From Rhodoferax sediminis (GTDB taxonomy: Bacteria; Pseudomonadota; Gammaproteobacteria; Burkholderiales; Burkholderiaceae_C): a stretch of 64,000 bases of DNA. The notes beneath the pieces are model-generated. The model had not been told where the DNA came from. It saw only the letters and a program-made list of their open reading frames with translations, and searched no databases. The number at the start of each line of letters is the position of its first letter. Within the stretch, counting starts at the first letter, position 1. The stretch is from the NCBI RefSeq assembly GCF_006970865.1, contig NZ_CP035503.1, positions 186,001 through 250,000 of the forward strand, given 5' to 3'. Below are positions 1 through 64,000 of this stretch, in pieces. The position numbers were made by a program, and so were the translations under genes.

Positions 1-2
1 TC

Positions 3-1292
3 GTTTTGGGCGGCGGTGTCATCGGCACCACGACGGCTTATTACCTGGCCCGTTCGGGCGCTGAGGTCACCGTGCTCGATCGCCAGAGCGGCCCGGCGCA
101 GGAGACCAGCTTTGCCAATGCCGGCCAGGTCTCGCCCGGCTATTCCACGCCCTGGGCCGCACCCGGCATTCCGCTCAAGGCACTGAAGTGGATGTTCCAG
201 AAGCATGCGCCACTGTCGATTCGGCCCGACGGCAGCCTGTTCCAGCTGCGCTGGATGGCGGCCATGCTGAAAAACAGTTCGGCCGACCGCTACGCCGTCA
301 ACAAGGAACGCATGATGCGCGTGGCCGAATACAGCCGCGGCTGCCTGCGCCAGTTGCGTCTGGATACCGGTATCGAGTACGAGCAGCGCACCGGCGGCAC
401 GCTGCAGCTGTTTCGCACGCAGGCGCAGCTCGATGCGGTGCAGCGCGATGTGGCCGTGCTGCAGGAGTGCGGCGTGCCCTACGAGCTGCTCGATCGCGAC
501 CAGCTCGCCATTGCCGAGCCGGCCCTGGCCCAGGCACGTGAGCGGCTGGCGGGCGGCCTGCGCCTGCCGAACGATGAAACCGGTGATTGCCACATGTTTA
601 CTCAGGGCCTGGCCGCGCTCGCGCGGGGGCTGGGCGTGGATTTCCGTTTCGACCAGACGGTCGATGGCCTGGTCCTTGACGCTGGTCGCATCACTGGCGT
701 GCGCGCGGGCGGCCAGGTCTTGACGGCCGATCGCTACGTGCTGGCCTTCGGCAGCTATTCGCGCAACTTTATGGCGCCGCTGGGGCTCGACATTCCGGTC
801 TATCCGGTCAAGGGCTACTCGCTGACCGTGCCGCTGCTCAACCCCGAGCTGGCGCCGCAATCGACCGTGCTGGACGAGACCTACAAGGTGGCGGTCACCC
901 GCTTCGACAAGCGCATCCGGGTCGGCGGCATGGCCGAACTGGCGGGCTTTGACCTGCGCCTGAACCCGCGCCGGCGCGCGACGCTGGAACTCGTCGTGAG
1001 CGACCTGTTTCCGGGCGGCAACCTGCCTAAGGCCGAATTCTGGACCGGCCTGCGTCCCATGACGCCCGACAGCACGCCCATCGTTGGCGCGACGCCTTAT
1101 GCCAACCTGTTCCTCAACACCGGCCACGGCACCCTGGGCTGGACCATGGCCTGCGGCTCCGGAAAACTGGTGTCCGACCTGGTGACGGGCCAAACGCCCG
1201 AGATTCGTACCGACGGTCTCGCGCTCGACCGCTACCTGCCACCCTCGCGCACACGGCCTGCCAGCGCGAAGCCGGCCAACGCGCCGGCATAA
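3..1292 (+). CDS. dadA: D-amino acid dehydrogenase, 5'-truncated by the window edge
   Basis: FAD-dependent dehydrogenase that oxidises D-amino acids (classically D-alanine in L-alanine catabolism) to 2-oxo acids at the inner membrane. The reading frame is open from the first complete codon. The opening residues [16 protein letters not shown] are the N-terminal FAD-binding glycine motif (GxGxxG), which normally begins 3-5 residues after the start Met, so only a few codons are missing. The DadA family pattern continues with [19 protein letters not shown] and, near the C-terminus, [16 protein letters not shown]. About 429 codons are visible, close to the usual 416-435. No partner gene (alanine racemase or Lrp) lies on the visible side. 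The C-terminal 20 residues are Ala/Pro/Arg-rich and not conserved. Confidence 0.93.
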
Positions 1293-1314
1293 GCCGCCCT
1301 GAAGCCGCGCAGGC

Positions 1315-2202
1315 TCAGGCCCTGCGCGCCGGCGCCGGCGCCAGCACCGAGCCGATCGCCGCCACCATCAGCACCACGGCCGTCCAGTCCTGCCAGTGCA
1401 GCACCTCGTGCAGCCATACGGCGCCGCTGAACACGCCCAGGATGGGGATGAGCATCACGCTCAGCGTGGAGGCCACCGGCGGCAGGCCGCGCGCCAGGGA
1501 GAACCACGCGGCCTGGGCCAAGCCGAAGACCAGCACGGCATTGAACAGGATCGCGGCCCAGGTCGCGCCGGACGGCGTCTTCCACTGCGATGCCTCGAAC
1601 AGCAGGGCCAGCAACGTCATGACGATGGTGGACAGCGCCGTCATCCAGAACGACAGCGTGAGCGTGGCCACCGGCAGGGTCGTGCGGCGCAGCATCTGCG
1701 TGCCGACCGCCCAGGCGGCGGCTGCAACCAGGGCCTCCATCACGCCCAGCGGGCTGCCCGTGAGGTGCGTGAATTCGTACCACAGCAGCAGCACCACGCC
1801 GGCGCCCGCCGCCACCACGCCGGCCCAGGCGCGCGGCAGCATCTTGTTGCCAAAGAACAGGGCGCCCAGCACGGCCGAGAAGATCGGCATGGTGTAGCCC
1901 AGGATCGCCGCGCGCCCGCTGGACAGCGACTTCACGGCCAGGATGATCAGGCCCTGCCAGATAAACATGTTGGCGAAGGCCAGCCAGAACAGCTCGCGCC
2001 AGTGTTCGCGCGCGATGCCCAGCGGCACCCTCATCCCGCGCAAGACCAGCCACAGCACCGGCAGGCTCAGCCACATCGACAGCATGCGAAAGGTCAGCGG
2101 CGGGAAGTCGGTGACGCCCAGTTTCATGATCGGCCAGTTCAGGCCCCAGATCAGGGTCAGCAAGGCCAGGGTGACGAGCTGGCGCCGGGAAAGTGCGTGC
2201 AT
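1315..2202 (-). CDS. EamA/DMT-family transporter
   Basis: Predicted inner-membrane exporter of the drug/metabolite transporter superfamily, 295 aa, with about ten hydrophobic segments arranged as two EamA repeats. The first begins [15 protein letters not shown] and the second starts near residue 150 ([16 protein letters not shown]). I placed the start at the ATG giving MHALSRRQL because the hydrophobic domain begins 10 residues later, and a longer reading would run back over the divergent pyrF start. It is divergent from pyrF with only 37 nt between the two start codons, so their promoters must overlap each other or the coding regions. Substrate cannot be deduced. It is not close to the second EamA gene in this window. 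Confidence 0.85.
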
Positions 2203-2239
2203 GGGGGCCGATTGTGCCGGTAACCGTAAAATTGCGGGC

Positions 2240-3064
2240 ATGACCTTCCTCGACATGCTGCACAGCGCCGAGCGCCGCAACGGCTCCCTGCTGTGCGTGG
2301 GGCTGGATCCCGAACCGGCCAAGTTCCCGGACCACCTCAAGGGCGACGCCAGCCGGATTTACGACTTCTGCGCCGCCATCGTCGATGCCACGGCCGACCT
2401 GGTGATTGCCTTCAAGCCGCAGATTGCCTACTTCGCCGCGCACCGCGCCGAAGACCAGCTCGAGCGGCTCATGGAACATCTGCGCCGCAATGCGCCGCAG
2501 GTGCCCGTCATCCTGGACGCCAAGCGCGGCGACATCGGCAGCACGGCCGAGCAGTACGCCAGGGAGGCGTTCGAGCGCTACGGCGCCGATGCGGTGACGC
2601 TGTCGCCCTTCATGGGCTTCGATTCGATCCAGCCCTACCTCAAATACGAGGGCAAGGGCGCCTTTTTGCTGTGCCGCACCTCCAACCCGGGCGGCGACGA
2701 TCTGCAAAACCAGCGCCTGTCCAGCGTGCCCGGCGAGCCGCTCTTGTACGAGCACGTGGCGCGGCTCGCGCAGGGGCCGTGGAACCTGAATGGCCAGCTT
2801 GGCCTGGTGGTGGGCGCGACCTATCCCGCCGAGATCGAGCGCGTGCGCGCGCTCGCACCCACCGTGCCGCTCTTGATTCCCGGCGTCGGCGCGCAGGGCG
2901 GCGATGCGGCGGCCACGGTCAGGGCCGGCTGGCGCGCCGACGCGCCGATCGTGGTGAACTCGTCGCGCGCCATCCTGTACGCGTCGTCGGGCGAAGGCTT
3001 TGCCGAGGCCGCGCGGCGCGCGGCGCGCAAGACGCGCGACGTGCTGCAGGCGGCTCGGGGCTGA
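2240..3064 (+). CDS. pyrF: orotidine-5'-phosphate decarboxylase
   Basis: Last step of UMP biosynthesis: decarboxylates OMP to UMP in the cytoplasm. The 274 aa length and sequence match the type 2 (long) PyrF subfamily. The catalytic signature [10 protein letters not shown] is at residues 93-102 (Lys95 and the paired Asp residues), and the phosphate-binding end reads [11 protein letters not shown] followed by [10 protein letters not shown]. The ATG at 2240 is preferred because [21 protein letters not shown] is the family N-terminus; the frame is open further upstream but only through the divergent transporter. It converges on eamA with 10 nt between stop codons. Confidence 0.97.
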
Positions 3065-3073
3065 ATCCTGGTT

Positions 3074-3131
3074 GCTATTGATCCAGTAGCTTGATGGGCT
3101 GCTCCGGCAAGGGCTGGAAGCTCCTTTTGTT
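3074..3131 (+). repeat. Family A palindrome-headed repeat at the pyrF/eamA junction
   Basis: The head GCTATTGATCCAGTAGC is an imperfect palindrome. The tail (CTCCGGCAAGGGCTGG...CTTTTGTT) resembles the copy at 19403, with its ATAAGGGTTGGAGG and AATTTGACT blocks. It overlaps the 3' end of eamA. On the minus strand it supplies roughly the last 17 codons and the TAG stop of that gene, and it may also act as a bidirectional terminator. Confidence 0.6.
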
Positions 3132-4046
3132 CAGATACCGGTCGCCAAACAGGACGCAAGCCAGCGCCGCAACCACCAGCGCAATGCCGGCCCATTGCCA
3201 GGCGGTAACGCTCTCGCCGAGCACCAGCATGCCGGCCGCCAATCCCACCACCGGCACACCCAGTCCGAAGGGCGCCACGCGGTTGGCGGCGTGGCGTTTC
3301 AGCAGGGCGGTCCACAACCCATAGGCCCCGGTGGTGGCGGCCCAGCCGAGGTAGGCAATGGCGAACCAGGTGCTTGGCTGTACCGCGCGCCAGCTGGCCA
3401 GGTGCAGCCAGCGTGTGGCGCCGTCGTCGAACACCATGGACAGCGCGATGAAGGGCACGATCGGCACCAGGCTGCTCCAGACCACGAACGCCAGCGCGTC
3501 GAACTGCGGGGTGGCCTGCTGCGCCTTGCGCGCGACGATGTTGGAGCCCGCCCACATGGCCGCGGCACCCAGGTTGAGTACAAAGCCCAAAGCGGTGGTA
3601 GCCCGCGCGGTGTCGAGATGAGGCGCTATGTAGTTCATAGCGAAGCAAACCAGCCCCAGGGCCGCGAGCAGCAGCCCGGCCTGCAGGGCGCGGGTGGCGC
3701 GTTCACGCAGCAGCACGAAGCTGAATATCGCGGTGAAAAAGAGCTGGGTCTGCATCAGCACGGAGGCCAGCGCCGCCGTCATGCCGACCTTGAGCGCCAT
3801 GAACAAAAAGCCGAATTGCCCCAAGCCCTGGAACAGGCCGAACAGCACGACCCACTTCCAGTGCAGCCGCGGTGGGCGGATGAAAAAAACCAGGGGCAGC
3901 ACCGCCGCCGCGAAGCGCGCCGCGCCCAGCTGGAACGGCGTGAAGTCGTGCAGCGCGAACTTCATGGCGACAAAATTCAACCCCCAGATCACCACCACGG
4001 CCAGCGCGGCCAGCAGATCGCCGGGGCTGAAGCGACGGTGCGTCAT
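3075..4046 (-). CDS. eamA: EamA-like O-acetylserine/cysteine exporter
   Basis: Ten-helix inner-membrane exporter, 323 aa. Similarity to E. coli EamA is spread over the whole length: [17 protein letters not shown] at the N-terminus, [16 protein letters not shown] in the middle and [17 protein letters not shown] near residue 255. E. coli EamA exports cysteine-pathway metabolites; the same substrate here is inference. Its ATG overlaps the uvrA stop (ATGA), so it is probably translationally coupled to uvrA and expressed from the uvrA transcript. The last roughly 17 residues (from KRSFQPLP to LLDQ) are encoded by a dispersed repeat, so the C-terminus is probably recent and non-functional. Confidence 0.85.
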
Positions 4047-7000
4047 GCCGCGGCCCGCGCCGCCTCGGGCGTCTCGTGGGACAGCAGCCGCTGCAGGTAG
4101 CGTCCCGTATGGCTGTCCGGATTGGCCGCGATCGCCTCAGGCGTGCCCACGCCCACCACCAGGCCGCCGCCGGCGCCGCCTTCGGGGCCCATGTCGATGA
4201 TCCAGTCGGCGGTCTTGATCACGTCCAGGTTGTGCTCGATTACGACGATGGTGTTGCCCGCGTCGCGCAGGTGCTGCAGCACCTTGAGCAAAAGGGCGAT
4301 GTCGGCGAAGTGCAGGCCGGTGGTCGGCTCGTCCAGGATGTACAGCGTGCGGCCCGTGTCGCGCTTGGACAGCTCGAGCGCGAGCTTGACGCGCTGCGCC
4401 TCGCCGCCCGACAGCGTGGTGGCGGCCTGGCCGAGCTTGATGTAGGACAGGCCGACGTCGAGCAGGGTCTGCAGCTTGCGCGCGATGTTGGGCACGGCCT
4501 TGAGGAATTCGTGCGCCGCCTCGACCGTGAGGTCGAGGATTTGCGCGATGTTCCTGCCCTTGTAGAGCACCTCCAGCGTTTCGCGGTTGTAACGCTGGCC
4601 GTGGCAGACGTCGCAGGGCACGTAGACGTCGGGCAGGAAGTGCATCTCGACCTTGACCACGCCGTCGCCCTGACAGGCCTCGCAGCGCCCGCCCGCCACG
4701 TTGAACGAAAAGCGCCCCGGGCCGTAGCCGCGCTCGCGCGCCATCGGCATCTCGGCCATCAGTTCGCGCATCGGCGTGAACAGCCCGGTGTAGGTGGCCG
4801 GGTTGCTGCGCGGCGTGCGCCCGATCGGCGACTGATCCACGTTGATGACCTTGTCGAAATGCTCGATGCCGAGGATCTCCTCGTGCGGCGCCGGCTCGTC
4901 GTGGGCGCGGTACAGCGTGCGTGCCACCGCGGTGTACAGCGTGTCGTTGACCAGGGTGGACTTGCCCGAGCCCGAGACGCCGGTCACGCAGGTCAGCAGC
5001 CCGACCGGGAATGCCACTGTGACGCCGCGCAGGTTGTTGCCGGTGGCGTTCACCACGCGCAGCGACTGCAGCTCGCCCTGGGTCGACAGGTGCGCCGCCT
5101 GACGTTCGGCGCGCGCGACCCCGGCGGCGCTCGGGGGAAACCGGGACGGGCCTTTCTTCTCCACGGTGGCCGGGGCCACGGTTGGCAGCCATGGGGTGCG
5201 CCGCGTGGGCACGGCGATCTTCTGCACGCCCGCCAGGTACTGGCCGGTCAGTGAGTCGGGGTTGGCCTTGACCTGCTCGAAGGTGCCCTGCGCGATCACG
5301 CGCCCGCCGTGCACGCCGGCGCCCAGTCCCATGTCGATCACGTGGTCGGCCGCGCGCATCATGTCCTCGTCGTGCTCGACTACCAGCACGCTGTTGCCGA
5401 TGTCGCGCAGGTGTTTTAGGGTGCCGATCAGACGGTCGTTGTCGCGCTGGTGCAGGCCGATGCTGGGCTCGTCCAGCACGTACATCACGCCGGTCAGGCC
5501 CGAGCCGATCTGCGAGGCCAGGCGAATGCGCTGCGACTCGCCGCCGCTGAGGGTTTCGGCGCTGCGGTCCAGGCTCAGGTAGTTCAGCCCCACGTCGTTG
5601 AGAAATTTCAGCCGCAGGCCGATCTCGCGCACCACCTTGTCGGCAATCTCGCCCTTGGCGCCGTGCATCTTGAGGGTGCTGAAATACGCAAAGCTGTCGC
5701 GCAGCGTGGCGCGGCTGATCTCGAAAATGGCGCGCGCCTGCGCGCCCTCGCCCACCTTGACGTGCCGTGCCTCGCGTTTGAGCCGCGTGCCGCCGCATTC
5801 CCCGCAGGGCTGGGTGCTGCGGTAGCGTGCCAGGTCTTCGCGCACCAGCACCGAGTCGGTCTCGCGCCAGCGCCGCGCCATGTTCGGGATCACGCCCTCG
5901 AACGGGTGCTTCTTGCTGACCTTCTTGCCTTGCGAGGCACCGGAATCCATCACATAGCTGAAGCGGATCTCCTCCTCGCCCGAGCCGTGCAGGATGGCCT
6001 GGCGGATGTGCGGCTCGAGCGTCTCGAACGGCGCTTCCAGGTCGAACTTGTAGTGTTTGGCCAGGCTCTCCAGCAGCGCGAAGTAGTAGCCGTTGCGCCG
6101 GTCCCAGCCCTTGATGGCGCCGCTGGCCAGGCTCAGCGAGGGAAAGGCGACGACGCGGGCGGGGTCGAAAAACTCCTGCGAGCCCAGGCCGTCGCAGGCC
6201 GGGCAGGCGCCGACCGGCGAGTTGAAGGAAAACAGCCGCGGCTCCAGCTCGCTGATGGAGTAGCCGCACACGGGGCAGGAGAACTTGGCGTTGAACAGGT
6301 GTTCACGGCCGCTGTCCATCTCCAGCGCGATGGCCCGGCCATCGGCCAGCCGCAGCGCCGCCTCGAAGCTCTCGGCCAGCCGCTGCTGCAGATCGGGCCG
6401 TACCCTAACGCGGTCGATCACCACGTCGATGTTGTGCTTCTCGGCCTTCTTGAGCTTGGGCAGGTCGTCGTATTCATACGCCGCGCCGTCGACCCGAAAA
6501 CGCACGTAGCCCTGCGCCTGCAGGTCGGCAAATACGTCCAGGAATTCGCCCTTGCGGTCGCGCGCGATGGGCGCGAGGATCATCAGCCGCGTGTCTTCGG
6601 GCAGCGCCTGCACCGCATCGACCATCTGGCTCACGGACTGTTGCTGCAGCGGCAGGTCGTGGTCCGGGCAGTAGGGCGTGCCGGCGCGCGCGAACAGCAG
6701 GCGCAGGTAGTCGTGAATCTCGGTCACCGTGCCGACGGTGGAGCGCGGGTTGTGGCTGGTGGCCTTCTGCTCGATGGAGATCGCCGGCGACAGGCCCTCG
6801 ATCAGGTCCACGTCGGGCTTGTCCATCAGCTGCAAAAACTGGCGCGCGTAAGTGGACAGGCTCTCGACGTAGCGGCGCTGGCCCTCGGCATACAGCGTGT
6901 CGAAGGCCAGGCTCGACTTGCCCGAGCCGGACAGCCCCGTGATCACCACCAGCTGGTTGCGCGGAATGTCGAGGTCGATGTTCTTGAGGTTGTGCGTGCG

Positions 7001-7099
7001 CGCGCCGCGAATGCTGATGCGCTGCTGCTGCAGCGCCCGGGCCAGGTATTGGCCGTTTTCAGCGGGATCGATGGGCGGGCCGTCGAAGGGAGAGTTCAA
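4043..7099 (-). CDS. uvrA: excinuclease ABC subunit A
   Basis: DNA-damage recognition ATPase of nucleotide excision repair, acting with UvrB and UvrC. It is 1018 aa, longer than the usual 940. Visible elements are Walker [10 protein letters not shown] (about residues 55-63), a first zinc module ([13 protein letters not shown], then CPACDGLG), ABC signature [14 protein letters not shown], a second Walker [10 protein letters not shown], a second zinc module (CEACQGDG, then CDVC) and a second signature [14 protein letters not shown] with [12 protein letters not shown]. The extra length is mostly an Ala/Pro/Arg-rich linker at about residues 636-678, just before the second ATPase half, where E. 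coli UvrA has none. I found no convincing LexA box in the 84 nt upstream. eamA overlaps its stop. Confidence 0.98.
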
Positions 7100-7183
7100 A
7101 ATCGTGCGCGTTCGGGGAAACCCACCATGATAGTCGCTCGCACCAGGCGGTGTGGCGCCCGGCCGGCCGGCGAACCGGCAAGG

Positions 7184-8410
7184 TCAATGGGCAGACTTCG
7201 GGGGCGGTTGAATGGACCAGGCCACAAACAGCCAGACCAGCGATAGGGCCGCGCAGGCCAGGAAAACGCCCTCGCCGGACCAGGCTTTTGCAATCCACCC
7301 GCCCAACGCGCCGCCGGCAAACAGCCCGAGCGATTGGGCGGTGTTGTAAATGCCGAGCGCCAGGCCCTTGCGTGCCGGCGGGGCCGTGCGCGACACCAGC
7401 GACGGAATCAGCGCCTCCATGAGGTTGAATGCGACGAAGAACGAAAACAGGGCAGCAATCAGCGGCACCGGCCGGGTGTAATCGAAAGCAAACCCGAGCA
7501 TCGTCAATGTCATGAGCGCCACCGCACCAATAAATACGGGGCGCATGTGACCGCGACTCTCCGCCCAGATGATCCCCGGAACGGCCACGAGGAACGACCC
7601 CAGCGTCACGGGCAGGTAAACCATCCAATGCTGTTGCACGGCGATGCCCGCGTTCTGCACCAGGGCCACGGGCACCACCACGAACATTGCCACCTGCGTG
7701 AAATTGACAACAAAAATACTGAAGTGCAGGCGCAGCAGGGCGGCGGTGAAGACGGAGTCGCGCGGCGCGGACGCGTGCCGCTCTTTGGCGTGCGTGGTCA
7801 TGGGCATGTCGGGCACTACCCACTTGATCACCGCAATTGCAAGGACCGCCAGAACCCCGGTCAGGATGAACATGCCGGGCACGCCAATCAAGTGATACAG
7901 GAGCGGCGCGGCAATCAGGGACACGATGAAGCTCATGCCAATGGTCATGCCGACAATGGCCATGGCCTTGGTGCGGTTCTCGTCCCGGGTGGAGTCGGCG
8001 ATCATGGCGGAAATGGCGGCCGAGATGGCCCCGGCTCCCTGTACCGCCCGGCCCACAATAATGCCGCCCAGCGTGTGCGAGGTGCCGGCCATGAAGGAGC
8101 CGACCGCAAAAATGACCAGGCCGAACATCATGACCGGTTTGCGTCCAAATCGATCGCTCGCGAGCCCAAGGGGAATTTGCAGGGCCGCCTGGGTCAGGCC
8201 ATAGATGCCCAGTGCCAGGCCCACCAGAAACTGATTGCCGCCGCCGGGCAGGGTGCTGGTGTAGATGGCAAAAACCGGAAGGACGAGGAAGAGCCCGAGC
8301 ATGCGCAGGCCGTAGATCGATGCCAGCGTGATGCTGGATCGGCGCTCCTGCGCGTTCATGCTGATTCGGGGAATCTTCTGGAAGGTTTCTGGCGAAGCTG
8401 TGATAGCCAT
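7184..8410 (-). CDS. MFS transporter, YajR-like
   Basis: Twelve-helix major facilitator, about 408 aa. Helix 1 begins LASIYGLRMLGLFLVLPVFAI, typical of the YajR branch, and the loop 2-3 motif is GLASDRFGRKPVM. Substrate is unknown; relatives are annotated as drug or sugar efflux carriers. The start is uncertain: ATG at 8410 (MAITASPETF) or ATG at 8359 (MNAQERRSS, 391 aa). Neither has a clear Shine-Dalgarno sequence, and the second lies closer to helix 1. It is on the same strand as uvrA with an 84 nt gap, an arrangement with ssb on the far side that I recall from other Comamonadaceae. Confidence 0.85.
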   Translation of the reverse strand: MAITASPETFQKIPRISMNAQERRSSITLASIYGLRMLGLFLVLPVFAIYTSTLPGGGNQFLVGLALGIYGLTQAALQIPLGLASDRFGRKPVMMFGLVIFAVGSFMAGTSHTLGGIIVGRAVQGAGAISAAISAMIADSTRDENRTKAMAIVGMTIGMSFIVSLIAAPLLYHLIGVPGMFILTGVLAVLAIAVIKWVVPDMPMTTHAKERHASAPRDSVFTAALLRLHFSIFVVNFTQVAMFVVVPVALVQNAGIAVQQHWMVYLPVTLGSFLVAVPGIIWAESRGHMRPVFIGAVALMTLTMLGFAFDYTRPVPLIAALFSFFVAFNLMEALIPSLVSRTAPPARKGLALGIYNTAQSLGLFAGGALGGWIAKAWSGEGVFLACAALSLVWLFVAWSIQPPPKSAH

Positions 8411-8706
8411 GAGGTCGATGGTTCGGTTGGTCGGTCTGGCGTGAGCGGCACTCGGCGCGCCAGACGACGCCCCATGGCGGCCCACAGGTTGTGCCAGGTC
8501 CGCCGGGCCTCGGCCAGCCCTGCAGCCCGTTTAACAACGGGTTCCGGGGGTTTGCCGGACGTCGGGCGGGGGGACACTTGTGCCAGCCCTGTATTCTCTC
8601 ACGGGCGGTCCCTGCGCCTGGTCGGCGCGGCGGCCGCTTGCGGCACAATCGGGTTTTATGCGCCGGGTTGTGCGTATTTCTGTAGCTTCTTACAAGGCAG
8701 GGCATC
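8411..8706. other. Intergenic region between divergent MFS gene and ssb
   Basis: 296 nt with no credible gene. It must carry both divergent promoters. An inverted repeat, CCCGTT-TAAC-AACGGG, sits at 8526-8541. A sequence CTGT-N8-ACAA at 8680-8695 is one base away from the enterobacterial LexA core but lacks the flanking bases, so I do not call it an SOS box. A purine-rich AAGGCAGGG precedes the ssb ATG. Confidence 0.5.
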
Positions 8707-9198
8707 ATGGCATCCGTCAACAAAGTCATCATCGTCGGCAACCTGGGCCGCGATCCGGAAGTGCGCACCTTCCCCAGCGGCGACCGGGTCGCCAATGTCA
8801 CCATTGCCACCACCGACAAGTGGAAAGACAAGCAGTCCGGCGAGATGAAGGAGGCGACCGAATGGCACCGCGTCGTCTTCAACGGCCGGCTGGCCGAAAT
8901 CGTCGAGCAGTACCTGCGCAAGGGCGCGCAGGTCTACGTCGAAGGCAGCCTGCGCACACGCAAGTGGACCGACAAGGACGGCATCGAAAAATACAGCACG
9001 GAAATCCGCGCCGACCAGATGCAGATGCTGGGCAGCCGCCAGGGCATGGGCGGCCCCGGCGCGGATGATGCGGGCGGTGGTGGCTATGCGCGGGCGCCGG
9101 CGCCCGCTGCGCGCGCCGGCGCTCCCGCGCCGCGCGCTGCGGCCCCGGCCAAGTCGGCCAGCGGCTTCGACGACATGGATGACGATATCCCGTTCTGA
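8707..9198 (+). CDS. ssb: single-stranded DNA-binding protein
   Basis: Binds single-stranded DNA during replication, repair and recombination. It is 163 aa: an OB fold at residues 1-110 ([18 protein letters not shown], then [16 protein letters not shown] and [15 protein letters not shown]), a flexible Gly/Ala/Pro-rich linker at about residues 111-150, and the acidic protein-interaction tip ending DDDIPF. Length and tip are normal for proteobacterial SSB. The final 20 nt overlap the start of the downstream outer-membrane protein gene. Confidence 0.97.
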
Positions 9199-10570
9199 TC
9201 GGTGGCGCGGCGTCCGGCGCGCCGTCGCCGGGGCCTTGGGTCTGCTGCTGGCGACAGCGGCATGCGCCAACACCGACCCCCTGAGCGACCTCCTGACCAT
9301 CCCCGGCAGTGCCGGGCTGGGCGCCATGACGCGCATGGAGCGCTCACCCTATGTGGGTGGCGGCACGCGCTATGACCTGCTGCCGCTGTACCTGTACGAA
9401 GGCGATCGGCTGTTTTTGCACGCCAGTCGCGGCGGGTTCAAGGTTTTCAAGAACGAGACCCAGCGCGTCGACATTTTTCTGGATCGCCGCTTCGACGGTT
9501 TTCCCGCCGACCGGATCCCGCCCAGCCTGGCCGGCATGGCGCCGCGCGTACCCAGCGTGGACCTCGGCATGTCGTGGCGCTATCGCCAGCCGTGGGGCAC
9601 CGTGCAGGCCGAGTTGCTGCACGACGTCGAGGACGCCTCCAGCGGCAGCGAGCTGCGCCTGGCCTACGCCTTCGATTGGCGCTCGGGCCGGCTGGCGCTG
9701 CGCCCGAGCGTGACGCTGTCGGCGCGCGACGCCAAGCTCAACAACTATTACTACGGCGTGGCGCCGGCCGAAGCCATGCCGGGGCGGCCGGCCTACGCGC
9801 CCGGCGCCGGCATCGACACCTCGATGGCGCTGTATGGCTCGTACGACCTGTCCGAGCGCTGGCGACTGCTCGGCGGTGTTTCGGTCACCCGGCTGTCCCG
9901 CGCGGTACGCGCCAGCCCGATCGTGCGGCAAGGCGTTTACCCGGCCGTGTTCGTCGGCGCCGCCTACGACTTCGGCAGCCGCGAGAAAGCCTGGGAGGGG
10001 ACCCGTTCGCCCACGTATGTGAAGGTGCTGCATGGCGCGGCGGCGGCCGACGGCTGTCACCTGATCCGCATCATGACGCTGCAGTGCGCCAGCATCGACA
10101 ATGTCCACCCGACCAGCGAAACGGGCGTGCAGGTCGGCAAGCCTTTCATTGAAAAGCTGGGTGGCTGGCCGCTCGATTTCGTCGGCTACGTCGGGCTCTT
10201 GCGCCACAACGACAGCGGCCTGCAGCCGAATGGCTGGCAGGCCGATGTCTTCATGAAGGCCTATTACTACGGCTTCCCGTGGAGCGCGCGGGTGCGCACG
10301 CGGCTCGGGTTTGGCGCTGGTGTTTCGGTGGCGCAGCATGTGCCGTATGCCGAGGCCAGCAGCCTGGCCGCCACCTCGCGCGTGCTCAACTACCTGGAGC
10401 CGACGATCGACGTCAGCGTGGGCGACCTGATCGGCTCGCGCGCACTGAAAGACACCTACCTTGGGTTTGGCGTGTCGCACCGCTCCGGGATTTTTGGCTC
10501 ATCGAGCCTGCTGGGCAATGTGAACGGCGGCTCGAACTACCTCTACACCTACCTCGAAATGGTGCTGTAG
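9179..10570 (+). CDS. MipA/OmpV-family outer-membrane protein, long form
   Basis: Predicted exported beta-barrel protein, 463 aa. I start it at the ATG at 9179, inside the 3' end of ssb, because this gives a signal peptide with an Arg-rich n-region ([14 protein letters not shown]), a hydrophobic core ([16 protein letters not shown]) and cleavage before NTDPL. The segment [18 protein letters not shown] followed by LFLHASRGG resembles the opening strands of MipA/OmpV proteins, and aromatic residues recur in alternating patterns to the C-terminus (YTYLEMVL). MipA/OmpV proteins are usually about 250 aa, so this is nearly double; the extra part from about residue 270 contains a paired-Cys stretch ([12 protein letters not shown]). 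Exact role unknown; the family assignment is moderate. Confidence 0.7.
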
Positions 10571-10596
10571 ATTGCCTTTTTTGCAGCCTATTGCGT

Positions 10597-10650
10597 ACTA
10601 TCGAAATAGTAGCTAAAAGTGGAAACTGAATAAGGATTTGAGGCCGATTT
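10597..10650 (+). repeat. Family A repeat between convergent mipA-like gene and mnmA
   Basis: The head is a palindrome, ACTAT-CGAA-ATAGT at 10597-10610, followed by AGCTAAAAG and a tail (TGAATAAGGATTTGAGG, then CGATTT) that follows the block order of the copy at 19403. It occupies most of the 90 nt between two convergent genes. Confidence 0.55.
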
Positions 10651-10660
10651 CATGCCTGTT

Positions 10661-11818
10661 TCAGGCGCTGGCCGTGATCACGCCGCCGCCCAGGCAGACC
10701 TCGCCGTCGTACAGCACGGCCGACTGCCCGGGCGTCACCGCCCACTGCGGCGCGCCAAAGCTCAGGTGCAGCGCGCCATCGGCGCCACAGGCCAGCGTGC
10801 AGGCGGCGTCCAGCTGGCGGTAGCGGGTCTTGGCGGCCAGCGCGAGGGAGGCGGGGGCGCTCCCGGCATCGGGCGCTGCGGTGGGCGCCGCGCCCGCGAC
10901 CCAGCTCGCATCCTCAAAGGCCAGCGTGTGCGACAGCAGCCACGGATGCTCGTGGCCCTGCACCACCCACAGCGTGTTGTGGGCGATGTCCTTGCGCGCC
11001 ACGAACCACGGCGCGTGCTCGCCGCCCCCGCGCGGCGCGCCGCGCGCCTTCACGCCGCCAATGCCGAGTCCCTGGCGCTGGCCCAGGGTATAAAAACTCA
11101 GGCCCTGGTGCTGGCCCAGCACGCGGCCGCGCTCGTCCTTGATCGGGCCGGGTTCCTTCGCGATGTAGCGGTTCAGGAAGTCGCGGAACGGCCGCTCGCC
11201 GATGAAACAGATGCCGGTGGAGTCCTTTTTTTTCGCATTCGGCAGCCCGATCTCGGCCGCGATGCGGCGCACCTCGGTCTTGTGCAGCTCGCCCACCGGG
11301 AACAGCGTTCTGGCCAGTTGCGCCTGGTTCAACCGGTGCAAAAAGTAGCTCTGGTCCTTGGACGGATCGAGCCCCTTGAGCAGTTCGTAGCCGGCGCTGA
11401 CTTCGTTGTAGCGGACCCTGGCGTAATGCCCGGTGGCAATCCTGTCGGCGCCGAGCCGCAGCGCGTGGTCCAGGAAGGCCTTGAACTTGATCTCGGCGTT
11501 GCACAACACGTCGGGGTTGGGCGTGCGCCCGGCCCGGTACTCGCGCAGGAACTCGGCAAATACCCGGTCCTTGTACTCGGCGGCAAAGTTGACGTGCTCG
11601 ATCTCGATACCCAGCACGTCGGCCACGGCGGCGGCGTCCACGAAGTCGATGTTGGAGGAGCAGTACTCGCTGTCGTCGTCATCTTCCCAGTTCTTCATGA
11701 AGATGCCGATCACTTCGTAGCCCTGCCGCTGGAGCAGGTGCGCGCTGACCGCAGAGTCCACGCCTCCGCTCAAACCGACGACTACCCGCTGCCCGCTGTT
11801 GCGCTTGTCCATAGGCAT
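10661..11818 (-). CDS. mnmA: tRNA-specific 2-thiouridylase
   Basis: Installs the 2-thio group on the wobble uridine of tRNA Lys/Glu/Gln, using sulfur relayed by IscS and the Tus system. It is 385 aa. Features: PP-loop SGGVDS near residue 16, the specific stretch MKNWEDDD, first catalytic cysteine in [12 protein letters not shown], and second in [13 protein letters not shown]. The start is the ATG encoding MPMDKRN, with GGGGA about 9 nt upstream; the frame stays open further but the family N-terminus fits here. An Ala/Pro-rich insertion (about residues 315-335, [15 protein letters not shown]) lies in the C-terminal beta-barrel domain. Confidence 0.96.
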
Positions 11819-11898
11819 GGGATTATCCCCGGGTATGACGGGATCGCCGCCGCGGGGCCGCCCGGCGGATGGGTCACATCCGGTAGCGAAACCCCTTG

Positions 11899-13263
11899 TT
11901 ACGGTGTATAGCCAAACGCCGGGCCGGTCACCAAAAAACCGGGCGCCGACTGGTTCTCGATCAGGGTGGCGATGGTGCGCCCGAAGAAGAAGCTGGCACC
12001 CAGATCCAGCGTGGGGTTGCTGCCGAGCCTGCCACCGTCTGCTGCCAGGCCGGGAATGACGTTGTAGCCGGGGTTGGCGGCCGCCGCGCTGTTGGCATTG
12101 ACGACGAGCACATTGGCCGTTGCCGAAGTGGCCGATTGCCCGGTGTTGGTGGCGATCAGGGTGACCGACGACGCGGGGCACAGATAGCCCGTGCCTGCCA
12201 GCGAGCCCGAGGCGCAGGCGGGCAGGCTGACCGTGCCGGTCGTGGGCATGAAGTTGGCGGAGGAACCGCTGTCGATGAAGCTGCGGGGCAGCGTGTTGCC
12301 GTTGAAACTGGCCGTGAAATAGCCGCCCGCGTCGGCTTGCAGAACCGCGCTGGCAGACGGCAAGGCGTTGTTCGCCCGTGTGCCGATGCCCAGCACCAGC
12401 AGGCCGCTGGCCTGCGGCGCGGCGCCGGCCGGCAGGCTGATCAGGCTGCCATTGTTGTCACTGGTCGCGGCAGACACCGGGTTCGGGATTTGCCGGGCCA
12501 CGGGCATGGCAATGGCACTGCACGAACCGGCGCCTGCACCTGCGCATTGGTAGTAGATCGGTGCCGCGACCTGCGCACAGGTTGCGCCGCAATCCTGTGC
12601 GAACAGGCCGATGCCGACAACGCCGTTGCCGCCCAGGGCGCTGGCGCTCTGCAGCGGCGTGCCCTGACCCGTGCAGCTCGACGGCGTCGCGGCGACGCGC
12701 GGGTCGGTGTCGCCAATGAGCTGGATCGGGATGTTGAGTGCCGCGTTGCCGTTGTAGCCGGAGCTGCCCCAATGCATGTCCACCAGGCGCACGCCACCCC
12801 ACGCCACCCCGGAGACGAAGGGCAGGCATTCGCCAACCACCGAACCCGCAGCGGTGGACGCCTGGGGCAGCGCCCCGAGCAACGCGGCGTTGGCCGTGTT
12901 GACGGCCGAAGCCAGCAAACGCAGGCCCACCGAGCCGGTGTCCACCAGCACGTGATGGATGATGGCGCAGTTGCTGCTGCTCCCTGGTGCGCAGATCTCG
13001 ATGTCCGTGAAGATCGCGTTGGGGATGGCGCTGGTCGATGCCGACGCACCGCCATCGACATAGATGGGCACGGCGTTGGCATCGCCGGCACTGGCGGATG
13101 GCGCAGTAGAGCTGGTCGACGCGGTGGGGACGGCAGAGGTGCCTCCACCCCCTCCACAGGCGGCCACGGCGCAGGCCAGCAGAAAAGCGAAGCTCCATTG
13201 CGGCAACCGGGTCCAGGCGTCGGCGCCGCAAGCCGCGGGAACGCGTTTCGGGGTAGTGGTCAT
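11899..13263 (-). CDS. DUF3443 lipoprotein
   Basis: Exported protein of unknown function, 454 aa. The N-terminus has a hydrophobic stretch followed by the lipobox AVAAC and a run of glycines (GGGGG), so it should be a lipoprotein. The mature part opens with [10 protein letters not shown] and contains [14 protein letters not shown] (about residues 105-118), an aspartyl-protease-like DTGS motif, and later [10 protein letters not shown], a DSG-type second site. This suggests a pepsin/retropepsin-like fold, which is inference. Cys pairs are frequent, consistent with periplasmic disulfides. Its ATG overlaps the stop of the DUF2844 gene, so the two are coupled; the families co-occur in Burkholderiales. 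Confidence 0.82.
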
Positions 13264-13736
13264 TGCGCAAGCTCCTGCAGGTCGAATCCGGCGGGCAGTC
13301 TGGAGCGCAGATAGGAATAGCCACTGTAGGCCCGCAGGTGGCCGGTGGAGACCAGTACCCAGTCCCCGTCGTCCGCCTGCAGCAGGCGCGGTGAACGCAA
13401 GGTGTGTGGGGCTTGCTGGGCGGCGTCGAGGCTGGCCTTGTAGCTGCCCAGCAGCACCGAGAGGTCGGGCATGATGGGCGCCGCCCAGGACACCGCGAAG
13501 GCATTGCCGCTGGCATCCACAAACTCCACGGCACTGCCGCCGGCCGGCAGCGTCATCTGATGGCGTGTGAAGGCCGCACCGGTGGCCGTACCGGCCCGGG
13601 TCTGGGCCGAGAAGGCGCGCGCCTGCAGCCGCGTGGCATCGGCGGGAACGTCGGTGGCATGGCCGCCCAGGGCGGCCCGGGCGGCACCGGTGGCCAGCAC
13701 AAGCGCCAGCGTTGCGGCAGATCGCGGAAGGTGCAT
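13260..13736 (-). CDS. DUF2844 exported protein
   Basis: 158 aa. The signal peptide is MHLPRSAATLALVLATGAARA with cleavage before ALGG, the conserved start of mature DUF2844 proteins. Later segments include YRVRQMTLPAGG-like text (here THRQMTLP in the family; this copy reads RHQMTLPAGG), a DASG strand and HLRAYSGYSYL near the C-terminus. Function unknown. It is the first gene of a two-gene operon with the DUF3443 lipoprotein (4 nt overlap), which suggests a secreted complex or substrate/chaperone pair. The start was chosen for the signal peptide; an in-frame start further upstream adds 28 unlikely residues. Confidence 0.8.
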   Translation of the reverse strand: MHLPRSAATLALVLATGAARAALGGHATDVPADATRLQARAFSAQTRAGTATGAAFTRHQMTLPAGGSAVEFVDASGNAFAVSWAAPIMPDLSVLLGSYKASLDAAQQAPHTLRSPRLLQADDGDWVLVSTGHLRAYSGYSYLRSRLPAGFDLQELAQ

Positions 13737-13900
13737 GGCTTGCTTTCGTGAAGGTGATTCCTGTCGGTTGATACATTGTGCCGGCAACGGGAATGTCTCC
13801 GGCCTGCTGGCCGTAGCCATAGGGCAACGCGGTTCGAACGCTGTGCGAAGTAATGTAAGCTTGAGGTAAACCCAGATTCAACAACGAGAGGAGACGCTCC

Positions 13901-15028
13901 ATGCAGATAGGCGTACCTGCCGAAACCACGGTGGGCGAGACCCGCGTTGCCGTCACCCCCGAGACGGCCAAAAAACTCATCGCCCAGGGCCACACGCTGC
14001 ATGTCCAGTCGGGCGCCGGCGTGGCCGCCAGCGTCACCGACGAAGCCTATGCCGCGGTCGGCGTGCAGATCACCGATGCGCCGGGGGCTTTTGGCTGCGA
14101 GCTGGTGCTCAAGGTGCGAACCCCGTTCGGCGGTGAACTGGCACTGATGAAGCCCGGCACCACGGTCGTGGGCATGCTCAACCCGTTCGATGCGGCGGGC
14201 CTCCAAAGCCTGGCCGGCGCCCAACTCACCGGCTTTGCGCTCGAGGCCGCACCGCGCACCACCCGCGCGCAGAGCATGGACGTGCTCTCCAGCCAGGCCA
14301 ACATCGCGGGCTACAAGGCCGTCATCATGGCGGCCGACGGCTACCAGCGCTTTTTCCCGATGCTGATGACGGCGGCCGGCACGGTCAAGGCCGCCCGCGT
14401 CGTGATCCTGGGAGTCGGCGTGGCCGGGCTGCAGGCCATTGCCACGGCCAAGCGGCTGGGCGCCGTGATCGAGGCCTCCGACGTGCGCCCCAGCGTGAAG
14501 GAGCAGATCGAGTCGTTAGGGGGCAAGTTCATCGATGTGCCCTATGAAACCGACGAGGAGCGCGAAGCGGCGGCCGGCGTCGGCGGCTACGCCAAGCCGA
14601 TGCCGCCGAGCTGGCTCGCGCGCCAGCAGGTCGAGGTGGCCAAGCGTGTGGCGCAGGCTGACATCGTGATCAGCACGGCGCTGATTCCGGGCCGTCTGGC
14701 CCCGGTGCTGATCACCGAGGAGATGGTCAAGTCCATGAAGCCGGGCTCGGTGATCGTGGACCTTGCGGCCGGCAAGGGCCCCGATGGCGGCGGCAACTGC
14801 CCGCTGACCGAGACCGACCGCACCGTCGTGAAATACGGCGTGACGCTGGTCGGCGAGACCAATCTGCCCGCACTGGTGGCGGCCGATGCATCGTCGCTCT
14901 ATGCGCGCAACGTGCTCGACTTCCTCAAGCTGATCCTCACCAAGGAAGGTGCGCTCAAGATCGACCTGGAAGACGACATCGTGGCGGCCTGCCTGATGAC
15001 CCAGAACGGCGAAGTGCGCCGCAAATAA
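13901..15028 (+). CDS. pntAA: proton-translocating NAD(P) transhydrogenase, alpha subunit part 1
   Basis: NAD(H)-binding domain I of the membrane transhydrogenase that uses the proton gradient to reduce NADP+ with NADH. It is 375 aa, beginning [20 protein letters not shown], with the Rossmann nucleotide site [22 protein letters not shown] and the mobile-loop region around [19 protein letters not shown] lies about 9 nt before the ATG. As in many non-enteric proteobacteria the alpha chain is split: the membrane part is the next gene, 22 nt away. First gene of pntAA-pntAB-pntB. Confidence 0.97.
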
Positions 15029-15050
15029 CGACCCAACCAGGAGCGACATC

Positions 15051-15392
15051 ATGGACGCCGTCTCACCCACCATTCTCAATCTGATCATTTTCGTGCTGGC
15101 GATTTACGTCGGCTACCACGTGGTCTGGACCGTCACGCCGGCCCTGCACACGCCGCTGATGGCGGTGACCAACGCGATCTCGGCCATCGTCATCGTCGGT
15201 GCCATGCTGGCCGCCGCCCTGACCGTCACCGGCCTGGGCAAGACCATGGGCGTGCTGGCGGTGGCGCTGGCCTCGGTGAACATCTTCGGCGGCTTTCTGG
15301 TGACGCGCCGCATGCTGGAGATGTTCAGGAAGAAAGAGAAGAAGGCCGTGCCGGCGGCGCCTTCGGCGGCTGACAAAGGGGCCGCCAAATGA
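15051..15392 (+). CDS. pntAB: NAD(P) transhydrogenase, alpha subunit part 2
   Basis: Small membrane subunit, 113 aa with three hydrophobic helices ([53 protein letters not shown]), forming part of the proton-conducting domain II. A charged Lys-rich tail follows ([13 protein letters not shown]). Its stop overlaps the pntB start (ATGA), consistent with equimolar production. Confidence 0.96.
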
Positions 15393-16816
15393 GCATGAAC
15401 GTCGTTACCCTGCTGTATCTGTTTGCCTCGATCTGCTTCATCCAGGCCCTCAAGGGTCTGTCGCACCCCACCACCTCGATTCGGGGCAACTTTTTCGGCA
15501 TGCTTGGCATGGCCGTGGCCATTGTGACCACGGCCGCGCTGATCGTCGAACAGTCCGGTGGCCAGGCGCTGGGCATGGCCTGGGTGCTGCTCGGCGCGGT
15601 CGTTGGCGGCGGCTACGGCGCGTGGCGCGCGAAGACCGTCGAGATGACGCAGATGCCCGAACTGATCGCGTTCTTTCACAGCATGATCGGCCTGGCCGCG
15701 GTGTTCATCGCCGTGGCCGCCGTGGCCGAGCCCTCGGCGCTCCTGCACGGGCTCGAGCAGGGCGCCGCGATCCCGACCGGCAACCGGCTGGAGCTGTTCC
15801 TGGGTGCGGCCATCGGCGCCATTACTTTCAGCGGCTCGGTGATTGCCTTTGGCAAGCTCAGCGGCAAGTACAAATTCCGCCTGTTCCAGGGCGCGCCGGT
15901 GCAGTTTCCGGGTCAGCACATGCTGAACCTGGTGCTGGCCCTGCTGACCATCGGCCTGGGCATCGCGTTCATGGCGACCGAGAGCTGGAGCGCGTTCTTC
16001 GCGATGCTGGTGCTGGCGTTCGTGCTGGGCGTGCTGATCATCATCCCGATCGGCGGGGCCGACATGCCGGTCGTGATCTCGATGCTCAACAGCTACTCGG
16101 GTTGGGCCGCGGCCGGTATCGGCTTCTCGCTCAACAACTCGATGCTGATCATTGCCGGCTCGCTGGTGGGATCCTCGGGGGCGATCCTCTCCTACATCAT
16201 GTGCAAGGCCATGAACCGCTCGTTCTTCAACGTGATCCTGGGGGGCTTCGGCGGCGAGACGGCAACCGCCGCGGCCGCCGGCGCGGTGCAGCGCCCGGTC
16301 AAGAGCGGCAGCGCCGATGATGCCGCCTTCGTGCTCAGCAATGCCGAGACCGTGGTGATCGTGCCCGGCTACGGCCTGGCCGTGGCGCGCGCCCAGCACG
16401 CGGTGAAGGAGTTGGCCCAGAAATTGACCGATAAGGGCATCTCGGTCAAGTACGCCATCCACCCGGTGGCGGGGCGCATGCCGGGCCACATGAACGTGCT
16501 GCTGGCCGAGGCCGAGGTGCCGTACGACCAGGTGTTCGAGATGGACGAGATCAACGGCGAATTCGGCCAGGTCGACGTGGCCATCATCCTGGGCGCCAAT
16601 GACGTGGTGAACCCCGCCGCGCTGGTCAAGGGCAGTCCGATCTACGGCATGCCCATTCTGGAAGCCTACAAGGCCAAGACCGTGATCGTGAACAAGCGCT
16701 CGATGGCGGCCGGCTATGCGGGCCTGGACAATGAGCTGTTCTACATGGACAAGACCATGATGGTCTTTGGCGACGCGAAGAAAATCGTGGAAGAGATGGG
16801 CAAGGCCATCGAGTGA
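15389..16816 (+). CDS. pntB: NAD(P) transhydrogenase, beta subunit
   Basis: 475 aa with two parts. Residues 1 to about 270 are membrane helices of domain II with the conserved [18 protein letters not shown] segment. The C-terminal 200 residues are the NADP(H)-binding domain III, with [18 protein letters not shown] and, near the end, [18 protein letters not shown]. Length is that of the family. Translationally coupled to pntAB. Confidence 0.97.
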
Positions 16817-16871
16817 TGCGCCCTTGAAATCCCTAGGGAAAACACACTCGCTGCAGGTCGAGGCGGCAGGG

Positions 16872-16892
16872 ACAATGCAGGTGTTTCATTGT
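16872..16892. promoter_or_regulatory. Small inverted repeat upstream of the FadD-type gene
   Basis: ACAATG-N9-CATTGT, 24 nt upstream of the fadD ATG and just before the GGAG ribosome site. It could be an operator or a small 5' UTR hairpin. The regulator is unknown and the arms are only 6 bp. Confidence 0.3.
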
Positions 16893-16915
16893 GCTGAAAG
16901 TTTGGAGACCGCCTC

Positions 16916-18592
16916 ATGACTGCTCGCCCCTGGCTCAACGCCTACCCTGCCGGTGTCCCGGCCGACATCGACGTGAACCAGTACACATCGCTGGTGGAGC
17001 TGATCGACAGCGCATTCCAGAAGAACGCGGACAAGCTGGCCTACAGCTTCATGGGCAAGGCGATCAGCTACGCGCAGACCGACAGCCTGTCCCGGGCCTT
17101 TGCCGCCTACCTGCAAAGCCTGGGCCTGCAGCAGGGCGACCGCGTTGCCATCATGATGCCCAATGTGCCGCAGTATCCGGTGGCGGTGGCCGGCATCCTG
17201 CGCGCGGGCTACGTGGTCGTCAACGTGAATCCGCTGTACACCCCGCGCGAGCTCGAACACCAGTTGAAGGACAGCGGGGCCAAGGCCATCGTGATCATCG
17301 AGAACTTCGCCACCACGCTGGAGCAGTGCGTGGCGCAAACGCCCGTCAAGCACATCGTTCTGTGCGCCATGGGCGACTCGCTGGGCCTGATCAAGGGCGC
17401 CCTCGTCAACTACGTGGTGCGCAACAAGAGAAAAATGGTGCCGGCGTTCAACCTGCCGGGCGCGGTGCGGTACAACGACGCGATCGCCCAGGGCAGGCGC
17501 GGCAGCCTGAAGAAGCCGTCGATCAAGGCGGACGACGTGGCGGTGCTGCAATACACCGGCGGCACCACCGGCGTGAGCAAGGGCGCCACGCTGTTGCACC
17601 GCAATCTGGTCGCCAACATCCTGCAGTCCGAGGCCTGGTACCAGCCCGCCCTCAAGAAGATCCCGGCGGGCGAGCAGATCGTCACCGTCTGCGCGCTGCC
17701 GCTCTATCACATCTTCGGCTTCAACACCAATATGATGCTGTCGCTGCACATGGGCGGCGCCAACATCCTGATCGCCAATCCGCGCGACCTCGGCGCCACG
17801 CTCAAGGAGCTGTCGCAGCACAAGTTCCACAGCTTTCCGGCCGTCAACACGCTGTTCAACGGCTTGCTGAACCACCCGGACTTCGGCAAGGTCGACTGGC
17901 GCCATCTGAGCATTTCCGTCGGCGGCGGCATGGCGGTGCAAAGCGCCGTGGCCCAGCAGTGGCTGGAGAAGACCGGCTGCCCGATCGTGGAAGGCTATGG
18001 CCTGTCGGAGACCAGCCCCTCGGTCACCTGCAACCCGGTGGACAGCACGGCCTACAGCGGCAACATCGGCCTGCCCATGCCCAACACCGAACTCAAACTG
18101 CTGGACGACGACGGCAACGAGGTGCCCCCGGGCCAGCCCGGTGAGATCGCCATCCGCGGCCCGCAGGTGATGGCGGGCTACTGGCAGCGGCCCGACGAGA
18201 CCGCCAAGGCCATGACGGCGGACGGCTTTTTCCGCTCGGGCGACATCGGCACGATGGACGAGCGCGGCTTCTTCAAGATCGTGGACCGCAAGAAGGACAT
18301 GGTGCTGGTCAGCGGCTTCAATGTCTACCCCAACGAGGTGGAAGACGTGGTGGGGCAGATGCCCGGCGTGCTGGAATGCGCCGTGGTCGGGGTGCCCGAC
18401 GCCAAGACAGGCGAGGCGGTCAAGCTGGTCATTGTCAAGAAGGATCCTGCCCTGACCGAGGAGCAGGTGCGCGCCTTTTGCAAGGCCAACCTGACCGGCT
18501 ACAAGCAGCCCAAGGTGATCGAGTTCCGCACCGATCTGCCGAAGACGCCGGTCGGCAAGATCCTGCGGCGCGAATTGCGCGACAAGAAGTAA
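16916..18592 (+). CDS. fadD: long-chain fatty acid-CoA ligase
   Basis: Acyl-adenylate-forming enzyme that activates long-chain fatty acids to acyl-CoA for beta-oxidation, 558 aa. Motifs: AMP-binding loop YTGGTTGVSKGA (about residues 213-224), VEGYGLSETSP (about 360-370), the hinge/ATP region RSGDIGTMDE, DRKKDMVLVSGFNVYPNEVE, and the catalytic lysine in TPVGKILRREL at the C-terminus. The full-length similarity is to Burkholderiales FadD proteins with N-terminus RPWLNAYPAGVP. It appears monocistronic, followed 64 nt later by mtnN. Confidence 0.93.
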   Translation: MTARPWLNAYPAGVPADIDVNQYTSLVELIDSAFQKNADKLAYSFMGKAISYAQTDSLSRAFAAYLQSLGLQQGDRVAIMMPNVPQYPVAVAGILRAGYVVVNVNPLYTPRELEHQLKDSGAKAIVIIENFATTLEQCVAQTPVKHIVLCAMGDSLGLIKGALVNYVVRNKRKMVPAFNLPGAVRYNDAIAQGRRGSLKKPSIKADDVAVLQYTGGTTGVSKGATLLHRNLVANILQSEAWYQPALKKIPAGEQIVTVCALPLYHIFGFNTNMMLSLHMGGANILIANPRDLGATLKELSQHKFHSFPAVNTLFNGLLNHPDFGKVDWRHLSISVGGGMAVQSAVAQQWLEKTGCPIVEGYGLSETSPSVTCNPVDSTAYSGNIGLPMPNTELKLLDDDGNEVPPGQPGEIAIRGPQVMAGYWQRPDETAKAMTADGFFRSGDIGTMDERGFFKIVDRKKDMVLVSGFNVYPNEVEDVVGQMPGVLECAVVGVPDAKTGEAVKLVIVKKDPALTEEQVRAFCKANLTGYKQPKVIEFRTDLPKTPVGKILRRELRDKK

Positions 18593-18656
18593 GACTTGTC
18601 AGCGCCTGGTGGGTGCGTGGCACGCGCCCGCCAGGCCGCCGGGAGCCTCCCGTTTC

Positions 18657-19409
18657 ATGAGCCGTACCGCCATCCTCAGCGCCCTCACCGAGGAGCAGCA
18701 CGGGCTGCTGGCGCTGCTCCAGCGGCCGCAAAAAATCAGCCATGCGGGCCGCGACTTCTGGCTCGGCGAGCTGCTCGGCAAGCCCGTGGTGCTGGCGCTG
18801 TCGCGCATCGGCAAGGTGGCGGCGGCGACCACCGCAGCCGCCCTGATCGAGCAATTTGGCGTGGCGCGCATCGTGTTCACCGGTGTCGCCGGCGGGCTGG
18901 CACCGGGCGTGCAGGTGGGCGACGTGGTGGTGGCCAGCGGCTTTGTGCAGCACGACATGGACGCCTCGCCGATCTTTCCGCGCTACGAGCTGCCGTTGTA
19001 TGGGCGCTCACTGATCGCTTGCGATGCGGCCTTGACTGCTCTGCTTTTTGAAGCGGCTGAGGCTTATCTGGCAAGGACTGGCGTAGGTTTTAATGTCTCA
19101 TCTAGCGTGCCGGTACAGCGGGTGCATCACGGCCTGATTGTCAGCGGCGACCGCTTCGTGTCTGCGGCCGGCGAGTCCGCCGCGCTGCGCAGTGCCTTGC
19201 AGTCGGCAGGCCACGAGGCGCTGGCGGTCGAGATGGAGGGCGCGGCGGTGGCCCAGGTCTGCCTCGACTACGGCGTGCCGTTTGCCGCCGTGCGCACCAT
19301 CTCGGACCGCGCGGATGACCAGGCGCATGGCGACTTCGCGCTGTTCGTGCAGACCGTGGCCGGCCGCTATACCGACCACATCGTGCACGGGTTTCTCGAC
19401 AAGCTATAA
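18657..19409 (+). CDS. mtnN: 5'-methylthioadenosine/S-adenosylhomocysteine nucleosidase
   Basis: Cleaves MTA and SAH to adenine and the thioribose product, recycling by-products of methylation and polyamine synthesis. It is 250 aa, slightly longer than E. coli MtnN (232). The glycine-rich strand FTGVAGGLAPGVQVGDVVV, the purine-site glutamate in VEMEGAAVAQV and the catalytic aspartate in RTISDRADDQ are all present. About 13 extra residues lie between roughly residues 137 and 155 (GVGFNVSSSVPVQRV). That stretch uses unusually AT-rich codons and resembles a family A dispersed repeat. The TAA stop lies inside another repeat copy (19403). Confidence 0.88.
   Translation: MSRTAILSALTEEQHGLLALLQRPQKISHAGRDFWLGELLGKPVVLALSRIGKVAAATTAAALIEQFGVARIVFTGVAGGLAPGVQVGDVVVASGFVQHDMDASPIFPRYELPLYGRSLIACDAALTALLFEAAEAYLARTGVGFNVSSSVPVQRVHHGLIVSGDRFVSAAGESAALRSALQSAGHEALAVEMEGAAVAQVCLDYGVPFAAVRTISDRADDQAHGDFALFVQTVAGRYTDHIVHGFLDKL
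19044..19100 (+). repeat. Probable degenerate family A repeat inside mtnN
   Basis: The block order matches the intergenic copies (TTTTTGAAGCGGCTGA, GCTTATCTGGCAAGGACTGG, then GGTTTTAATG) and the codons are clearly AT-richer than their surroundings. It coincides with a stretch where the protein is longer than E. coli MtnN. Confidence 0.4.
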
Positions 19410-19460
19410 ATTTGATAGCTGTTTGCGCTTGGTGGATAAGGGTTGGAGGTCAATTTGACT
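19403..19460 (+). repeat. Family A repeat, best-preserved copy
   Basis: Head GCTAT-AAATTTG-ATAGC (19403-19419), then TGTTTGCGCTTGG, TGGATAAGGGTTGGAGG and AATTTGACT. I use it as the reference for the other copies. It contributes the stop codon of mtnN. Confidence 0.7.
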
Positions 19461-19532
19461 GATGCATGCAACCTGGCGCAATCCAAGCCAGTAGATGCCG
19501 CGGAGCGGGCTTCGCCCGGCCGCTGGCGTCGT

Positions 19533-19569
19533 CCCCCTCGGAGGGAAGGCGCGCAGCGCCTCAAGGGGG
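19533..19569. terminator. Family B hairpin between convergent mtnN and corA
   Basis: Outer arms CCCCCT and AGGGGG enclose an inner GGCGC-GCA-GCGCC stem. The position, directly after both stop codons, suits a bidirectional terminator, though there is no T-run. Related to the GC-rich repeats at 23018, 33310 and 43052. Confidence 0.5.
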
Positions 19570-19571
19570 AT

Positions 19572-20558
19572 TCACTTCAGCCAGCCGCGCTTGCGAAAGT
19601 ACCACATCGGCCCCAGCGCGCTGGCCACCATCAGCGCCAGCGCGTAGTGGTAGCCGAGCGCCCAGTCGAGCTCGGGCATGGCCTTGAAGTTCATGCCGTA
19701 GATGCTGGCGATCAGCGTGGGCGGCAGCAGCGCCACGCTGGCCACCGAGAAGATCTTGATGATCTTGTTCTGGTTGATGTTGATGAAGCCGACCGTGGCG
19801 TCCATCAAAAAGTTGATCTTGTCGAACAGGAAGGCCGTGTGCGAGTCGAGCGAGTCGATGTCGCGCAAAATCTGCCGCGCGTCCTCGAACTGCTCGGCGC
19901 CCAGCATCTTGCTGCGCATCATGAAGCTGAGCGCGCGGCGCGTGTCCATCATGTTGCGCCGGATGCGGCCGTTCAAATCCTCGTGGCGCGCAATCGCGCC
20001 CAGCACCTCGCCGGCCAGTGCGTCGGTCACGTGGCCGGACAGCACCTGGGTGCTGACTTTCTCCAGCTCCACGTAGATGCCCTCTAACGTGTCGGCCGAG
20101 TATTCGGCGTCGGCGTCGAACAGCTTGAGCAGCACGTCCTTGGCGTCCTCGATCAGGCCCGGCGCTCGGCGCGCGCGCATGCGCAGCAACCGGAACACCG
20201 GCACGTCTTCGTCATGGATGGAAAACAGCACGCCGCGGCTCTTCAGATCGGTGTTGTGCTGGTTCAGGATGAAGGCCACGCGCACCGTACGCGGCTCGGT
20301 CTCGTCGGCAATCAGGAAGTCGCTGCGGATGTGCAGCTCGCCGTTGTCTTCCTCGTAAAAGCGCGCCGACTCCTCGATGTCCTCATCCATCGCGTCTTGC
20401 GGAATGGACAGGCCGTAGTACTGCTGGATCCAGCGCTTTTCTTCGACCGTGGGGGACTCCAGGTCGACCCAGATCGGCTGGAACCGCGATAACTCCTCCA
20501 GCGACTCGATCTCCTCCTGGAACAGGCGGCCGTTGGCGAGCGAGAAGATGTTGAGCAT
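19572..20558 (-). CDS. corA: CorA-family magnesium/cobalt transporter
   Basis: Pentameric inner-membrane Mg2+ channel, 328 aa. A large cytoplasmic N-terminal domain is followed by two C-terminal helices: the pore helix ends in the hallmark GMN motif (LIASIYGMNFKAMPELDW, about residues 285-302) and the second helix leads to the basic tail FRKRGWLK. The start MLNIFSLANGRLFQEE is typical of beta-proteobacterial CorA. It converges on mtnN across the repeat-filled spacer and is 41 nt downstream of the patatin gene on the same strand. Confidence 0.94.
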   Translation of the reverse strand: MLNIFSLANGRLFQEEIESLEELSRFQPIWVDLESPTVEEKRWIQQYYGLSIPQDAMDEDIEESARFYEEDNGELHIRSDFLIADETEPRTVRVAFILNQHNTDLKSRGVLFSIHDEDVPVFRLLRMRARRAPGLIEDAKDVLLKLFDADAEYSADTLEGIYVELEKVSTQVLSGHVTDALAGEVLGAIARHEDLNGRIRRNMMDTRRALSFMMRSKMLGAEQFEDARQILRDIDSLDSHTAFLFDKINFLMDATVGFININQNKIIKIFSVASVALLPPTLIASIYGMNFKAMPELDWALGYHYALALMVASALGPMWYFRKRGWLK

Positions 20559-20599
20559 GGCGGGCGGGGTGAGCCGGGATTATCGCATCGCGCCCCGCC

Positions 20600-21817
20600 T
20601 CAGGAGCCCGCAAAGAAGGCCAGCAACTCGCCCTTTCGGGCATAGGCGTCCTGCCTGCCCAGCGTCATCAGGGTCTGCACAAAACCGGGCTCGAACAGCA
20701 GGTAGCTGGCCAGCGCGGCGCCGCCGCCATTGGACGCACCCAGGCCGCCGAGCGCGCGGCGCACCCCGGCGGGCAGTTCGTGGGCGTGTACTTGCGCCAG
20801 CGCATCGAGCGACTGGCTGGGCTGGATCGCCAGCACGTCCACGCTGCGATAGGACAGGCCGGCCACCAGTTCGCGCGGCAACTGCTTCATGGTTTTGGTC
20901 ACGCGCTGGGCCTGCTCGACGTCCGCCTGCAGCGTGTCGTGGAACACGCTGGCCATGGCGTGGCCGGCAATGCTGCCCAGTGTCGGGCCGTGCGCGCCCT
21001 CTTGCACGGTGGTGCCGACCAGGCTCGAACGCTGCGGTTGCCCGACGCCCACCACCAGCACCTTTTGCGCGCCCAGGTGCATGGCCGGCGACAGCGGCGA
21101 GACCTGGCGCATCGAGCCGTCGCCAAAGAACTCGCGCCGCCCGTCGACCCACAGCGGCGTAGCCGGAAAGAGAAACGGAATGGCGCTTGAGGCGATCAGG
21201 TGCTCGATGGTGATGGGCTGGAACTCCGCACGGCGCCCCGGCCGGATCCATGCCTGGGGCGCTGCGTCATGCGCCGTATGGCAAAACGTCCAGTGCACGC
21301 CGCTGGTATAGCTGGACGCGGTGACGGCCAGTACCTCGATGGTTCCGCTGCGCAGTGCTTCTTCGATGGCCGGCAGCGAGATGGCGCGGTGCAGGGTGTC
21401 CACCAGTGGCATGTTGTCCAGGATGGCGCCCTGCGCCAGCGCCTGGCGCGACAGGCTCAGCGCCGCCAGAAACCGGCCGATGCCGCCCGACCAGGGAATC
21501 CGCGACGAGACGTTGAGCGCATACACGTGGTCCGAGCGCAGCTGCTCCCAGAACTGCGCCAGCCGGTCGAAGGCTTGCAGCCCCGCTGTGGCGCAGCCCG
21601 CCAGAAACGTCGTGTTCAAGGCGCCGGCGGAGGTGCCCACCAGGATCTGGAACGGGAAGGTCTGCGTTGCCTGCGGCCGCAGCCGCAGCATGGCCGAGAG
21701 CGCCTGCAGCACGCCGACCTGGTAGGCGGTGCGGGCGCCACCGCCCATGAGGACCAGCGCGTTGCGGGGATGGGGTGCCAGGGTAAACCCTGCATGAATA
21801 ACGGTGTCCAGACTCAT
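20600..21817 (-). CDS. patatin-like phospholipase
   Basis: Predicted serine lipid acyl hydrolase, 405 aa. The Ser-Asp dyad is intact: oxyanion loop MGGGARTAYQVG (residues 24-35), nucleophile elbow GTSAG (Ser63) and DGS (Asp233). No signal peptide is visible, so it is probably cytoplasmic or membrane-associated. The C-terminal third (about residues 300-405) is helical and of unknown role. Substrate not inferable. Lies upstream of corA on the same strand with a 41 nt gap, possibly co-transcribed. Confidence 0.88.
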   Translation of the reverse strand: MSLDTVIHAGFTLAPHPRNALVLMGGGARTAYQVGVLQALSAMLRLRPQATQTFPFQILVGTSAGALNTTFLAGCATAGLQAFDRLAQFWEQLRSDHVYALNVSSRIPWSGGIGRFLAALSLSRQALAQGAILDNMPLVDTLHRAISLPAIEEALRSGTIEVLAVTASSYTSGVHWTFCHTAHDAAPQAWIRPGRRAEFQPITIEHLIASSAIPFLFPATPLWVDGRREFFGDGSMRQVSPLSPAMHLGAQKVLVVGVGQPQRSSLVGTTVQEGAHGPTLGSIAGHAMASVFHDTLQADVEQAQRVTKTMKQLPRELVAGLSYRSVDVLAIQPSQSLDALAQVHAHELPAGVRRALGGLGASNGGGAALASYLLFEPGFVQTLMTLGRQDAYARKGELLAFFAGS

Positions 21818-21919
21818 GGATGAAAGGGTAGGGCAAGGGCCGGAGGTGCGGCCGGGATGGAAGGCCCCTGCTTCATAGGGCCGATAGGGAGGGCTGTCAA
21901 GACTTCTGCGGGCCGGGGA

Positions 21920-21948
21920 TTGCTTTTAACAGGCAACCGGGGCATAGT
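21920..21948 (+). promoter_or_regulatory. Candidate sigma-70 promoter for hpf
   Basis: TTGCTT (-35-like) and CATAGT (-10-like) are separated by 17 nt, ending 84 nt before the hpf ATG. Both boxes deviate from consensus by two bases, so this is a plausible but unproven promoter. Confidence 0.3.
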
Positions 21949-22032
21949 GAACTTGCCTTCGGAAATTCACGCTTCGCCTGCCACTTGCAGTCACGCGGGT
22001 GGCAATTTCAACCCAGAGCCCAGGAGGTTTTT

Positions 22033-22368
22033 ATGAATTTGACGATCAGCGGTCACCACCTTGAAGTCACCCCTGCCCTGCGCAGTTACGTGACGACCAA
22101 GCTGGATCGAATCAGCCGCCACTTTGACCAGGTTGTCGATGTCAAGGTGCTGCTTACCGTTGAGAAACAGAAGGAAAAGGAAAGAAGGCAACGCGCCGAG
22201 TGCAATATCCATGTCAAGGGGAATGACATGTTTGCAGAAAGCTCGCACGAGGATTTGTATGCCGCCGTGGATGAACTGGTCGACAAGCTGGATCGCCAGG
22301 TGGTGCGCCACAAAGACCGGCTGCAGCAGCACAACCATGTAGGGGCCAAGCGCGTGACGGTGATGTAA
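22033..22368 (+). CDS. hpf: ribosome hibernation-promoting factor, short form
   Basis: Binds the 30S decoding region and promotes 100S ribosome dimers in stationary phase. At 111 aa it is the short HPF/YfiA form, starting [20 protein letters not shown], with the basic helix [11 protein letters not shown] and a C-terminus ending in RVTVM. A strong AGGAGG stands 6 nt before the ATG, which fixes the start. It heads hpf-ptsN-hprK; rpoN, often upstream in other beta- and gammaproteobacteria, is absent here, where the upstream gene is a divergent patatin gene. Confidence 0.95.
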
Positions 22369-22403
22369 ACGCCGCGTGGGTCCTCCCGCGCCGAACACGC
22401 CAA

Positions 22404-22434
22404 GCCGCCCGACCTTCGGGCGGCTTTTCTTTTT
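22404..22434 (+). terminator. Rho-independent terminator after hpf
   Basis: Stem GCCGCCCGA-CCT-TCGGGCGGC (22404-22424) is followed by TTTTCTTTTT. A textbook intrinsic terminator 36 nt after the hpf stop, so ptsN probably also has its own promoter. Confidence 0.85.
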
Positions 22435-22542
22435 GTTGACTGCCGTGACTTAGTTGGCACTTCAGCCCGACAATGATGGCGTTTTGTGACGGGCGCATGA
22501 CCCCCGCGCGGCGCAGGTGCATAATCCGTTTTGATTACCCCT

Positions 22543-23010
22543 ATGAATCGTCTCGCGTCCATCCTTCCTGCCGCTCAAGTTCTCGTGAGCGTCGATGCCA
22601 CCAGCAAGAAGCGTGCTTTCGAGGAAGCCGGCTTGCTGTTTGAAAACCTCCACGGCCTGTCGCGCGCGCTTGTCACCGACAGTCTGTTCGCCCGCGAGCG
22701 GCTGGGCTCCACTGGCCTGGGCCATGGCGTGGCCATTCCGCACGGACGCATCAAGGGCCTGAAGGCGCCCATGGCGGCCGTGTTCCAGCTGGCGCAGCCG
22801 ATCGGATTCGATGCGCCCGACGAGCAGCCCGTGGGCTTGCTGATCTTCCTGCTGGTGCCCGAGGCCGCGACCCAGAAGCACCTGGAAATCCTCTCGGAGA
22901 TTGCCGAATTGCTGAGCGATGCGGCGCTGCGGGAAAAAATCAAGGCCAGCACGGATGCGACGCTGTTGCACTCCCTGATCTCGACCTGGCAGTCGGCTCA
23001 ACTGGCCTAA
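22543..23010 (+). CDS. ptsN: PTS IIA-like nitrogen regulatory protein
   Basis: EIIA-Ntr, terminal phosphoryl acceptor of the nitrogen PTS (PtsP-NPr-PtsN), which tunes potassium uptake and other targets. It is 155 aa; the phosphorylated histidine is in [11 protein letters not shown] (about residues 62-72). I use the ATG at 22543 (MNRLASILP); an in-frame TTG 12 nt upstream is possible. It is followed by hprK after about 100 nt that hold a dispersed GC-rich repeat. Confidence 0.95.
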
Positions 23011-23017
23011 GCGATGA

Positions 23018-23075
23018 CCCCCACGCTGGTCACTGCGTGTCATGCGCTGCCCTCCAAGGGGGCCTTCGCGTCCTG
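23018..23075 (-). repeat. Family B repeat between ptsN and hprK
   Basis: Runs CCCCCACGCTGG, CACTGCGTGT, TGCGCTGCCC, AAGGGGGCC. It is nearly identical, in opposite orientation, to the copy at 33310-33356. It fills most of the 101 nt between ptsN and hprK. Confidence 0.7.
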
Positions 23076-23111
23076 GGGCGGCCCGGCGTCGCTCAAGCAT
23101 TCTACTTTTCG

Positions 23112-24062
23112 ATGAAACCGACGGTCGTCAGCGCCGACGTCCTGTTCGAAGTGTTCCGTGCCGCCCTCAAATGGGAGTGGGTGGCGGGCTTGGGCGCCTC
23201 CGAGCGCCGCTTTGATGAGGACGCGGTGCAGGCGGCGCGCTCCGGCGCCGACCTGGTGGGCTACCTCAATTACATCCACCCTTACCGCCTGCAGGTGCTC
23301 GGGCCGCGCGAGGTGGCCTATTTGCTCCGGGGCACGACCGAAGACTGCGCGCGCCGCATTTCCCGCATCGTGACGCTGGAGCCTCCCGTACTCGTGCTGG
23401 CCGACGGGCAGGCCGCGCCCGACGCCCTGCTGGCGATGTGCGAGCGGGCCCAGATCCCGATGTTCGCCACGCCGGAGCCGTCGGCCTTTGTGATCGACGT
23501 GCTGCGCGCCTATCTGTCCCGGCACTTTGCCGACCGCACCTCGATGCACGGCGTGTTCATGGACATCCTGGGCCTGGGCGTGATGATCACCGGCGAGTCC
23601 GGCCTGGGCAAGAGCGAACTCGGGCTGGAGCTGATCTCGCGCGGCAACGGCCTGGTGGCTGACGACGCGGTGGAACTGGACCGCATCAACCAGACCACGA
23701 TCGAAGGCCGCTGCCCCGAACTGCTGCAAAACCTGCTCGAAGTGCGCGGCATCGGCTTGCTCGACATCCGCGCCATCTTTGGCGAGACCGCCGTGCGACG
23801 CAAGATGCGGCTCAAGCTCATCGTCCACCTGGTGCGTAGCGAAACCCTGGAGCGCGACTACGAACGCATGCCCTTCGAGCCGCTAACGCAGGACGTGCTC
23901 GGCGTGCCGGTGCGCAAGGTGGTGATTCAGGTGGTGGCGGGGCGCAATATTGCCGTGCTGGTCGAGGCAGCGGTGCGCAGCACCATTTTGCAACTGCGCG
24001 GTATCGACACCTACCAGGAGTTTGTGGCGCGGCACCGCCGCGCGATGGACCGGAAAAGCTGA
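23112..24062 (+). CDS. hprK: HPr kinase/phosphorylase
   Basis: Bifunctional enzyme that phosphorylates and dephosphorylates HPr on serine, linking carbon status to regulation. It is 316 aa: an N-terminal domain, Walker [10 protein letters not shown] (about residues 158-166) and the HprK signature [16 protein letters not shown] (about 210-225). The ATG at 23112 gives the family start [13 protein letters not shown]. Together with ptsN this is the usual betaproteobacterial arrangement, where HprK accompanies an incomplete PTS. Confidence 0.95.
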
Positions 24063-24082
24063 AGCAGCGCCGCGTGCAAGCA

Positions 24083-24529
24083 CTAGCCGCGGTGGTGCGA
24101 CACCGCCGGCCGGTTGGGGCAGTCCTGTTTGGTGCAGTTCGCATACAGGCTCAGCGCGTGGTCGGCGATCGCGAACCCCTTGGCCTTGGCCACCGCATGC
24201 TGGCGCTCTTCGATTTCAGGGTCGTAAAACTCCTCCACCCGCCCGCAGTCCAAACACACCAGATGGTCGTGGTGCTGGCCTTCGTTGATCTCGTACACGG
24301 ACTTGCCGCTCTCGAAATGGCTGCGGCTCAAAATGCCGGCCTGCTCGAACTGGGTCAACACGCGGTACACCGTCGCCAGCCCGATATCGGAGCGCTCTTC
24401 CAGCAGGACGCGGAACACGTCTTCGGCCGTCATGTGGCGCTGCGCACCTTTCTGGAAAATCTCGAGGATTTTCAGACGTGGCAGCGTCGCTTTCAACCCG
24501 GTGCTCTTGAGTTCGTCGATGTTGTCCAT
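24083..24529 (-). CDS. fur: ferric uptake regulator
   Basis: Fe(II)-responsive repressor, 148 aa. A winged-helix N-terminal domain ([35 protein letters not shown]) is followed by the metal-binding region [11 protein letters not shown] and a second Cys pair in CTKQDC. Divergent from bamE with 84 nt between the start codons, the usual arrangement in betaproteobacteria. I could not find a convincing Fur box in that gap, although TTGATCATATCGCTATAC is AT-rich. Confidence 0.97.
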
Positions 24530-24613
24530 GTGCGTCTTTCGGTGCGGGTGGGCAGGCTGCCCTGACAGGCCCAGCCGCTACAATGGCTTGATCATATCGC
24601 TATACATTTGCCC

Positions 24614-25162
24614 ATGCGTTCCATGTTCCTTCGAGGCGCCCGACTGGCCCTGAGCCTGCTGGCCGGCGCTGGCCTGGCCGCCTGCAGCACTTTCAACAGC
24701 GCCAGTACCAGCGTGGCCGGCATCATCACACCCTACAAGGTGGAGATCGTGCAGGGCAACTTTGTGTCCAAGGAGCAGGTCCAGGCGCTACAGCCTGGCA
24801 TGAGCCGCCAGCAGGTCAAGGATTTGCTGGGCACGCCCCTGCTGACCGACATGTTCCATGCGGACCGCTGGGACTATGTGTTCACCCTCAAGCGCCAGGG
24901 CGTGGAACCCCAGTCGCGCAGGCTGACGGTGTTTTTCAAGAACGACGTGCTCGAGCGCTTTGAGGGCGACGAGATGCCCAGCGAGGCCGAATTCGTGGCC
25001 GCGCTGTCGTCCGGCCGCAAGCCGGGCAAGGTGCCGGTGCTGGAAGCCTCCGAAGAAAGCCTGAAGAAATTCCCCGCAGCGCCGCCTCCCGCCGATGCGA
25101 CGCCGTCGTCCAGCGCCCCGCTGCCCGCCAGTTACCCGCCGCTTGAAGCGCCTGGGCGCTGA
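24614..25162 (+). CDS. bamE: outer-membrane assembly lipoprotein BamE
   Basis: Lipoprotein subunit of the BAM complex that inserts beta-barrel proteins. It is 182 aa with signal peptide and lipobox LAAC (about residues 20-23). The SmpA/OmlA fold shows in ITPYKVEIVQGNFVSKEQ and LQPGMSRQQVKDLLGTPLL, then DMFHADRWDYVF. The last 40 residues are a Pro/Ala/Ser-rich tail not found in E. coli BamE. The start is the ATG at 24614; a TTG two codons earlier is unlikely. Confidence 0.95.
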   Translation: MRSMFLRGARLALSLLAGAGLAACSTFNSASTSVAGIITPYKVEIVQGNFVSKEQVQALQPGMSRQQVKDLLGTPLLTDMFHADRWDYVFTLKRQGVEPQSRRLTVFFKNDVLERFEGDEMPSEAEFVAALSSGRKPGKVPVLEASEESLKKFPAAPPPADATPSSSAPLPASYPPLEAPGR

Positions 25163-25183
25163 AACCCGCTGGCCATTGACCTC

Positions 25184-26029
25184 ATGACACAGACCCCCTC
25201 CCAACCGGTGCACGGCACCGCTGCCGCCCCGCACCGAATTGCCGTGGCCGGCGCCAGCGGCCGCATGGGCCATATGCTGATCGAGGCCATCCGGGCCGCG
25301 GACGACTGCCAGCTGGCCGGCGCACTGGACATGGGCCAGAGTCCGGCGATCGGCCTCGATGCGGCGGCCTTCCTGGGGCACGCCAGCGGCGTTCCCATTA
25401 CCTTCGACGTGCGCGCCGGCCTGCAAAACGCGCAGGTCCTCATCGACTTCACGCGCCCCGAGGGCACGCTGGCGCACCTGCGGGTGTGCCGTGAGCTGGG
25501 CGTGAACGCGGTGATCGGCACCACCGGCTTCAGCGATGCGCAAAAGCTGGAGATCGCCGCCGCCGCGAAAGACATCGCCATCATGATGGCGCCCAACATG
25601 AGCGTGGGCGTCAACGTCACGCTCAAGCTGCTGGAGATGGCGGCCCGGGGGCTGGCCACCGGCTACGACATCGAAATCATCGAGGCCCATCATCGCCACA
25701 AGGTCGACGCGCCCTCGGGCACGGCGCTGAAGATGGGCGAGGTCGTCGCTGGCGCGCTGGGGCGCGACCTGAAGGACTGCGCCGTGTATGCGCGCGAGGG
25801 CATCACCGGCGAACGCGACCCGTCCACCATCGGCTTTGCCAGCATCCGCGGTGGCGACATCGTGGGCGACCACACCGTGCTGTTCGCCGGCATCGGCGAG
25901 CGCATCGAAATCACCCACAAATCGTCCAGCCGCGCCACCTACGCGCAGGGCAGCCTGCGCGCGGTGCGCTACCTGGCCGGGCGCCGCGCCGGCCTGTTCG
26001 ACATGTTCGACGTGCTGGGCCTGAAGTAA
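25184..26029 (+). CDS. dapB: 4-hydroxy-tetrahydrodipicolinate reductase
   Basis: NAD(P)H-dependent reductase of the lysine/diaminopimelate pathway, 281 aa. N-terminal nucleotide site [15 protein letters not shown], the motif VIGTTGF and the catalytic region [15 protein letters not shown] are all intact. Compared with E. coli DapB the N-terminus carries about 15 extra residues. Two nucleotides separate its stop from the exbB-like ATG. Confidence 0.97.
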
Positions 26030-26031
26030 AC

Positions 26032-26694
26032 ATGGGCGTGTGGGCGCTGTTCGCGCAGGGAGACCTCATCACCAAACTGGTCACGGCGCTGCTGCTCCTC
26101 ATGTCGGTCGCCAGCTGGGTCGTGATCCTGTGGAAGACCTGGCTGCTGCGCCGCGCCGGCGGCGACGTGGGCCGCAGTACGGCGGCTTTCTGGCAATCCG
26201 CGACGGTCGACGAGGCGCGCCAGCGTGTAGCAGCCTTTGACCGCGAAGTCCTTGTGCTGCCTTTGATTGCGGCCATCAAAACGCAAGCGCCGCAAACGCT
26301 GGCCAGCGCCGGCGACCGCTCCCAGCAACTGACCCGGGTGCTGCGCGACGCGCTGCATGGCGTGCTGCGCAAGCTGCAGTTCGGCCAGGTGTTGCTGGCC
26401 ACGGTGGGCTCTACGGCGCCGTTTGTCGGCTTGCTGGGCACGGTCTGGGGCATCTACCACGCGCTCATCGGCATCTCCGGGGCCGGCCAGATCACCATCG
26501 ACAAGGTCGCCGGCCCGGTGGGCGAGGCGCTGATCATGACCGCGGCCGGTCTGGCAGTGGCGATTCCGGCGGTGCTGGCCTACAACGTGCTCGGGCGCTT
26601 TGTCGGCAGCATCGAGGCCGACCTCGAAGGCTTTGCCCGCGACATTCGCGAATTGATGGCAAGCCATCCGGGCGAGCGCTCGCCTCATCCCTGA
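26032..26694 (+). CDS. exbB: MotA/TolQ/ExbB-family proton channel protein
   Basis: Inner-membrane subunit of an energy-transducing complex that harnesses the proton motive force. It is 220 aa with three hydrophobic segments (ITKLVTALLLLMSVASWVVIL; VGSTAPFVGLLGTVWGIYHA; AAGLAVAIPAVLAYNVLG) and the family's Thr/Gly pattern in helices 2-3. It sits between dapB and exbD. With no tonB, tolA, tolB or pal nearby, whether it serves TonB- or Tol-type partners cannot be decided from context. Confidence 0.9.
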   Translation: MGVWALFAQGDLITKLVTALLLLMSVASWVVILWKTWLLRRAGGDVGRSTAAFWQSATVDEARQRVAAFDREVLVLPLIAAIKTQAPQTLASAGDRSQQLTRVLRDALHGVLRKLQFGQVLLATVGSTAPFVGLLGTVWGIYHALIGISGAGQITIDKVAGPVGEALIMTAAGLAVAIPAVLAYNVLGRFVGSIEADLEGFARDIRELMASHPGERSPHP

Positions 26695-26715
26695 TTCGAT
26701 GCCACGGGCTGCACC

Positions 26716-27144
26716 ATGGGTTTTGGCCGTTTAGAGCGCAGCGAGCGCCCGACGCCGATGAGCGACATCAACATGACGCCGCTGGTCGACGTCATGATGG
26801 TGCTGGTGGTGATTTTCATCCTCACCGCGCCGCTGCTGGCCAGCTCGATCCGTCTGGATTTGCCCCAAACCGGTGCGGCCGGCCCCAGTGATGCGCCCAA
26901 GTTCGTCACCCTGGTGGTTGACAAGACGGGCCAGGCGTTCCTGAACGACAAGCCCGTGACCCAGGCCGAACTCGCCGCCAGCCTGGTTGAGACGGCCGCC
27001 CGCAACCCCGACACCGAGGTGCAGCTGCGTGCCGACCAGGCGGTGCCGTACGGGCGCGTGGTGCAGGTCATGGGCGCGGCGCAACAGGCGGGGCTGAACC
27101 GGATTGGCTTCGTTGCCGATCCGCCCAGGCCGGCGCCAAAGTAA
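26716..27144 (+). CDS. exbD: ExbD/TolR-family biopolymer transport protein
   Basis: Partner of the preceding channel protein, 142 aa: short cytoplasmic N-terminus, one membrane helix with the essential aspartate in NMTPLVDVMMVLVVIFILTA, and a periplasmic domain of about 95 residues. The helix begins near residue 20, as in ExbD and TolR. It lies 21 nt after exbB and 98 nt before leuS. Confidence 0.9.
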   Translation: MGFGRLERSERPTPMSDINMTPLVDVMMVLVVIFILTAPLLASSIRLDLPQTGAAGPSDAPKFVTLVVDKTGQAFLNDKPVTQAELAASLVETAARNPDTEVQLRADQAVPYGRVVQVMGAAQQAGLNRIGFVADPPRPAPK

Positions 27145-27242
27145 GCGCGCCCCACGCGCGCGGCTGCAGCGCCTAAAATCCAGCATTCGTGCAGGACCGC
27201 TCCGTGCCTGCAACCTCATCGCTGCGACAGGTTCCCTCTTCC

Positions 27243-29912
27243 ATGCAAGAAAAATACAGCCATCTCGACGTAGAACAAGCGGCGCACGCCCACTGGACAG
27301 CGGTGGATGCCTACCGCGTCACCGAGAGCGCGCGGGACGCGCGCGGCGAGCTCCGAAAGAAGTTCTACGCCTGCTCCATGCTGCCCTACCCCAGCGGCAA
27401 GCTGCACATGGGTCATGTGCGCAACTACACCATCAACGACATGCTCACGCGCTACCTGCGCATGAACGGCTACAACGTGCTGATGCCCATGGGCTGGGAC
27501 GCGTTCGGTCTGCCCGCGGAAAACGCCGCCATGAAAAATGGCGTGCCGCCCGCCAAGTGGACCTACGACAACATCGCCTACATGAAGCAGCAGATGCAGG
27601 CGATGGGTCTGGCGATCGACTGGAGCCGCGAGGTGGCGACCTGCGACCCCACGTACTACAAATGGAACCAGTGGCTGTTCCTGAAGATGCTGGAAAAAGG
27701 CATTGCCTACCGCAAGACGCAGGTCGTCAACTGGGACCCGGTCGACCAGACCGTGCTGGCCAACGAGCAGGTGATCGACGGCAAGGGCTGGCGCACCGGC
27801 GCGCCGGTGGAAAAGCGCGAAATCCCGGGCTACTACCTCAAGATCACCGACTACGCGGAGGAGCTGCTGGAGCAGGTGCAGACCGGGCTGCCGGGCTGGC
27901 CCGAGCGCGTCAAGCTGATGCAGGAAAACTGGATCGGCAAGAGCGAGGGCGTGCGCTTCGCCTTCAAGCACGACATCCGGGGCGACGACGGTGCGCTGAT
28001 CCAGGACGGCCGCATGTACGTGTTCACCACGCGCGCCGACACCATCATGGGTGTGACTTTTTGCGCCGTGGCGCCCGAGCATCCACTGGCCACGCAGGCC
28101 GCCAGATCCAACCCGAAGCTCGCGGCCTTCATCGAAGCGTGCAAGAAGGGTGGTACCACCGAGGCCGAGCTTGCCGCACGCGAAAAAGAAGGCATGTTCA
28201 CCGGCCTGTACGTGACGCACCCGCTGGAGGGCGATCCGATTCCGCTGTGGGTCGGCAACTACGTGCTGATGGGCTATGGCGACGGCGCCGTGATGGGTGT
28301 GCCCGCGCACGACGAACGCGATTTCGCCTTCGCGAAGAAATATGGCCTGCAGATCAAGCAGGTGGTACTGGTGGACGGCGAGCACTACGACTTCCACCAC
28401 TGGCAGGACTGGTATGCCGACAAGGCGGCGGGCGTCACCATCAACTCCGACAGCTTCAGCGGCATGGGCTTGCAGGAGGCCGTGCTGGCCGTGGCGCACG
28501 CACTCAAGCGCAAGGGCCTGGGCGAGTTGCGCACGACGTGGCGCCTGCGCGACTGGGGTGTGAGCCGCCAGCGCTACTGGGGCACGCCGATCCCCATCAT
28601 CCACTGCCCCGAACACGGCGCGGTGCCGGTGCCGGAAAAAGATTTGCCCGTAGTGCTGCCGCAGGACTGTGTGCCCGACGGCTCGGGCAACCCGCTGCTC
28701 AAACACGAAGGCTTCCACGCCGGCGTGACCTGCCCGATCTGCGGCCAGGCGGCGCGGCGCGAAACCGACACCATGGACACCTTTGTCGATTCGTCCTGGT
28801 ACTTCATGCGCTACTGCGATCCGAAGAACGAGCAGGCCATGGTGGCCGAGGGCGCGGCCTACTGGATGCCGATGGACCAGTACATCGGCGGCATCGAGCA
28901 CGCCATCCTGCACCTGCTGTATGCGCGCTTCTGGACCAAGGTGATGCGCGACCTCGGCCTGGTCAGGGTCGACGAGCCCTTCACCAGGCTGCTGACCCAG
29001 GGCATGGTGCTGAACCACATCTACTCGCGCAAGAACGAAAAGGGCGGCATCGAGTACTTCTGGCCGCACGACGTCGAGCCCGTGATCGACCCGGACGGCA
29101 AGCAGGTGGGCGCCCGACTCAAGAACGCCGTCGGCGACCTGCCGGCCGGCCTGCTGATCGACTATGAAGGCGTGGGCACCATGTCCAAGTCGAAGAACAA
29201 CGGCGTCGATCCGCAGGACCTGATCGAGAAATACGGCGCCGACACCGCGCGCCTGTACACCATGTTCACCGCGCCGCCCGAGGCCACGCTGGAGTGGAAC
29301 GACCTGGCGGTCGAGGGCTCGTACCGCTTCCTCAGGCGGGTCTGGGGGTTTGCTGCGAAAAACGTAGCTGTCTATGCAGGTGGGACAAGGGCCAGGGTCG
29401 AATTTGACTCAAAAGCCAAGGCACTGCGACTGGAAATCCACAGCCTGCTCAAGCAGGTGGACTACGACTACCAGCGCATGCAGTACAACACCGTCGTCTC
29501 GGGCGCGATGAAGATGCTCAACGCGCTGGAGAGCTTCAAGAACGACGGCTCGGCGAGCAGCCACGCCGCGCTGGCCGAGGGCTTTGGCATCCTGCTGCGC
29601 TGCCTGTACCCGGTCGCGCCGCACATCACCCATGCCCTGTGGCAGGAACTCGGGCTGGCCGCACAGCATGGCGAGCTGCTCGATGCGCCCTGGCCCCAAG
29701 TCGATCCGCAGGCGCTGGAACAGGACGAGCTGGAGCTCGTGCTGCAGGTCAATGGCAAGCTGCGCGGCGCCATCCGCGTGCCCGCAGGCGCCAGCCGCGA
29801 GGCGATCGAACGCATCGCGACGCGCAGCGAGGCCTTCATCAAGGTGGCCGACGGTGCGAAGCCGAAAAAGATCATCGTGGTGCCGGGCCGTCTCGTCAAC
29901 GTGGTGATTTGA
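27243..29912 (+). CDS. leuS: leucyl-tRNA synthetase
   Basis: Class I synthetase charging tRNA-Leu, 889 aa. The HIGH-type motif is in [15 protein letters not shown] (about residues 48-62), the editing domain threonine-rich region is [12 protein letters not shown], and the KMSKS motif is MSKSKNN (about residue 645). The start [14 protein letters not shown] is the family N-terminus; the frame is open 18 codons further upstream without similarity. In the loop after RFLRRVWGF (about residues 700-725) the DNA resembles a family A repeat. The protein length there equals that of E. coli, so any insertion must have replaced sequence or fallen in a variable loop. The stop is 2 nt from the lptE start. 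Confidence 0.97.
29364..29410 (+). repeat. Possible family A repeat inside leuS
   Basis: GTAGCTGTCTATGC, TGGGACAAGGGCCAGGGTC and AATTTGACT follow the same order and spacing as the reference copy at 19403 (about three quarters identical by eye). It encodes part of a loop in LeuS without breaking the frame. Confidence 0.45.
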
Positions 29913-29914
29913 CC

Positions 29915-30406
29915 GTGCAGCGCCGTTTGATCCTGGTGACCGCGGGCGCGGGCCTGCTCACGGCCTGCGGCTTCCAGCTGCGCCAGGCGCCCCACTTTGC
30001 GTTCACCTCGCTGTACAGCGCGGCCGCCACCCCGCTGGGCAACGAGCTCAAGCGCGACCTGGTGGCCGGTGGCAAATTGCAGGTGATCAGCGACGCCAAG
30101 CAGATCGACAGCGCCCAGGTCATTCTGGATATTCTGGGGGACCAGCGCGAGCGCGTGGTGGTGGCGCTGAACTCCGCGGGCCAGGTGCGCGAGCTGGAGC
30201 TGCGCCTGCGCGTGCGGTTCAGGCTGCGCAGCAAGGATGGCAAGGAGCTGATTCCCGAGACCGAGCTGCTGCAGCGGCGCAACGTCAGCTACAACTCCTC
30301 CGTGGTGCTGGCCAAGGAGGCCGAGGAAGCCCTGCTGTACCGCGACATGCAGACCGACGTCGTGCAGCAGCTCATGCGCCGCCTCGCGGCCGTGAAGGAA
30401 ATATGA
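29915..30406 (+). CDS. lptE: LPS-assembly lipoprotein LptE
   Basis: Outer-membrane lipoprotein that plugs LptD and helps lipopolysaccharide reach the cell surface. It is 163 aa; GTG start two nt after the leuS stop, signal peptide ending in lipobox LTAC with mature start CGFQLRQ, a known LptE opening. Segments RVVVALNSAGQVREL, ELRLRVRFRL and LYRDMQTDVVQQLMRRL fit the family. In relatives lptE is directly followed by holA; here about 3 kb intervene. Confidence 0.92.
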   Translation: MQRRLILVTAGAGLLTACGFQLRQAPHFAFTSLYSAAATPLGNELKRDLVAGGKLQVISDAKQIDSAQVILDILGDQRERVVVALNSAGQVRELELRLRVRFRLRSKDGKELIPETELLQRRNVSYNSSVVLAKEAEEALLYRDMQTDVVQQLMRRLAAVKEI

Positions 30407-30414
30407 AGCTTTGC

Positions 30415-30453
30415 GGGACAGACCGTAGCGCCAGCGGCGCGGAGCTCTGTCCC
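30415..30453. repeat. Hairpin repeat after lptE
   Basis: Perfect 8-bp arms GGGACAGA and TCTGTCCC with a GC-rich 23 nt loop (CCGTAGCGCCAGCGGCGCGG inside). It begins 9 nt after the lptE stop, so it may terminate or process the leuS-lptE transcript. It resembles GGGACAG...CTGTCCC elements I recall from Burkholderiales genomes, but no second copy is obvious in this window. Confidence 0.5.
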
Positions 30454-30480
30454 CAACTGACTAGAGGGCCGGACTGAGTC

Positions 30481-30957
30481 ATGCCGCTCGACCCCACCGA
30501 CCGCAAACTGCTGGCCGCGCTGCAGCGCGATGGCCGCGCCAGCATGGAGGCGCTGTCGCAGCTGGTGCACCTGTCGGCGCGCGCCACCCTGAACCGGGTG
30601 CGCAAGCTGGAGGCCGATGGCCACATCGAGGGCTACCGCGCCGTACTGGCGCGCGCCAGCCTGGGCGAGCATGTCTCCGTGTTTGCCGAGATCGCGCTGA
30701 AGGACCAGCGCCGGGCCACGGCGCAGCGTTTCGAGCGACACATGCTGGCCTGCCCCGAGGTGGTGGCCTGTTATTTGATCAGCGGCCGCTATGACTACCT
30801 GGTGCGCGTGGCCTGCCGCGACCTGGCCCATTACCGCGACCTGACCAGCGTCTGGCTGGACGATGTGACGCTGGGCATCGAAAAAATCATGACCAACACC
30901 GAGCTGCAAACTGTCAAGGAATTTGCCGGCTTCCCGTTACCGCTGGTCAAGCCCTGA
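30481..30957 (+). CDS. Lrp/AsnC-family transcriptional regulator
   Basis: Amino-acid-responsive regulator, 158 aa: N-terminal helix-turn-helix (DPTDRKLLAALQRDGRASME; LSARATLNRVRKLEADGHIEGY) and C-terminal RAM/AsnC ligand domain (about residues 65-150). It stands directly upstream of the ornithine aminotransferase/dihydrolase gene on the same strand. Such genes commonly control adjacent arginine/ornithine catabolism in response to those amino acids. A perfect 15-bp palindrome 6 nt after its stop is a candidate operator. Confidence 0.92.
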   Translation: MPLDPTDRKLLAALQRDGRASMEALSQLVHLSARATLNRVRKLEADGHIEGYRAVLARASLGEHVSVFAEIALKDQRRATAQRFERHMLACPEVVACYLISGRYDYLVRVACRDLAHYRDLTSVWLDDVTLGIEKIMTNTELQTVKEFAGFPLPLVKP

Positions 30958-30963
30958 GGCCAT

Positions 30964-30978
30964 CTTCCGAATCGGAAG
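30964..30978. promoter_or_regulatory. Candidate Lrp/AsnC operator
   Basis: Perfect palindrome CTTCCGA-A-TCGGAAG, centred about 110 nt before the ATG of the rocD-type gene and immediately after its presumed regulator. Size and symmetry suit an Lrp/AsnC dimer site. Confidence 0.4.
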
Positions 30979-31081
30979 TTCAAGGTCCATGCCGCGGCCG
31001 GCCCGACCGGGCCGGCGCGCCCATCTTCACCACTGCCGCAGCCTCTTGCGACCTACACTGATTTCCATCAAGGAGATCATC

Positions 31082-33391
31082 ATGACTATCGAAAAAAGAG
31101 CGGCAACGCAAGAATTTATCAAGGCTGAGGCGCAATTCTGTGCGCACAACTACCATCCGGTGCCGGTCGTGGTGGAGCGTGCGCGCGACTGCCTGGTGTG
31201 GGACGTGGAGGGCCGCGAATACCTCGACATGATGAGTGCGTATTCCGCCGTCAGTCACGGCCATCTGCACCCGCGGCTGGTCGCGGCGGCGACGCGCCAG
31301 CTGCAGCAGGTGGCGGTCACCTCGCGCGCGTTTCACAGCACGGTGCTGGGGCCGTTCCTGGAAAAGCTCTGCCGGCTCGCCGGCTTCGAGCAGGCCCTGC
31401 CGATGAACACCGGCGCCGAGGCGGTGGAAACCGCCATCAAGGCGGCGCGCCGCTGGGGCCACCGTGTCAAGGGAATCGCCGACGGCACGGCCGAAATCCT
31501 GGTGGCGCGCAGCAACTTCCACGGCCGCACTACCACCGTGATCAGCGCGTCGAGCGAGCCTGACTACAAGGCCGGCTTCGGGCCCCTCACGCCCGGCTTC
31601 AGGTTCTTTGATTTCGGCGATATGGCCAGCGTGCGCGCGGCCGCCTCGCCCCGCACCTGCGCCGTGCTGGTGGAGCCGATCCAGGGCGAGGCCGGCATCG
31701 TGCTGCCGCCGCCCGGCTTCTTCACCGAGCTGCGCGACTGGTGCAATGAACACAACATCCTGCTGATTCTCGACGAGGTGCAGTCGGGCCTGGGGCGCAC
31801 CGGGCGCTGGTTCGCGTTCGAGCACGAGGGCATCCGGCCCGACGCGCTGATCCTGGGCAAGGCGCTGGGCGGCGGGTTGCTGCCGGTCAGCGCGTTCCTG
31901 GCCGACCACGCCGTGATGGACGTGTTCACCCCCGGCAGCCACGGCTCCACCTTCGGCGGCAACGCGCTCGCCGCCGCAGTCGCTCTGGAGGCCCTGCAGG
32001 TGATGGAAGACGAGAACCTGGTGGCGCGCAGCGCGGCGCTGGGCCGGCACTTGCTGGCGCGGCTGCAGGCGGTGCAGCCCGCGGCCGCGCCGCTGATCCG
32101 CGCCGTGCGCGGCCGCGGACTGTGGGTGGGCGTGGAGATGGACCCGGCACTGGCCAATGCGCGCGAGGTGGTCGAGCGCATGGCGGCGCACGGCGTGCTG
32201 TCCAAGGAAACCCACGAGACCGTGATCCGCTTCGCCCCGCCGCTGACCATCACGCGCGACCAGATCGACCGGGCCGTGGATGTGTTTGCGCAAATTGTCC
32301 TTGCCATGCGGCCGAAGCCTGCTATACATTCGGGAGCAAATGCGCCATCGCCACGTCCCCTGCAGGAGACCACCGCCATGACCGATTCGCCGTCCGCGTC
32401 CGAGGCCAATGCAGCGCCGGCGCCGCATCTGCTAATGAGCCCGCCCGACTACTTTGAAGTCAGCTACGCCATCAACCCCTGGATGGACCCGACGCGCTGG
32501 TCGCTCGACGCGCGGCGCCTGTCGCAGGACGCGCACACCGGCTGGGTGGCCTTGAAGCAGCGCTACGAAGCGCTGGGCGCCCGGGTGGTGGTCAAGCCCG
32601 CCGCCCATGGCCAGCCCGACCTGGTGTTCACGGCCAATTGCGCCGTGGTGCTGGACGGCAAGGTGGTGCTCGCGCGCTACCTGAATGCCGAGCGCCAGGG
32701 CGAGGAAGAACACGGCCAGCGCCTGTTCGAGCAGTTGCTCGCGCGCGGCGAGGTCGATTCGCTGCATCGCACACCCGAGAGTGTGTTTTTCGAGGGCGCG
32801 GGTGACGCCATTTTCGATGCTGGGCGCGGCATCATGTGGATGGGCTACGGCCAGCGCTCCAGCATGCAGGCGCGCCACACGATAGCGCAGGTGTTCGGTA
32901 TCCCGACGCTCGCGCTGGAGCTGATCGACCCGCGCTTCTACCACCTCGACACCTGCTTTTGCCTGCTCTCGGGCGGCGAAGTGCTGTACTACCCCGAGGC
33001 CTTCACCGAGGCCGGCCGCGCGCAGATCCGGGCCGTGGCGGGCGAACACCTGATCGAGGCCGGCGCCGACGACGCGCTGCACTTGGGCGTGAATTCGGTG
33101 TGCATCGGCCGCGATGTCGTGATGTGCCACTGCAGCGCGCCGCTGCGCGAGCGGTTGACGGCGCGCGGCTATCGCGTTCACGTGGTGCCGCTGGGCTCGT
33201 TCAACCGTTCCGGCGGCGCGGCCTACTGCCTGACCCTGAAGCTGAACAATATCTATCAGGGGCGCGTGGGGGCGGATGAACGCCGCGACGGGCCGCCCCG
33301 AGCAAGTTCGGCCCCCTCGGGGGGCAGCGCAGCACACGCAGTGGCCAGCGTGGGGGCGAACGAGCCTCAACCCTGGCCCAAGGCCGCGTAA
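31082..33391 (+). CDS. ornithine aminotransferase fused to arginine dihydrolase-like guanidino hydrolase
   Basis: A 769 aa frame with two complete enzymes. Residues 1 to about 410 are ornithine aminotransferase (RocD): GAEAVETAIKAARRWG, Asp231 in DEVQSGLGRTG and PLP lysine Lys260 in LILGKALGGG. Residues about 449-727 are a guanidino-modifying hydrolase resembling the arginine dihydrolase domain of cyanobacterial ArgZ/AgrE: LLMSPPDYFEVSYAINPWM, DLVFTAN (Asn519), FFEGAGD (Glu571, Asp575), YHLDTCF (His621) and catalytic-type Cys716 in AAYCLTL. Together they would turn arginine into ornithine and then glutamate semialdehyde. AAGGAG precedes the ATG at 31082. The roughly 35-residue linker contains an internal ATG (32378) with its own AGGAG, so two proteins may be made. 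The last 40 residues come from a dispersed repeat. Confidence 0.82.
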   Translation: MTIEKRAATQEFIKAEAQFCAHNYHPVPVVVERARDCLVWDVEGREYLDMMSAYSAVSHGHLHPRLVAAATRQLQQVAVTSRAFHSTVLGPFLEKLCRLAGFEQALPMNTGAEAVETAIKAARRWGHRVKGIADGTAEILVARSNFHGRTTTVISASSEPDYKAGFGPLTPGFRFFDFGDMASVRAAASPRTCAVLVEPIQGEAGIVLPPPGFFTELRDWCNEHNILLILDEVQSGLGRTGRWFAFEHEGIRPDALILGKALGGGLLPVSAFLADHAVMDVFTPGSHGSTFGGNALAAAVALEALQVMEDENLVARSAALGRHLLARLQAVQPAAAPLIRAVRGRGLWVGVEMDPALANAREVVERMAAHGVLSKETHETVIRFAPPLTITRDQIDRAVDVFAQIVLAMRPKPAIHSGANAPSPRPLQETTAMTDSPSASEANAAPAPHLLMSPPDYFEVSYAINPWMDPTRWSLDARRLSQDAHTGWVALKQRYEALGARVVVKPAAHGQPDLVFTANCAVVLDGKVVLARYLNAERQGEEEHGQRLFEQLLARGEVDSLHRTPESVFFEGAGDAIFDAGRGIMWMGYGQRSSMQARHTIAQVFGIPTLALELIDPRFYHLDTCFCLLSGGEVLYYPEAFTEAGRAQIRAVAGEHLIEAGADDALHLGVNSVCIGRDVVMCHCSAPLRERLTARGYRVHVVPLGSFNRSGGAAYCLTLKLNNIYQGRVGADERRDGPPRASSAPSGGSAAHAVASVGANEPQPWPKAA
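32301..32380 (+). promoter_or_regulatory. Internal promoter, ribosome site and ATG before the dihydrolase half
   Basis: TTGCCA (32301-32306) and TATACA (32323-32328) are separated by 16 nt, followed by AGGAG (32364-32368) and an in-frame ATG at 32378 (MTDSPSASEA). The combination lies exactly in the linker between the two enzyme domains and would give a free 337 aa dihydrolase. Confidence 0.45.
33310..33356 (+). repeat. Family B repeat at the 3' end of the fused gene
   Basis: GGCCCCCTCGGGGGG, CAGCGCAGCACACGCAGTGG and CCAGCGTGGGGG form the reverse complement of the 23018 copy with few differences. It is translated as part of the protein tail (APSGGSAAHAVASVG). Confidence 0.7.
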
Positions 33392-33403
33392 ACTGGCGCA
33401 CTC

Positions 33404-34501
33404 ATGCAGCTCGCTCCGGCCCAACTCCCGCAACACCTCCAGCGCGGACTCAAACCCCTGTACACCCTGCACGGCGACGAGCCGCTGCTGATCCAGGAGG
33501 CGGCCGACGCGTTGCGCGCCGCCGCCAGGGTCCAGGGCTACACCGAGCGCACGGTGCACACGGTGGCCGGTGCCAACTTCGACTGGAGCGAGGTGCTGGC
33601 GGCGGGCGGCTCGCTGAGCCTGTTTGCCGACAAGCAGATCGTCGAGGTCCGCATTCCCTCGGGCAAGCCCGGCAAGGAGGGCAGCGAGGCGCTGCAGCAA
33701 CTGGCCGCGCAGGCGCAGGGCAATGACAGCACGCTGACCCTGGTGCTGCTGCCGCGGCTCGACAAGGCGACCAAATCCGGGGCCTGGTTCGCGGCGCTGG
33801 AGAGCTTTGGCGTCACGCTGCAGGTCGAGCCGGTGGAGCGCGGCGCGCTGCCGCCCTGGATCGCCCAGCGCCTGCAGGCCCAGGGCCAGCGCGTCAGCTC
33901 GGGCGAGGCCGGGCAGCGCACGCTGCAGTTTTTTGCCGACCGGGTGGAGGGCAACCTGCTGGCGGCGCACCAGGAAATCCAGAAGCTGGCGCTGCTGTAC
34001 CCGCAGGGCGAGTTGACGTTCGAGCAGATCGAGCGCGCCGTGCTCAACGTCGCGCGCTACGATGTGTTCAAGCTGTCCGAGGCGGTGCTCGGCGGCCAGA
34101 TCGGGCGCATGACGCGCATGCTCGACGGGCTGCAGGCCGAGGGCGAGGCCGAGGTGCTGGTGCACTACACGCTGGCCGAGGACATCCGCGCGCTCAAGCG
34201 CGTGAAGGACGCGATTGGCGCAGGGCGCCCGCTGCCCATGGCGCTGCGCGAGCAGCGCATCTGGGGCCTGAAGGAGCGCCTGTTCGAGCGCGCGCTGCCG
34301 CGCCTGACCGACACCGCGCTGGCCAATTTGCTGTACGCGGCGCACCAGGTCGACGGCATCGTCAAGGGCCTCAAGCAACCCGACTGGCCGGAGGATGGCT
34401 GGCAGGCGCTGCACCGGCTCGCGACCACGCTGTGCCGCGAGTGCGCGGTGCTGCCTGCCAGAGGCGCCGGCACGCCGCTGCGTGCCAAAATAGGGGTATG
34501 A
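33404..34501 (+). CDS. holA: DNA polymerase III delta subunit
   Basis: Clamp-loader subunit that opens the sliding clamp, 365 aa. Similarity to HolA runs from the N-terminal [21 protein letters not shown] (the conserved GDEPLL) through [15 protein letters not shown] to [17 protein letters not shown] near the C-terminus. It starts 12 nt after the preceding stop. Its own stop overlaps the proA start (ATGA). Confidence 0.95.
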
Positions 34502-35838
34502 ACGCACCCAGTGATAGCCCCACGCTTGCCGCTTCGGGCCTCGACATCGCCGACTACACGCGGACCCTGGGTTTGCAGGCGAAAGCGGCTTCAGCCCTGA
34601 TGGCGCGTGCGGATACAGCTATCAAAAATGCAGCACTGCGCAAACTCGCGAGCCTGCTGCGCAGCAGCGGCCCGGCGCTGCAGGTGGAGAACGCGAAGGA
34701 CATCGAGCGCGCCGTCGCGGCCGGCCTGGCCGCGCCGCTGGTGGACCGGCTGGGGCTCAGCCCCAAGGTGCTGGAGACCTGCGCCCAGGGCTGCGAGCAG
34801 CTGGCCGCCATGCCCGACATCATTGGCGAGATCACGGCGCTGCGCCAGCAGCCCAGCGGCATCCGCGTCGGGCAGATGCGTGTGCCGATCGGCGTGTTCG
34901 GCATGATTTTCGAAAGCCGCCCCAACGTGACCATCGAGGCCGCCAGCCTGTCGATCAAGAGCGGCAACGCCTGCATCCTGCGCGGCGGCTCGGAAGCGAT
35001 CGAATCCAACAAGGCGCTCGCGAAACTGGTGCAGCAGGCGCTGGTCGAGAGCGGCCTGCCGGCCCACGCCGTGCAGCTGGTGCAGACCACCGACCGCGAG
35101 GTGGTCGGCCAGCTCATCACGATGCCGCAGTTTGTCGACGTGATCATTCCGCGCGGCGGCAAGGGGCTGATCGAGCGCATCTCGCGCGATGCCAGGGTGC
35201 CGGTCATCAAGCACCTGGACGGCAACTGCCATGTCTACGTCGACGACCCCTGCGACATCGACATGGCCGTGAAGGTGGCCGACAACGCCAAGACCAGCAA
35301 GTACAGCCCCTGCAACGCCAGCGAAGGGCTGCTGGTGGCGCGCGGCGTGGCGCAGGAATTCCTGCCGAAGATCGGCGCCATCTACGCGGCCAAGGGCGTG
35401 GAGATGCGCTGCGACCTGGAAGCCGCACAGATCCTGCGAGCGGCCGTTCAACCCGGCTCTGTTGAGGGCCGGCGTGCGCCGATGATCGAGGCCGCCACCG
35501 AGCAGGACTGGTACGAGGAATATCTCGCGCCCATCATCAGCGTGAAGGTGGTGGCGGGGCTGAACGAAGCCATTGCGCACATCAACCAGTACTCCAGCCA
35601 CCATACCGACGCGATCCTGACGCGCGACCACATGCACGCGCAGCGCTTCCTGCGCGAGGTCGATTCGGCCAGCGTGATGGTGAATGCCAGCACGCGCTTT
35701 GCCGACGGCTTCGAGTTTGGCCTGGGCGCCGAAATCGGCATCAGCACCGACAAGTTCCATGCGCGCGGGCCGGTCGGGATCGAGGGGCTGACGTCGCTGA
35801 AGTACGTTGTATTGGGTCAGGGCGAAGTGCGCAGCTAG
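34498..35838 (+). CDS. proA: gamma-glutamyl phosphate reductase
   Basis: Second step of proline synthesis: NADPH-dependent reduction of glutamyl-5-phosphate to glutamate-5-semialdehyde. It is 446 aa, within an aldehyde-dehydrogenase-like fold; catalytic cysteine in [11 protein letters not shown], cofactor loop [11 protein letters not shown], and the C-terminal [14 protein letters not shown] and [13 protein letters not shown]. Translationally coupled to holA. Its product is the same semialdehyde that the upstream RocD half generates, so proline synthesis and arginine breakdown meet at one metabolite here. Confidence 0.97.
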
Positions 35839-35915
35839 TGCATTTGTATTTGTTGCTCGCGGCGCATTTGTCGGGTAGTGTCGATATCCCGCCGGACACA
35901 AAAGAAAGAAACTTC

Positions 35916-37205
35916 ATGAGTGCATCCATGACCAGCGCCGCGCCGCGGCCCAAGGCCACGCCAAAAGTGATTGCCGCGATCACGATCGGCAATGGCCTGG
36001 AGTTCTTCGATTTCACCGTCTACGGCTATTTCGCCATCGTGATCGGCCAGCTGTTCTTCCCGGTCAAGGACAAGGCCTACGAGCTGATGCTGGCGCTCGG
36101 CACCTTCGGCATCGCGTTCGTCGCGCGGCCGATCGGCGGCCTGGTGCTCGGGCTGTTCGCCGACAAGGTGGGGCGCAAGCCGGCGATGACACTGACGCTG
36201 ATCCTGATGGCGCTGGGTGCGCTCGGCGTCGCGGTCGCGCCGACCTACGCGCAGATTGGCCTTTGGGCGCCGGTCTGGCTGACCGTGGCACGACTGGTGC
36301 AGGGCTTCGCGCTGGGCGGCGAGGTCGGTGCATCGACCTCGCTGTTGCTCGAATACGCCGACGACCACAGCCGCGGCTATTTCGGTAGCTGGCAGTTCGT
36401 CAGCCAGGGTTTCAGTTCGCTGCTCGGTGCGGGCGTTGCCGCGCTGCTGACCAACACGCTGTCGCACGACGCGCTCTACAGCTGGGGCTGGCGCATCCCG
36501 TTCTTCATCGGTGTGCTGATGGTGCCGGTCGGCGTCTACATCCGGCGCCATCTCGACGAGACGCTGGGCCATCGGGCGCACGCTGACGAGAGCGCGAAGG
36601 CCAAGCTCAAGGAGGCGTTCAGCACCCATGCGAAGCTGATCTGGTCCGGCGTGCTCCTGATCTGGGGCGGCACGGTGGCGACCTACCTCATCGTCTTCTA
36701 CTTCCCCACCTATGCAAAGCAGTATCTCGGCATGCCGCTGTCGGTGAGCCTGTGGGCCGGCGTCACCGCGTCGGCGATCCTGATCCCGGTATCGATCTTT
36801 GCCGGCCGGCTGTCGGACCGGGTGGGCCGGATCCCGGTCACCTGGTGGTCGCGGCTGGCCCTGGTGCTGCTGGTGGTGCCGGGCTTCATGCTGCTGGTGC
36901 ACTACCGCACTCCGGCAGTACTGCTCGGGGTGGTCGCGGTGCTGTCGGTGCTGCTTGCGCTGCAGGCCTCGCCGGGCATCACCTTCATCACCGAACTCTA
37001 TCCGCGGCCGATCCGCGCCACGTCGCTGTCGGTCGTCTACAGCCTGGGCGTCGCGATCTTTGGTGGCACGGCTCAGGTGATCGCAACCTGGCTGATCAAA
37101 CTCACCGGCAGCGAACTTGCGCCGGCCTGGTACATGATCGTCGCGACGCTGCTCTCGTCGCTGCCCTTCCTCTGGCTGAAGGAAACCGCCGGTAAGCCGA
37201 TTTAG
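35916..37205 (+). CDS. MHS-family MFS metabolite/H+ symporter
   Basis: Twelve-helix symporter of the metabolite:H+ symporter family (citrate, proline/betaine and dicarboxylate carriers), 429 aa. Features: GNGLEFFDFTVYGYFA in helix 1, GLFADKVGRKPAM in loop 2-3, RLVQGFALGGEVGAS in helix 4 and ELYPRPIRATSLSV in helix 10-11 loop, close to citrate-proton symporters. I start at the ATG at 35916 rather than 78 nt earlier because similarity begins shortly after. It lies between proA and gshA and looks like a single-gene unit; substrate remains a guess. Confidence 0.88.
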   Translation: MSASMTSAAPRPKATPKVIAAITIGNGLEFFDFTVYGYFAIVIGQLFFPVKDKAYELMLALGTFGIAFVARPIGGLVLGLFADKVGRKPAMTLTLILMALGALGVAVAPTYAQIGLWAPVWLTVARLVQGFALGGEVGASTSLLLEYADDHSRGYFGSWQFVSQGFSSLLGAGVAALLTNTLSHDALYSWGWRIPFFIGVLMVPVGVYIRRHLDETLGHRAHADESAKAKLKEAFSTHAKLIWSGVLLIWGGTVATYLIVFYFPTYAKQYLGMPLSVSLWAGVTASAILIPVSIFAGRLSDRVGRIPVTWWSRLALVLLVVPGFMLLVHYRTPAVLLGVVAVLSVLLALQASPGITFITELYPRPIRATSLSVVYSLGVAIFGGTAQVIATWLIKLTGSELAPAWYMIVATLLSSLPFLWLKETAGKPI

Positions 37206-37319
37206 GCGGGGGCGGGGCGGGTGCGGCACGCGCGCCGCACCCCTTGCAAGTCGCCGCGGCGCCCTCAGGTTCTAGAATCCGGTGCAGTACTCCACCGGAC
37301 GACAACCAAAAAGGGCCGC

Positions 37320-38612
37320 ATGGTTCCCCATCTCATCACGGCGCTCACGGGCCCCATCAACGAACTCGAGCAGCGCGTTCTCGACTCCATGCCCGCCATC
37401 GAGCGCTGGTTCCGGCTCGAGTGGATGGAGCACACGCCGCCGTTCTACAGCGCGGTCGACATCCGCAATGCCGGCTTCAAGCTGGCGCCGGTGGACACCA
37501 ACCTGTACCCGGGCGGCTGGAACTACCTGACGCCCGAAATGCTGCCGCTGGCGGTGCAGGCGGCGCAGGCGGCGATTGAAAAAATCTGCCCCGAGGCCAG
37601 AAACCTGCTGGTGATCCCGGAAAACCACACCACACGCAACACGTTCTACCTGAGCAGCGTGGCGCAGCTGCAGCGCATCTTCCACATGGCCGGGCTGAAC
37701 GTGCGCGTCGGCTCGATCGATCCCGCCATCAAGAAAACCACTACGGTCGAGTTGCCGCACGGCGAGCACGTGACGCTGGAGCCGGTGATTCGCGGCCGGC
37801 GCCGTCTCGGCCTGAAGGATTTCGACCCCTGCACCATCCTGCTCAATAACGACCTGGCCGCCGGCATTCCCGGCATTCTGGAAGACATTCATGAGCAGTA
37901 CCTGCTGCCGCCGCTGCACGCGGGCTGGTCGGTGCGGCGCAAGAGCAACCATTTCCACAGCTACGAAGAGGTGTCCAAGCGCTTTGGCAAGCTGCTGGGC
38001 ATCGACCCCTGGCTCATCAACCCGATGTTCGGCAAGTGCGGCGAGGTGAATTTTGCGGAAGGGCCGGGCATGGACTGCCTGAGCAGCAACGTCGATGCGC
38101 TGCTGACCAAGATCCGGCGCAAATACAAGGAATACGGCATCAACGAAAAACCGTTCGTGGTGGTCAAGGCCGACAACGGTACCTCCGGCAAGGGCATCAT
38201 GACGGTGCGCGACGCCAAGGACCTCGAGGCGCTCGGCCGCAAAAGCAGGACGGACTTCGGCAAGGCCGGCCAGGAGGTCAGCGATCTCATCATCCAGGAA
38301 GGCGTGCTGACCAACGAGCGCATGAACGACGCGGTGGCCGAGCCGGTCGTCTACATGATGGACCGCTACGTGGTGGGTGGCTTTTACCGCGTGCATGCAG
38401 AACGCGGCGTGGACGAGAGCCTGAATGCTCCGGGTTCGCGGTTCGTACCGCTGGCGTTTGCCGAGAGTACGCGCTTACCTCAGCCGGGCATGAAGCCCGG
38501 CGCCAGCGCCCCCAACCGCTTCTACATGTATGGCGTGATCGGCCGGCTCGCCATGCTGGCCGCCAGCTATGAGCTCGAAGCCACCGATCCCGACGCCGAG
38601 ATCTACGACTGA
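37320..38612 (+). CDS. gshA: glutamate-cysteine ligase, proteobacterial ferrooxidans type
   Basis: ATP-dependent first step of glutathione synthesis, 430 aa. It belongs to the GshA form of Acidithiobacillus and many betaproteobacteria, unlike the enterobacterial enzyme: MVPHLITALTGPINELEQ at the start, FFHSYEEVSKRFGKLLG-like centre (here HFHSYEEVSKRFGK), GKCGEVNFAEGPGMD and the ATP-grasp-like VVKADNGTSGKGIMTV. gshB lies about 3.5 kb downstream on the same strand. Confidence 0.94.
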   Translation: MVPHLITALTGPINELEQRVLDSMPAIERWFRLEWMEHTPPFYSAVDIRNAGFKLAPVDTNLYPGGWNYLTPEMLPLAVQAAQAAIEKICPEARNLLVIPENHTTRNTFYLSSVAQLQRIFHMAGLNVRVGSIDPAIKKTTTVELPHGEHVTLEPVIRGRRRLGLKDFDPCTILLNNDLAAGIPGILEDIHEQYLLPPLHAGWSVRRKSNHFHSYEEVSKRFGKLLGIDPWLINPMFGKCGEVNFAEGPGMDCLSSNVDALLTKIRRKYKEYGINEKPFVVVKADNGTSGKGIMTVRDAKDLEALGRKSRTDFGKAGQEVSDLIIQEGVLTNERMNDAVAEPVVYMMDRYVVGGFYRVHAERGVDESLNAPGSRFVPLAFAESTRLPQPGMKPGASAPNRFYMYGVIGRLAMLAASYELEATDPDAEIYD

Positions 38613-38640
38613 GGCGCTCCGGCATGCCCGGCGCGTCAGT

Positions 38641-38657
38641 TGTTGCGTTGCAACAAT
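38641..38657. promoter_or_regulatory. Perfect inverted repeat upstream of kup
   Basis: TTGTTGC-GTT-GCAACAA, in the 152 nt between gshA and kup and about 108 nt before the kup start. It could be an operator for a dimeric regulator. Lacks a T-run, so it is not a typical terminator. Confidence 0.4.
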
Positions 38658-38764
38658 TGCGTGATTTGCGGCGTGTAGACGTTTTTACTCACGGGATATG
38701 GCGCCTTCCAAGTGCAGAATAGCCCCCTTCAAGACAACGCAAGCCGGTCCGGCATCAAGACCGG

Positions 38765-40645
38765 GTGCATCAATTAGTGGCAGCATCCAAATCATCCTTC
38801 GCGGCGCTCACGCTCGGTGCCATCGGTGTTGTCTACGGTGACATTGGCACCAGTGTCCTGTACGCGTTCCAGACGGTCTTCACGACCGGCCACGTGGCCC
38901 TCACGCACGACAACATCTACGGCATCCTGTCGATGTTCTTCTGGACATTGACGATCATTGTGTCCATCAAATACGTGGCGCTGGTGCTGCGTGCCGACAA
39001 CAACGGCGAAGGCGGCACGGCCTCCATGCTGGCACTGGCCTCCAATGCGGTCGCCAACCGGCCCAAACTGCGCGGGCGCCTGCTCGTGATCGGCATGTTC
39101 GGGGCCGCCCTGTTCTACGGCGATGGCGTCATCACGCCCGCGATCTCGGTGTTGTCTGCCGTCGAGGGGCTGGAGGTGGTGTCGCCGGCATTCAAGCAAT
39201 ACGTGATCCCGCTCACGCTGATCATCCTGTTTTTGCTGTTCGTCGTGCAAAAGCGGGGCACCACCGACATCGGCAAGTTTTTCGGGCCGATCATGCTCGT
39301 CTGGCTGGCCGCGATTGGTTTGCTCGGTCTCATGCAGATCGTCGGCCACCCGGCGGTCCTGAAGGCGCTGAGCCCGTATTACGCCGTGCGCTTCATGATC
39401 ACCAGCCCGGGCGTGACCTTCGTGATCCTGGGCGCCATCATCCTGTGCGTCACGGGGGCCGAGGCGCTGTATGCGGACATGGGCCACTTCGGCAAAAAGC
39501 CGATCCGCGTGGCCTGGTTCAGCGTCGTCATGCCGGCCCTCGTGCTGAACTACTTCGGCCAGGGCGCGCTGGTGCTCAAGAACGCGCAGGCCGTGAAGAA
39601 TCCGTTCTATCTGATGGCGCCCGACTGGGCGTTGCTGCCCCTGGTGGCGCTGGCGACCATGGCCACCGTGATCGCCTCCCAGGCCCTGATCTCGGGCGCT
39701 TTCAGCGCCACCAAGCAGATCATCCTGCTCGGCTATCTGCCACGCATCCAGATCCTGCATACCAGCGTCAAGGAAACGGGGCAGATTTACCTGCCGTTTG
39801 TGAACTGGACGCTGTTCGTGGCGATCGTGCTGGCGGTGGTGCTGTTCAGGTCGTCGGAGGCGCTGGCTGCGGCCTACGGCATCGCCGTCTGCGGCACGAT
39901 GCTGATTACCACGATCCTGACGTTCTACGTGGTCCGCTACGCCTGGAGCTATCCGCTGCCGCTGTGCATCGCCGCCACCGGCTGCTTCTTCGTGGTGGAC
40001 TTGGCATTCCTGTCCTCGAACATGCTCAAGATCCTTGAGGGCGGCTGGTTCCCGATCGTGATTGCCGGGGGCGTCTTCACGCTGATGATCACCTGGAAAG
40101 AGGGCCGCCACCTGCTCAATGCCAAGCTGCGCACCGATGCCATCGACCTGCCGAGCTTTCTCGAGGCGGTGTTCGTGAGCCCGCCGGCGCGTGTGGCCGG
40201 CACCGCCGTGTTCCTGACCGCCGAACCCGGCATGGTGCCCAATGCCCTGCTGCACAACCTCAAGCACAACAAGGTGCTGCATGAGCAGAACCTGTTCGTC
40301 ACGGTGCGCAACCACGAGGTGCCGTGGATCGGCATGGAGAAGCGGCTGGAGGTCGAGGCGCTCGGGCACCACTGCTGGCAGGTGATCATCCATTACGGCT
40401 TCAAGAACGACCCCGATCTGCCGCGCGCGCTGCAGCAGACCCGCGGCCGGGGCTGCGACGTCGAGCCGATGACGACCAGCTATTTCCTGTCGCGCGATAT
40501 CGTGATCCCCACCATTGGCAGCGGCATGGCGCCCTGGCGCGAAAAGCTGTTTGCGCAGATGCACCACGCCGCCAGCGGGGCCGCCGACTTCCTGAACCTG
40601 CCGAACAATTCGGTGGTGGAGCTGGGGTCGAAAATCGAGATTTGA
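38765..40645 (+). CDS. kup: low-affinity potassium uptake transporter
   Basis: K+/H+ symporter of the Kup/HAK family, 626 aa. N-terminal [21 protein letters not shown] (family [17 protein letters not shown]), about twelve membrane helices to residue 430, then a cytoplasmic C-terminal domain of about 190 residues. No ATG fits: candidate starts are GTG at 38765 or GTG at 38777, neither with a good ribosome site, so expression may be low or the start regulated. GshA and GshB flank it at a distance. Confidence 0.92.
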
Positions 40646-40699
40646 GGGGTTTCTGTACGACGGGCGGGGATGTCGGGGTGTGCGCCCGACGGCGCAGTA

Positions 40700-40727
40700 A
40701 CTTTTCTTTGAGTGCCCAAAGAAAAGT
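40700..40727. repeat. Inverted repeat (family C) between kup and benE
   Basis: Perfect 11-bp arms ACTTTTCTTTG and CAAAGAAAAGT around AGTGCC, with GC-rich flanks (GCCCGACGGCGCAGTA, GAGGCGCCCGCCGG). I associate this element with dispersed repeats in Burkholderiales. Occupies the 236 nt kup-benE spacer, in which I see nothing else. Confidence 0.6.
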
Positions 40728-40881
40728 GAGGCGCCCGCCGGGGCGCAACCCGGCCAGCGGCTCCTCTGCAAAGAAATACAGCCTATACCCGCCCACCACG
40801 CCAGCCGTGACTCGACCCGCCGGCGTGCCGAGCCGACCCGGCATGACGCCGACGCCAAGGGCGCTGTCAGAATCCCACCCC

Positions 40882-42069
40882 ATGCATTTCTTCAAAGACC
40901 TGAGCCTTTCCGCCTTCATCGCCGGCTTCGTCGCCGTGCTGGTCGGTTTCACCAGTTCGGTGGCCATCGTGTTCCAGGCGGCGCAGGCCTTTCACGCCAC
41001 GCCGGCCCAGATCAGCTCCTGGATGTGGGCGCTCGGCCTGGGCATGGGGCTGTGCTCACTGCTGCCCTCACTGCTGCTGCGCATGCCGGTGATGGTGGCC
41101 TGGAGCACGCCCGGCGCGGCCGTACTGGCCACCGCGGGGCTGACGGGCGGCTTTTCCATGGCCGAGGCGGTGGGCGCCTTCATGGTCTGCGCCGCGCTCA
41201 TCACCGTGTCGGGGGCCACCGGCTGGTTTGAAAAAGTCATGAACCGCATCCCGGTGGCGATTGCCTCAGCGCTCCTGGCCGGCGTGCTGGCCCGCTTCGG
41301 CCTGGACGCTTTTGCCGCGGCGCAGACGGCACTGCCGCTGGTGCTGCTGATGCTGGCGACTTACCTGCTCTGCCAGCGCTGGCTGCCGCGCTACGCGGTG
41401 GTTGTCACTTTCGTGGTTGCCATTATTTTCGTAGCCAGCCGTGGAGAACTGGCGGGGACTGGCATCGGTTTTGACCTGGCACGGCCGGTCTTCACGGCGC
41501 CGCGCTTCAGCTGGAGCGCGATCGTCAGCCTGGCCGTTCCCTTGTTTGTCGTGACCATGGCCTCGCAAAATCTGCCGGGCGTGGCCGTCATCCGGGCCAC
41601 GGGCTACGGTGGCGCAAAAGGCATCCCGATCTCGAAAATCATCACGCTGAGCGGCCTGGTCACGCTGGTGCTGGCGCCGTTCGGCGCCTATGCGCTGAAC
41701 CTCGCCGCCATCACCGCCGCGATCTGCATGGGCCGCGAAGCTCACGCCGATCCCGCCAAACGCTACACGGCGGCGGTCTCGTGCGGCGCCCTGTACATCG
41801 TGATCGGCATCTTCGGCGCTGCGGTCACGGGCCTGCTCACGGCGTTCCCCAAGGAGCTGGTGGCGGCGATCGCCGGGCTGGCCCTGCTCGGCACGATCGG
41901 CGCCGGCATGGCGGCCGCGATCCGGGACGAATCGCACCGCGAAGCCGCCATCATCACCTTCCTGGTCACGCTCAGCGGCGTGGTGATTGCGGGCGTGGGT
42001 TCGGCCTTCTGGGGCGTGGTGGCCGGCGCCGTCGCGCTATTTGTGCAACAGTACGGGCGCGCCGACTAA
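40882..42069 (+). CDS. benE: BenE-family benzoate/H+ symporter
   Basis: Inner-membrane carrier, 395 aa with about 12 hydrophobic helices. Similarity to BenE is clear in FIAGFVAVLVGFTSSVAIVFQ, AWSTPGAAVLAT, VVTMASQNLPGVAVIRATGY and AALFSGNP-like C-terminal repeats (here AITAAICMGREAHAD). BenE proteins import benzoate, but no benzoate-catabolic genes are adjacent, so the substrate is uncertain. The start at 40882 gives MHFFKDLSLSAFIAGF. gshB follows 29 nt after its stop. Confidence 0.88.
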   Translation: MHFFKDLSLSAFIAGFVAVLVGFTSSVAIVFQAAQAFHATPAQISSWMWALGLGMGLCSLLPSLLLRMPVMVAWSTPGAAVLATAGLTGGFSMAEAVGAFMVCAALITVSGATGWFEKVMNRIPVAIASALLAGVLARFGLDAFAAAQTALPLVLLMLATYLLCQRWLPRYAVVVTFVVAIIFVASRGELAGTGIGFDLARPVFTAPRFSWSAIVSLAVPLFVVTMASQNLPGVAVIRATGYGGAKGIPISKIITLSGLVTLVLAPFGAYALNLAAITAAICMGREAHADPAKRYTAAVSCGALYIVIGIFGAAVTGLLTAFPKELVAAIAGLALLGTIGAGMAAAIRDESHREAAIITFLVTLSGVVIAGVGSAFWGVVAGAVALFVQQYGRAD

Positions 42070-42098
42070 ATTCTTACCCCCCTCTTTTGTCTCTTTCC

Positions 42099-43040
42099 AT
42101 GAACATTCTTTTCGTTGCCGACCCACTCGAAGCCTTCAAGATCTACAAAGACACCACCTTTGCGATGATGCGCGAGCTGCAACAGCGCGGACACCGCATT
42201 GCGGCGTGCGAACCCAAACAGCTGTCGTGGATGCGCGGCGGCCTGGTCGAGGCCGATGTGCGCGCCATCACGCTCACGGGTGACGCGTCGGCGTGGTTCA
42301 AAGTTGATAGCACACAGCGCATGACCCTCAAGGACTTCGGCGCCGTTTTGATGCGAAAAGACCCGCCGTTCGATGCCGAATACATCTACGCCACGCATCT
42401 GCTGGAGCAGGCCGAGCGCGAAGGCGCGCGCGTCTTCAACGAGCCCTCGGCGCTGCGCGACCACCCCGAAAAGCTCGCCATCATGGAGTTTGCGCAGTTC
42501 ATCGGCCCGACGCTGGTCACCAGCAACGCGGCCGACATCCAGCGTTTTCATGCCGAACACAAGGACATCATCCTCAAGCCGCTCGACGGCATGGGCGGCA
42601 TGGGCATTTTCCGCGTGCGCGCCGACGGCCTGAACCTGGGCAGCATCACCGAGACGCTGAACCGCAATGGCACGCAATCGGTGATGGTGCAAAAGTTCCT
42701 GCCCGAGATCGTGCGCGGCGACAAGCGGGTGCTGGTGATCGGTGGCCAGCCGGTGCCGTACAGCCTGGCGCGCATCCCGCAGGGCAGCGAGGTGCGCGCC
42801 AACCTGGCGGCCGGCGGCAAGGGCGTGGCGCAGCCGCTGTCCAACCGCGACCGCGAGATTGCGCAGGCGCTTGGGCCCGTGCTGGCGGCGCGCGGCCTGC
42901 TGCTGGTGGGGATCGACGTGATTGGCGACTACGTGACCGAAATCAACGTCACCAGCCCGACCTGCTTCCAGGAAATCTTTCAGCAGACCGGCTTCGACGT
43001 GCCGGCCATGTTCGCCGACGCGCTGGAGGCTGCGCTGTAG
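42099..43040 (+). CDS. gshB: glutathione synthetase
   Basis: ATP-grasp ligase joining gamma-glutamylcysteine and glycine, 313 aa. N-terminal MNILFVADPLEAFKIYKDTTFAM, LMRKDPPFDAEYIYAT (substrate site), KPLDGMGGMGIFRV (ATP loop, about residues 163-176) and EINVTSPTCFQEI near the C-terminus are all typical. Probably co-transcribed with benE. Confidence 0.97.
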   Translation: MNILFVADPLEAFKIYKDTTFAMMRELQQRGHRIAACEPKQLSWMRGGLVEADVRAITLTGDASAWFKVDSTQRMTLKDFGAVLMRKDPPFDAEYIYATHLLEQAEREGARVFNEPSALRDHPEKLAIMEFAQFIGPTLVTSNAADIQRFHAEHKDIILKPLDGMGGMGIFRVRADGLNLGSITETLNRNGTQSVMVQKFLPEIVRGDKRVLVIGGQPVPYSLARIPQGSEVRANLAAGGKGVAQPLSNRDREIAQALGPVLAARGLLLVGIDVIGDYVTEINVTSPTCFQEIFQQTGFDVPAMFADALEAAL

Positions 43041-43051
43041 CCGCACGTTCA

Positions 43052-43095
43052 GCCCCCCTCGGGGGCCGGGCCGGCGCAGCGACAAGCGTGAGGGT
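43052..43095. terminator. Family B hairpin between convergent gshB and amidotransferase gene
   Basis: GCCCCCCTCGGGGGC is a compact GC stem followed by CGCAGCGACAAGCGTGAGGG, the block order of the other family B copies. It lies between two convergent stops (54 nt gap) and probably terminates both transcripts. Confidence 0.5.
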
Positions 43096-43871
43096 CAGCT
43101 CAGCGTGGCGTCGGTTGGCGCCCCGTCCACAAACACCTTGAGCTCATTCGTCGCAAACGCGGTCCAGGTCTCGTTGCTGGTCAGCGGCGTGGTCACGACC
43201 ACGGCGGCGCGGTCATCGGGTGAGTTGATGTCGGCAAAGTTGACCGACAGGTCCTGGTCGGACAGCGTGGCGTGCGCAAACGGGTATTGGCGCACCAGGT
43301 AGTACAGGCTGGTGGAGGCGTGCGCCCACAGCGCCTGGCCGTTGGAGAGCAGAAAGTTGAAGTTGCCAAAGCGCCTGATTTGCGGCACCAGTTCGTGCAG
43401 CGTGAGCGTCAGCTCGTGCACGCTGGGCATGCCCGCGTGCGACTTGGCCAGCTGCTGCATCAGCCAGCAAAAGGCGCGTTCGCTGTCCGTGGTGCCGACC
43501 GGGTGAAAGCTGCCGTGCAGATGCGGGTGATAGTCCTTCAGGTCGCCGTTGTGCGCAAACACCCAGTAGTGGCCCCACAGCTCGCGCACGAACGGATGCG
43601 CGTTTTCCAGCGCAACGTCGCCCTGCGTGGCCTTGCGCACGTGCGCCACGATATTGCGGCTCTTGATCGGGTAGCGGCGGATCAGTTCGGCCACGGGCGA
43701 CTCCACCGCGCTCTGGTGGTCGACAAAATGGCGCAGCCCCCGGCCCTCGAAAAACGCGATGCCCCAGCCGTCGGCATGGTGATCCGTCAGGCCCCCGCGC
43801 TGGCAAAACCCGGTGAAGCTGAAGGTCGCATCTGTGGGCGTCTTGCAGTTGAGTCCGAGCAGCTGGCACAT
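43095..43871 (-). CDS. class II glutamine amidotransferase, YafJ type
   Basis: Stand-alone Ntn-type amidotransferase, 258 aa. The nucleophile is Cys2 after Met removal (MCQLLGLNCKTPTDATFSF); later conserved stretches are HHADGWGIAFFEG-like (here DHHADGWGIAF), HVRKATQGDV, NAHPFVRELWG and FAHNGDL. Family members resemble the glutaminase half of GMP/asparagine synthetases, but their acceptor is unknown. Convergent with gshB. Confidence 0.9.
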   Translation of the reverse strand: MCQLLGLNCKTPTDATFSFTGFCQRGGLTDHHADGWGIAFFEGRGLRHFVDHQSAVESPVAELIRRYPIKSRNIVAHVRKATQGDVALENAHPFVRELWGHYWVFAHNGDLKDYHPHLHGSFHPVGTTDSERAFCWLMQQLAKSHAGMPSVHELTLTLHELVPQIRRFGNFNFLLSNGQALWAHASTSLYYLVRQYPFAHATLSDQDLSVNFADINSPDDRAAVVVTTPLTSNETWTAFATNELKVFVDGAPTDATLS

Positions 43872-43944
43872 GGTGGGTGGCGACAGGGTGGCAATGAGGT
43901 GGCAGTCTGGGGGGTGGCCCGTGGCGGGGCTCCTTCGCTATTGT

Positions 43945-44367
43945 GTCATTGCGCGGGCGCGGCCGCTGCGTGTTCTTTCGCAACAGCTGCTGCCTGGCCT
44001 GCAATCTCGACCGCACCATTCCTGATCTGTCATTTGAAGACAACGGCCAGCTCTGGGCCAAGTTCGAGGCCGCCAAGCGGCGCCTCGTGGCGCAGCTCTC
44101 GGGGCTGGGGCCCGCCGCGCTGCTGCAGCGCGGCGGCGGCCCGATGACGCTGGCGCCGCGCCATTCCTGGAGTTCATCAACTCATGGATTCAGCTCACCA
44201 GCGTGCTCAACGAGCTCTCGCGCAGCATGGGCCAGCCCGTTTTTTATCCGTTTGTGCTGTCACGGGCCGTGGTTGGCAAACTGCAGTTCGTCCACCGGGT
44301 GATTCGAGCCGCGTGTGCCGACAGGCATCAAAACAGGCCGCAACCCATTCAGGGTATGCCAAGGTAG
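43945..44367 (+). pseudogene. Decayed putative zinc-binding peptidase
   Basis: Two fragments of one family in different frames. The first (about 43950-44105) encodes a cysteine-ribbon N-terminus (CVFFRNSCCLAC) and FEAAKRRLVAQLSGLG. The second (about 44166-44367) encodes FLEFINSWIQLTSVLNELSRS, MGQPVFYPFVLSRAVVGKLQF and VHRVIRAA, then a TAG. In intact homologues the middle holds the HExxH zinc site; here it is replaced by about 60 nt of unrelated sequence and the frame changes. No start codon or ribosome site is evident. Family recognition rests on my memory of the LNxLSRSMGQPDFYPFV signature. Confidence 0.6.
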
Positions 44368-44386
44368 CTATAAAATCTATAGCCAT
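44366..44386. repeat. Family A palindromic head at the CWC gene end
   Basis: GCTATA-AAATC-TATAGC, without a clear tail. It lies between the pseudogene stop and the CWC stop and extends into the CWC 3' end. Confidence 0.45.
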
Positions 44387-44625
44387 AAAGTTGTTACGTT
44401 TGTTGCCTGCGCACTCGCGCAGGCCCGGCATATGCAGGCCTGGGCGCGCGCCGACGCCGGCACGCGCGCCAGCACGGCGGAGGGAAACTGAACCTGCGTG
44501 CACCAGCAAGGCGGCTGCGGCTCGCCCGTGACGCGCTCAGTTTCCATGGCGCACTGGTTCGGCGTGCCGCACAGCGGGCAGCGGCTGGGGTCGGGCGCGG
44601 TGTCGGGAAAGGTCAGGGAGGGCAT
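44377..44625 (-). CDS. cysteine-rich CWC family protein
   Basis: Small protein, 82 aa, starting MPSLTFPDTAPDPSRCPLCG. The CWC domain runs to about residue 70: CPLCGTPNQC, PPCWC and ACICRACA give eight cysteines likely to bind metal or form a zinc ribbon. Function unknown; members are usually small orphan cytoplasmic proteins. The last nine residues (ATNVTTLWL) appear to come from repeat DNA. It is divergent from the pigment operon and shares its 179 nt upstream region. Confidence 0.75.
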   Translation of the reverse strand: MPSLTFPDTAPDPSRCPLCGTPNQCAMETERVTGEPQPPCWCTQVQFPSAVLARVPASARAQACICRACASAQATNVTTLWL

Positions 44626-44700
44626 TTGTATCAAAAGATGACGATGTTTCAGGATGCCATGCGATGGCGCCGATGTGGCTGTTGACTCGGGGCGCCCGTG

Positions 44701-44721
44701 GGGCGATGGCGCCCATCGCCC
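44701..44721. promoter_or_regulatory. 9-bp inverted repeat upstream of the aryl-polyene operon
   Basis: GGGCGATGG-CGC-CCATCGCCC, a perfect hairpin or operator about 85 nt before the ACP start. A smaller inverted repeat, CCATG-CGTA-CATGG, follows at 44748-44761, and a TATATT box at 44766 could be a -10 element, although no good -35 box precedes it. Confidence 0.45.
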
Positions 44722-44804
44722 GCTAAAATGACGCTCCCGCGGCGAGTCCATGCGTACATGGTAGTTATATTCGGCCTGAACGGGGTAACTCGATCTCACA
44801 CACC

Positions 44805-45119
44805 ATGTCTGTCTCCAACATCAATCCCCTGCCCGCGGCCGCATTGCCCGCCTCCAAGGCGGATCCCGCGCTGATGCGCGAGGTGGCCGAGTTGATGGTG
44901 TCCGCCCTCAACCTCGACACAGCCGCCGCCGACATCGCGCCCGACGAACCGCTGTACGGCGACGGGCTGGGCCTGGATTCGATCGACATCCTCGAGGTGG
45001 CGCTGGTGATTTCCAAGCAATACGGCCTGCAACTGCGTGCCGACCACGAAGACAACGGCCAGATCTTTCGCTCGCTGCGCTCCCTGAGCGAGCACATCGC
45101 CGCGCAAAGAACCAAGTGA
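44805..45119 (+). CDS. acyl carrier protein of the aryl-polyene operon
   Basis: Carries the growing polyene chain as a phosphopantetheine thioester. It is 104 aa; the modification site is Ser59 in GLGLDSIDILEV, in a four-helix ACP fold, with an atypical 20-residue Ala/Pro-rich N-terminal extension. First gene of the plus-strand operon; its stop overlaps the next ATG. Aryl-polyene clusters usually encode two ACPs; only this one is seen here. Confidence 0.9.
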   Translation: MSVSNINPLPAAALPASKADPALMREVAELMVSALNLDTAAADIAPDEPLYGDGLGLDSIDILEVALVISKQYGLQLRADHEDNGQIFRSLRSLSEHIAAQRTK

Positions 45120-45784
45120 AACCCGAATGGGCCGCACGGCTGGTAGCGGTGTGCAAGGGCGCGGCGGCCGTCGGGGTGTGTGTCGGCTACTCCCTGTTGG
45201 CGCATCTTGCGGCGGCGGCACCGGCACCCGGTCTGCTCGAGGCGGCTGTGGCCGTCGCACCTGGCCTGGCGCTGGCGTTTTTGCTCGCCTGGCGCTTCGC
45301 GCGCAGGCCGCTGGGATTGGCGCTGTGGGGGGCGGGCTGCCTCGGCCTGTACGGCGCCAGCGGCTGGCTGGTGGGGCACTACCACTGGGTATTTTTGCTG
45401 CAGGATGCGGGCCTGCAGGTGCTGCTGGGGCTGATGTTCGGGCGCACCCTGCGGCCGGGGCAGACGCCGCTGGTGTCGCAGTTCGCCGCCCTGCTGCACG
45501 GGCCGCTGTCGCCTGCGGTGGCGCGCTACACCCGGCGCGCGACCTGGGCCTGGACGCTGTTCTTTGCCGCCATGGCGACGCTGTCGCTGCTGCTGTTCTG
45601 GCTCGCGCCCATCGCCGTCTGGTCCGTCTTTGCGAATCTGCTGGGCCTGCCGCTGGTGGTCCTGATGTTTGTCGCGGAGTATGCGGTGCGCCGCTGCGTG
45701 CTGCCCAAGGCCGACCGGGCCGGACTGTGGGAGGCGTTTGCGGCCTACCGGCAGTCGTCGGGTGTCGTGCGGCGCGCGCACTGA
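45116..45784 (+). CDS. predicted inner-membrane protein (COG4648, ApeG-like)
   Basis: Polytopic protein of 222 aa with about six hydrophobic segments (for example AVAVAPGLALAFLLAWRFA and AWTLFFAAMATLSLLLFWLA) and a basic C-terminus. Homologues occur next to the ACP and ligase in aryl-polyene clusters; role unknown, perhaps in anchoring or transfer of the product. Coupled to the ACP gene by a 4 nt overlap. Confidence 0.82.
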   Translation: MKPEWAARLVAVCKGAAAVGVCVGYSLLAHLAAAAPAPGLLEAAVAVAPGLALAFLLAWRFARRPLGLALWGAGCLGLYGASGWLVGHYHWVFLLQDAGLQVLLGLMFGRTLRPGQTPLVSQFAALLHGPLSPAVARYTRRATWAWTLFFAAMATLSLLLFWLAPIAVWSVFANLLGLPLVVLMFVAEYAVRRCVLPKADRAGLWEAFAAYRQSSGVVRRAH

Positions 45785-45819
45785 TGCGCTGTGCAAGTGT
45801 CCGTGCGCTTTAGCCTGCC

Positions 45820-47193
45820 ATGACCACTTTTCCGCTTGTCACGCATCGCGGCATGGACGACGCGCTGGCGTACCGCCACGGCGAGGTCATCACGGTCGGC
45901 CAGTTCCTGCACGACGCGAGGCGGCTGGCGGCCTTGTACCCACCGGGGCGGCACGTGCTCAACGCCTGCACCGACCGCTACCACTTCACGGTGGGGCTGG
46001 CGGCTGCCCTGCTGGCGGACAGAATCAGCCTGTTGCCGCCGACCCACACGCCGGAGATGGTGCGCCAGCTGCGGCTGTTAGCGCCCGATGTGTTTTGCCT
46101 GAGCGATGGCCCCACCACGATTGACCTGCCGCGTGTCGCTTACCCCGAGGCGGCCGAGGCCGCGGGCGACTCGCCCGAGGCTGTGCCGGTACCCGCCGGG
46201 ATCCCGCAGATCCCGGCCGACCAGACCGTGGCCCAGGTGTTCACCTCGGGCTCGACCGGCGTGCCCCAGCCGCATCGCAAAACCTGGGGCGCACTGGTTC
46301 GCAACATGCAGGCCGGCGCGGCGCGGCTCGGATTGGATGGTGGGGCGCGCTACAGCATCGTTGGGACCGTTCCGCCGCAGCACATGTATGGCTTTGAATC
46401 CACGGTCCTGCTGGCGCTGCAGGGCGGCGCCGCGCTCAGCGCCGAGCATCCCTTTTACCCGGCCGATATTTGCAGCGCCATCGCCGCGGTGCCGCGGCCC
46501 CGCCTGCTGGTGAGCACGCCCGTGCACCTGCGCGCGCTGCTGTGCGCGGGCGTGGACGTTCCCGCGCTCGATCTGGTCGTGTCCGCGACCGCGCCGATGC
46601 CTGCGCAACTGGCGCTGGCCGCCGAAGCACGCCTGCAGGTGCCACTGCTGGAGATTTATGGCTCCACCGAAACCGGACAGATCGCCACGCGCCGCACGGC
46701 CCAGGCGCTGCCGTGGACGCTGCTGCCGGACGTGCGGCTGGTCGCGCAGGGCGAGCGCATGTGGGCGTCGGGCGGCCATGTCGAGGTGCCGGTGGCGTTG
46801 GGCGACGTGCTGGAATGCGTGGACGACCGGCACTTCCTGCTGCACGGGCGCAAGGCCGACCTGGTCAACATCGCCGGCAAACGCAATTCACTGGCCTACC
46901 TGAACCATCAGTTGAATGCCATCGCGGGCGTGCAGGACGGGGCTTTTTTCATGCCGGACGAGGACGACGCCGGTGGCGTGACGCGCCTGCTGGCCTTTGT
47001 CGTGGCCCCGGGCCTGTCGCAGGCCGCGCTGCGCGCCGCGCTGCGCGAGCGCATCGACCCCGTTTTCATGCCGCGCCCGCTGCTGCTGGTGGAGCGTCTG
47101 CCGCGCAACAGCACGGGCAAACTGCCGCGCGAGGCGCTGCAGGCGCTGGCGCAGGCCCACGACCAGACAGGACGCGGCCGGCATGCAGGATGA
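45820..47193 (+). CDS. AMP-dependent aryl acid:ACP ligase (ApeH/XanA2-like)
   Basis: 457 aa acyl-adenylating enzyme. Loop TSGSTGVPQPHRKTW (about residues 144-158) is the adenylate-forming P-loop in the form seen in pigment clusters; LLEIYGSTETGQIATRR is the next core motif and the catalytic lysine is in NSTGKLPREAL. It would activate the aromatic starter (4-hydroxybenzoate or 3-hydroxybenzoate in known pathways) and load it on the ACP. No gene that makes this starter (chorismate lyase, chorismatase or ammonia-lyase) is in the window. The next gene starts 11 nt before its stop. Confidence 0.88.
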   Translation: MTTFPLVTHRGMDDALAYRHGEVITVGQFLHDARRLAALYPPGRHVLNACTDRYHFTVGLAAALLADRISLLPPTHTPEMVRQLRLLAPDVFCLSDGPTTIDLPRVAYPEAAEAAGDSPEAVPVPAGIPQIPADQTVAQVFTSGSTGVPQPHRKTWGALVRNMQAGAARLGLDGGARYSIVGTVPPQHMYGFESTVLLALQGGAALSAEHPFYPADICSAIAAVPRPRLLVSTPVHLRALLCAGVDVPALDLVVSATAPMPAQLALAAEARLQVPLLEIYGSTETGQIATRRTAQALPWTLLPDVRLVAQGERMWASGGHVEVPVALGDVLECVDDRHFLLHGRKADLVNIAGKRNSLAYLNHQLNAIAGVQDGAFFMPDEDDAGGVTRLLAFVVAPGLSQAALRAALRERIDPVFMPRPLLLVERLPRNSTGKLPREALQALAQAHDQTGRGRHAG

Positions 47194-47485
47194 ACACCCG
47201 ATGGCGCACGCGCTGACGGTGCCGGCCGATCACCCGGCCTTTGCCGGCCACTTTCCGGGCGCGCCCATCCTGCCGGGAGTCGTGCTGCTGGACGCCGTGG
47301 TGCAGCGGGCGCCGGGCGCGCTGGGGGACGTGCGTCAAATCGCGTCCGCCAAGTTTTTCAGTCCGGTCACACCGGGCGAATCGCTGGTCATTGCGTATGC
47401 GCGCACGGCCGGCGCCGGCCTGCGCTGGAGCATCGCCTGCGGCTCGCGCAAGGTCGCCAGCGGAACGCTGGTGCTGGCTACATGA
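47183..47485 (+). CDS. FabA/FabZ-like hot-dog dehydratase (ApeI-like)
   Basis: Short single hot-dog protein, 100 aa, with the active-site region HPAFAGHFPGAPILPGVVLLD (catalytic-type His23). It would dehydrate 3-hydroxyacyl-ACP intermediates during polyene elongation. The ATG at 47183 lies within the ligase 3' end, and its stop overlaps the acyltransferase start, so all three are coupled. Confidence 0.83.
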   Translation: MQDEHPMAHALTVPADHPAFAGHFPGAPILPGVVLLDAVVQRAPGALGDVRQIASAKFFSPVTPGESLVIAYARTAGAGLRWSIACGSRKVASGTLVLAT

Positions 47486-48462
47486 GCGAACGGGCCGTCA
47501 ACGTGGGTGCGCCGGCCGACAAGCCGGTGAACTGGAAGGACAGCCCGGAGCGCAGCAACCAGTTCCTGCTGCGCGTCATGTGCTGGATTTCCCTGAGCCT
47601 GGGGCGCCGGATGGCGCGCTGCGTGCTGCGCGGAATTGCGGTGTATTTCCTGTTGTTCTCCCCCAAGGCCCGGCTGGCCTCGCGCCGCTACCTGCAGCGG
47701 GTCTTGAAGCTGCCGCCCCCCGCCCGCGTGGGGTGGCGCCACCTGTTGCGCCATTTCATGACCTTTGCCTCGGTCATTCACGACCGCATCTACCTGGTCA
47801 ACGACCGCTTTGACCTGTTCGATATCGAACTGCACCGGCAGCAGTTGATCACCGACGTGCTGGCCGAGGGCCGCGGGGCGCTGCTGCTGGGCGCGCACCT
47901 GGGCAGCTTTGAGGTGATGCGTGCGGTCGGCCGCCAGCAGCCGGGCCTGCGCGTGGTGATGGTGATGTACGAGGAAAACGCCCGGAAAATCAATGCGCTG
48001 CTGGCCGCCATCAATCCGGCCGTGCAGCAGGACATCGTCGCACTCGGTCACGTGGACTCCATGATGGCCGTGCATGAGCTGTTCGAGACGGGCGCCGTGG
48101 TCGGCATTCTGGGCGACCGCTCCCTGGGCCCCGATGCCACGGTGCCGTTGCCCTTTCTTGGCGCGCCGGCGCCGCTGCCCGTGGGCCCGTTTCGCATGGC
48201 GGCCATTTTGCGGCGGCCGGTGCTGTTCATGGTCGGGCTGTACGGCGGGGGCAACCGCTACGATGTTCATTTTGAAACGGTGGCCGATTTCTCCAACGTT
48301 CCGGCCGGTGGCCGTGCGGCCGCGATCCAGGCCGCCATGAGCCGTTACGCGCAGTTGCTGGAGCAGTATTGCGAGGTGGCACCCTACAACTGGTTCAACT
48401 TCTTTGATTTCTGGCAGGGCGCACCAGCGCCAGCCGCAGCGCCCTCACCGGACATGCCATGA
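47482..48462 (+). CDS. LpxL/HtrB-like lysophospholipid acyltransferase
   Basis: 326 aa member of the lipid A lauroyl/myristoyl acyltransferase family: N-terminal hydrophobic helix (about residues 45-62), catalytic HX4E motif in GAHLGSFEVM (His138) and GDRSLGPDATVPLPFLG. In aryl-polyene systems such enzymes are thought to attach or transfer the lipid part of the final glycolipid at the inner membrane; that role is inference here. 4 nt overlaps on both sides. Confidence 0.85.
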   Translation: MSERAVNVGAPADKPVNWKDSPERSNQFLLRVMCWISLSLGRRMARCVLRGIAVYFLLFSPKARLASRRYLQRVLKLPPPARVGWRHLLRHFMTFASVIHDRIYLVNDRFDLFDIELHRQQLITDVLAEGRGALLLGAHLGSFEVMRAVGRQQPGLRVVMVMYEENARKINALLAAINPAVQQDIVALGHVDSMMAVHELFETGAVVGILGDRSLGPDATVPLPFLGAPAPLPVGPFRMAAILRRPVLFMVGLYGGGNRYDVHFETVADFSNVPAGGRAAAIQAAMSRYAQLLEQYCEVAPYNWFNFFDFWQGAPAPAAAPSPDMP

Positions 48463-49064
48463 CTGATTCGCTGATCTCAAGACGACGCTGGTGGGGCTGC
48501 CTGCTGGCCGCTGCGGGCCTGGCCCTGGCGCTGCTGAGCGTGCCGGCCCATGCGGCCTGGGATGTGGACCGGCTCATGCAGGCGCTGGCGCAAAACAAAT
48601 CGGGGCGCGCCACCTTTGTGGAAAAAAAATACATCGCGATGCTGGACAAGCCGGTGGAGTCCTCGGGCGAACTGCTCTATACCGCCCCCGACCGGCTGGA
48701 GAAGCGCACGGTCAAACCCAAGCCCGAATCCATGGTGCTGGAGGGCAACACGCTCACGCTCGAGCGCGGGCGCCGGCAGTATGTGCTGGCGTTGCAGGAC
48801 TATCCCGAACTGGGCGCTTTCACCGAGAGCATTCGCGGCACGCTCGCGGGCGACCAGAAAGCGCTGGCGCGCATCTACAACATCACGCTGGAAGGCAGCG
48901 AAGAGCGCTGGACGCTGACACTGCGCCCGATTGAGTCCAAGATGGCCGCCGCGGTACAGCGCGTTGTCATCCACGGCAGCCATGCCGACCTGCGTTCGAT
49001 CGAGATCGAACAGGCGGACAAGGACCGTTCGGTCATGACAATCACCTCGACCGCCCCGCCATGA
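48459..49064 (+). CDS. LolA-like outer-membrane lipoprotein carrier (ApeL-like)
   Basis: Periplasmic protein, 201 aa; signal peptide about residues 1-31 with Arg-Arg-Arg-Trp-Trp n-region and cleavage after PAHA. The mature part starts WDVDRLMQALAQNKSGRATF, matching the LolA/DUF1571 beta-sandwich. Likely shuttles the hydrophobic pigment across the periplasm. Coupled to genes on both sides by ATGA overlaps. Confidence 0.87.
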   Translation: MTDSLISRRRWWGCLLAAAGLALALLSVPAHAAWDVDRLMQALAQNKSGRATFVEKKYIAMLDKPVESSGELLYTAPDRLEKRTVKPKPESMVLEGNTLTLERGRRQYVLALQDYPELGAFTESIRGTLAGDQKALARIYNITLEGSEERWTLTLRPIESKMAAAVQRVVIHGSHADLRSIEIEQADKDRSVMTITSTAPP

Positions 49065-51562
49065 AGCGGCCCTGGCTGCAGCGCCCCTTCCTGGCGGTCT
49101 GGCTCTGGCTCGCCGCCCTGCTGGTGTGCGGGGTTTTGATCAGCCGTGCCAGCTTTACCGCCGATCTGTCGGCGTTTTTGCCCAAGGCGCCGACGCCGGA
49201 GCAGCGGCTGCTGGTCGATCAGCTGCGCGACGGCGTGGTGTCGCGGCTGATTCTGGTGGGCATTGACGGGGCCGATGTGCCCACCCGTGCCGCGCTGTCC
49301 AAGGCCGTGGCCCGGCAACTGCGGCTTGACAACCGTTTCAGCACCGTCAGCAATGGTGAGGCCGTGGCGCAGCAGCGCGACCAGGCCTTTTTGTTTGAGC
49401 ACCGCTATCAGCTCAGCCCCGCGATGACGCCCGCGCACTTCACCATCGAGGGACTGCGCAGCGCGGTGGGCGACACGCTCGACCTGCTGGCGTCGCCTGC
49501 CGGCCTGCTGGTCAAATCCATCCTGCCGCGCGACCCGACCGGCGAATTTCCGCTGCTGCTGGAACAGCTCGCGGGCGATGCGACCGGTGGTGCGAGCCGG
49601 CCGCAGTCGGCAGGCGGTGTCTGGGCCTCGCGCGATGGCCGGCGCGCACTGCTGCTGCTGCAAACGCGAACCTCGGGTTCGGACACTGACGGTCAGGAAC
49701 AGGCCATGACCGCCGTGCGCGCCGCCTTCGCCGCGGCGCAGCAGGAAACCGCACGCCCGGCCTCGTCCACCGCCTCGACGACGCTGGTCATGACCGGGCC
49801 CGGCGTGTTCGCGGTGAATGTCCGCGAGGTGATCAAGAAGGAAGTCACGCGCCTGTCTGCCATCAGCATTGCGCTGATCGTGACGCTGCTGCTGTTGATC
49901 TACCGCTCCGTGCGCACGCTGGCGCTGGGCCTGCTGCCGGTGGTGTCCGGGGCGATGGCGGGCGTGGCGGCGGTCAGTCTGGGGTTTGGTGCGGTGCACG
50001 GCATCACGCTGGGGTTCGGCACCACCCTGATCGGCGAAGCCGTGGACTATTCGATTTACCTGTTCGTCCAGTCGGAGCAGACGGCCGCGTCCAATCGCCA
50101 CTGGGTGCGCCGGTTCTGGCCGACGATCCGGCTTGGCGTGCTGACCTCGGTGTTCGGCTTTGCCTCGCTGCTGCTGTCGGGCTTTCCGGGGCTGGCGCAG
50201 CTGGGCCTGTACTCCATCACGGGCCTGCTGACCGCGGCGGCCGTCACGCGTTTTGTGCTTCCGGTGCTGCTGCCCCGGGATTTTCGCGTGCGCGACGTGT
50301 CCCGGCTGGGCCGGCGACTGGCGCGCGTGGTGCAACGCGCCGGTGTGCTGCGCTGGAGCGTTATCGGCCTGCTGCTGGCGGCGGGCGTGGTACTGGCGTT
50401 GCACCGGCAAACCCTGTGGAACAACGAGCTGTCGGCGCTCAGCCCGGTGTCGGCCGCGGACCAGGCGCTCGACGCGTCGCTGCGGGCCGACCTGGGCGCG
50501 CCCGATGTGCGCTACCTCGTGGTGGTGTCCGGCAGCGCGCAGGAGGGCGTGCTGCGTGCGGCCGAGTCCGTGGTGGCGGCGTTGCAGCCGCTGGTGCAGG
50601 CGAACACGATCGCCGGGGTGGACAGCCCGACCACCCTGTTGCCCAGCGTCGCCACCCAGCAGGCCCGGCTGGCGAGCCTGCCGGAGCCGGCGCAATTGAA
50701 GGAGCGGCTGCGCCAGGCGCTTGCGCCGCTGCCGATCCGGCCGGAGCGCCTGGCGCCCTTCCTGGCGGATGCACAGGCGGCACGGCATCTGCGCCCGGTT
50801 GAGCGCTCTGACCTCGATGGCACGTCGCTGGCGGTGGCGGTGGACGGCATGCTGCTGCACCACGCTGCAGACAAAGACGGGCCTGCGGGCTGGAGCGCGT
50901 TTCTGCCCCTGCATGCGCCCATCGCCGCGGGGGGCGCTGGCGCCGGCGCGATCGACCCGGCCCGCATTCGCCGCGCGTTGTCGGCCTTCGATCCGGCAGA
51001 TACCGGTACCAGCGTCCTGTTCGTCGACGTCAAGGGCGAGGCCGATCAGTTGTACAGCGGCTATCTGCACGAGGCCATCGTGCTGTCGCTGGCGGGGCTC
51101 GCGGCGATCGCGGTGCTGCTGCTGGTTGCGCTGCGCTCCTTCGCAGGCGCGTTGCGCGTGCTGGCGCCGCTGGCCGGCGCGGTGCTGACGGTGGCTGCCG
51201 GGCTCGCGCTCGCGGGCCAGCGCCTGACGATTTTGCATCTGGTCGGCCTGCTGTTGATCGTGGCGGTGGGCTCCAACTACGCGCTGTTTTTCAATCGCCG
51301 CGCGCCATCGCACGCGCGTCATTCGGGCGCTGCCGGGGATGTCGAGGACGACTTGTCGGGCATCACGCCACGCACGCTGGCCTCGCTGCTGTTTGCCAAT
51401 CTCACCACCGTGGCCGGCTTTGGCGTGCTGGCGTTTTCCAGCGTCCCCGTGTTGCAGGCAATGGGCGTCACGGTGGGGCCGGGTGCCATCCTGGCGCTGC
51501 TGTTCTCGGCCATTTTTGCCGGGCCGCGGCCGCCGGGGCGCCGTTTTGCGGAAACCCTCTGA
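49061..51562 (+). CDS. MMPL/RND-family exporter (ApeM-like)
   Basis: Large inner-membrane exporter, 833 aa with two blocks of six helices: block 1 after helix 1 at residues 10-30 and a periplasmic domain to about 255, helices about 260-410; block 2 from about 415 with a second periplasmic domain to about 660. Motifs: FGTTLIGEAVDYSIYLFVQ and, in block 2, LLIVAVGSNYALFFNRR. Probably extracts the polyene lipid from the inner membrane for LolA-like transport. XanF in xanthomonadin clusters is of this type. Confidence 0.9.
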   Translation: MKRPWLQRPFLAVWLWLAALLVCGVLISRASFTADLSAFLPKAPTPEQRLLVDQLRDGVVSRLILVGIDGADVPTRAALSKAVARQLRLDNRFSTVSNGEAVAQQRDQAFLFEHRYQLSPAMTPAHFTIEGLRSAVGDTLDLLASPAGLLVKSILPRDPTGEFPLLLEQLAGDATGGASRPQSAGGVWASRDGRRALLLLQTRTSGSDTDGQEQAMTAVRAAFAAAQQETARPASSTASTTLVMTGPGVFAVNVREVIKKEVTRLSAISIALIVTLLLLIYRSVRTLALGLLPVVSGAMAGVAAVSLGFGAVHGITLGFGTTLIGEAVDYSIYLFVQSEQTAASNRHWVRRFWPTIRLGVLTSVFGFASLLLSGFPGLAQLGLYSITGLLTAAAVTRFVLPVLLPRDFRVRDVSRLGRRLARVVQRAGVLRWSVIGLLLAAGVVLALHRQTLWNNELSALSPVSAADQALDASLRADLGAPDVRYLVVVSGSAQEGVLRAAESVVAALQPLVQANTIAGVDSPTTLLPSVATQQARLASLPEPAQLKERLRQALAPLPIRPERLAPFLADAQAARHLRPVERSDLDGTSLAVAVDGMLLHHAADKDGPAGWSAFLPLHAPIAAGGAGAGAIDPARIRRALSAFDPADTGTSVLFVDVKGEADQLYSGYLHEAIVLSLAGLAAIAVLLLVALRSFAGALRVLAPLAGAVLTVAAGLALAGQRLTILHLVGLLLIVAVGSNYALFFNRRAPSHARHSGAAGDVEDDLSGITPRTLASLLFANLTTVAGFGVLAFSSVPVLQAMGVTVGPGAILALLFSAIFAGPRPPGRRFAETL

Positions 51563-51565
51563 GCC

Positions 51566-52381
51566 ATGGCGACGCAGACGCCGTTCAAACGCTGGCAGCC
51601 CGCCCCACTGCTGTGGGCTTCGCTGGGGCTGCATGCCACGGCGCTGATCGCCGTGCTGGCGCGGCCCGCGGTCTGGCCCTGGGCGATCGGCGCGCTGCTC
51701 GCCAACCATGCCGTGCTCAGTCTGGCGGGCTTGTTGCCGCGCTGCCAGTGGCTCGGCGCCAACTGGACGCGCCTGCCGGCCGCGGCGGCGGCGCGCGGCG
51801 AAATCGCCCTGACGATCGACGATGGCCCGGACCCGCAGGTCACGCCCGCAGTGCTCGACCTGCTGGAGCGCCACGGCGCAAAGGCCACTTTTTTTTGCAT
51901 CGGCACGCAGGCCGCGCGCTACCCCGAACTGTGCCGCGACATCGTGCGCCGCGGCCACGCCATCGAGAACCACAGCCAGACCCATGGCTATGGCTTTGCA
52001 CTGCACGGGCCGCGCGGCTTTTTGCGCGAGCTGCAAACGGCCCAGCAAACGCTCACGGCCATCACGGGCCGCCCGCCCGTCTTCTTCCGGGCGCCGGCCG
52101 GCCTGCGCAACCCGTGTCTGGACCCGGTGCTGCAGCGCCTGGGCCTGCGGCTGGCCAGCTGGAGCCGGCGTGCCTACGACACCCGTAATGGCAATGCACA
52201 GGCCGTGCTGCGCGTCCTGACCCGCTCGCTGCGTGCGGGCGACATCCTGCTGCTGCACGACCGCCATGCCGCGCTCACCCCGCAAGGTACCCCGGTCATT
52301 TTGGACGTGCTGCCGCCGCTGCTGCAGGCCGTGGCGGCCGCGCATTTGCGCTGCGTGACCCTGCGCGCCGCGCTGGCGTGA
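51566..52381 (+). CDS. membrane-anchored polysaccharide deacetylase
   Basis: 271 aa. Two N-terminal hydrophobic segments (about residues 13-60) are followed by a NodB-type deacetylase domain: TIDDGPDPQVTPAVL (metal Asp pair), ENHSQTHGYGF (HxxxH zinc motif) and RAPAGLRNP. The active site is complete. Begins 3 nt after the exporter stop. A deacetylase would fit a sugar-decorated product, for example trimming an N-acetyl group, but the substrate is unknown. Confidence 0.85.
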   Translation: MATQTPFKRWQPAPLLWASLGLHATALIAVLARPAVWPWAIGALLANHAVLSLAGLLPRCQWLGANWTRLPAAAAARGEIALTIDDGPDPQVTPAVLDLLERHGAKATFFCIGTQAARYPELCRDIVRRGHAIENHSQTHGYGFALHGPRGFLRELQTAQQTLTAITGRPPVFFRAPAGLRNPCLDPVLQRLGLRLASWSRRAYDTRNGNAQAVLRVLTRSLRAGDILLLHDRHAALTPQGTPVILDVLPPLLQAVAAAHLRCVTLRAALA

Positions 52382-52442
52382 GCGCCCTTGCGCGGCCCCC
52401 GTTTGCTAAACTGGATTGACTGTCCATCACCGGCCCCGCCTC

Positions 52443-53639
52443 GTGCAACCCCTCCTGCTATCGCACTTCACCACGACCAGCTGCATCGGCCGCGGGCTGA
52501 CTCCGACCCTGGCGTCGTTGCGCGAGCGGCGCAGCGGCCTGCAGCCGTGCGACTTCGAGGGCGCCGACCTGGCGACCTGGACCGGTTCGGTGGCGGGGGT
52601 CGATGACGAGGTGCTGCGCGATGGTTTGCGCGCCTACGACTGCCGCAACAACCGGCTGGCGCAACTCGGTTTGCGCCAGGACGATTTCGAGCAGGCCGTG
52701 CATCAGACCGTCGCGCGGGTCGGGCGCCAGCGCATGGGCGTTTTTCTCGGGACCAGCACTGCGGGAATCCTGCAAACCGAGCTGGCCTACCGGCGCCGCG
52801 ATCCGGTCAGCGGCGCCTTGCCGGCAGACTTCAATTACGCCACCACGCACAACCCGTATTCGGTGTCCGCTTTCGTGCGCCGCTTCTTCGGGCTCGAAGG
52901 TCCGGCCATGGCCGTCTCGTCGGCCTGTTCGTCCAGCGCCAAGGTATTCGCCTCGGCGCGGCGCATGCTGGAAGCCGGCTTGATCGATGCGGCCATCGTC
53001 GGCGGTGTCGACACGCTGTGCCTGACCACGCTGTGCGGCTTCAACTCGCTCGGCCTGCTCTCCAGCCGCCCGTGCCGGCCGTTCGATATCACGCGCGACG
53101 GCATCTCGATCGGCGAGGCGGCGGCCTTCATCCTGCTCGAGCGGGTCCCAGGCAGCCTGGATGCGAACGCGGTGCTGCTGCGCGGCGTCGGCGAGTCGAG
53201 CGATGCGTACCACATGTCGTCGCCGCACCCGCAGGGGCTGGGCGCGCGCCTGGCCATGCAGCAGGCGCTGGCAAGCGCCGGCCTGCCCGCCGCGCAGATC
53301 GACTACATCAACCTGCACGGCACGGCCACGCCGGGCAACGATGCGGCCGAAGGCCAGGCCGTGGCGGCCCTGTTCGGCGAGCTTGCGACGCCGTGCAGTT
53401 CGACCAAGGGCGCCACCGGCCATACGCTGGGCGCCGCGGGCGCCCTGGAAGCCGTTATCAGCGCCCTGGCGCTGCAACAGGGCCTGATGCCGGGCGGGAT
53501 CAACACTGAGCAGGTGGACACCACTCTTGCCGTCAACTACCTGCTGGACAACCGCGAGCAGCCGGTGAGTAGCGTGCTGAGCAATTCCTTTGGCTTTGGC
53601 GGCACCAATTGCAGCCTCGTATTCAGCCGGGCCGGCTAA
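52443..53639 (+). CDS. beta-ketoacyl-ACP synthase (FabF/KS type)
   Basis: Condensing enzyme, 398 aa, with the complete triad: Cys162 in VSSACSSSAK, His292 in NLHGTATPGND and His327 in KGATGHTLGAAGA. Similar to the KS of xanthomonadin/aryl-polyene clusters. I start at the GTG at 52443 (VQPLLLSHFTTTSCIG); a TTG 27 nt upstream is possible. 61 nt gap after the deacetylase, the largest in the operon before the catabolic pair. Confidence 0.88.
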   Translation: MQPLLLSHFTTTSCIGRGLTPTLASLRERRSGLQPCDFEGADLATWTGSVAGVDDEVLRDGLRAYDCRNNRLAQLGLRQDDFEQAVHQTVARVGRQRMGVFLGTSTAGILQTELAYRRRDPVSGALPADFNYATTHNPYSVSAFVRRFFGLEGPAMAVSSACSSSAKVFASARRMLEAGLIDAAIVGGVDTLCLTTLCGFNSLGLLSSRPCRPFDITRDGISIGEAAAFILLERVPGSLDANAVLLRGVGESSDAYHMSSPHPQGLGARLAMQQALASAGLPAAQIDYINLHGTATPGNDAAEGQAVAALFGELATPCSSTKGATGHTLGAAGALEAVISALALQQGLMPGGINTEQVDTTLAVNYLLDNREQPVSSVLSNSFGFGGTNCSLVFSRAG

Positions 53640-53651
53640 GGGACCTGCGCC

Positions 53652-54488
53652 ATGACACCGCTGTCTCCCCCATCGTCTGCGCCGCTGGTCGTCTACATCG
53701 ACGGCGTGGGCCTGCTCGGTCCGGGCATCGACCACTGGGAAGAAGGGCGCCGGCAGCTCGCCGGTCTGGCGCCCGCGCGGCTGCAGAAAACCGTGCTTCC
53801 CGCGCCCGCCGCGCTGCCCCCCGCCGAACGGCGCCGCGCCGGGGCGACGGTCAAGCTCGCGCTCGCGATCGGGCTCGAGGCCCTGCAGGCTGCGGGGCTG
53901 GAGGCGGCCCAGGTGCCTTCGGTCTTCACCTCGTCGGGCGGCGATGGCCTGAACTGCCACGAGATGTGCGTGGCGCTGGCGTCCCCTGACAAGTTCATCT
54001 CGCCCACGCGCTTTCACAACTCCGTGCACAACGCCGCCTCCGGCTACTGGGGCATTGCCACCGGGTCCATGGCGACCTCGTCGGTGTTGTGTGCCTACGA
54101 CGGCAGCTTTGCCGCCGGCCTGCTGGAGGCCGTCGCGCAGGCCGTGGTGGACGGGGTGCCGGTGCTGCTGCTGGCCTACGACACCGACTACCCCGAGCCG
54201 CTGCACAGTGCGCGTCCGGTGCCTGACACCTTCGGCGTGGCGCTGATCCTCGCCCCGCAGCGCAGTGCGCGCAGCCTGGCGCGCTGCACGCTGCACGGCG
54301 ACGCCTGCCTCACCGGTGACCCGGCCGACCAGCTGGCGGACCCCGTGCTGGAGCCGCTGCGCCGCGGCATTCCGGCGGCGCGCAGCCTGCCGCTGTTGCG
54401 CGCCGTCGCAACGCAGCAGGCCGGGCGCGTGGTGCTGGACTATCTGGATGGCTTGCAGCTGGCGCTCGACATCGCGCCCTGTGCCTGA
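53652..54488 (+). CDS. ketosynthase-like chain-length-factor partner
   Basis: 278 aa member of the beta-ketoacyl synthase N-terminal family (chain-length-factor-like). It lacks the active cysteine; the corresponding region is FTSSGGDGLNCHEM, followed by FHNSVHNAASGYWGIAT. Likely pairs with the preceding KS, as ApeC does with ApeO in aryl-polyene systems, to form the elongation heterodimer. Starts 12 nt after the KS stop. Confidence 0.8.
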   Translation: MTPLSPPSSAPLVVYIDGVGLLGPGIDHWEEGRRQLAGLAPARLQKTVLPAPAALPPAERRRAGATVKLALAIGLEALQAAGLEAAQVPSVFTSSGGDGLNCHEMCVALASPDKFISPTRFHNSVHNAASGYWGIATGSMATSSVLCAYDGSFAAGLLEAVAQAVVDGVPVLLLAYDTDYPEPLHSARPVPDTFGVALILAPQRSARSLARCTLHGDACLTGDPADQLADPVLEPLRRGIPAARSLPLLRAVATQQAGRVVLDYLDGLQLALDIAPCA

Positions 54489-54492
54489 CGCC

Positions 54493-54996
54493 ATGCCGAC
54501 GCAACCCATCCTGCAGCAGCTCGAGATTGCCCGGCGCATTCCGCACCAGGGCCGCATGTGCCTGCTCGACGCCGTCATGGCGTGGGACGCCACGCGCATC
54601 GTGTGCCAGGCCAGCAGCCACCGGGCGCCCGACAATCCCCTGCGCGCCGGGGGCCGTCTCGGCGCTGCCTGCGGCGTTGAATATGCCGCGCAGGCCATGG
54701 CGCTGCATGGCGCGCTGCTGGCCGAGTCCGGCGAGACCACCTGCGCTGCGCCGCGCGTCGGCTACCTGGCCAGCGTGCGCAGCGTGACCCTGCATGTGCA
54801 GCGGCTGGACACGATCGCATCGGACCTGACGGTCACGGCCGAGCGCCTGCTCGGTGACGCGAACCACATCCTGTACAGCTTCCGGCTCGAGGCCGGCCCG
54901 CAGTTGCTGCTCGAGGGCCGGGCAGCCGTGGTGCTGGACGCGGCCATGCTGCGGCCAGTTGACGCAGCGGCCTATTCATCAGGAGCAGCCCCTTGA
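54493..54996 (+). CDS. hot-dog dehydratase (ApeP-like)
   Basis: 167 aa with a thioesterase/dehydratase fold; IPHQGRMCLLDAV near residues 16-28 is the typical start of ApeP-type 3-hydroxylacyl-ACP dehydratases, and CGVEYAAQAMALHGAL forms the central helix. It would act with the ApeI-like enzyme to complete dehydration in each cycle. Starts 4 nt after the previous stop, and its TGA overlaps the TTG of the ketoreductase gene. Confidence 0.8.
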   Translation: MPTQPILQQLEIARRIPHQGRMCLLDAVMAWDATRIVCQASSHRAPDNPLRAGGRLGAACGVEYAAQAMALHGALLAESGETTCAAPRVGYLASVRSVTLHVQRLDTIASDLTVTAERLLGDANHILYSFRLEAGPQLLLEGRAAVVLDAAMLRPVDAAAYSSGAAP

Positions 54997-55727
54997 CCAC
55001 TACCACCCGCAAACGAGCGCTCGTCACCGGCGGCAGCGGCGGCATCGGCGCTGCCATCTGCCGGCAGCTGGCCCAAGATGGCTTGCAGGTCATCGTCCAT
55101 GCCAACCGGGGCCTGGCCGCGGCCCAGGCTCTGGTGGAGGCGATCCGGGCGCAGGGCGGCCAGGCCGAGGCGATCGCCTTCGATGTCACGGATGCGGCCG
55201 CGACGGCCGCCGCACTGGAGACGCTGCTGCTGGCGGGTCCAATCCAGATCGTCGTCAACAACGCCGGCATCCACGACGACGCGGTGTTCCCGGGCATGCA
55301 GCTGGCGCAGTGGCAGCGCGTGCTGGATGTGTCGCTGAATGGCTTCTTCCACGTGACCCAGCCGTTGACGCTGCCGATGATCCGTACGCGCTGGGGCCGC
55401 ATCATCAACATCACCTCGGTGGCGGCCCTGGCCGGGAACCGCGGCCAGGTCAACTATTCGGCGGCCAAGGGTGCCCTGCACGCCGCCACCAAATCGCTGG
55501 CACTGGAGCTGGCCAGCCGCGGCATCACGGTGAACGCCGTGGCGCCCGGCATCATCGCCACCGCCATGAGCGAGGCGAGCTTCGACGCCGAGGCCATCGC
55601 GCGGCTGGTGCCCATGAAGCGGGCCGGCACGCCCGAGGAGGTGGCCGACCTGGTGGGTTTCCTGGCCAGCGATCGCGCGGCCTACATCAGCGGCCAGGTG
55701 ATCTCGATCAACGGCGGCATGATTTAG
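54993..55727 (+). CDS. 3-ketoacyl-ACP reductase (FabG/ApeQ-like)
   Basis: Short-chain dehydrogenase, 244 aa: cofactor motif TGGSGGIG, NNAG, and catalytic Ser142-Tyr155-Lys159 (ITSVAAL and VNYSAAKG). It reduces 3-ketoacyl-ACP in each elongation round. The start is an unusual TTG overlapping the preceding TGA; AGGAG 6 nt upstream supports it. No ATG closer than this fits the Rossmann fold. Maleylacetate reductase follows after 7 nt. Confidence 0.9.
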   Translation: MTTTTRKRALVTGGSGGIGAAICRQLAQDGLQVIVHANRGLAAAQALVEAIRAQGGQAEAIAFDVTDAAATAAALETLLLAGPIQIVVNNAGIHDDAVFPGMQLAQWQRVLDVSLNGFFHVTQPLTLPMIRTRWGRIINITSVAALAGNRGQVNYSAAKGALHAATKSLALELASRGITVNAVAPGIIATAMSEASFDAEAIARLVPMKRAGTPEEVADLVGFLASDRAAYISGQVISINGGMI

Positions 55728-55734
55728 ACAAACC

Positions 55735-56796
55735 ATGCAGGCATTTATCTATGCCTCCAACCCGGCCCGTGTGGTGTTCGGCGCGGGCAGCCTGCAGCAC
55801 TTGGGGCGCGAGATCGAAGCCCTGGGCGCGCGCAAGGCGCTGGTGCTGTGCACCCCGGGACAGCGGCCGCTGTCCGAGCGCGTGGCCGCCCTGCTCGCCG
55901 GGCGCTGCGCCGGCGTGTTCGACCGCGCCGTGATGCATGTGCCGATCGAGACCGCGCGCGAGGCCCGCGAGGTGGCGCGCCGGTCCGGGGCAGATTGCGC
56001 CGTGGCCGTGGGCGGCGGCTCTACCACTGGTCTGGGCAAGGCGATTGCGCTGGAGTCCGGCCTGCCGATCCTGGCCATTCCCACCACCTACGCCGGCTCG
56101 GAGATGACGCCGATCTATGGCATCACCGAGGCGGGCCTCAAGAAGACCGGCAAGGACGCGCGCGTGCTGCCGCGCACCGTGCTGTACGACCCCGAGCTCA
56201 CGACCGGCCTGCCCGTGGCGGTGAGCGTGACCAGCGGCCTCAACGCCATCGCCCATGCCGCTGAAGGCCTCTACGCCGCAGACAGCAACCCCATCCTGGA
56301 TTTGATGGCGCAGGAGGGCATAGCCGCCATCGGGCGGGCGCTTCCTGCTATCAAAAAGAAAGCAGACGATGTGCAGGCGCGCAGCGACGCGCTGTACGGC
56401 GCCTGGCTGTGCGGCACGGTGCTCGGCCACGTCGGCATGGCGCTGCATCACAAGCTGTGCCACACGCTGGGCGGCAGCTTCAACCTGCCCCATGCCGAGA
56501 CCCACGCCATCGTGCTGCCGCATGCGCTGGCCTACAACGCCGCCGCGGCGCCGCTGGCCATGCAGCGCATTGCGCGCGCACTGGGGGGCACGCAATGCGC
56601 GCCGCAAGCCGTGTTCGATCTGGCCCGCGACAACGGCGCGCCGGTGGCCTTGAAAGACATCGGCATGAAAGCGGCCGACCTCGACAGGGCCTGCGAGCTG
56701 GCCCTGCAAAACCAGTATCCGAACCCCCGGCCGCTGGAGCGCGCGGCCCTGCGCCAGCTGCTGCAGGACGCGTTCGACGGCACGCGGCCGGCCTGA
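55735..56796 (+). CDS. maleylacetate reductase
   Basis: Iron-containing-alcohol-dehydrogenase-type enzyme that reduces maleylacetate to 3-oxoadipate in chloroaromatic and resorcinol/hydroxyquinol catabolism, 353 aa. Opens FIYASNPARVVFGAGSL; cofactor loop GGGSTTGLGKAIA; metal/His region ALHHKLCHTLGGSFNLPHAE. It starts 7 nt after the ketoreductase gene of the pigment operon, so it is probably co-transcribed. No clear ribosome site. No ring hydroxylase is nearby. Confidence 0.9.
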   Translation: MQAFIYASNPARVVFGAGSLQHLGREIEALGARKALVLCTPGQRPLSERVAALLAGRCAGVFDRAVMHVPIETAREAREVARRSGADCAVAVGGGSTTGLGKAIALESGLPILAIPTTYAGSEMTPIYGITEAGLKKTGKDARVLPRTVLYDPELTTGLPVAVSVTSGLNAIAHAAEGLYAADSNPILDLMAQEGIAAIGRALPAIKKKADDVQARSDALYGAWLCGTVLGHVGMALHHKLCHTLGGSFNLPHAETHAIVLPHALAYNAAAAPLAMQRIARALGGTQCAPQAVFDLARDNGAPVALKDIGMKAADLDRACELALQNQYPNPRPLERAALRQLLQDAFDGTRPA

Positions 56797-56830
56797 TTCG
56801 CTGAATCCCAATTCCCTCCAGGAGACCACC

Positions 56831-57661
56831 ATGCGCAACCTCAACCAGGACAACCTCACCGAGGCCGTCATTGCCCGGCTGGCCGACACGCCGGACCTGC
56901 GCCTGAAGGAGATCATGACGGCGCTGGTGCAGCACCTGCATGACTTCGCGCGCGAGGTCAAGCTGACCGAGGCCGAGTGGCGCAGGGGCATCGAGTTCCT
57001 CACGGCCACCGGCCACAAATGCACCGGCACGCGCCAGGAGTTCATCCTGCTCAGTGACGTGCTGGGCCTGTCGATGCTCACCGTCGCGATGAACAACGAC
57101 AAGCCCCGAGGCTGTACCGAGGCCACGGTGTTCGGTCCGTTCTACGTGGAAGGTGCGCCGCACTACGAGAACGGCGCCGACTTGGCCAACGGTGCCAGCG
57201 GCACACCGTGCCAGGTGCGTGGCAGCGTGCGTGGCCTGAACGGGGAACCCGTGGCCCACGCCACCCTCGAGGTCTGGCAGGCCGATGACAAGGGGTATTA
57301 CGACGTGCAGAAATCCGGCCTTGACCACGCACAGGCGCGTGGCGTGCTGCACGCGCGCGGCGACGGCAGCTTCGACTTTCGGACCATCGTGGCCGAGGCC
57401 TACCCGATCCCGACCGACGGCCCGGTGGGCGACCTGCTCAGGGCCACGAAGCGTTCCCCGTGGCGGCCCGCGCATCTGCACTTCATGATCCGGGCCGAGG
57501 GTTACGAGACGCTGGTCACCCATGTCTTTCGCAATGGCGACCCCTACCTCGATTCCGACGCGGTGTTCGGCGTGCGCCAGTCGCTGGTGGCGGATTGGGC
57601 GAAGCAACCCGATGGCAGCTACCTGCTGGAATACAACTTTGTGCTGAATCCGGTCCGCTGA
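56831..57661 (+). CDS. intradiol dioxygenase, hydroxyquinol 1,2-dioxygenase type
   Basis: Non-heme Fe(III) enzyme that would open hydroxyquinol to maleylacetate, 276 aa. N-terminal helical dimerisation domain (to about residue 105), then the beta-sandwich with metal ligands in FGPFYVEGAP (Tyr), AYPIPTDGPVG (Tyr) and RPAHLHFMI (His-x-His). The N-terminus and RATKRSPWRPAHLHF favour hydroxyquinol over catechol. CAGGAG lies before the ATG. With maleylacetate reductase it forms a complete hydroxyquinol-to-3-oxoadipate module at the end of the pigment operon. Confidence 0.88.
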   Translation: MRNLNQDNLTEAVIARLADTPDLRLKEIMTALVQHLHDFAREVKLTEAEWRRGIEFLTATGHKCTGTRQEFILLSDVLGLSMLTVAMNNDKPRGCTEATVFGPFYVEGAPHYENGADLANGASGTPCQVRGSVRGLNGEPVAHATLEVWQADDKGYYDVQKSGLDHAQARGVLHARGDGSFDFRTIVAEAYPIPTDGPVGDLLRATKRSPWRPAHLHFMIRAEGYETLVTHVFRNGDPYLDSDAVFGVRQSLVADWAKQPDGSYLLEYNFVLNPVR

Positions 57662-57679
57662 GGCCCTCGGGGCGACCTC

Positions 57680-58465
57680 TTAACGGCCTCTCAGGCGCCG
57701 CACCAGCAGCCAGGGCAGGCGCAGGACAAAGCCGAGCAGCAGGCGGCTGTGCATCCAGGTCAGCAACGCGTTGTCGCGCCAGTAGTTGAAGTGCGAGACA
57801 CCGCCTTCGTCCGCGCTGAAGTACTGGACGCGGGCCGGCAAATTCACCGGCGGCACGCCGCGCCAGCACAGGCGCACCACGACCTCGGGGTCGAAATCGA
57901 AGCGCCGCATCCAGCGCCGCCCGTGCATCACCTGGCGCAGCGGCGCGATCGGGTACACGCGAAAGCCGAACAGCGAGTCGCCAATGCCGGCCCACAGGGT
58001 TTCCAGGTTGGCCCAGCCGTTGGAGAGCTTGCGGCCCTGCACGCGCAGGCGTGGCGCGCTGGCGTCGAACACCGGCACGCCCAGCACCATGGCCTGCGGC
58101 TGCCGGGCCGAGGCGGCCATGAAGTCCGCAATCAGTTCGGCCGGGTGCTGGCCGTCGGAGTCCAGGGTCAGCGCATGCGTGAACCCCTGCGCGGCGGCCA
58201 CATCGATGCCGTGCAGCACGGCGGCGCCCTTGCCCATGTTGCGCGGCAGCACGAGCACGCGCAAGCCGGCGTCCTGGCTGGCGAGGGCCTGCAAGCCCTC
58301 GGCGCTGCCATCGGTGCTGCCATCGACCACGACCCACACGGGGGTCCATTGCGCGCGCGCGGCGCGCACGGTGTCGTACACCCTGGGGCCCGGGTTGTAG
58401 CTCGGAATCAGGACCAGGTGCGTGCTGGAAGGTGCCGGCGGCGTGGCGCCCGAATCATCCGTCAT
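57680..58465 (-). CDS. family 2 glycosyltransferase
   Basis: 261 aa GT-A enzyme: IPSYNPGPRVYDTVRA at the start, VVVDGSTDGSAEGL and LDSDGQHP (DXD-like). A hydrophobic/basic C-terminus (LLLGFVLRLPWLLVRRLRGR) suggests membrane association. Start at the ATG overlapping the preceding acyltransferase stop. Last gene of the minus operon, convergent with the dioxygenase gene (18 nt gap). In many aryl-polyene clusters this activity is fused to an LpxL-type acyltransferase; here the two are separate and in opposite operons. Confidence 0.88.
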   Translation of the reverse strand: MTDDSGATPPAPSSTHLVLIPSYNPGPRVYDTVRAARAQWTPVWVVVDGSTDGSAEGLQALASQDAGLRVLVLPRNMGKGAAVLHGIDVAAAQGFTHALTLDSDGQHPAELIADFMAASARQPQAMVLGVPVFDASAPRLRVQGRKLSNGWANLETLWAGIGDSLFGFRVYPIAPLRQVMHGRRWMRRFDFDPEVVVRLCWRGVPPVNLPARVQYFSADEGGVSHFNYWRDNALLTWMHSRLLLGFVLRLPWLLVRRLRGR

Positions 58466-59283
58466 GCGCTGCCGCCATGCGACCAGTCGCGCGCTCGCTG
58501 TCCGTCGCGCGCGGCCGTGCCGGCCGGCCGGTCCGTGAGCGCAGCATCCGCCAGTTCGGCCTTGAAATACTGCTCCAGTTCCCGCGCGAAAGCCGCCACG
58601 TTTTTCGGCGGATCGAAGCGCTGGCCCAGACGGATGCGGTAGCGCACCGGCATCGGCGTCTTGCGGAACAGGGCGGATTCCTTGCCCAGGAAGGCGGCAT
58701 CGGTGGTTTCGATAAACACGGTCTGCACCGGGGCCCGCGCGTATTTGGCGATCAACCCTGCCGTGCCCTGCAGCCGGTTCACGGGTGCGCGCGTGGTGCG
58801 CGTGCCCTCGGGGAACAGCAGCAGATGGCTGCCGCCGCGCACCTCCGTCACGGCCCGGCGCACCATGGCGTGCAGCGAGTCGTTGCGGATATAGCGCGCC
58901 AGCCGCGCCCCTGCGCCGAACAGGATATTGCGCATGAGCTCGGCCTTCATCACGCAGGCCACATGCGGCACGCGCGAGATGACCATCAGCGCGTCGAGCA
59001 GGGACGGATGGTTGGGCGCGATGATGCAGGCCGGCTGCTCGCGCAGCGCGTCCAGCGCGCGCAGGTCGAAACGGCACGCGCCGATCCACGTCAGCAGCCG
59101 CAGGTACACGCGAAAGGTCAGGCCGGCGCTGTAGCGGCCCAGCCGCAGCCCTGGCGAGCGGGGCAACAGGTAACTCAGCGGCAGCGCCAGCAGCGACCAG
59201 GCCAGTCCCATCAACGCCAGCAGGCCCAGGCCCAGACGCAGCCGGACGGCATCACGCAGCGCGCGCCAGTGGGCCAGCCGCAT
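58462..59283 (-). CDS. 1-acyl-glycerol-3-phosphate-type acyltransferase
   Basis: 273 aa PlsC-family enzyme: N-terminal hydrophobic segment (about residues 15-40), HX4D motif in IAPNHPSLLDAL and FPEGTRTTRAPV. Probably esterifies a lipid intermediate of the pigment; a housekeeping role is less likely because it sits between the halogenase-like and glycosyltransferase genes with 1 and 4 nt overlaps. Confidence 0.87.
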   Translation of the reverse strand: MRLAHWRALRDAVRLRLGLGLLALMGLAWSLLALPLSYLLPRSPGLRLGRYSAGLTFRVYLRLLTWIGACRFDLRALDALREQPACIIAPNHPSLLDALMVISRVPHVACVMKAELMRNILFGAGARLARYIRNDSLHAMVRRAVTEVRGGSHLLLFPEGTRTTRAPVNRLQGTAGLIAKYARAPVQTVFIETTDAAFLGKESALFRKTPMPVRYRIRLGQRFDPPKNVAAFARELEQYFKAELADAALTDRPAGTAARDGQRARDWSHGGSA

Positions 59284-60659
59284 CAGGGGATCCCGGGTCC
59301 GGCCACGGCCACGGCTTCATCCAGGGTGCGGATGTTGGCGCGGCGACGGCGCAGGGCCTGCCAGCTGCGCTTGAAGTGGCGTGCGCAGGCGGCGTAGTAA
59401 ATGCCCTTGAGGACCAGCAGCGAGCCCCAGATCGGCGTCTTGCCGAAAATATCGCCCGCCAGCATCGACAACAGCGCCTCCTTGACGCGCAGCACATTGC
59501 GCGGGCCCATGAACAGGTCGCGCATGGCCGGGTTGGTGACCCGGTAGATGAACCAGGAAAACTCCTTCGGGCCCAGCCGGGCCTGCCGGTCGAAGTGTTT
59601 GAGCGCGGCGCGTGCGCGCGCCGGCTCACGCAGGCAGACATCCACCGTGTCGGCCGCGCAAAAGCCGCCCTGCATGGCCAGCATTACGCCGGACGAAAAC
59701 ACCGGGTCGACAAAGGCAAACGCATCGCCCAGCAACAGGTAATTGGGGCCGTGGGTCTGGTCGCAGGCGTAGGAGAAATTTCCGGTGGCCTCGACCGGCG
59801 TGACGCGTGCGGCCTCCACCAGCCGCCCGGCCAGCGCCGGGCACAGGGCGATCGTGTCGAGAAAGAAAGCCTCGAGCGGCTTGTCGCGCGTTTTCAGGTA
59901 GTACGGCCAGACCACCGCGCCCACGCTGGTGGCGCCATCGGCCAGTGGAATGAACCAGAACCAGCCATGCTCGAACCAGAACACCGTGATGTTGCCGGCG
60001 GCCTTGCCCGGGTGGCGCCGCGCCCCGCTGAAGTGGGCATACAGCGCCGCGCTGTTGTGCTTGGGGTTGCGCCGCTTCGTGTCGAACTTTTTACCCAGAA
60101 AGGTGTCGCGCCCCGACGCATCGAGCACGAAGCGCGCGCGCCAGGTCTGGCCGCGCCCGTCGTCGTGCCGGGCCTCGACGGTGGCGCCCCGGTGGTCCGC
60201 GTCGAACGCGACGCCCTGCACCCGGCAGCCCTCGATCACCTCGGCCCCCTTGCGGGCGGCGTTGCGGATCAGGATCTCATCGAACTCGGAGCGCCGCACC
60301 TCGTATGAATGCGGCATGGATTTGTCCCAGGCCTCGGCAAACTGGAAGGTCTGCGACGACTGCGCATGCCAGGGCGACACAAATTCGGCGCCCCATTTTT
60401 CGATCGACACCGCCCGGACCGCGTCGGCCACGCCCAGCTTGTCGAGTAGCGGCAAATTCGCCGGCAGCAGCGACTCGCCGATGTGAAACCGCGGGTGATG
60501 GGCCTTTTCCAGCACTGTCACCTGGTGGCCGCGCTGCGCCAGCAAGGCGCCTGCCGTGGCGCCGGCCGGGCCGCCGCCGATGATCAGGACATCGCATTCG
60601 CGAGCCGGCAGGGCGGTGGCGGCCGCGCTGGCCGCCGCGGATGAATGTTGCTCGACCAT
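59283..60659 (-). CDS. flavin-dependent halogenase-like oxidoreductase
   Basis: 458 aa, tryptophan-halogenase superfamily. FAD motif GGGPAG (residues 28-33), HHPRFHIGESLLP, a Lys at residue 88 (SIEKWG) and the halogenase-diagnostic WxWxIP at residues 233-238 (WFWFIP). These features fit FADH2-dependent halogenases and not simple monooxygenases. Halogenase-like genes accompany brominated xanthomonadin pathways, so chlorination or bromination of the aryl head is a reasonable inference. A flavin reductase is not seen nearby. I start at MVEQHSSAAA; an ATG 18 codons upstream is possible. First gene of the minus operon. Confidence 0.85.
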   Translation of the reverse strand: MVEQHSSAAASAAATALPARECDVLIIGGGPAGATAGALLAQRGHQVTVLEKAHHPRFHIGESLLPANLPLLDKLGVADAVRAVSIEKWGAEFVSPWHAQSSQTFQFAEAWDKSMPHSYEVRRSEFDEILIRNAARKGAEVIEGCRVQGVAFDADHRGATVEARHDDGRGQTWRARFVLDASGRDTFLGKKFDTKRRNPKHNSAALYAHFSGARRHPGKAAGNITVFWFEHGWFWFIPLADGATSVGAVVWPYYLKTRDKPLEAFFLDTIALCPALAGRLVEAARVTPVEATGNFSYACDQTHGPNYLLLGDAFAFVDPVFSSGVMLAMQGGFCAADTVDVCLREPARARAALKHFDRQARLGPKEFSWFIYRVTNPAMRDLFMGPRNVLRVKEALLSMLAGDIFGKTPIWGSLLVLKGIYYAACARHFKRSWQALRRRRANIRTLDEAVAVAGPGIP

Positions 60660-60790
60660 CGGGCGTCCTGTCTGGTGGGTAGTGTCCGCAGGCCCCGCGG
60701 GCCACACAGCCATTTGTTTGGTCGCTGCAGAGCGCGAATTGGGTCGATTTTACCGTGCCGTTCGCGCCCGCTTCGGCGCCGAAGCTGCAA

Positions 60791-60820
60791 CAGAAAGAAA
60801 ACGGCCGCTGGCGCGGCCGT
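60791..60820 (-). terminator. Terminator after the GNAT gene
   Basis: ACGGCCGC-TGGC-GCGGCCGT (60801-60820); on the minus strand it is followed by a T-rich tail (TTTTCTTTCTG), as expected for the GNAT/DUF2917 transcript. It lies 43 nt after that stop and keeps the transcript out of the halogenase-like gene. Confidence 0.75.
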
Positions 60821-60862
60821 TTACCCGGTTTATGCATCAAATGACCCTGTAGCCCTTGCCGG

Positions 60863-61444
60863 TCATGCGCAGTCAGCTATTAATTCAGGAGTCATCGGAG
60901 CCGCCAGCGCGCGCTGCACCCGCACCAGCCTCGCGTCGTCCGGGTGCCGCTGTACGGCAAATCCACTGGCCTGGGCCAAGGCCAGCATGGGTGCGTTGCC
61001 GCGCAGCACGTCGCCATACAGCTGCGTCACGCCTTGCGCGCGGGCGGCGGCGGCCAGCAGGCACAGCAGGCGCCGGCCAATACCGAGCCCGTGCCAGGCG
61101 TCTGCCACCGCGATGCCGAATTCGGCCACCTCGGGGGCGCCGCCGACGCGCACGAAGCGCGCATCGCCCAGCTGCGTTTGCTGGCCGCCCGCGAACGACT
61201 CGGCGACCAGCGCGAAATGGTCGTGGTAGTCAATGTGCGTGAACGCCTGCGTCAGCGCCTCCGGCAGTTCGCTCAGGCCCACCTGAAAGCGCAGGTAGCG
61301 CGACTGTGAGGTCAGGCCCTGCGCGACGAACGCGCGCTCCAGCGCGTCGTCCTGCGGCAGCACCGGGCGCAGCGTGAGCCAGTCGCCGCCGGCGAGCTGA
61401 AAGCGGTCGATCCATTCGACCGGGTAGCGCGCTGCGGCGTCCAT
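60863..61444 (-). CDS. GNAT-family N-acetyltransferase
   Basis: 193 aa acetyl-CoA-dependent acyltransferase; the acetyl-CoA loop is in AWHGLGIGRRLL. The N-terminus WLTLRPVLPQDDALERAFV resembles GNATs of the RimI/Pat type. Substrate unknown. The start overlaps the DUF2917 stop by one base, so the two genes are coupled. Confidence 0.82.
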   Translation of the reverse strand: MDAAARYPVEWIDRFQLAGGDWLTLRPVLPQDDALERAFVAQGLTSQSRYLRFQVGLSELPEALTQAFTHIDYHDHFALVAESFAGGQQTQLGDARFVRVGGAPEVAEFGIAVADAWHGLGIGRRLLCLLAAAARAQGVTQLYGDVLRGNAPMLALAQASGFAVQRHPDDARLVRVQRALAAPMTPELIADCA

Positions 61445-61749
61445 CACACCAGCACCTGTTCGAACACCAGGCCCGGGCGGCGCCGGTTGCGCTCGTGCAG
61501 CGACTGCTTTGGGGCGGGCGTTGCCGACACCGTGATGCATGACGGCGCCAGCGCCGTGACCACGGCGTGCCGGTGCTCGGTGCTGGCGAAGCGGTCGCCG
61601 GCTTCGAGCACGATGTCGCGCTGGTCGCTGTCGAGCGTGATCCACACGGTGCCGTCGCGGCAGATGATCTGCACGCCGGCCGCGTCGGGCAGGCGCAGCA
61701 TCGCGTCCTTGCGCAAACTCAGGTCGAAACGGTTGCTATCGGGTTTCAT
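61444..61749 (-). CDS. DUF2917 protein
   Basis: Small protein, 101 aa, of unknown function; the DUF2917 core GTVWITLDSDQRDIVLEAGD is a short all-beta segment (cupin-like). I start at the ATG encoding MKPDSNRF with AGGA about 8 nt upstream; upstream in-frame ATGs exist. Divergent from a LysR regulator, an association that recurs in Burkholderiales. Confidence 0.8.
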   Translation of the reverse strand: MKPDSNRFDLSLRKDAMLRLPDAAGVQIICRDGTVWITLDSDQRDIVLEAGDRFASTEHRHAVVTALAPSCITVSATPAPKQSLHERNRRRPGLVFEQVLV

Positions 61750-61787
61750 GGCAGATCCTTTCGCATTCATGGTACGAATGAATATAC

Positions 61788-61808
61788 TGAGAGAATCCCC
61801 TTTTCTCA
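61788..61808. promoter_or_regulatory. LysR-type T-N11-A box
   Basis: TGAGA-N11-TCTCA, with perfect arms, in the 82 nt between the divergent DUF2917 and LysR starts. A second small palindrome, CATTC-N7-GAATG, lies nearby at 61765-61780. This matches the classical LysR box and suggests the LysR protein controls both genes. Confidence 0.55.
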
Positions 61809-61831
61809 AACGGTCAATTGGAATCATTGAC

Positions 61832-62824
61832 ATGCGTACAGAGAATGCGAAACCTCAATTCCCGACGCCGCAGACGGGCGCCATCCAGCGCTCGGAACTG
61901 CCCCGGCTCGACCTGCTGCGCAGCTTCGAGGCGGCCGCGCGCACCTTGAGCTTCACGCTGGCCGCCAAGGAGCTGTTTCTCACGCAGTCGGCGGTGAGCC
62001 GGCAGATCCAGCAGATCGAGGCCGGCCTGGGCGTGCCGCTGTTCGAGCGCCGGCACCGCGCGCTCGCGCTGACCGAGGCCGGCCAGGTACTGCAGCGCGC
62101 CGTGGTCGATTGCCTGGAGCGCCTGCGCGACGCCACGGCCCGCGTGCGCGCCAGTACCCAGCTACGCCAGGTGGCCATCACCACCACGGCCGGTTTTGCC
62201 TCGCTGTGGCTGATTCCGCGGCTGGAGCGCTTCACGGCCGACCACCCGGGCGTGGATGTGCGGGTCTCGGCCACCAACGAGCTGCTGGATCTGGCGCGCG
62301 CGCACATCGACGTGGCCGTGCGCTTTTGCCGCGTCAGCGAGGGCGTGGGCCAGCCCCTGTTCGAGGAGACGGTGTACCCGGTGTGTGCGCCGCAGCTGCT
62401 CGGCAACCCCGCCAGGCCCTTGCAGACGCCGGCCGACCTGGTGCAGCACACGCTGCTGGCGATGATGGAGACGCCGCAGGAATCGGCGCTGAACGCCGAC
62501 TGGGCGCCGTGGCTGAACATCATGGGCCTGCCCGAGCTGCGCACCAAAAACACCCTGCGCTTCACCCAATACAGTGATGCCATTGCGGCCGCCGTGGCCG
62601 GCCAGGGTGTGGCGATCGGCCGCCTGCCGCTGGTCGCCGGGCTGCTGCGCGACGGGCGGCTGGTGGCCCCGTTCGGCGGCACGGCCGCCTCGCAGCGCGG
62701 CTACTTCGTGGTCACCGCGCCGCGCGCCGCCGGCAACCCCGATGCGCAGGATTTTGTGCGCTGGCTGCGGGCCGAGGCCGAGGCGCCGGTGGTGGCCGGC
62801 GCTCCGCCTCGGGTTTTTAGTTAA
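61832..62824 (+). CDS. LysR-family transcriptional regulator
   Basis: 330 aa. The winged helix-turn-helix (residues about 25-80, TLAAKELFLTQSAVSRQIQQ) is followed by a substrate-binding domain, in the GcvA-like subgroup. The ATG at 61832 gives RLDLLRSFEAAARTLSF immediately before the HTH. Divergently transcribed from DUF2917 with a LysR box in the gap; it probably regulates DUF2917-GNAT. Inducer unknown. Confidence 0.9.
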   Translation: MRTENAKPQFPTPQTGAIQRSELPRLDLLRSFEAAARTLSFTLAAKELFLTQSAVSRQIQQIEAGLGVPLFERRHRALALTEAGQVLQRAVVDCLERLRDATARVRASTQLRQVAITTTAGFASLWLIPRLERFTADHPGVDVRVSATNELLDLARAHIDVAVRFCRVSEGVGQPLFEETVYPVCAPQLLGNPARPLQTPADLVQHTLLAMMETPQESALNADWAPWLNIMGLPELRTKNTLRFTQYSDAIAAAVAGQGVAIGRLPLVAGLLRDGRLVAPFGGTAASQRGYFVVTAPRAAGNPDAQDFVRWLRAEAEAPVVAGAPPRVFS

Positions 62825-62830
62825 ATCACG

Positions 62831-62876
62831 CGCTAACCCTTATAGGGTCTTCGTATGACGCTATTGATCAAGTAGC
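62831..62876 (-). repeat. Family A repeat between LysR and tautomerase genes
   Basis: Head GCTATTGATCAAGTAGC at 62860-62876 and, read on the minus strand, a CCTATAAGGGTTAG tail resembling the ATAAGGGTTGG of the copy at 19403. It lies between two convergent stop codons. Confidence 0.5.
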
Positions 62877-62886
62877 GAGACGGTGC

Positions 62887-63090
62887 TCATGCGGGTGTGG
62901 CCGGGCGCGGCTCCGACCACAGCTTGCCGCCGGTGGCCCAGTTCCCGCGTGGCACATCGACCAGCAGGATGTCGACCGCCTCGGGCGAGCCGCCCAGCAC
63001 CTCGACCGTGACGCGGGTGATCTCCGTGACCAGTTTTTTCTTTTGCTCGGGCGTGCGGCCTTCCAGCATTTCAACGTGAATGGTGGGCAT
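62887..63090 (-). CDS. 4-oxalocrotonate tautomerase-like protein
   Basis: 67 aa subunit of the tautomerase superfamily; catalytic Pro is residue 2 after Met removal (MPTIHVEMLEGR), with the second-half arginine region LVDVPRGNWATGG. Such proteins interconvert dienol/oxo acids in aromatic catabolism or act on halogenated substrates; the real substrate is unknown. Confidence 0.88.
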   Translation of the reverse strand: MPTIHVEMLEGRTPEQKKKLVTEITRVTVEVLGGSPEAVDILLVDVPRGNWATGGKLWSEPRPATPA

Positions 63091-63142
63091 GGGGATCCTC
63101 GGATGGAAAAGTGGGTGAGGCGAGGATCATAAAAGCTCGCGC

Positions 63143-63694
63143 CTACCCACGGGCGCGCAGCGCCCGGTCAATCGCCTGATGCAGGTGCTGCATGCCGAAG
63201 GAAACGTCCGTGACCTTGCCGTTCACATAGAACGTCGGCGTCGCGCGGATGCCCAGGTGCTGCGCGCTGGCCAGGTGCTCCTGCACGCGCTGCAGGTACA
63301 CGTGGTCGCTCATCTCGTTCTGGTAGCGCAGCAGGTCCAGGCCGATGTCGCCGGCGTAGTCCAGCAGCTGCTTCTCCTGCAGGTGCTGCTGGTGCGTGAA
63401 CAGAAGGTCATAAAACGGCCAGAACGTGTGCTGGGCGCCCGCTGCTTCGGCCGCCTCGGCCGCGAGTTCGGCATGAGGATGGATTTCCCGCTGCGGGTAG
63501 TGGCGGAACACAAAGCGCAGCTGCGGGCCGAAATGGTCGAGCATGATCTTCATCGCCGCATAGGCCTGGCCGCAGGACGGGCATTCGAAGTCGCCGTATT
63601 CAACGACGGTCACCTCGGCAGAGGCTGGGCCCAGGATGTGGTCGATGGCCGCATCGGGCTTGAGCAGCGGGTCGTGTTTGACGGGGGCAATCAT
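63143..63694 (-). CDS. DsbA-family thioredoxin-fold protein
   Basis: 183 aa with a CPSC active site (Cys38, Cys41) in EYGDFECPSCGQ and the helical insertion of the DsbA/DSBA-like oxidoreductases; cis-Pro loop in IRATPTFYVNG. No signal peptide is visible, so it probably works in the cytoplasm. 52 nt upstream of the tautomerase gene on the same strand. Confidence 0.88.
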   Translation of the reverse strand: MIAPVKHDPLLKPDAAIDHILGPASAEVTVVEYGDFECPSCGQAYAAMKIMLDHFGPQLRFVFRHYPQREIHPHAELAAEAAEAAGAQHTFWPFYDLLFTHQQHLQEKQLLDYAGDIGLDLLRYQNEMSDHVYLQRVQEHLASAQHLGIRATPTFYVNGKVTDVSFGMQHLHQAIDRALRARG

Positions 63695-63920
63695 GGTTTT
63701 GCCTTTCGGTGGGGGTCACGTCAGCTTAGCCAGATTGGGCATGAAAGGAAAGCCGCCCACACTGTCCTGCCGGAGTGCCCGGTGCTACCCGCCAATGCAG
63801 GCGGCCCGCTGACCAGCGCGTAATCTTTTCTTGCTGTAGCCGCACGGTATCCGGCCGCGGCTGGGCCCGGACGGCTGCTTCATCGCAGGGAGAGTGCTGG
63901 AGGCGGGATCGTGGCTGAAC

Positions 63921-64000
63921 TCAGGCCGCTGCCTTCACCTTCAACCGCCACCCGTGCAGCAGCGGCTCGGTATAGCCGCTGGGCTGCACCAATCCCTTGA
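63921..64000 (-). CDS. glcB: malate synthase G, C-terminal fragment
   Basis: Only the last 25 residues are in the window: GLVQPSGYTEPLLHGWRLK and the end VKAAA, then a TGA. The QPxGYTEPLLHxWRLK tail is characteristic of malate synthase G (glyoxylate + acetyl-CoA to malate). The 226 nt between it and the DsbA-like gene contain no recognisable gene. Confidence 0.85.
   Translation of the reverse strand, partial: KGLVQPSGYTEPLLHGWRLKVKAAA

Follow-up and report, generated by a model that had tools for sequence, protein, structure and literature searches.

A predicted bifunctional arginine-to-glutamate-semialdehyde enzyme with a putative nested transcription start in its linker

A RocD-type ornithine aminotransferase and an ArgZ-like arginine dihydrolase were found in one open frame of the window, the 64,000-nucleotide stretch of Rhodoferax sediminis DNA that was analysed. 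We consider it probable, from sequence comparison, that the gene specifies a bifunctional enzyme leading from arginine to glutamate semialdehyde and holds a nested second transcription start. The gene and the parts of its protein are as follows.

31082-33391, + strand: rocD-argZ-like fusion gene, 769 residues, translated without a stop
31082-32314, + strand: RocD half, residues 1-411, with catalytic Asp231 and PLP lysine Lys260
32315-32431, + strand: interdomain linker, about residues 412-450
32378-33265, + strand: ArgZ-like arginine dihydrolase half, assigned by phmmer and aligned active-site residues
33277-33365, + strand: dispersed genomic repeat of about 80 bp, in frame within the C-terminal tail (about residues 732-761)

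Stop-free translation confirmed the uninterrupted 769-residue frame reported in the preliminary description (the mechanical frame has 822 residues from an upstream TTG, or 832 counted stop to stop). Pfam Aminotran_3 matched residues 20-406 at 411.7 bits and DDAH_eukar matched residues 480-716 at 49.6 bits, above its cut-off, while Pfam ADI was slightly below cut-off on the same protein. The fusion was present as one open frame in 22 distinct genomes and is thus no sequencing accident. The linker was open and in frame in all 22, with varying sequence and a length between anchors of 37-74 residues, which answers the earlier doubt about a frameshift or stop at 32320-32377. The residues first named for the two halves (Asp231, Lys260, Asn519, Glu571, His621 and Cys716) were numbered correctly and are unchanged across the 22 aligned fusions. 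Family models, PDB matches, active-site residues, trees and neighbours all support the original reading of an aminotransferase and an ArgZ/AgrE-like dihydrolase in one protein, and likewise the placement of the ornithine-consuming partner on the side opposite to that in AgrE.

By model scores and residues, the first half is an ornithine aminotransferase, with delta-aminotransferase activity predicted. It scored 492.6 bits against TIGR01885 (ornithine--oxo-acid transaminase, cut-off 378.4) and 513.2 bits against the stricter NF003145, short of the 656 required there. Its best PDB match was the RocD structure 3ruy (E 7.5e-126), also the top Foldseek match of the fusion (TM-score 0.91, on target). 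The likeness to this 392-residue protein, in fold and residues, extends over the whole N-terminal half, whereas ordinary RocD carries no C-terminal hydrolase. Tyr24, Tyr54, Arg149, Glu203 and Arg383 are invariant in the 22 fusions together with Asp231 and Lys260, and by their motifs we take them to be the counterparts of human OAT Tyr55, Tyr85, Arg180, Glu235 and Arg413. The AF2 model, built from 22 sequences, was modest (pLDDT 75.2, pTM 0.52), and its pLDDT was below 50 at linker residues 412-444. The best 50 of 1810 Foldseek matches all lay on the aminotransferase half, leaving sequence similarity as the basis for assigning a fold to the second half.

When the dihydrolase half was compared with the PDB using phmmer, the closest solved structures were ArgZ (6jv0, E 1.9e-56) and AgrE (6lrf, E 4.4e-54); ArgZ/AgrE structures matched at E about 1e-56 to 1e-53, but DDAH1 only at E 0.004. 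Asn465, Asn519, Glu571, His621 and Cys716 aligned with ArgZ N22, N71, E118, H168 and C264, which we take to be the ArgZ active-site residues, and all five were kept in 22/22 fusions. In the same alignment 6juz has Ser at the ArgZ N71 place. The best-scoring models of this half were ArgZ/dihydrolase models (230-231 bits), and no curated cut-off was reached: scores were 230.3 bits against 450 for NF052232 (arginine dihydrolase), 209.5 against 300 for NF045659 (Mtb-type dimethylargininase), 21.7 against 489.1 for TIGR01078 (arginine deiminase) and 21 against 334 for NF046062 (citrulline hydrolase CtlX). Because the first of these scores lies below its cut-off, we use the term ArgZ-like for this half and do not assign it to NF052232. 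The match to NF052231 (AgrE/ArgZ bifunctional) spanned only 7-275 of 696, and no C-terminal ornithine cyclodeaminase domain was found in the fusion, where the hydrolase is followed by a short tail. Rows in which the domain is followed by over 250 residues were termed AgrE-type (15 rows, 426-520 residues); L107, the one among them on which family models were run, passed NF052232 at 513 bits, unlike the fusion half.

Alternatively, the second half could be a DDAH or other guanidine hydrolase releasing citrulline, and the two halves would then form no pathway; we hold this to be improbable. Its Pfam name is DDAH_eukar, and NF045659 ranks next after the dihydrolase models, every model being below cut-off. 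However, the cyanobacterial AgrE-type L107 likewise scored 235 bits on NF045659, and the structure matches place DDAH1 far behind ArgZ and AgrE. At the ArgZ N71 position, Asn was found in 22/22 fusions, 15/15 AgrE-type rows and 19/19 unfused proteobacterial rocD neighbours, against Asp in 3/3 ADI/DDAH-family references (L161, L162, L164). This Asn alone does not decide dihydrolase identity, since the actinobacterial L157-L159, which pass NF045659 at 406-438 bits, carry it too; the dihydrolase also repeatedly adjoins rocD, whose substrate is ornithine and not citrulline. Given the sub-cut-off scores and an Asn common to dimethylargininase-model proteins, arginine dihydrolysis by the second half is a reaction that we infer.

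The phylogeny, as far as it was run, agreed with the initial likening to ArgZ/AgrE: in a tree built without CtlX sequences, the second half grouped with ArgZ-like domains, apart from the three ADI/DDAH-family references. The dihydrolase halves of the 22 fusions formed one clade (SH-aLRT 99, quick tree without bootstrap), distinct from the cyanobacterial AgrE-type rows, among which Sll1336 and Alr4995 themselves were not included. In the RocD tree the fusions were not one clade, with unfused L065, L068 and L084 and also L150 lying among them at weak support; constraining them to one RocD clade was not rejected (p-AU 0.29). Support for a single origin of the fusion comes from the dihydrolase half, not from the RocD half. 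Partial sequences (L052, L046) and a poorly matching arginine deiminase (L163) were left out of the tree. L065, L068 and L084 are the unfused pairs nearest to the fusions in both trees, and two of them are named alphaproteobacterial.

Of 399 family genomes searched, 15 have the domain, the own genome included, and 13 of these carry the fusion; it also occurred at 11/80 loci of the genome-contig search (best 80 of at least 581). At 20/115 classified loci, rocD and argZ were adjacent but unfused, as in the proteobacterial Herbaspirillum L092, Collimonas L099 and Fodinicurvata L069, among others; in these rocD-argZ or argZ-rocD pairs the same enzymes are encoded side by side on one strand, but in separate frames. 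Before the 115 loci were counted, second copies of the same locus were dropped (L136 = L013, L055 = L046, L063 = L049, L044 = L053), and the label of "solo" argZ may hide neighbours outside the short flanks. L076, L088, L133 and L138-L141 were rejected as further fusions, there being no RocD match in the long frames upstream of argZ; read by eye, these upstream parts look like spurious open frames. L150, suggested by open-frame length, was rejected because its locus has no argZ match.

The C-terminal domain is predicted to hydrolyse the arginine guanidino group twice through a covalent Cys716 intermediate, with ornithine, CO2 and two ammonia as products. Using Lys260, the N-terminal PLP domain would then transfer the delta-amino group of ornithine to 2-oxoglutarate, yielding glutamate and glutamate-5-semialdehyde/P5C, with the linker presumably serving as a flexible joint and perhaps allowing channelling between the domains. 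A PutA-type P5C dehydrogenase, above cut-off elsewhere in the genome, could convert P5C to glutamate. Searches of this genome for arginase, AstB and Pfam ADI found nothing at E 0.001, and the proposed route, if correct, explains how a bacterium without such matches would take arginine to glutamate.

AgrE is described as a bifunctional arginine dihydrolase / ornithine cyclodeaminase, a dihydrolase fused to an ornithine-consuming enzyme (PMC8262935). The present fusion resembles it in this respect, and its dihydrolase domain is homologous to that of AgrE (Anabaena Alr4995) and ArgZ (Synechocystis Sll1336), with identical residues at the active site. In contrast, the partner here is an N-terminal PLP-dependent ornithine aminotransferase, and where AgrE makes proline the predicted product is glutamate semialdehyde. 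If so, the fusion would be comparable with AgrE, as a second and differently arranged means of coupling an ornithine-consuming enzyme to arginine dihydrolase. In mycobacteria, according to Hampel et al. (2015, PMC4569260), rocD and Rv2323c (annotated as a dimethylarginine hydrolase) lie in one arginine-utilisation cluster, and Rv2323c is needed both for growth on arginine and for the flow of arginine carbon to proline and glutamate. Relatives of the same two enzymes are encoded together there, but as separate genes, and the comparison here was made through actinobacterial L157-L159 and not with Rv2323c itself. The rocD neighbourhood and the Asn in common put the dimethylargininase naming in question, and some proteins so named may be arginine dihydrolases. 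A literature search, based on partial texts and with most subscription journals outside its coverage, found no description of an aminotransferase-dihydrolase fusion among the papers listed.

The gene ahead of the fusion is

30481-30957, + strand: Lrp/AsnC-type regulator gene, with Pfam AsnC_trans_reg and HTH_AsnC-type above cut-off

and no NCBIfam equivalog scored above cut-off on it. A homologue of this type (44-69% identity) adjoined 11/11 fusions of the genome-contig search, and the gene is likely a local regulator under which the full-length protein is probably made. Family models confirmed the names of this gene and of leuS, lptE, holA and proA. The preliminary description had linked proA to the pathway; this partnership was rejected, as leuS-lptE-holA-proA is the usual order in relatives without the fusion. 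An Lrp-fusion cassette may have been inserted into a leuS-lptE / holA-proA operon, interrupting it. In G130, lptE is followed by a dihydrolase on its own, and rocD and lrp were not found between.

The linker region holds two further features, neither mentioned in the preliminary description.

32301-32328, + strand: promoter-like element inside coding sequence, TTGCCA (32301-32306), 16 bp spacer, extended -10 TGC-TATACA (32320-32328)
32364-32380, + strand: internal AGGAG ribosome-binding-like site and ATG (AGGAG 32364-32368, 9 bases, ATG 32378)

The element was present in 8/9 members of the window's subclade, mostly as TTGAAA-16-TATA (in L038 only with spacing 18), and absent from 14/22 fusions, including subclade member L043 and four of Variovorax (g86). 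A separate promoter scan returned the same -35 in the window, but paired it at spacing 18 with TACATT. Three rare codons, CTT (residue 407), GCT (414) and ATA (415), are conserved inside the element; each is shared by at least 5/8 species at one gene column only, and all three of these columns lie within the element. When synonymous codons were redrawn from the same gene, 0/400 redraws were as good in each of the 8 species. No other site of score 9.5 or more was found from the fetched upstream flank to holA in the 8 carriers. In the window, the stretch 30300-31110 upstream of lrp and rocD yielded no sigma-70-like site of score 8.5 or more. The codon comparisons show nucleotide-level constraint on the element. 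That it is no promoter, and that chance or constraint on the protein (motif LE.R...AI) accounts for the conserved codons, is a reading to which we give little credence: the encoded residues are alike across the 8 species and consensus matches are no proof of function, but the redraws held the amino acids fixed and the three codons are conserved nowhere else in the gene. The element offers a compact test case for coding-sequence promoters and for selection on synonymous codons, which would be under selection here if the linker is both hinge and promoter.

Translation from the ATG at 32378 could yield a free dihydrolase, 337 residues long. AGGAG or AGGAGG stands before an ATG at the same place in L038 and L039 (same genus), and a ribosome site with ATG occurs in 4/8 element carriers; L040, L041 and L042 have loose GTG candidates, and L045 none. 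It is highly improbable that the two enzymes are made separately, with the linker un- or rarely translated and the dihydrolase served by a promoter, ribosome site and ATG of its own. The window linker does hold both elements, and G130 has a solitary dihydrolase, but the linker stays in frame in every fusion despite its differing length, in 12/22 linkers not a single start codon (TTG included) is accompanied by a ribosome-site motif, even a loose one, and fusion is also seen in those members of the fused clade that lack the element.

In the window's subclade, then, a nested promoter within the linker codons is proposed to give a shorter transcript, for a free dihydrolase from ATG 32378 and/or for transcription of holA-proA. 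The fuller version, one gene with two products (a regulated full-length enzyme and a nested unit supplying free dihydrolase and feeding holA-proA, the linker acting as hinge and promoter), is put forward tentatively, at somewhat under even chances. That the promoter serves only holA-proA, cut off by the cassette, and not the dihydrolase seems rather unlikely. The element is present in 8/12 fusions with holA directly downstream and in 0/10 without holA in the fetched flank, counts drawn from lineages that are not independent; L043 has neither element nor holA in its fetched flank, and in 7/8 cassette-free relatives scanned, the approximately 1.5 kb ahead of holA contained no site that reached a score of 9.5. 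However, the four Variovorax-genus fusions have holA downstream and no element, and AGGAG-ATG lies about 50 bases past the -10 in the window and two relatives.

The C-terminal tail was modelled with pLDDT below 50, and its repeat is absent, by alignment of the tails, from that of the nearest relative, G002. In its own genome the repeat has at least 41 matches including itself (40 of 116 first-look candidates scored).

The frame at 31082–33391 is open throughout its 769 residues, in a genome consisting of one contig of 4.39 Mb, and encodes a fusion of domains from two known enzyme families, RocD and an ArgZ-like dihydrolase. The architecture proposed in the preliminary description is correct. 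No description of an aminotransferase-dihydrolase fusion was found in the searchable papers, and the function predicted for the protein from its sequence is well supported. The strongest new point is a promoter-like element written into the linker codons of the fusion gene.

Residues 1–411: ornithine aminotransferase (RocD) half of the fusion, TIGR01885 492.6 bits (cut-off 378.4)

The nearest solved structure to this half was RocD 3ruy (E 7.5e-126), which was also the best fold match of the predicted model. The RocD half lies within a single uninterrupted frame, as first described, and Asp231 and Lys260, both named at that stage, were unvarying across 22 fusions. Five further class-III aminotransferase matches to the Pfam model in the same genome all scored below the RocD half. 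Two such matches, L003 (3205254–3209444) and L004 (2600419–2604609), lie on opposite strands with the same scores and lengths and are perhaps a recent duplication.

For the dihydrolase half, the nearest solved structures were ArgZ (E 1.9e-56) and AgrE (E 4.4e-54), followed by DDAH1 (E 0.004). The top NCBIfam models were bifunctional ArgZ (231 bits), arginine dihydrolase (230) and Mtb-type dimethylargininase (209.5), none of which reached its cut-off. As controls, the dihydrolase model gave 513 for the AgrE-type protein L107 (AgrE-type: >250 residues after the domain) and 190–202 for actinobacterial L157–L159, and the dimethylargininase model gave 235 and 406–438, respectively, placing the half far from both curated groups and somewhat closer to dihydrolases. 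The proposed resemblance to ArgZ/AgrE thus agrees with the best structures and models, though below every cut-off. Counted along the alignment, Asn465, Asn519, Glu571, His621 and Cys716 correspond to ArgZ Asn22, Asn71, Glu118, His168 and Cys264, whose roles we take to be catalytic. Asn occupied the Asn71 position in 22/22 fusions, 15/15 AgrE-type proteins, 19/19 unfused proteobacterial rocD neighbors, 49/49 other solo rows, L160 and 3/3 actinobacterial rows, and Asp in 3/3 ADI/DDAH-family references (L161, L162, L164); Asn therefore sets the half apart from these references, but not from Mtb-type dimethylargininases. L157, L158 and L159 exceed the dimethylargininase cut-off yet carry the ArgZ-type Asn, and L158 (Nonomuraea) adjoins rocD; they, and perhaps Rv2323c-type enzymes too, may be arginine dihydrolases. 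Eleven Cupriavidus loci (L072, L074, L075, L078, L079, L081, L083, L085–L088) all have PAN where the fusion has TAN, with no rocD within the fetched flanks and a weak divergent Lrp-type match upstream in 9 of 11.

At E 0.001, the genome gave no arginase, AstB or Pfam ADI match, the last being weak evidence because the fusion, just under the ADI model's cut-off, was likewise missed; a PutA-type P5C dehydrogenase was over its cut-off. The C-terminal half would convert arginine to ornithine, the N-terminal half ornithine to semialdehyde, and PutA semialdehyde to glutamate, making a complete route possible. As a precedent, AgrE joins a dihydrolase to an ornithine consumer in a single protein (PMC8262935). 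In Mycobacterium tuberculosis, rocD and the hydrolase gene Rv2323c similarly occur together in an arginine-induced cluster, and growth on arginine depends on Rv2323c; the rocD of this species is broken (PMC4569260).

The dihydrolase domain was present in 15/399 genomes of the family sample (this genome counted), in 13 of which it shared a frame with RocD. In the order-wide sample it occurred in 16/399 genomes, fused in two of the window's genus and without RocD in the same frame in the other 14; in the phylum-wide sample (398 genomes, E limit 1e-100, two candidates per genome scored), only those two fusion genomes matched across both halves. The best 80 of 581 confirmed genome_contigs stretches comprised 11 RocD fusions, 15 AgrE-type (by length), 10 rocD-then-argZ, 7 argZ-then-rocD and 37 neither or undetermined. 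With duplicates removed, the distinct fusions numbered 22, and their dihydrolase halves formed one clade (SH-aLRT 99) in a 112-domain tree. This clade included two alphaproteobacterial metagenome genomes, was separate from cyanobacterial AgrE-type rows and lay within a larger set holding unfused rocD-argZ pairs. The RocD-half tree was broadly concordant, but three unfused rows and L150 fell among the fusions with weak support, and constraining the fusions together was not rejected (p-AU 0.29). The fusion is a conserved architecture.

Relatives have the default order leuS-lptE-holA-proA, with these names and that of the Lrp-type gene confirmed by family models. Among 23 fetched holA loci, the cassette (Lrp-type gene plus fusion) or its end was present in 6, all of the window's genus, and lptE adjoined holA in 15 of the 17 without it. 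In the window, Ramlibacter L053 and Variovorax L063, the cassette sits between lptE and holA. An Lrp-type homolog was next to all 11 genome_contigs fusions (8 upstream, 3 downstream). The unit is thus Lrp plus fusion and proA a bystander, contrary to the initial hint that proA is a pathway partner. In the Ramlibacter metagenome genome G130, two contig ends (L052, 1468–1728; L046, 1–795) give leuS-lptE, a stand-alone dihydrolase and holA-proA, with neither rocD nor an Lrp gene between lptE and holA, seemingly a case in which the partner half has been lost naturally.

A scan of 30800–33700 returned one sigma-70-like site, 0.1 being expected, with TTGCCA at 32301 and TACATT at spacing 18. By our own scoring, TATACA at 32323 is the better partner for this -35 (spacing 16, extended -10 TG ahead), and the element was the only plus-strand site scoring at least 11 in 26000–36000. 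Of the 9 members of the window's subclade of fusions, 8 (L037–L042, L045, L053; in L038 solely at spacing 18) carry it at the corresponding position, mostly as TTGAAA-16-TATA; it was absent from L043. In each of the 8 genes, 0 of 55–62 control windows matched its score and 0/400 synonymous redraws by that gene's codon usage reached it. Along the codon alignment, 1 of 67 Leu columns has CTT in at least 5 of the 8 genes (residue 407); by the same measure GCT is kept at 1 of 91 Ala columns (residue 414) and ATA at one Ile column of 25 (residue 415), all inside the element. Together with the redraws, this codon conservation suggests that selection acts on the linker DNA and not on the protein alone.

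The window and two relatives have an AGGAG-type site and an ATG ~50 bases past the -10, an internal start that could yield a free dihydrolase of 337 residues. In L053 the ATG is preceded by GGAGG; the candidates in L040, L041 and L042 are loose ones with GTG, and the linker of L045 has no candidate start with a ribosome site. The element was found in 8/12 fusions with holA next downstream versus 0/10 whose fetched flank lacks holA, a pattern that would fit a role in restoring transcription to a housekeeping operon severed by the cassette; the exceptions were four Variovorax-genus fusions with holA downstream and no element. The two uses, a free dihydrolase and holA operon transcription, may hold together. 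Our scoring gave no comparable site ahead of lrp and rocD.

33277–33365: dispersed ~80-bp repeat, in frame in the C-terminal tail of the fusion, 41 genome matches including itself

The remaining copies are 81–94% identical. The repeat is missing from the tail of the relative G002, and a version is present in that of G005.
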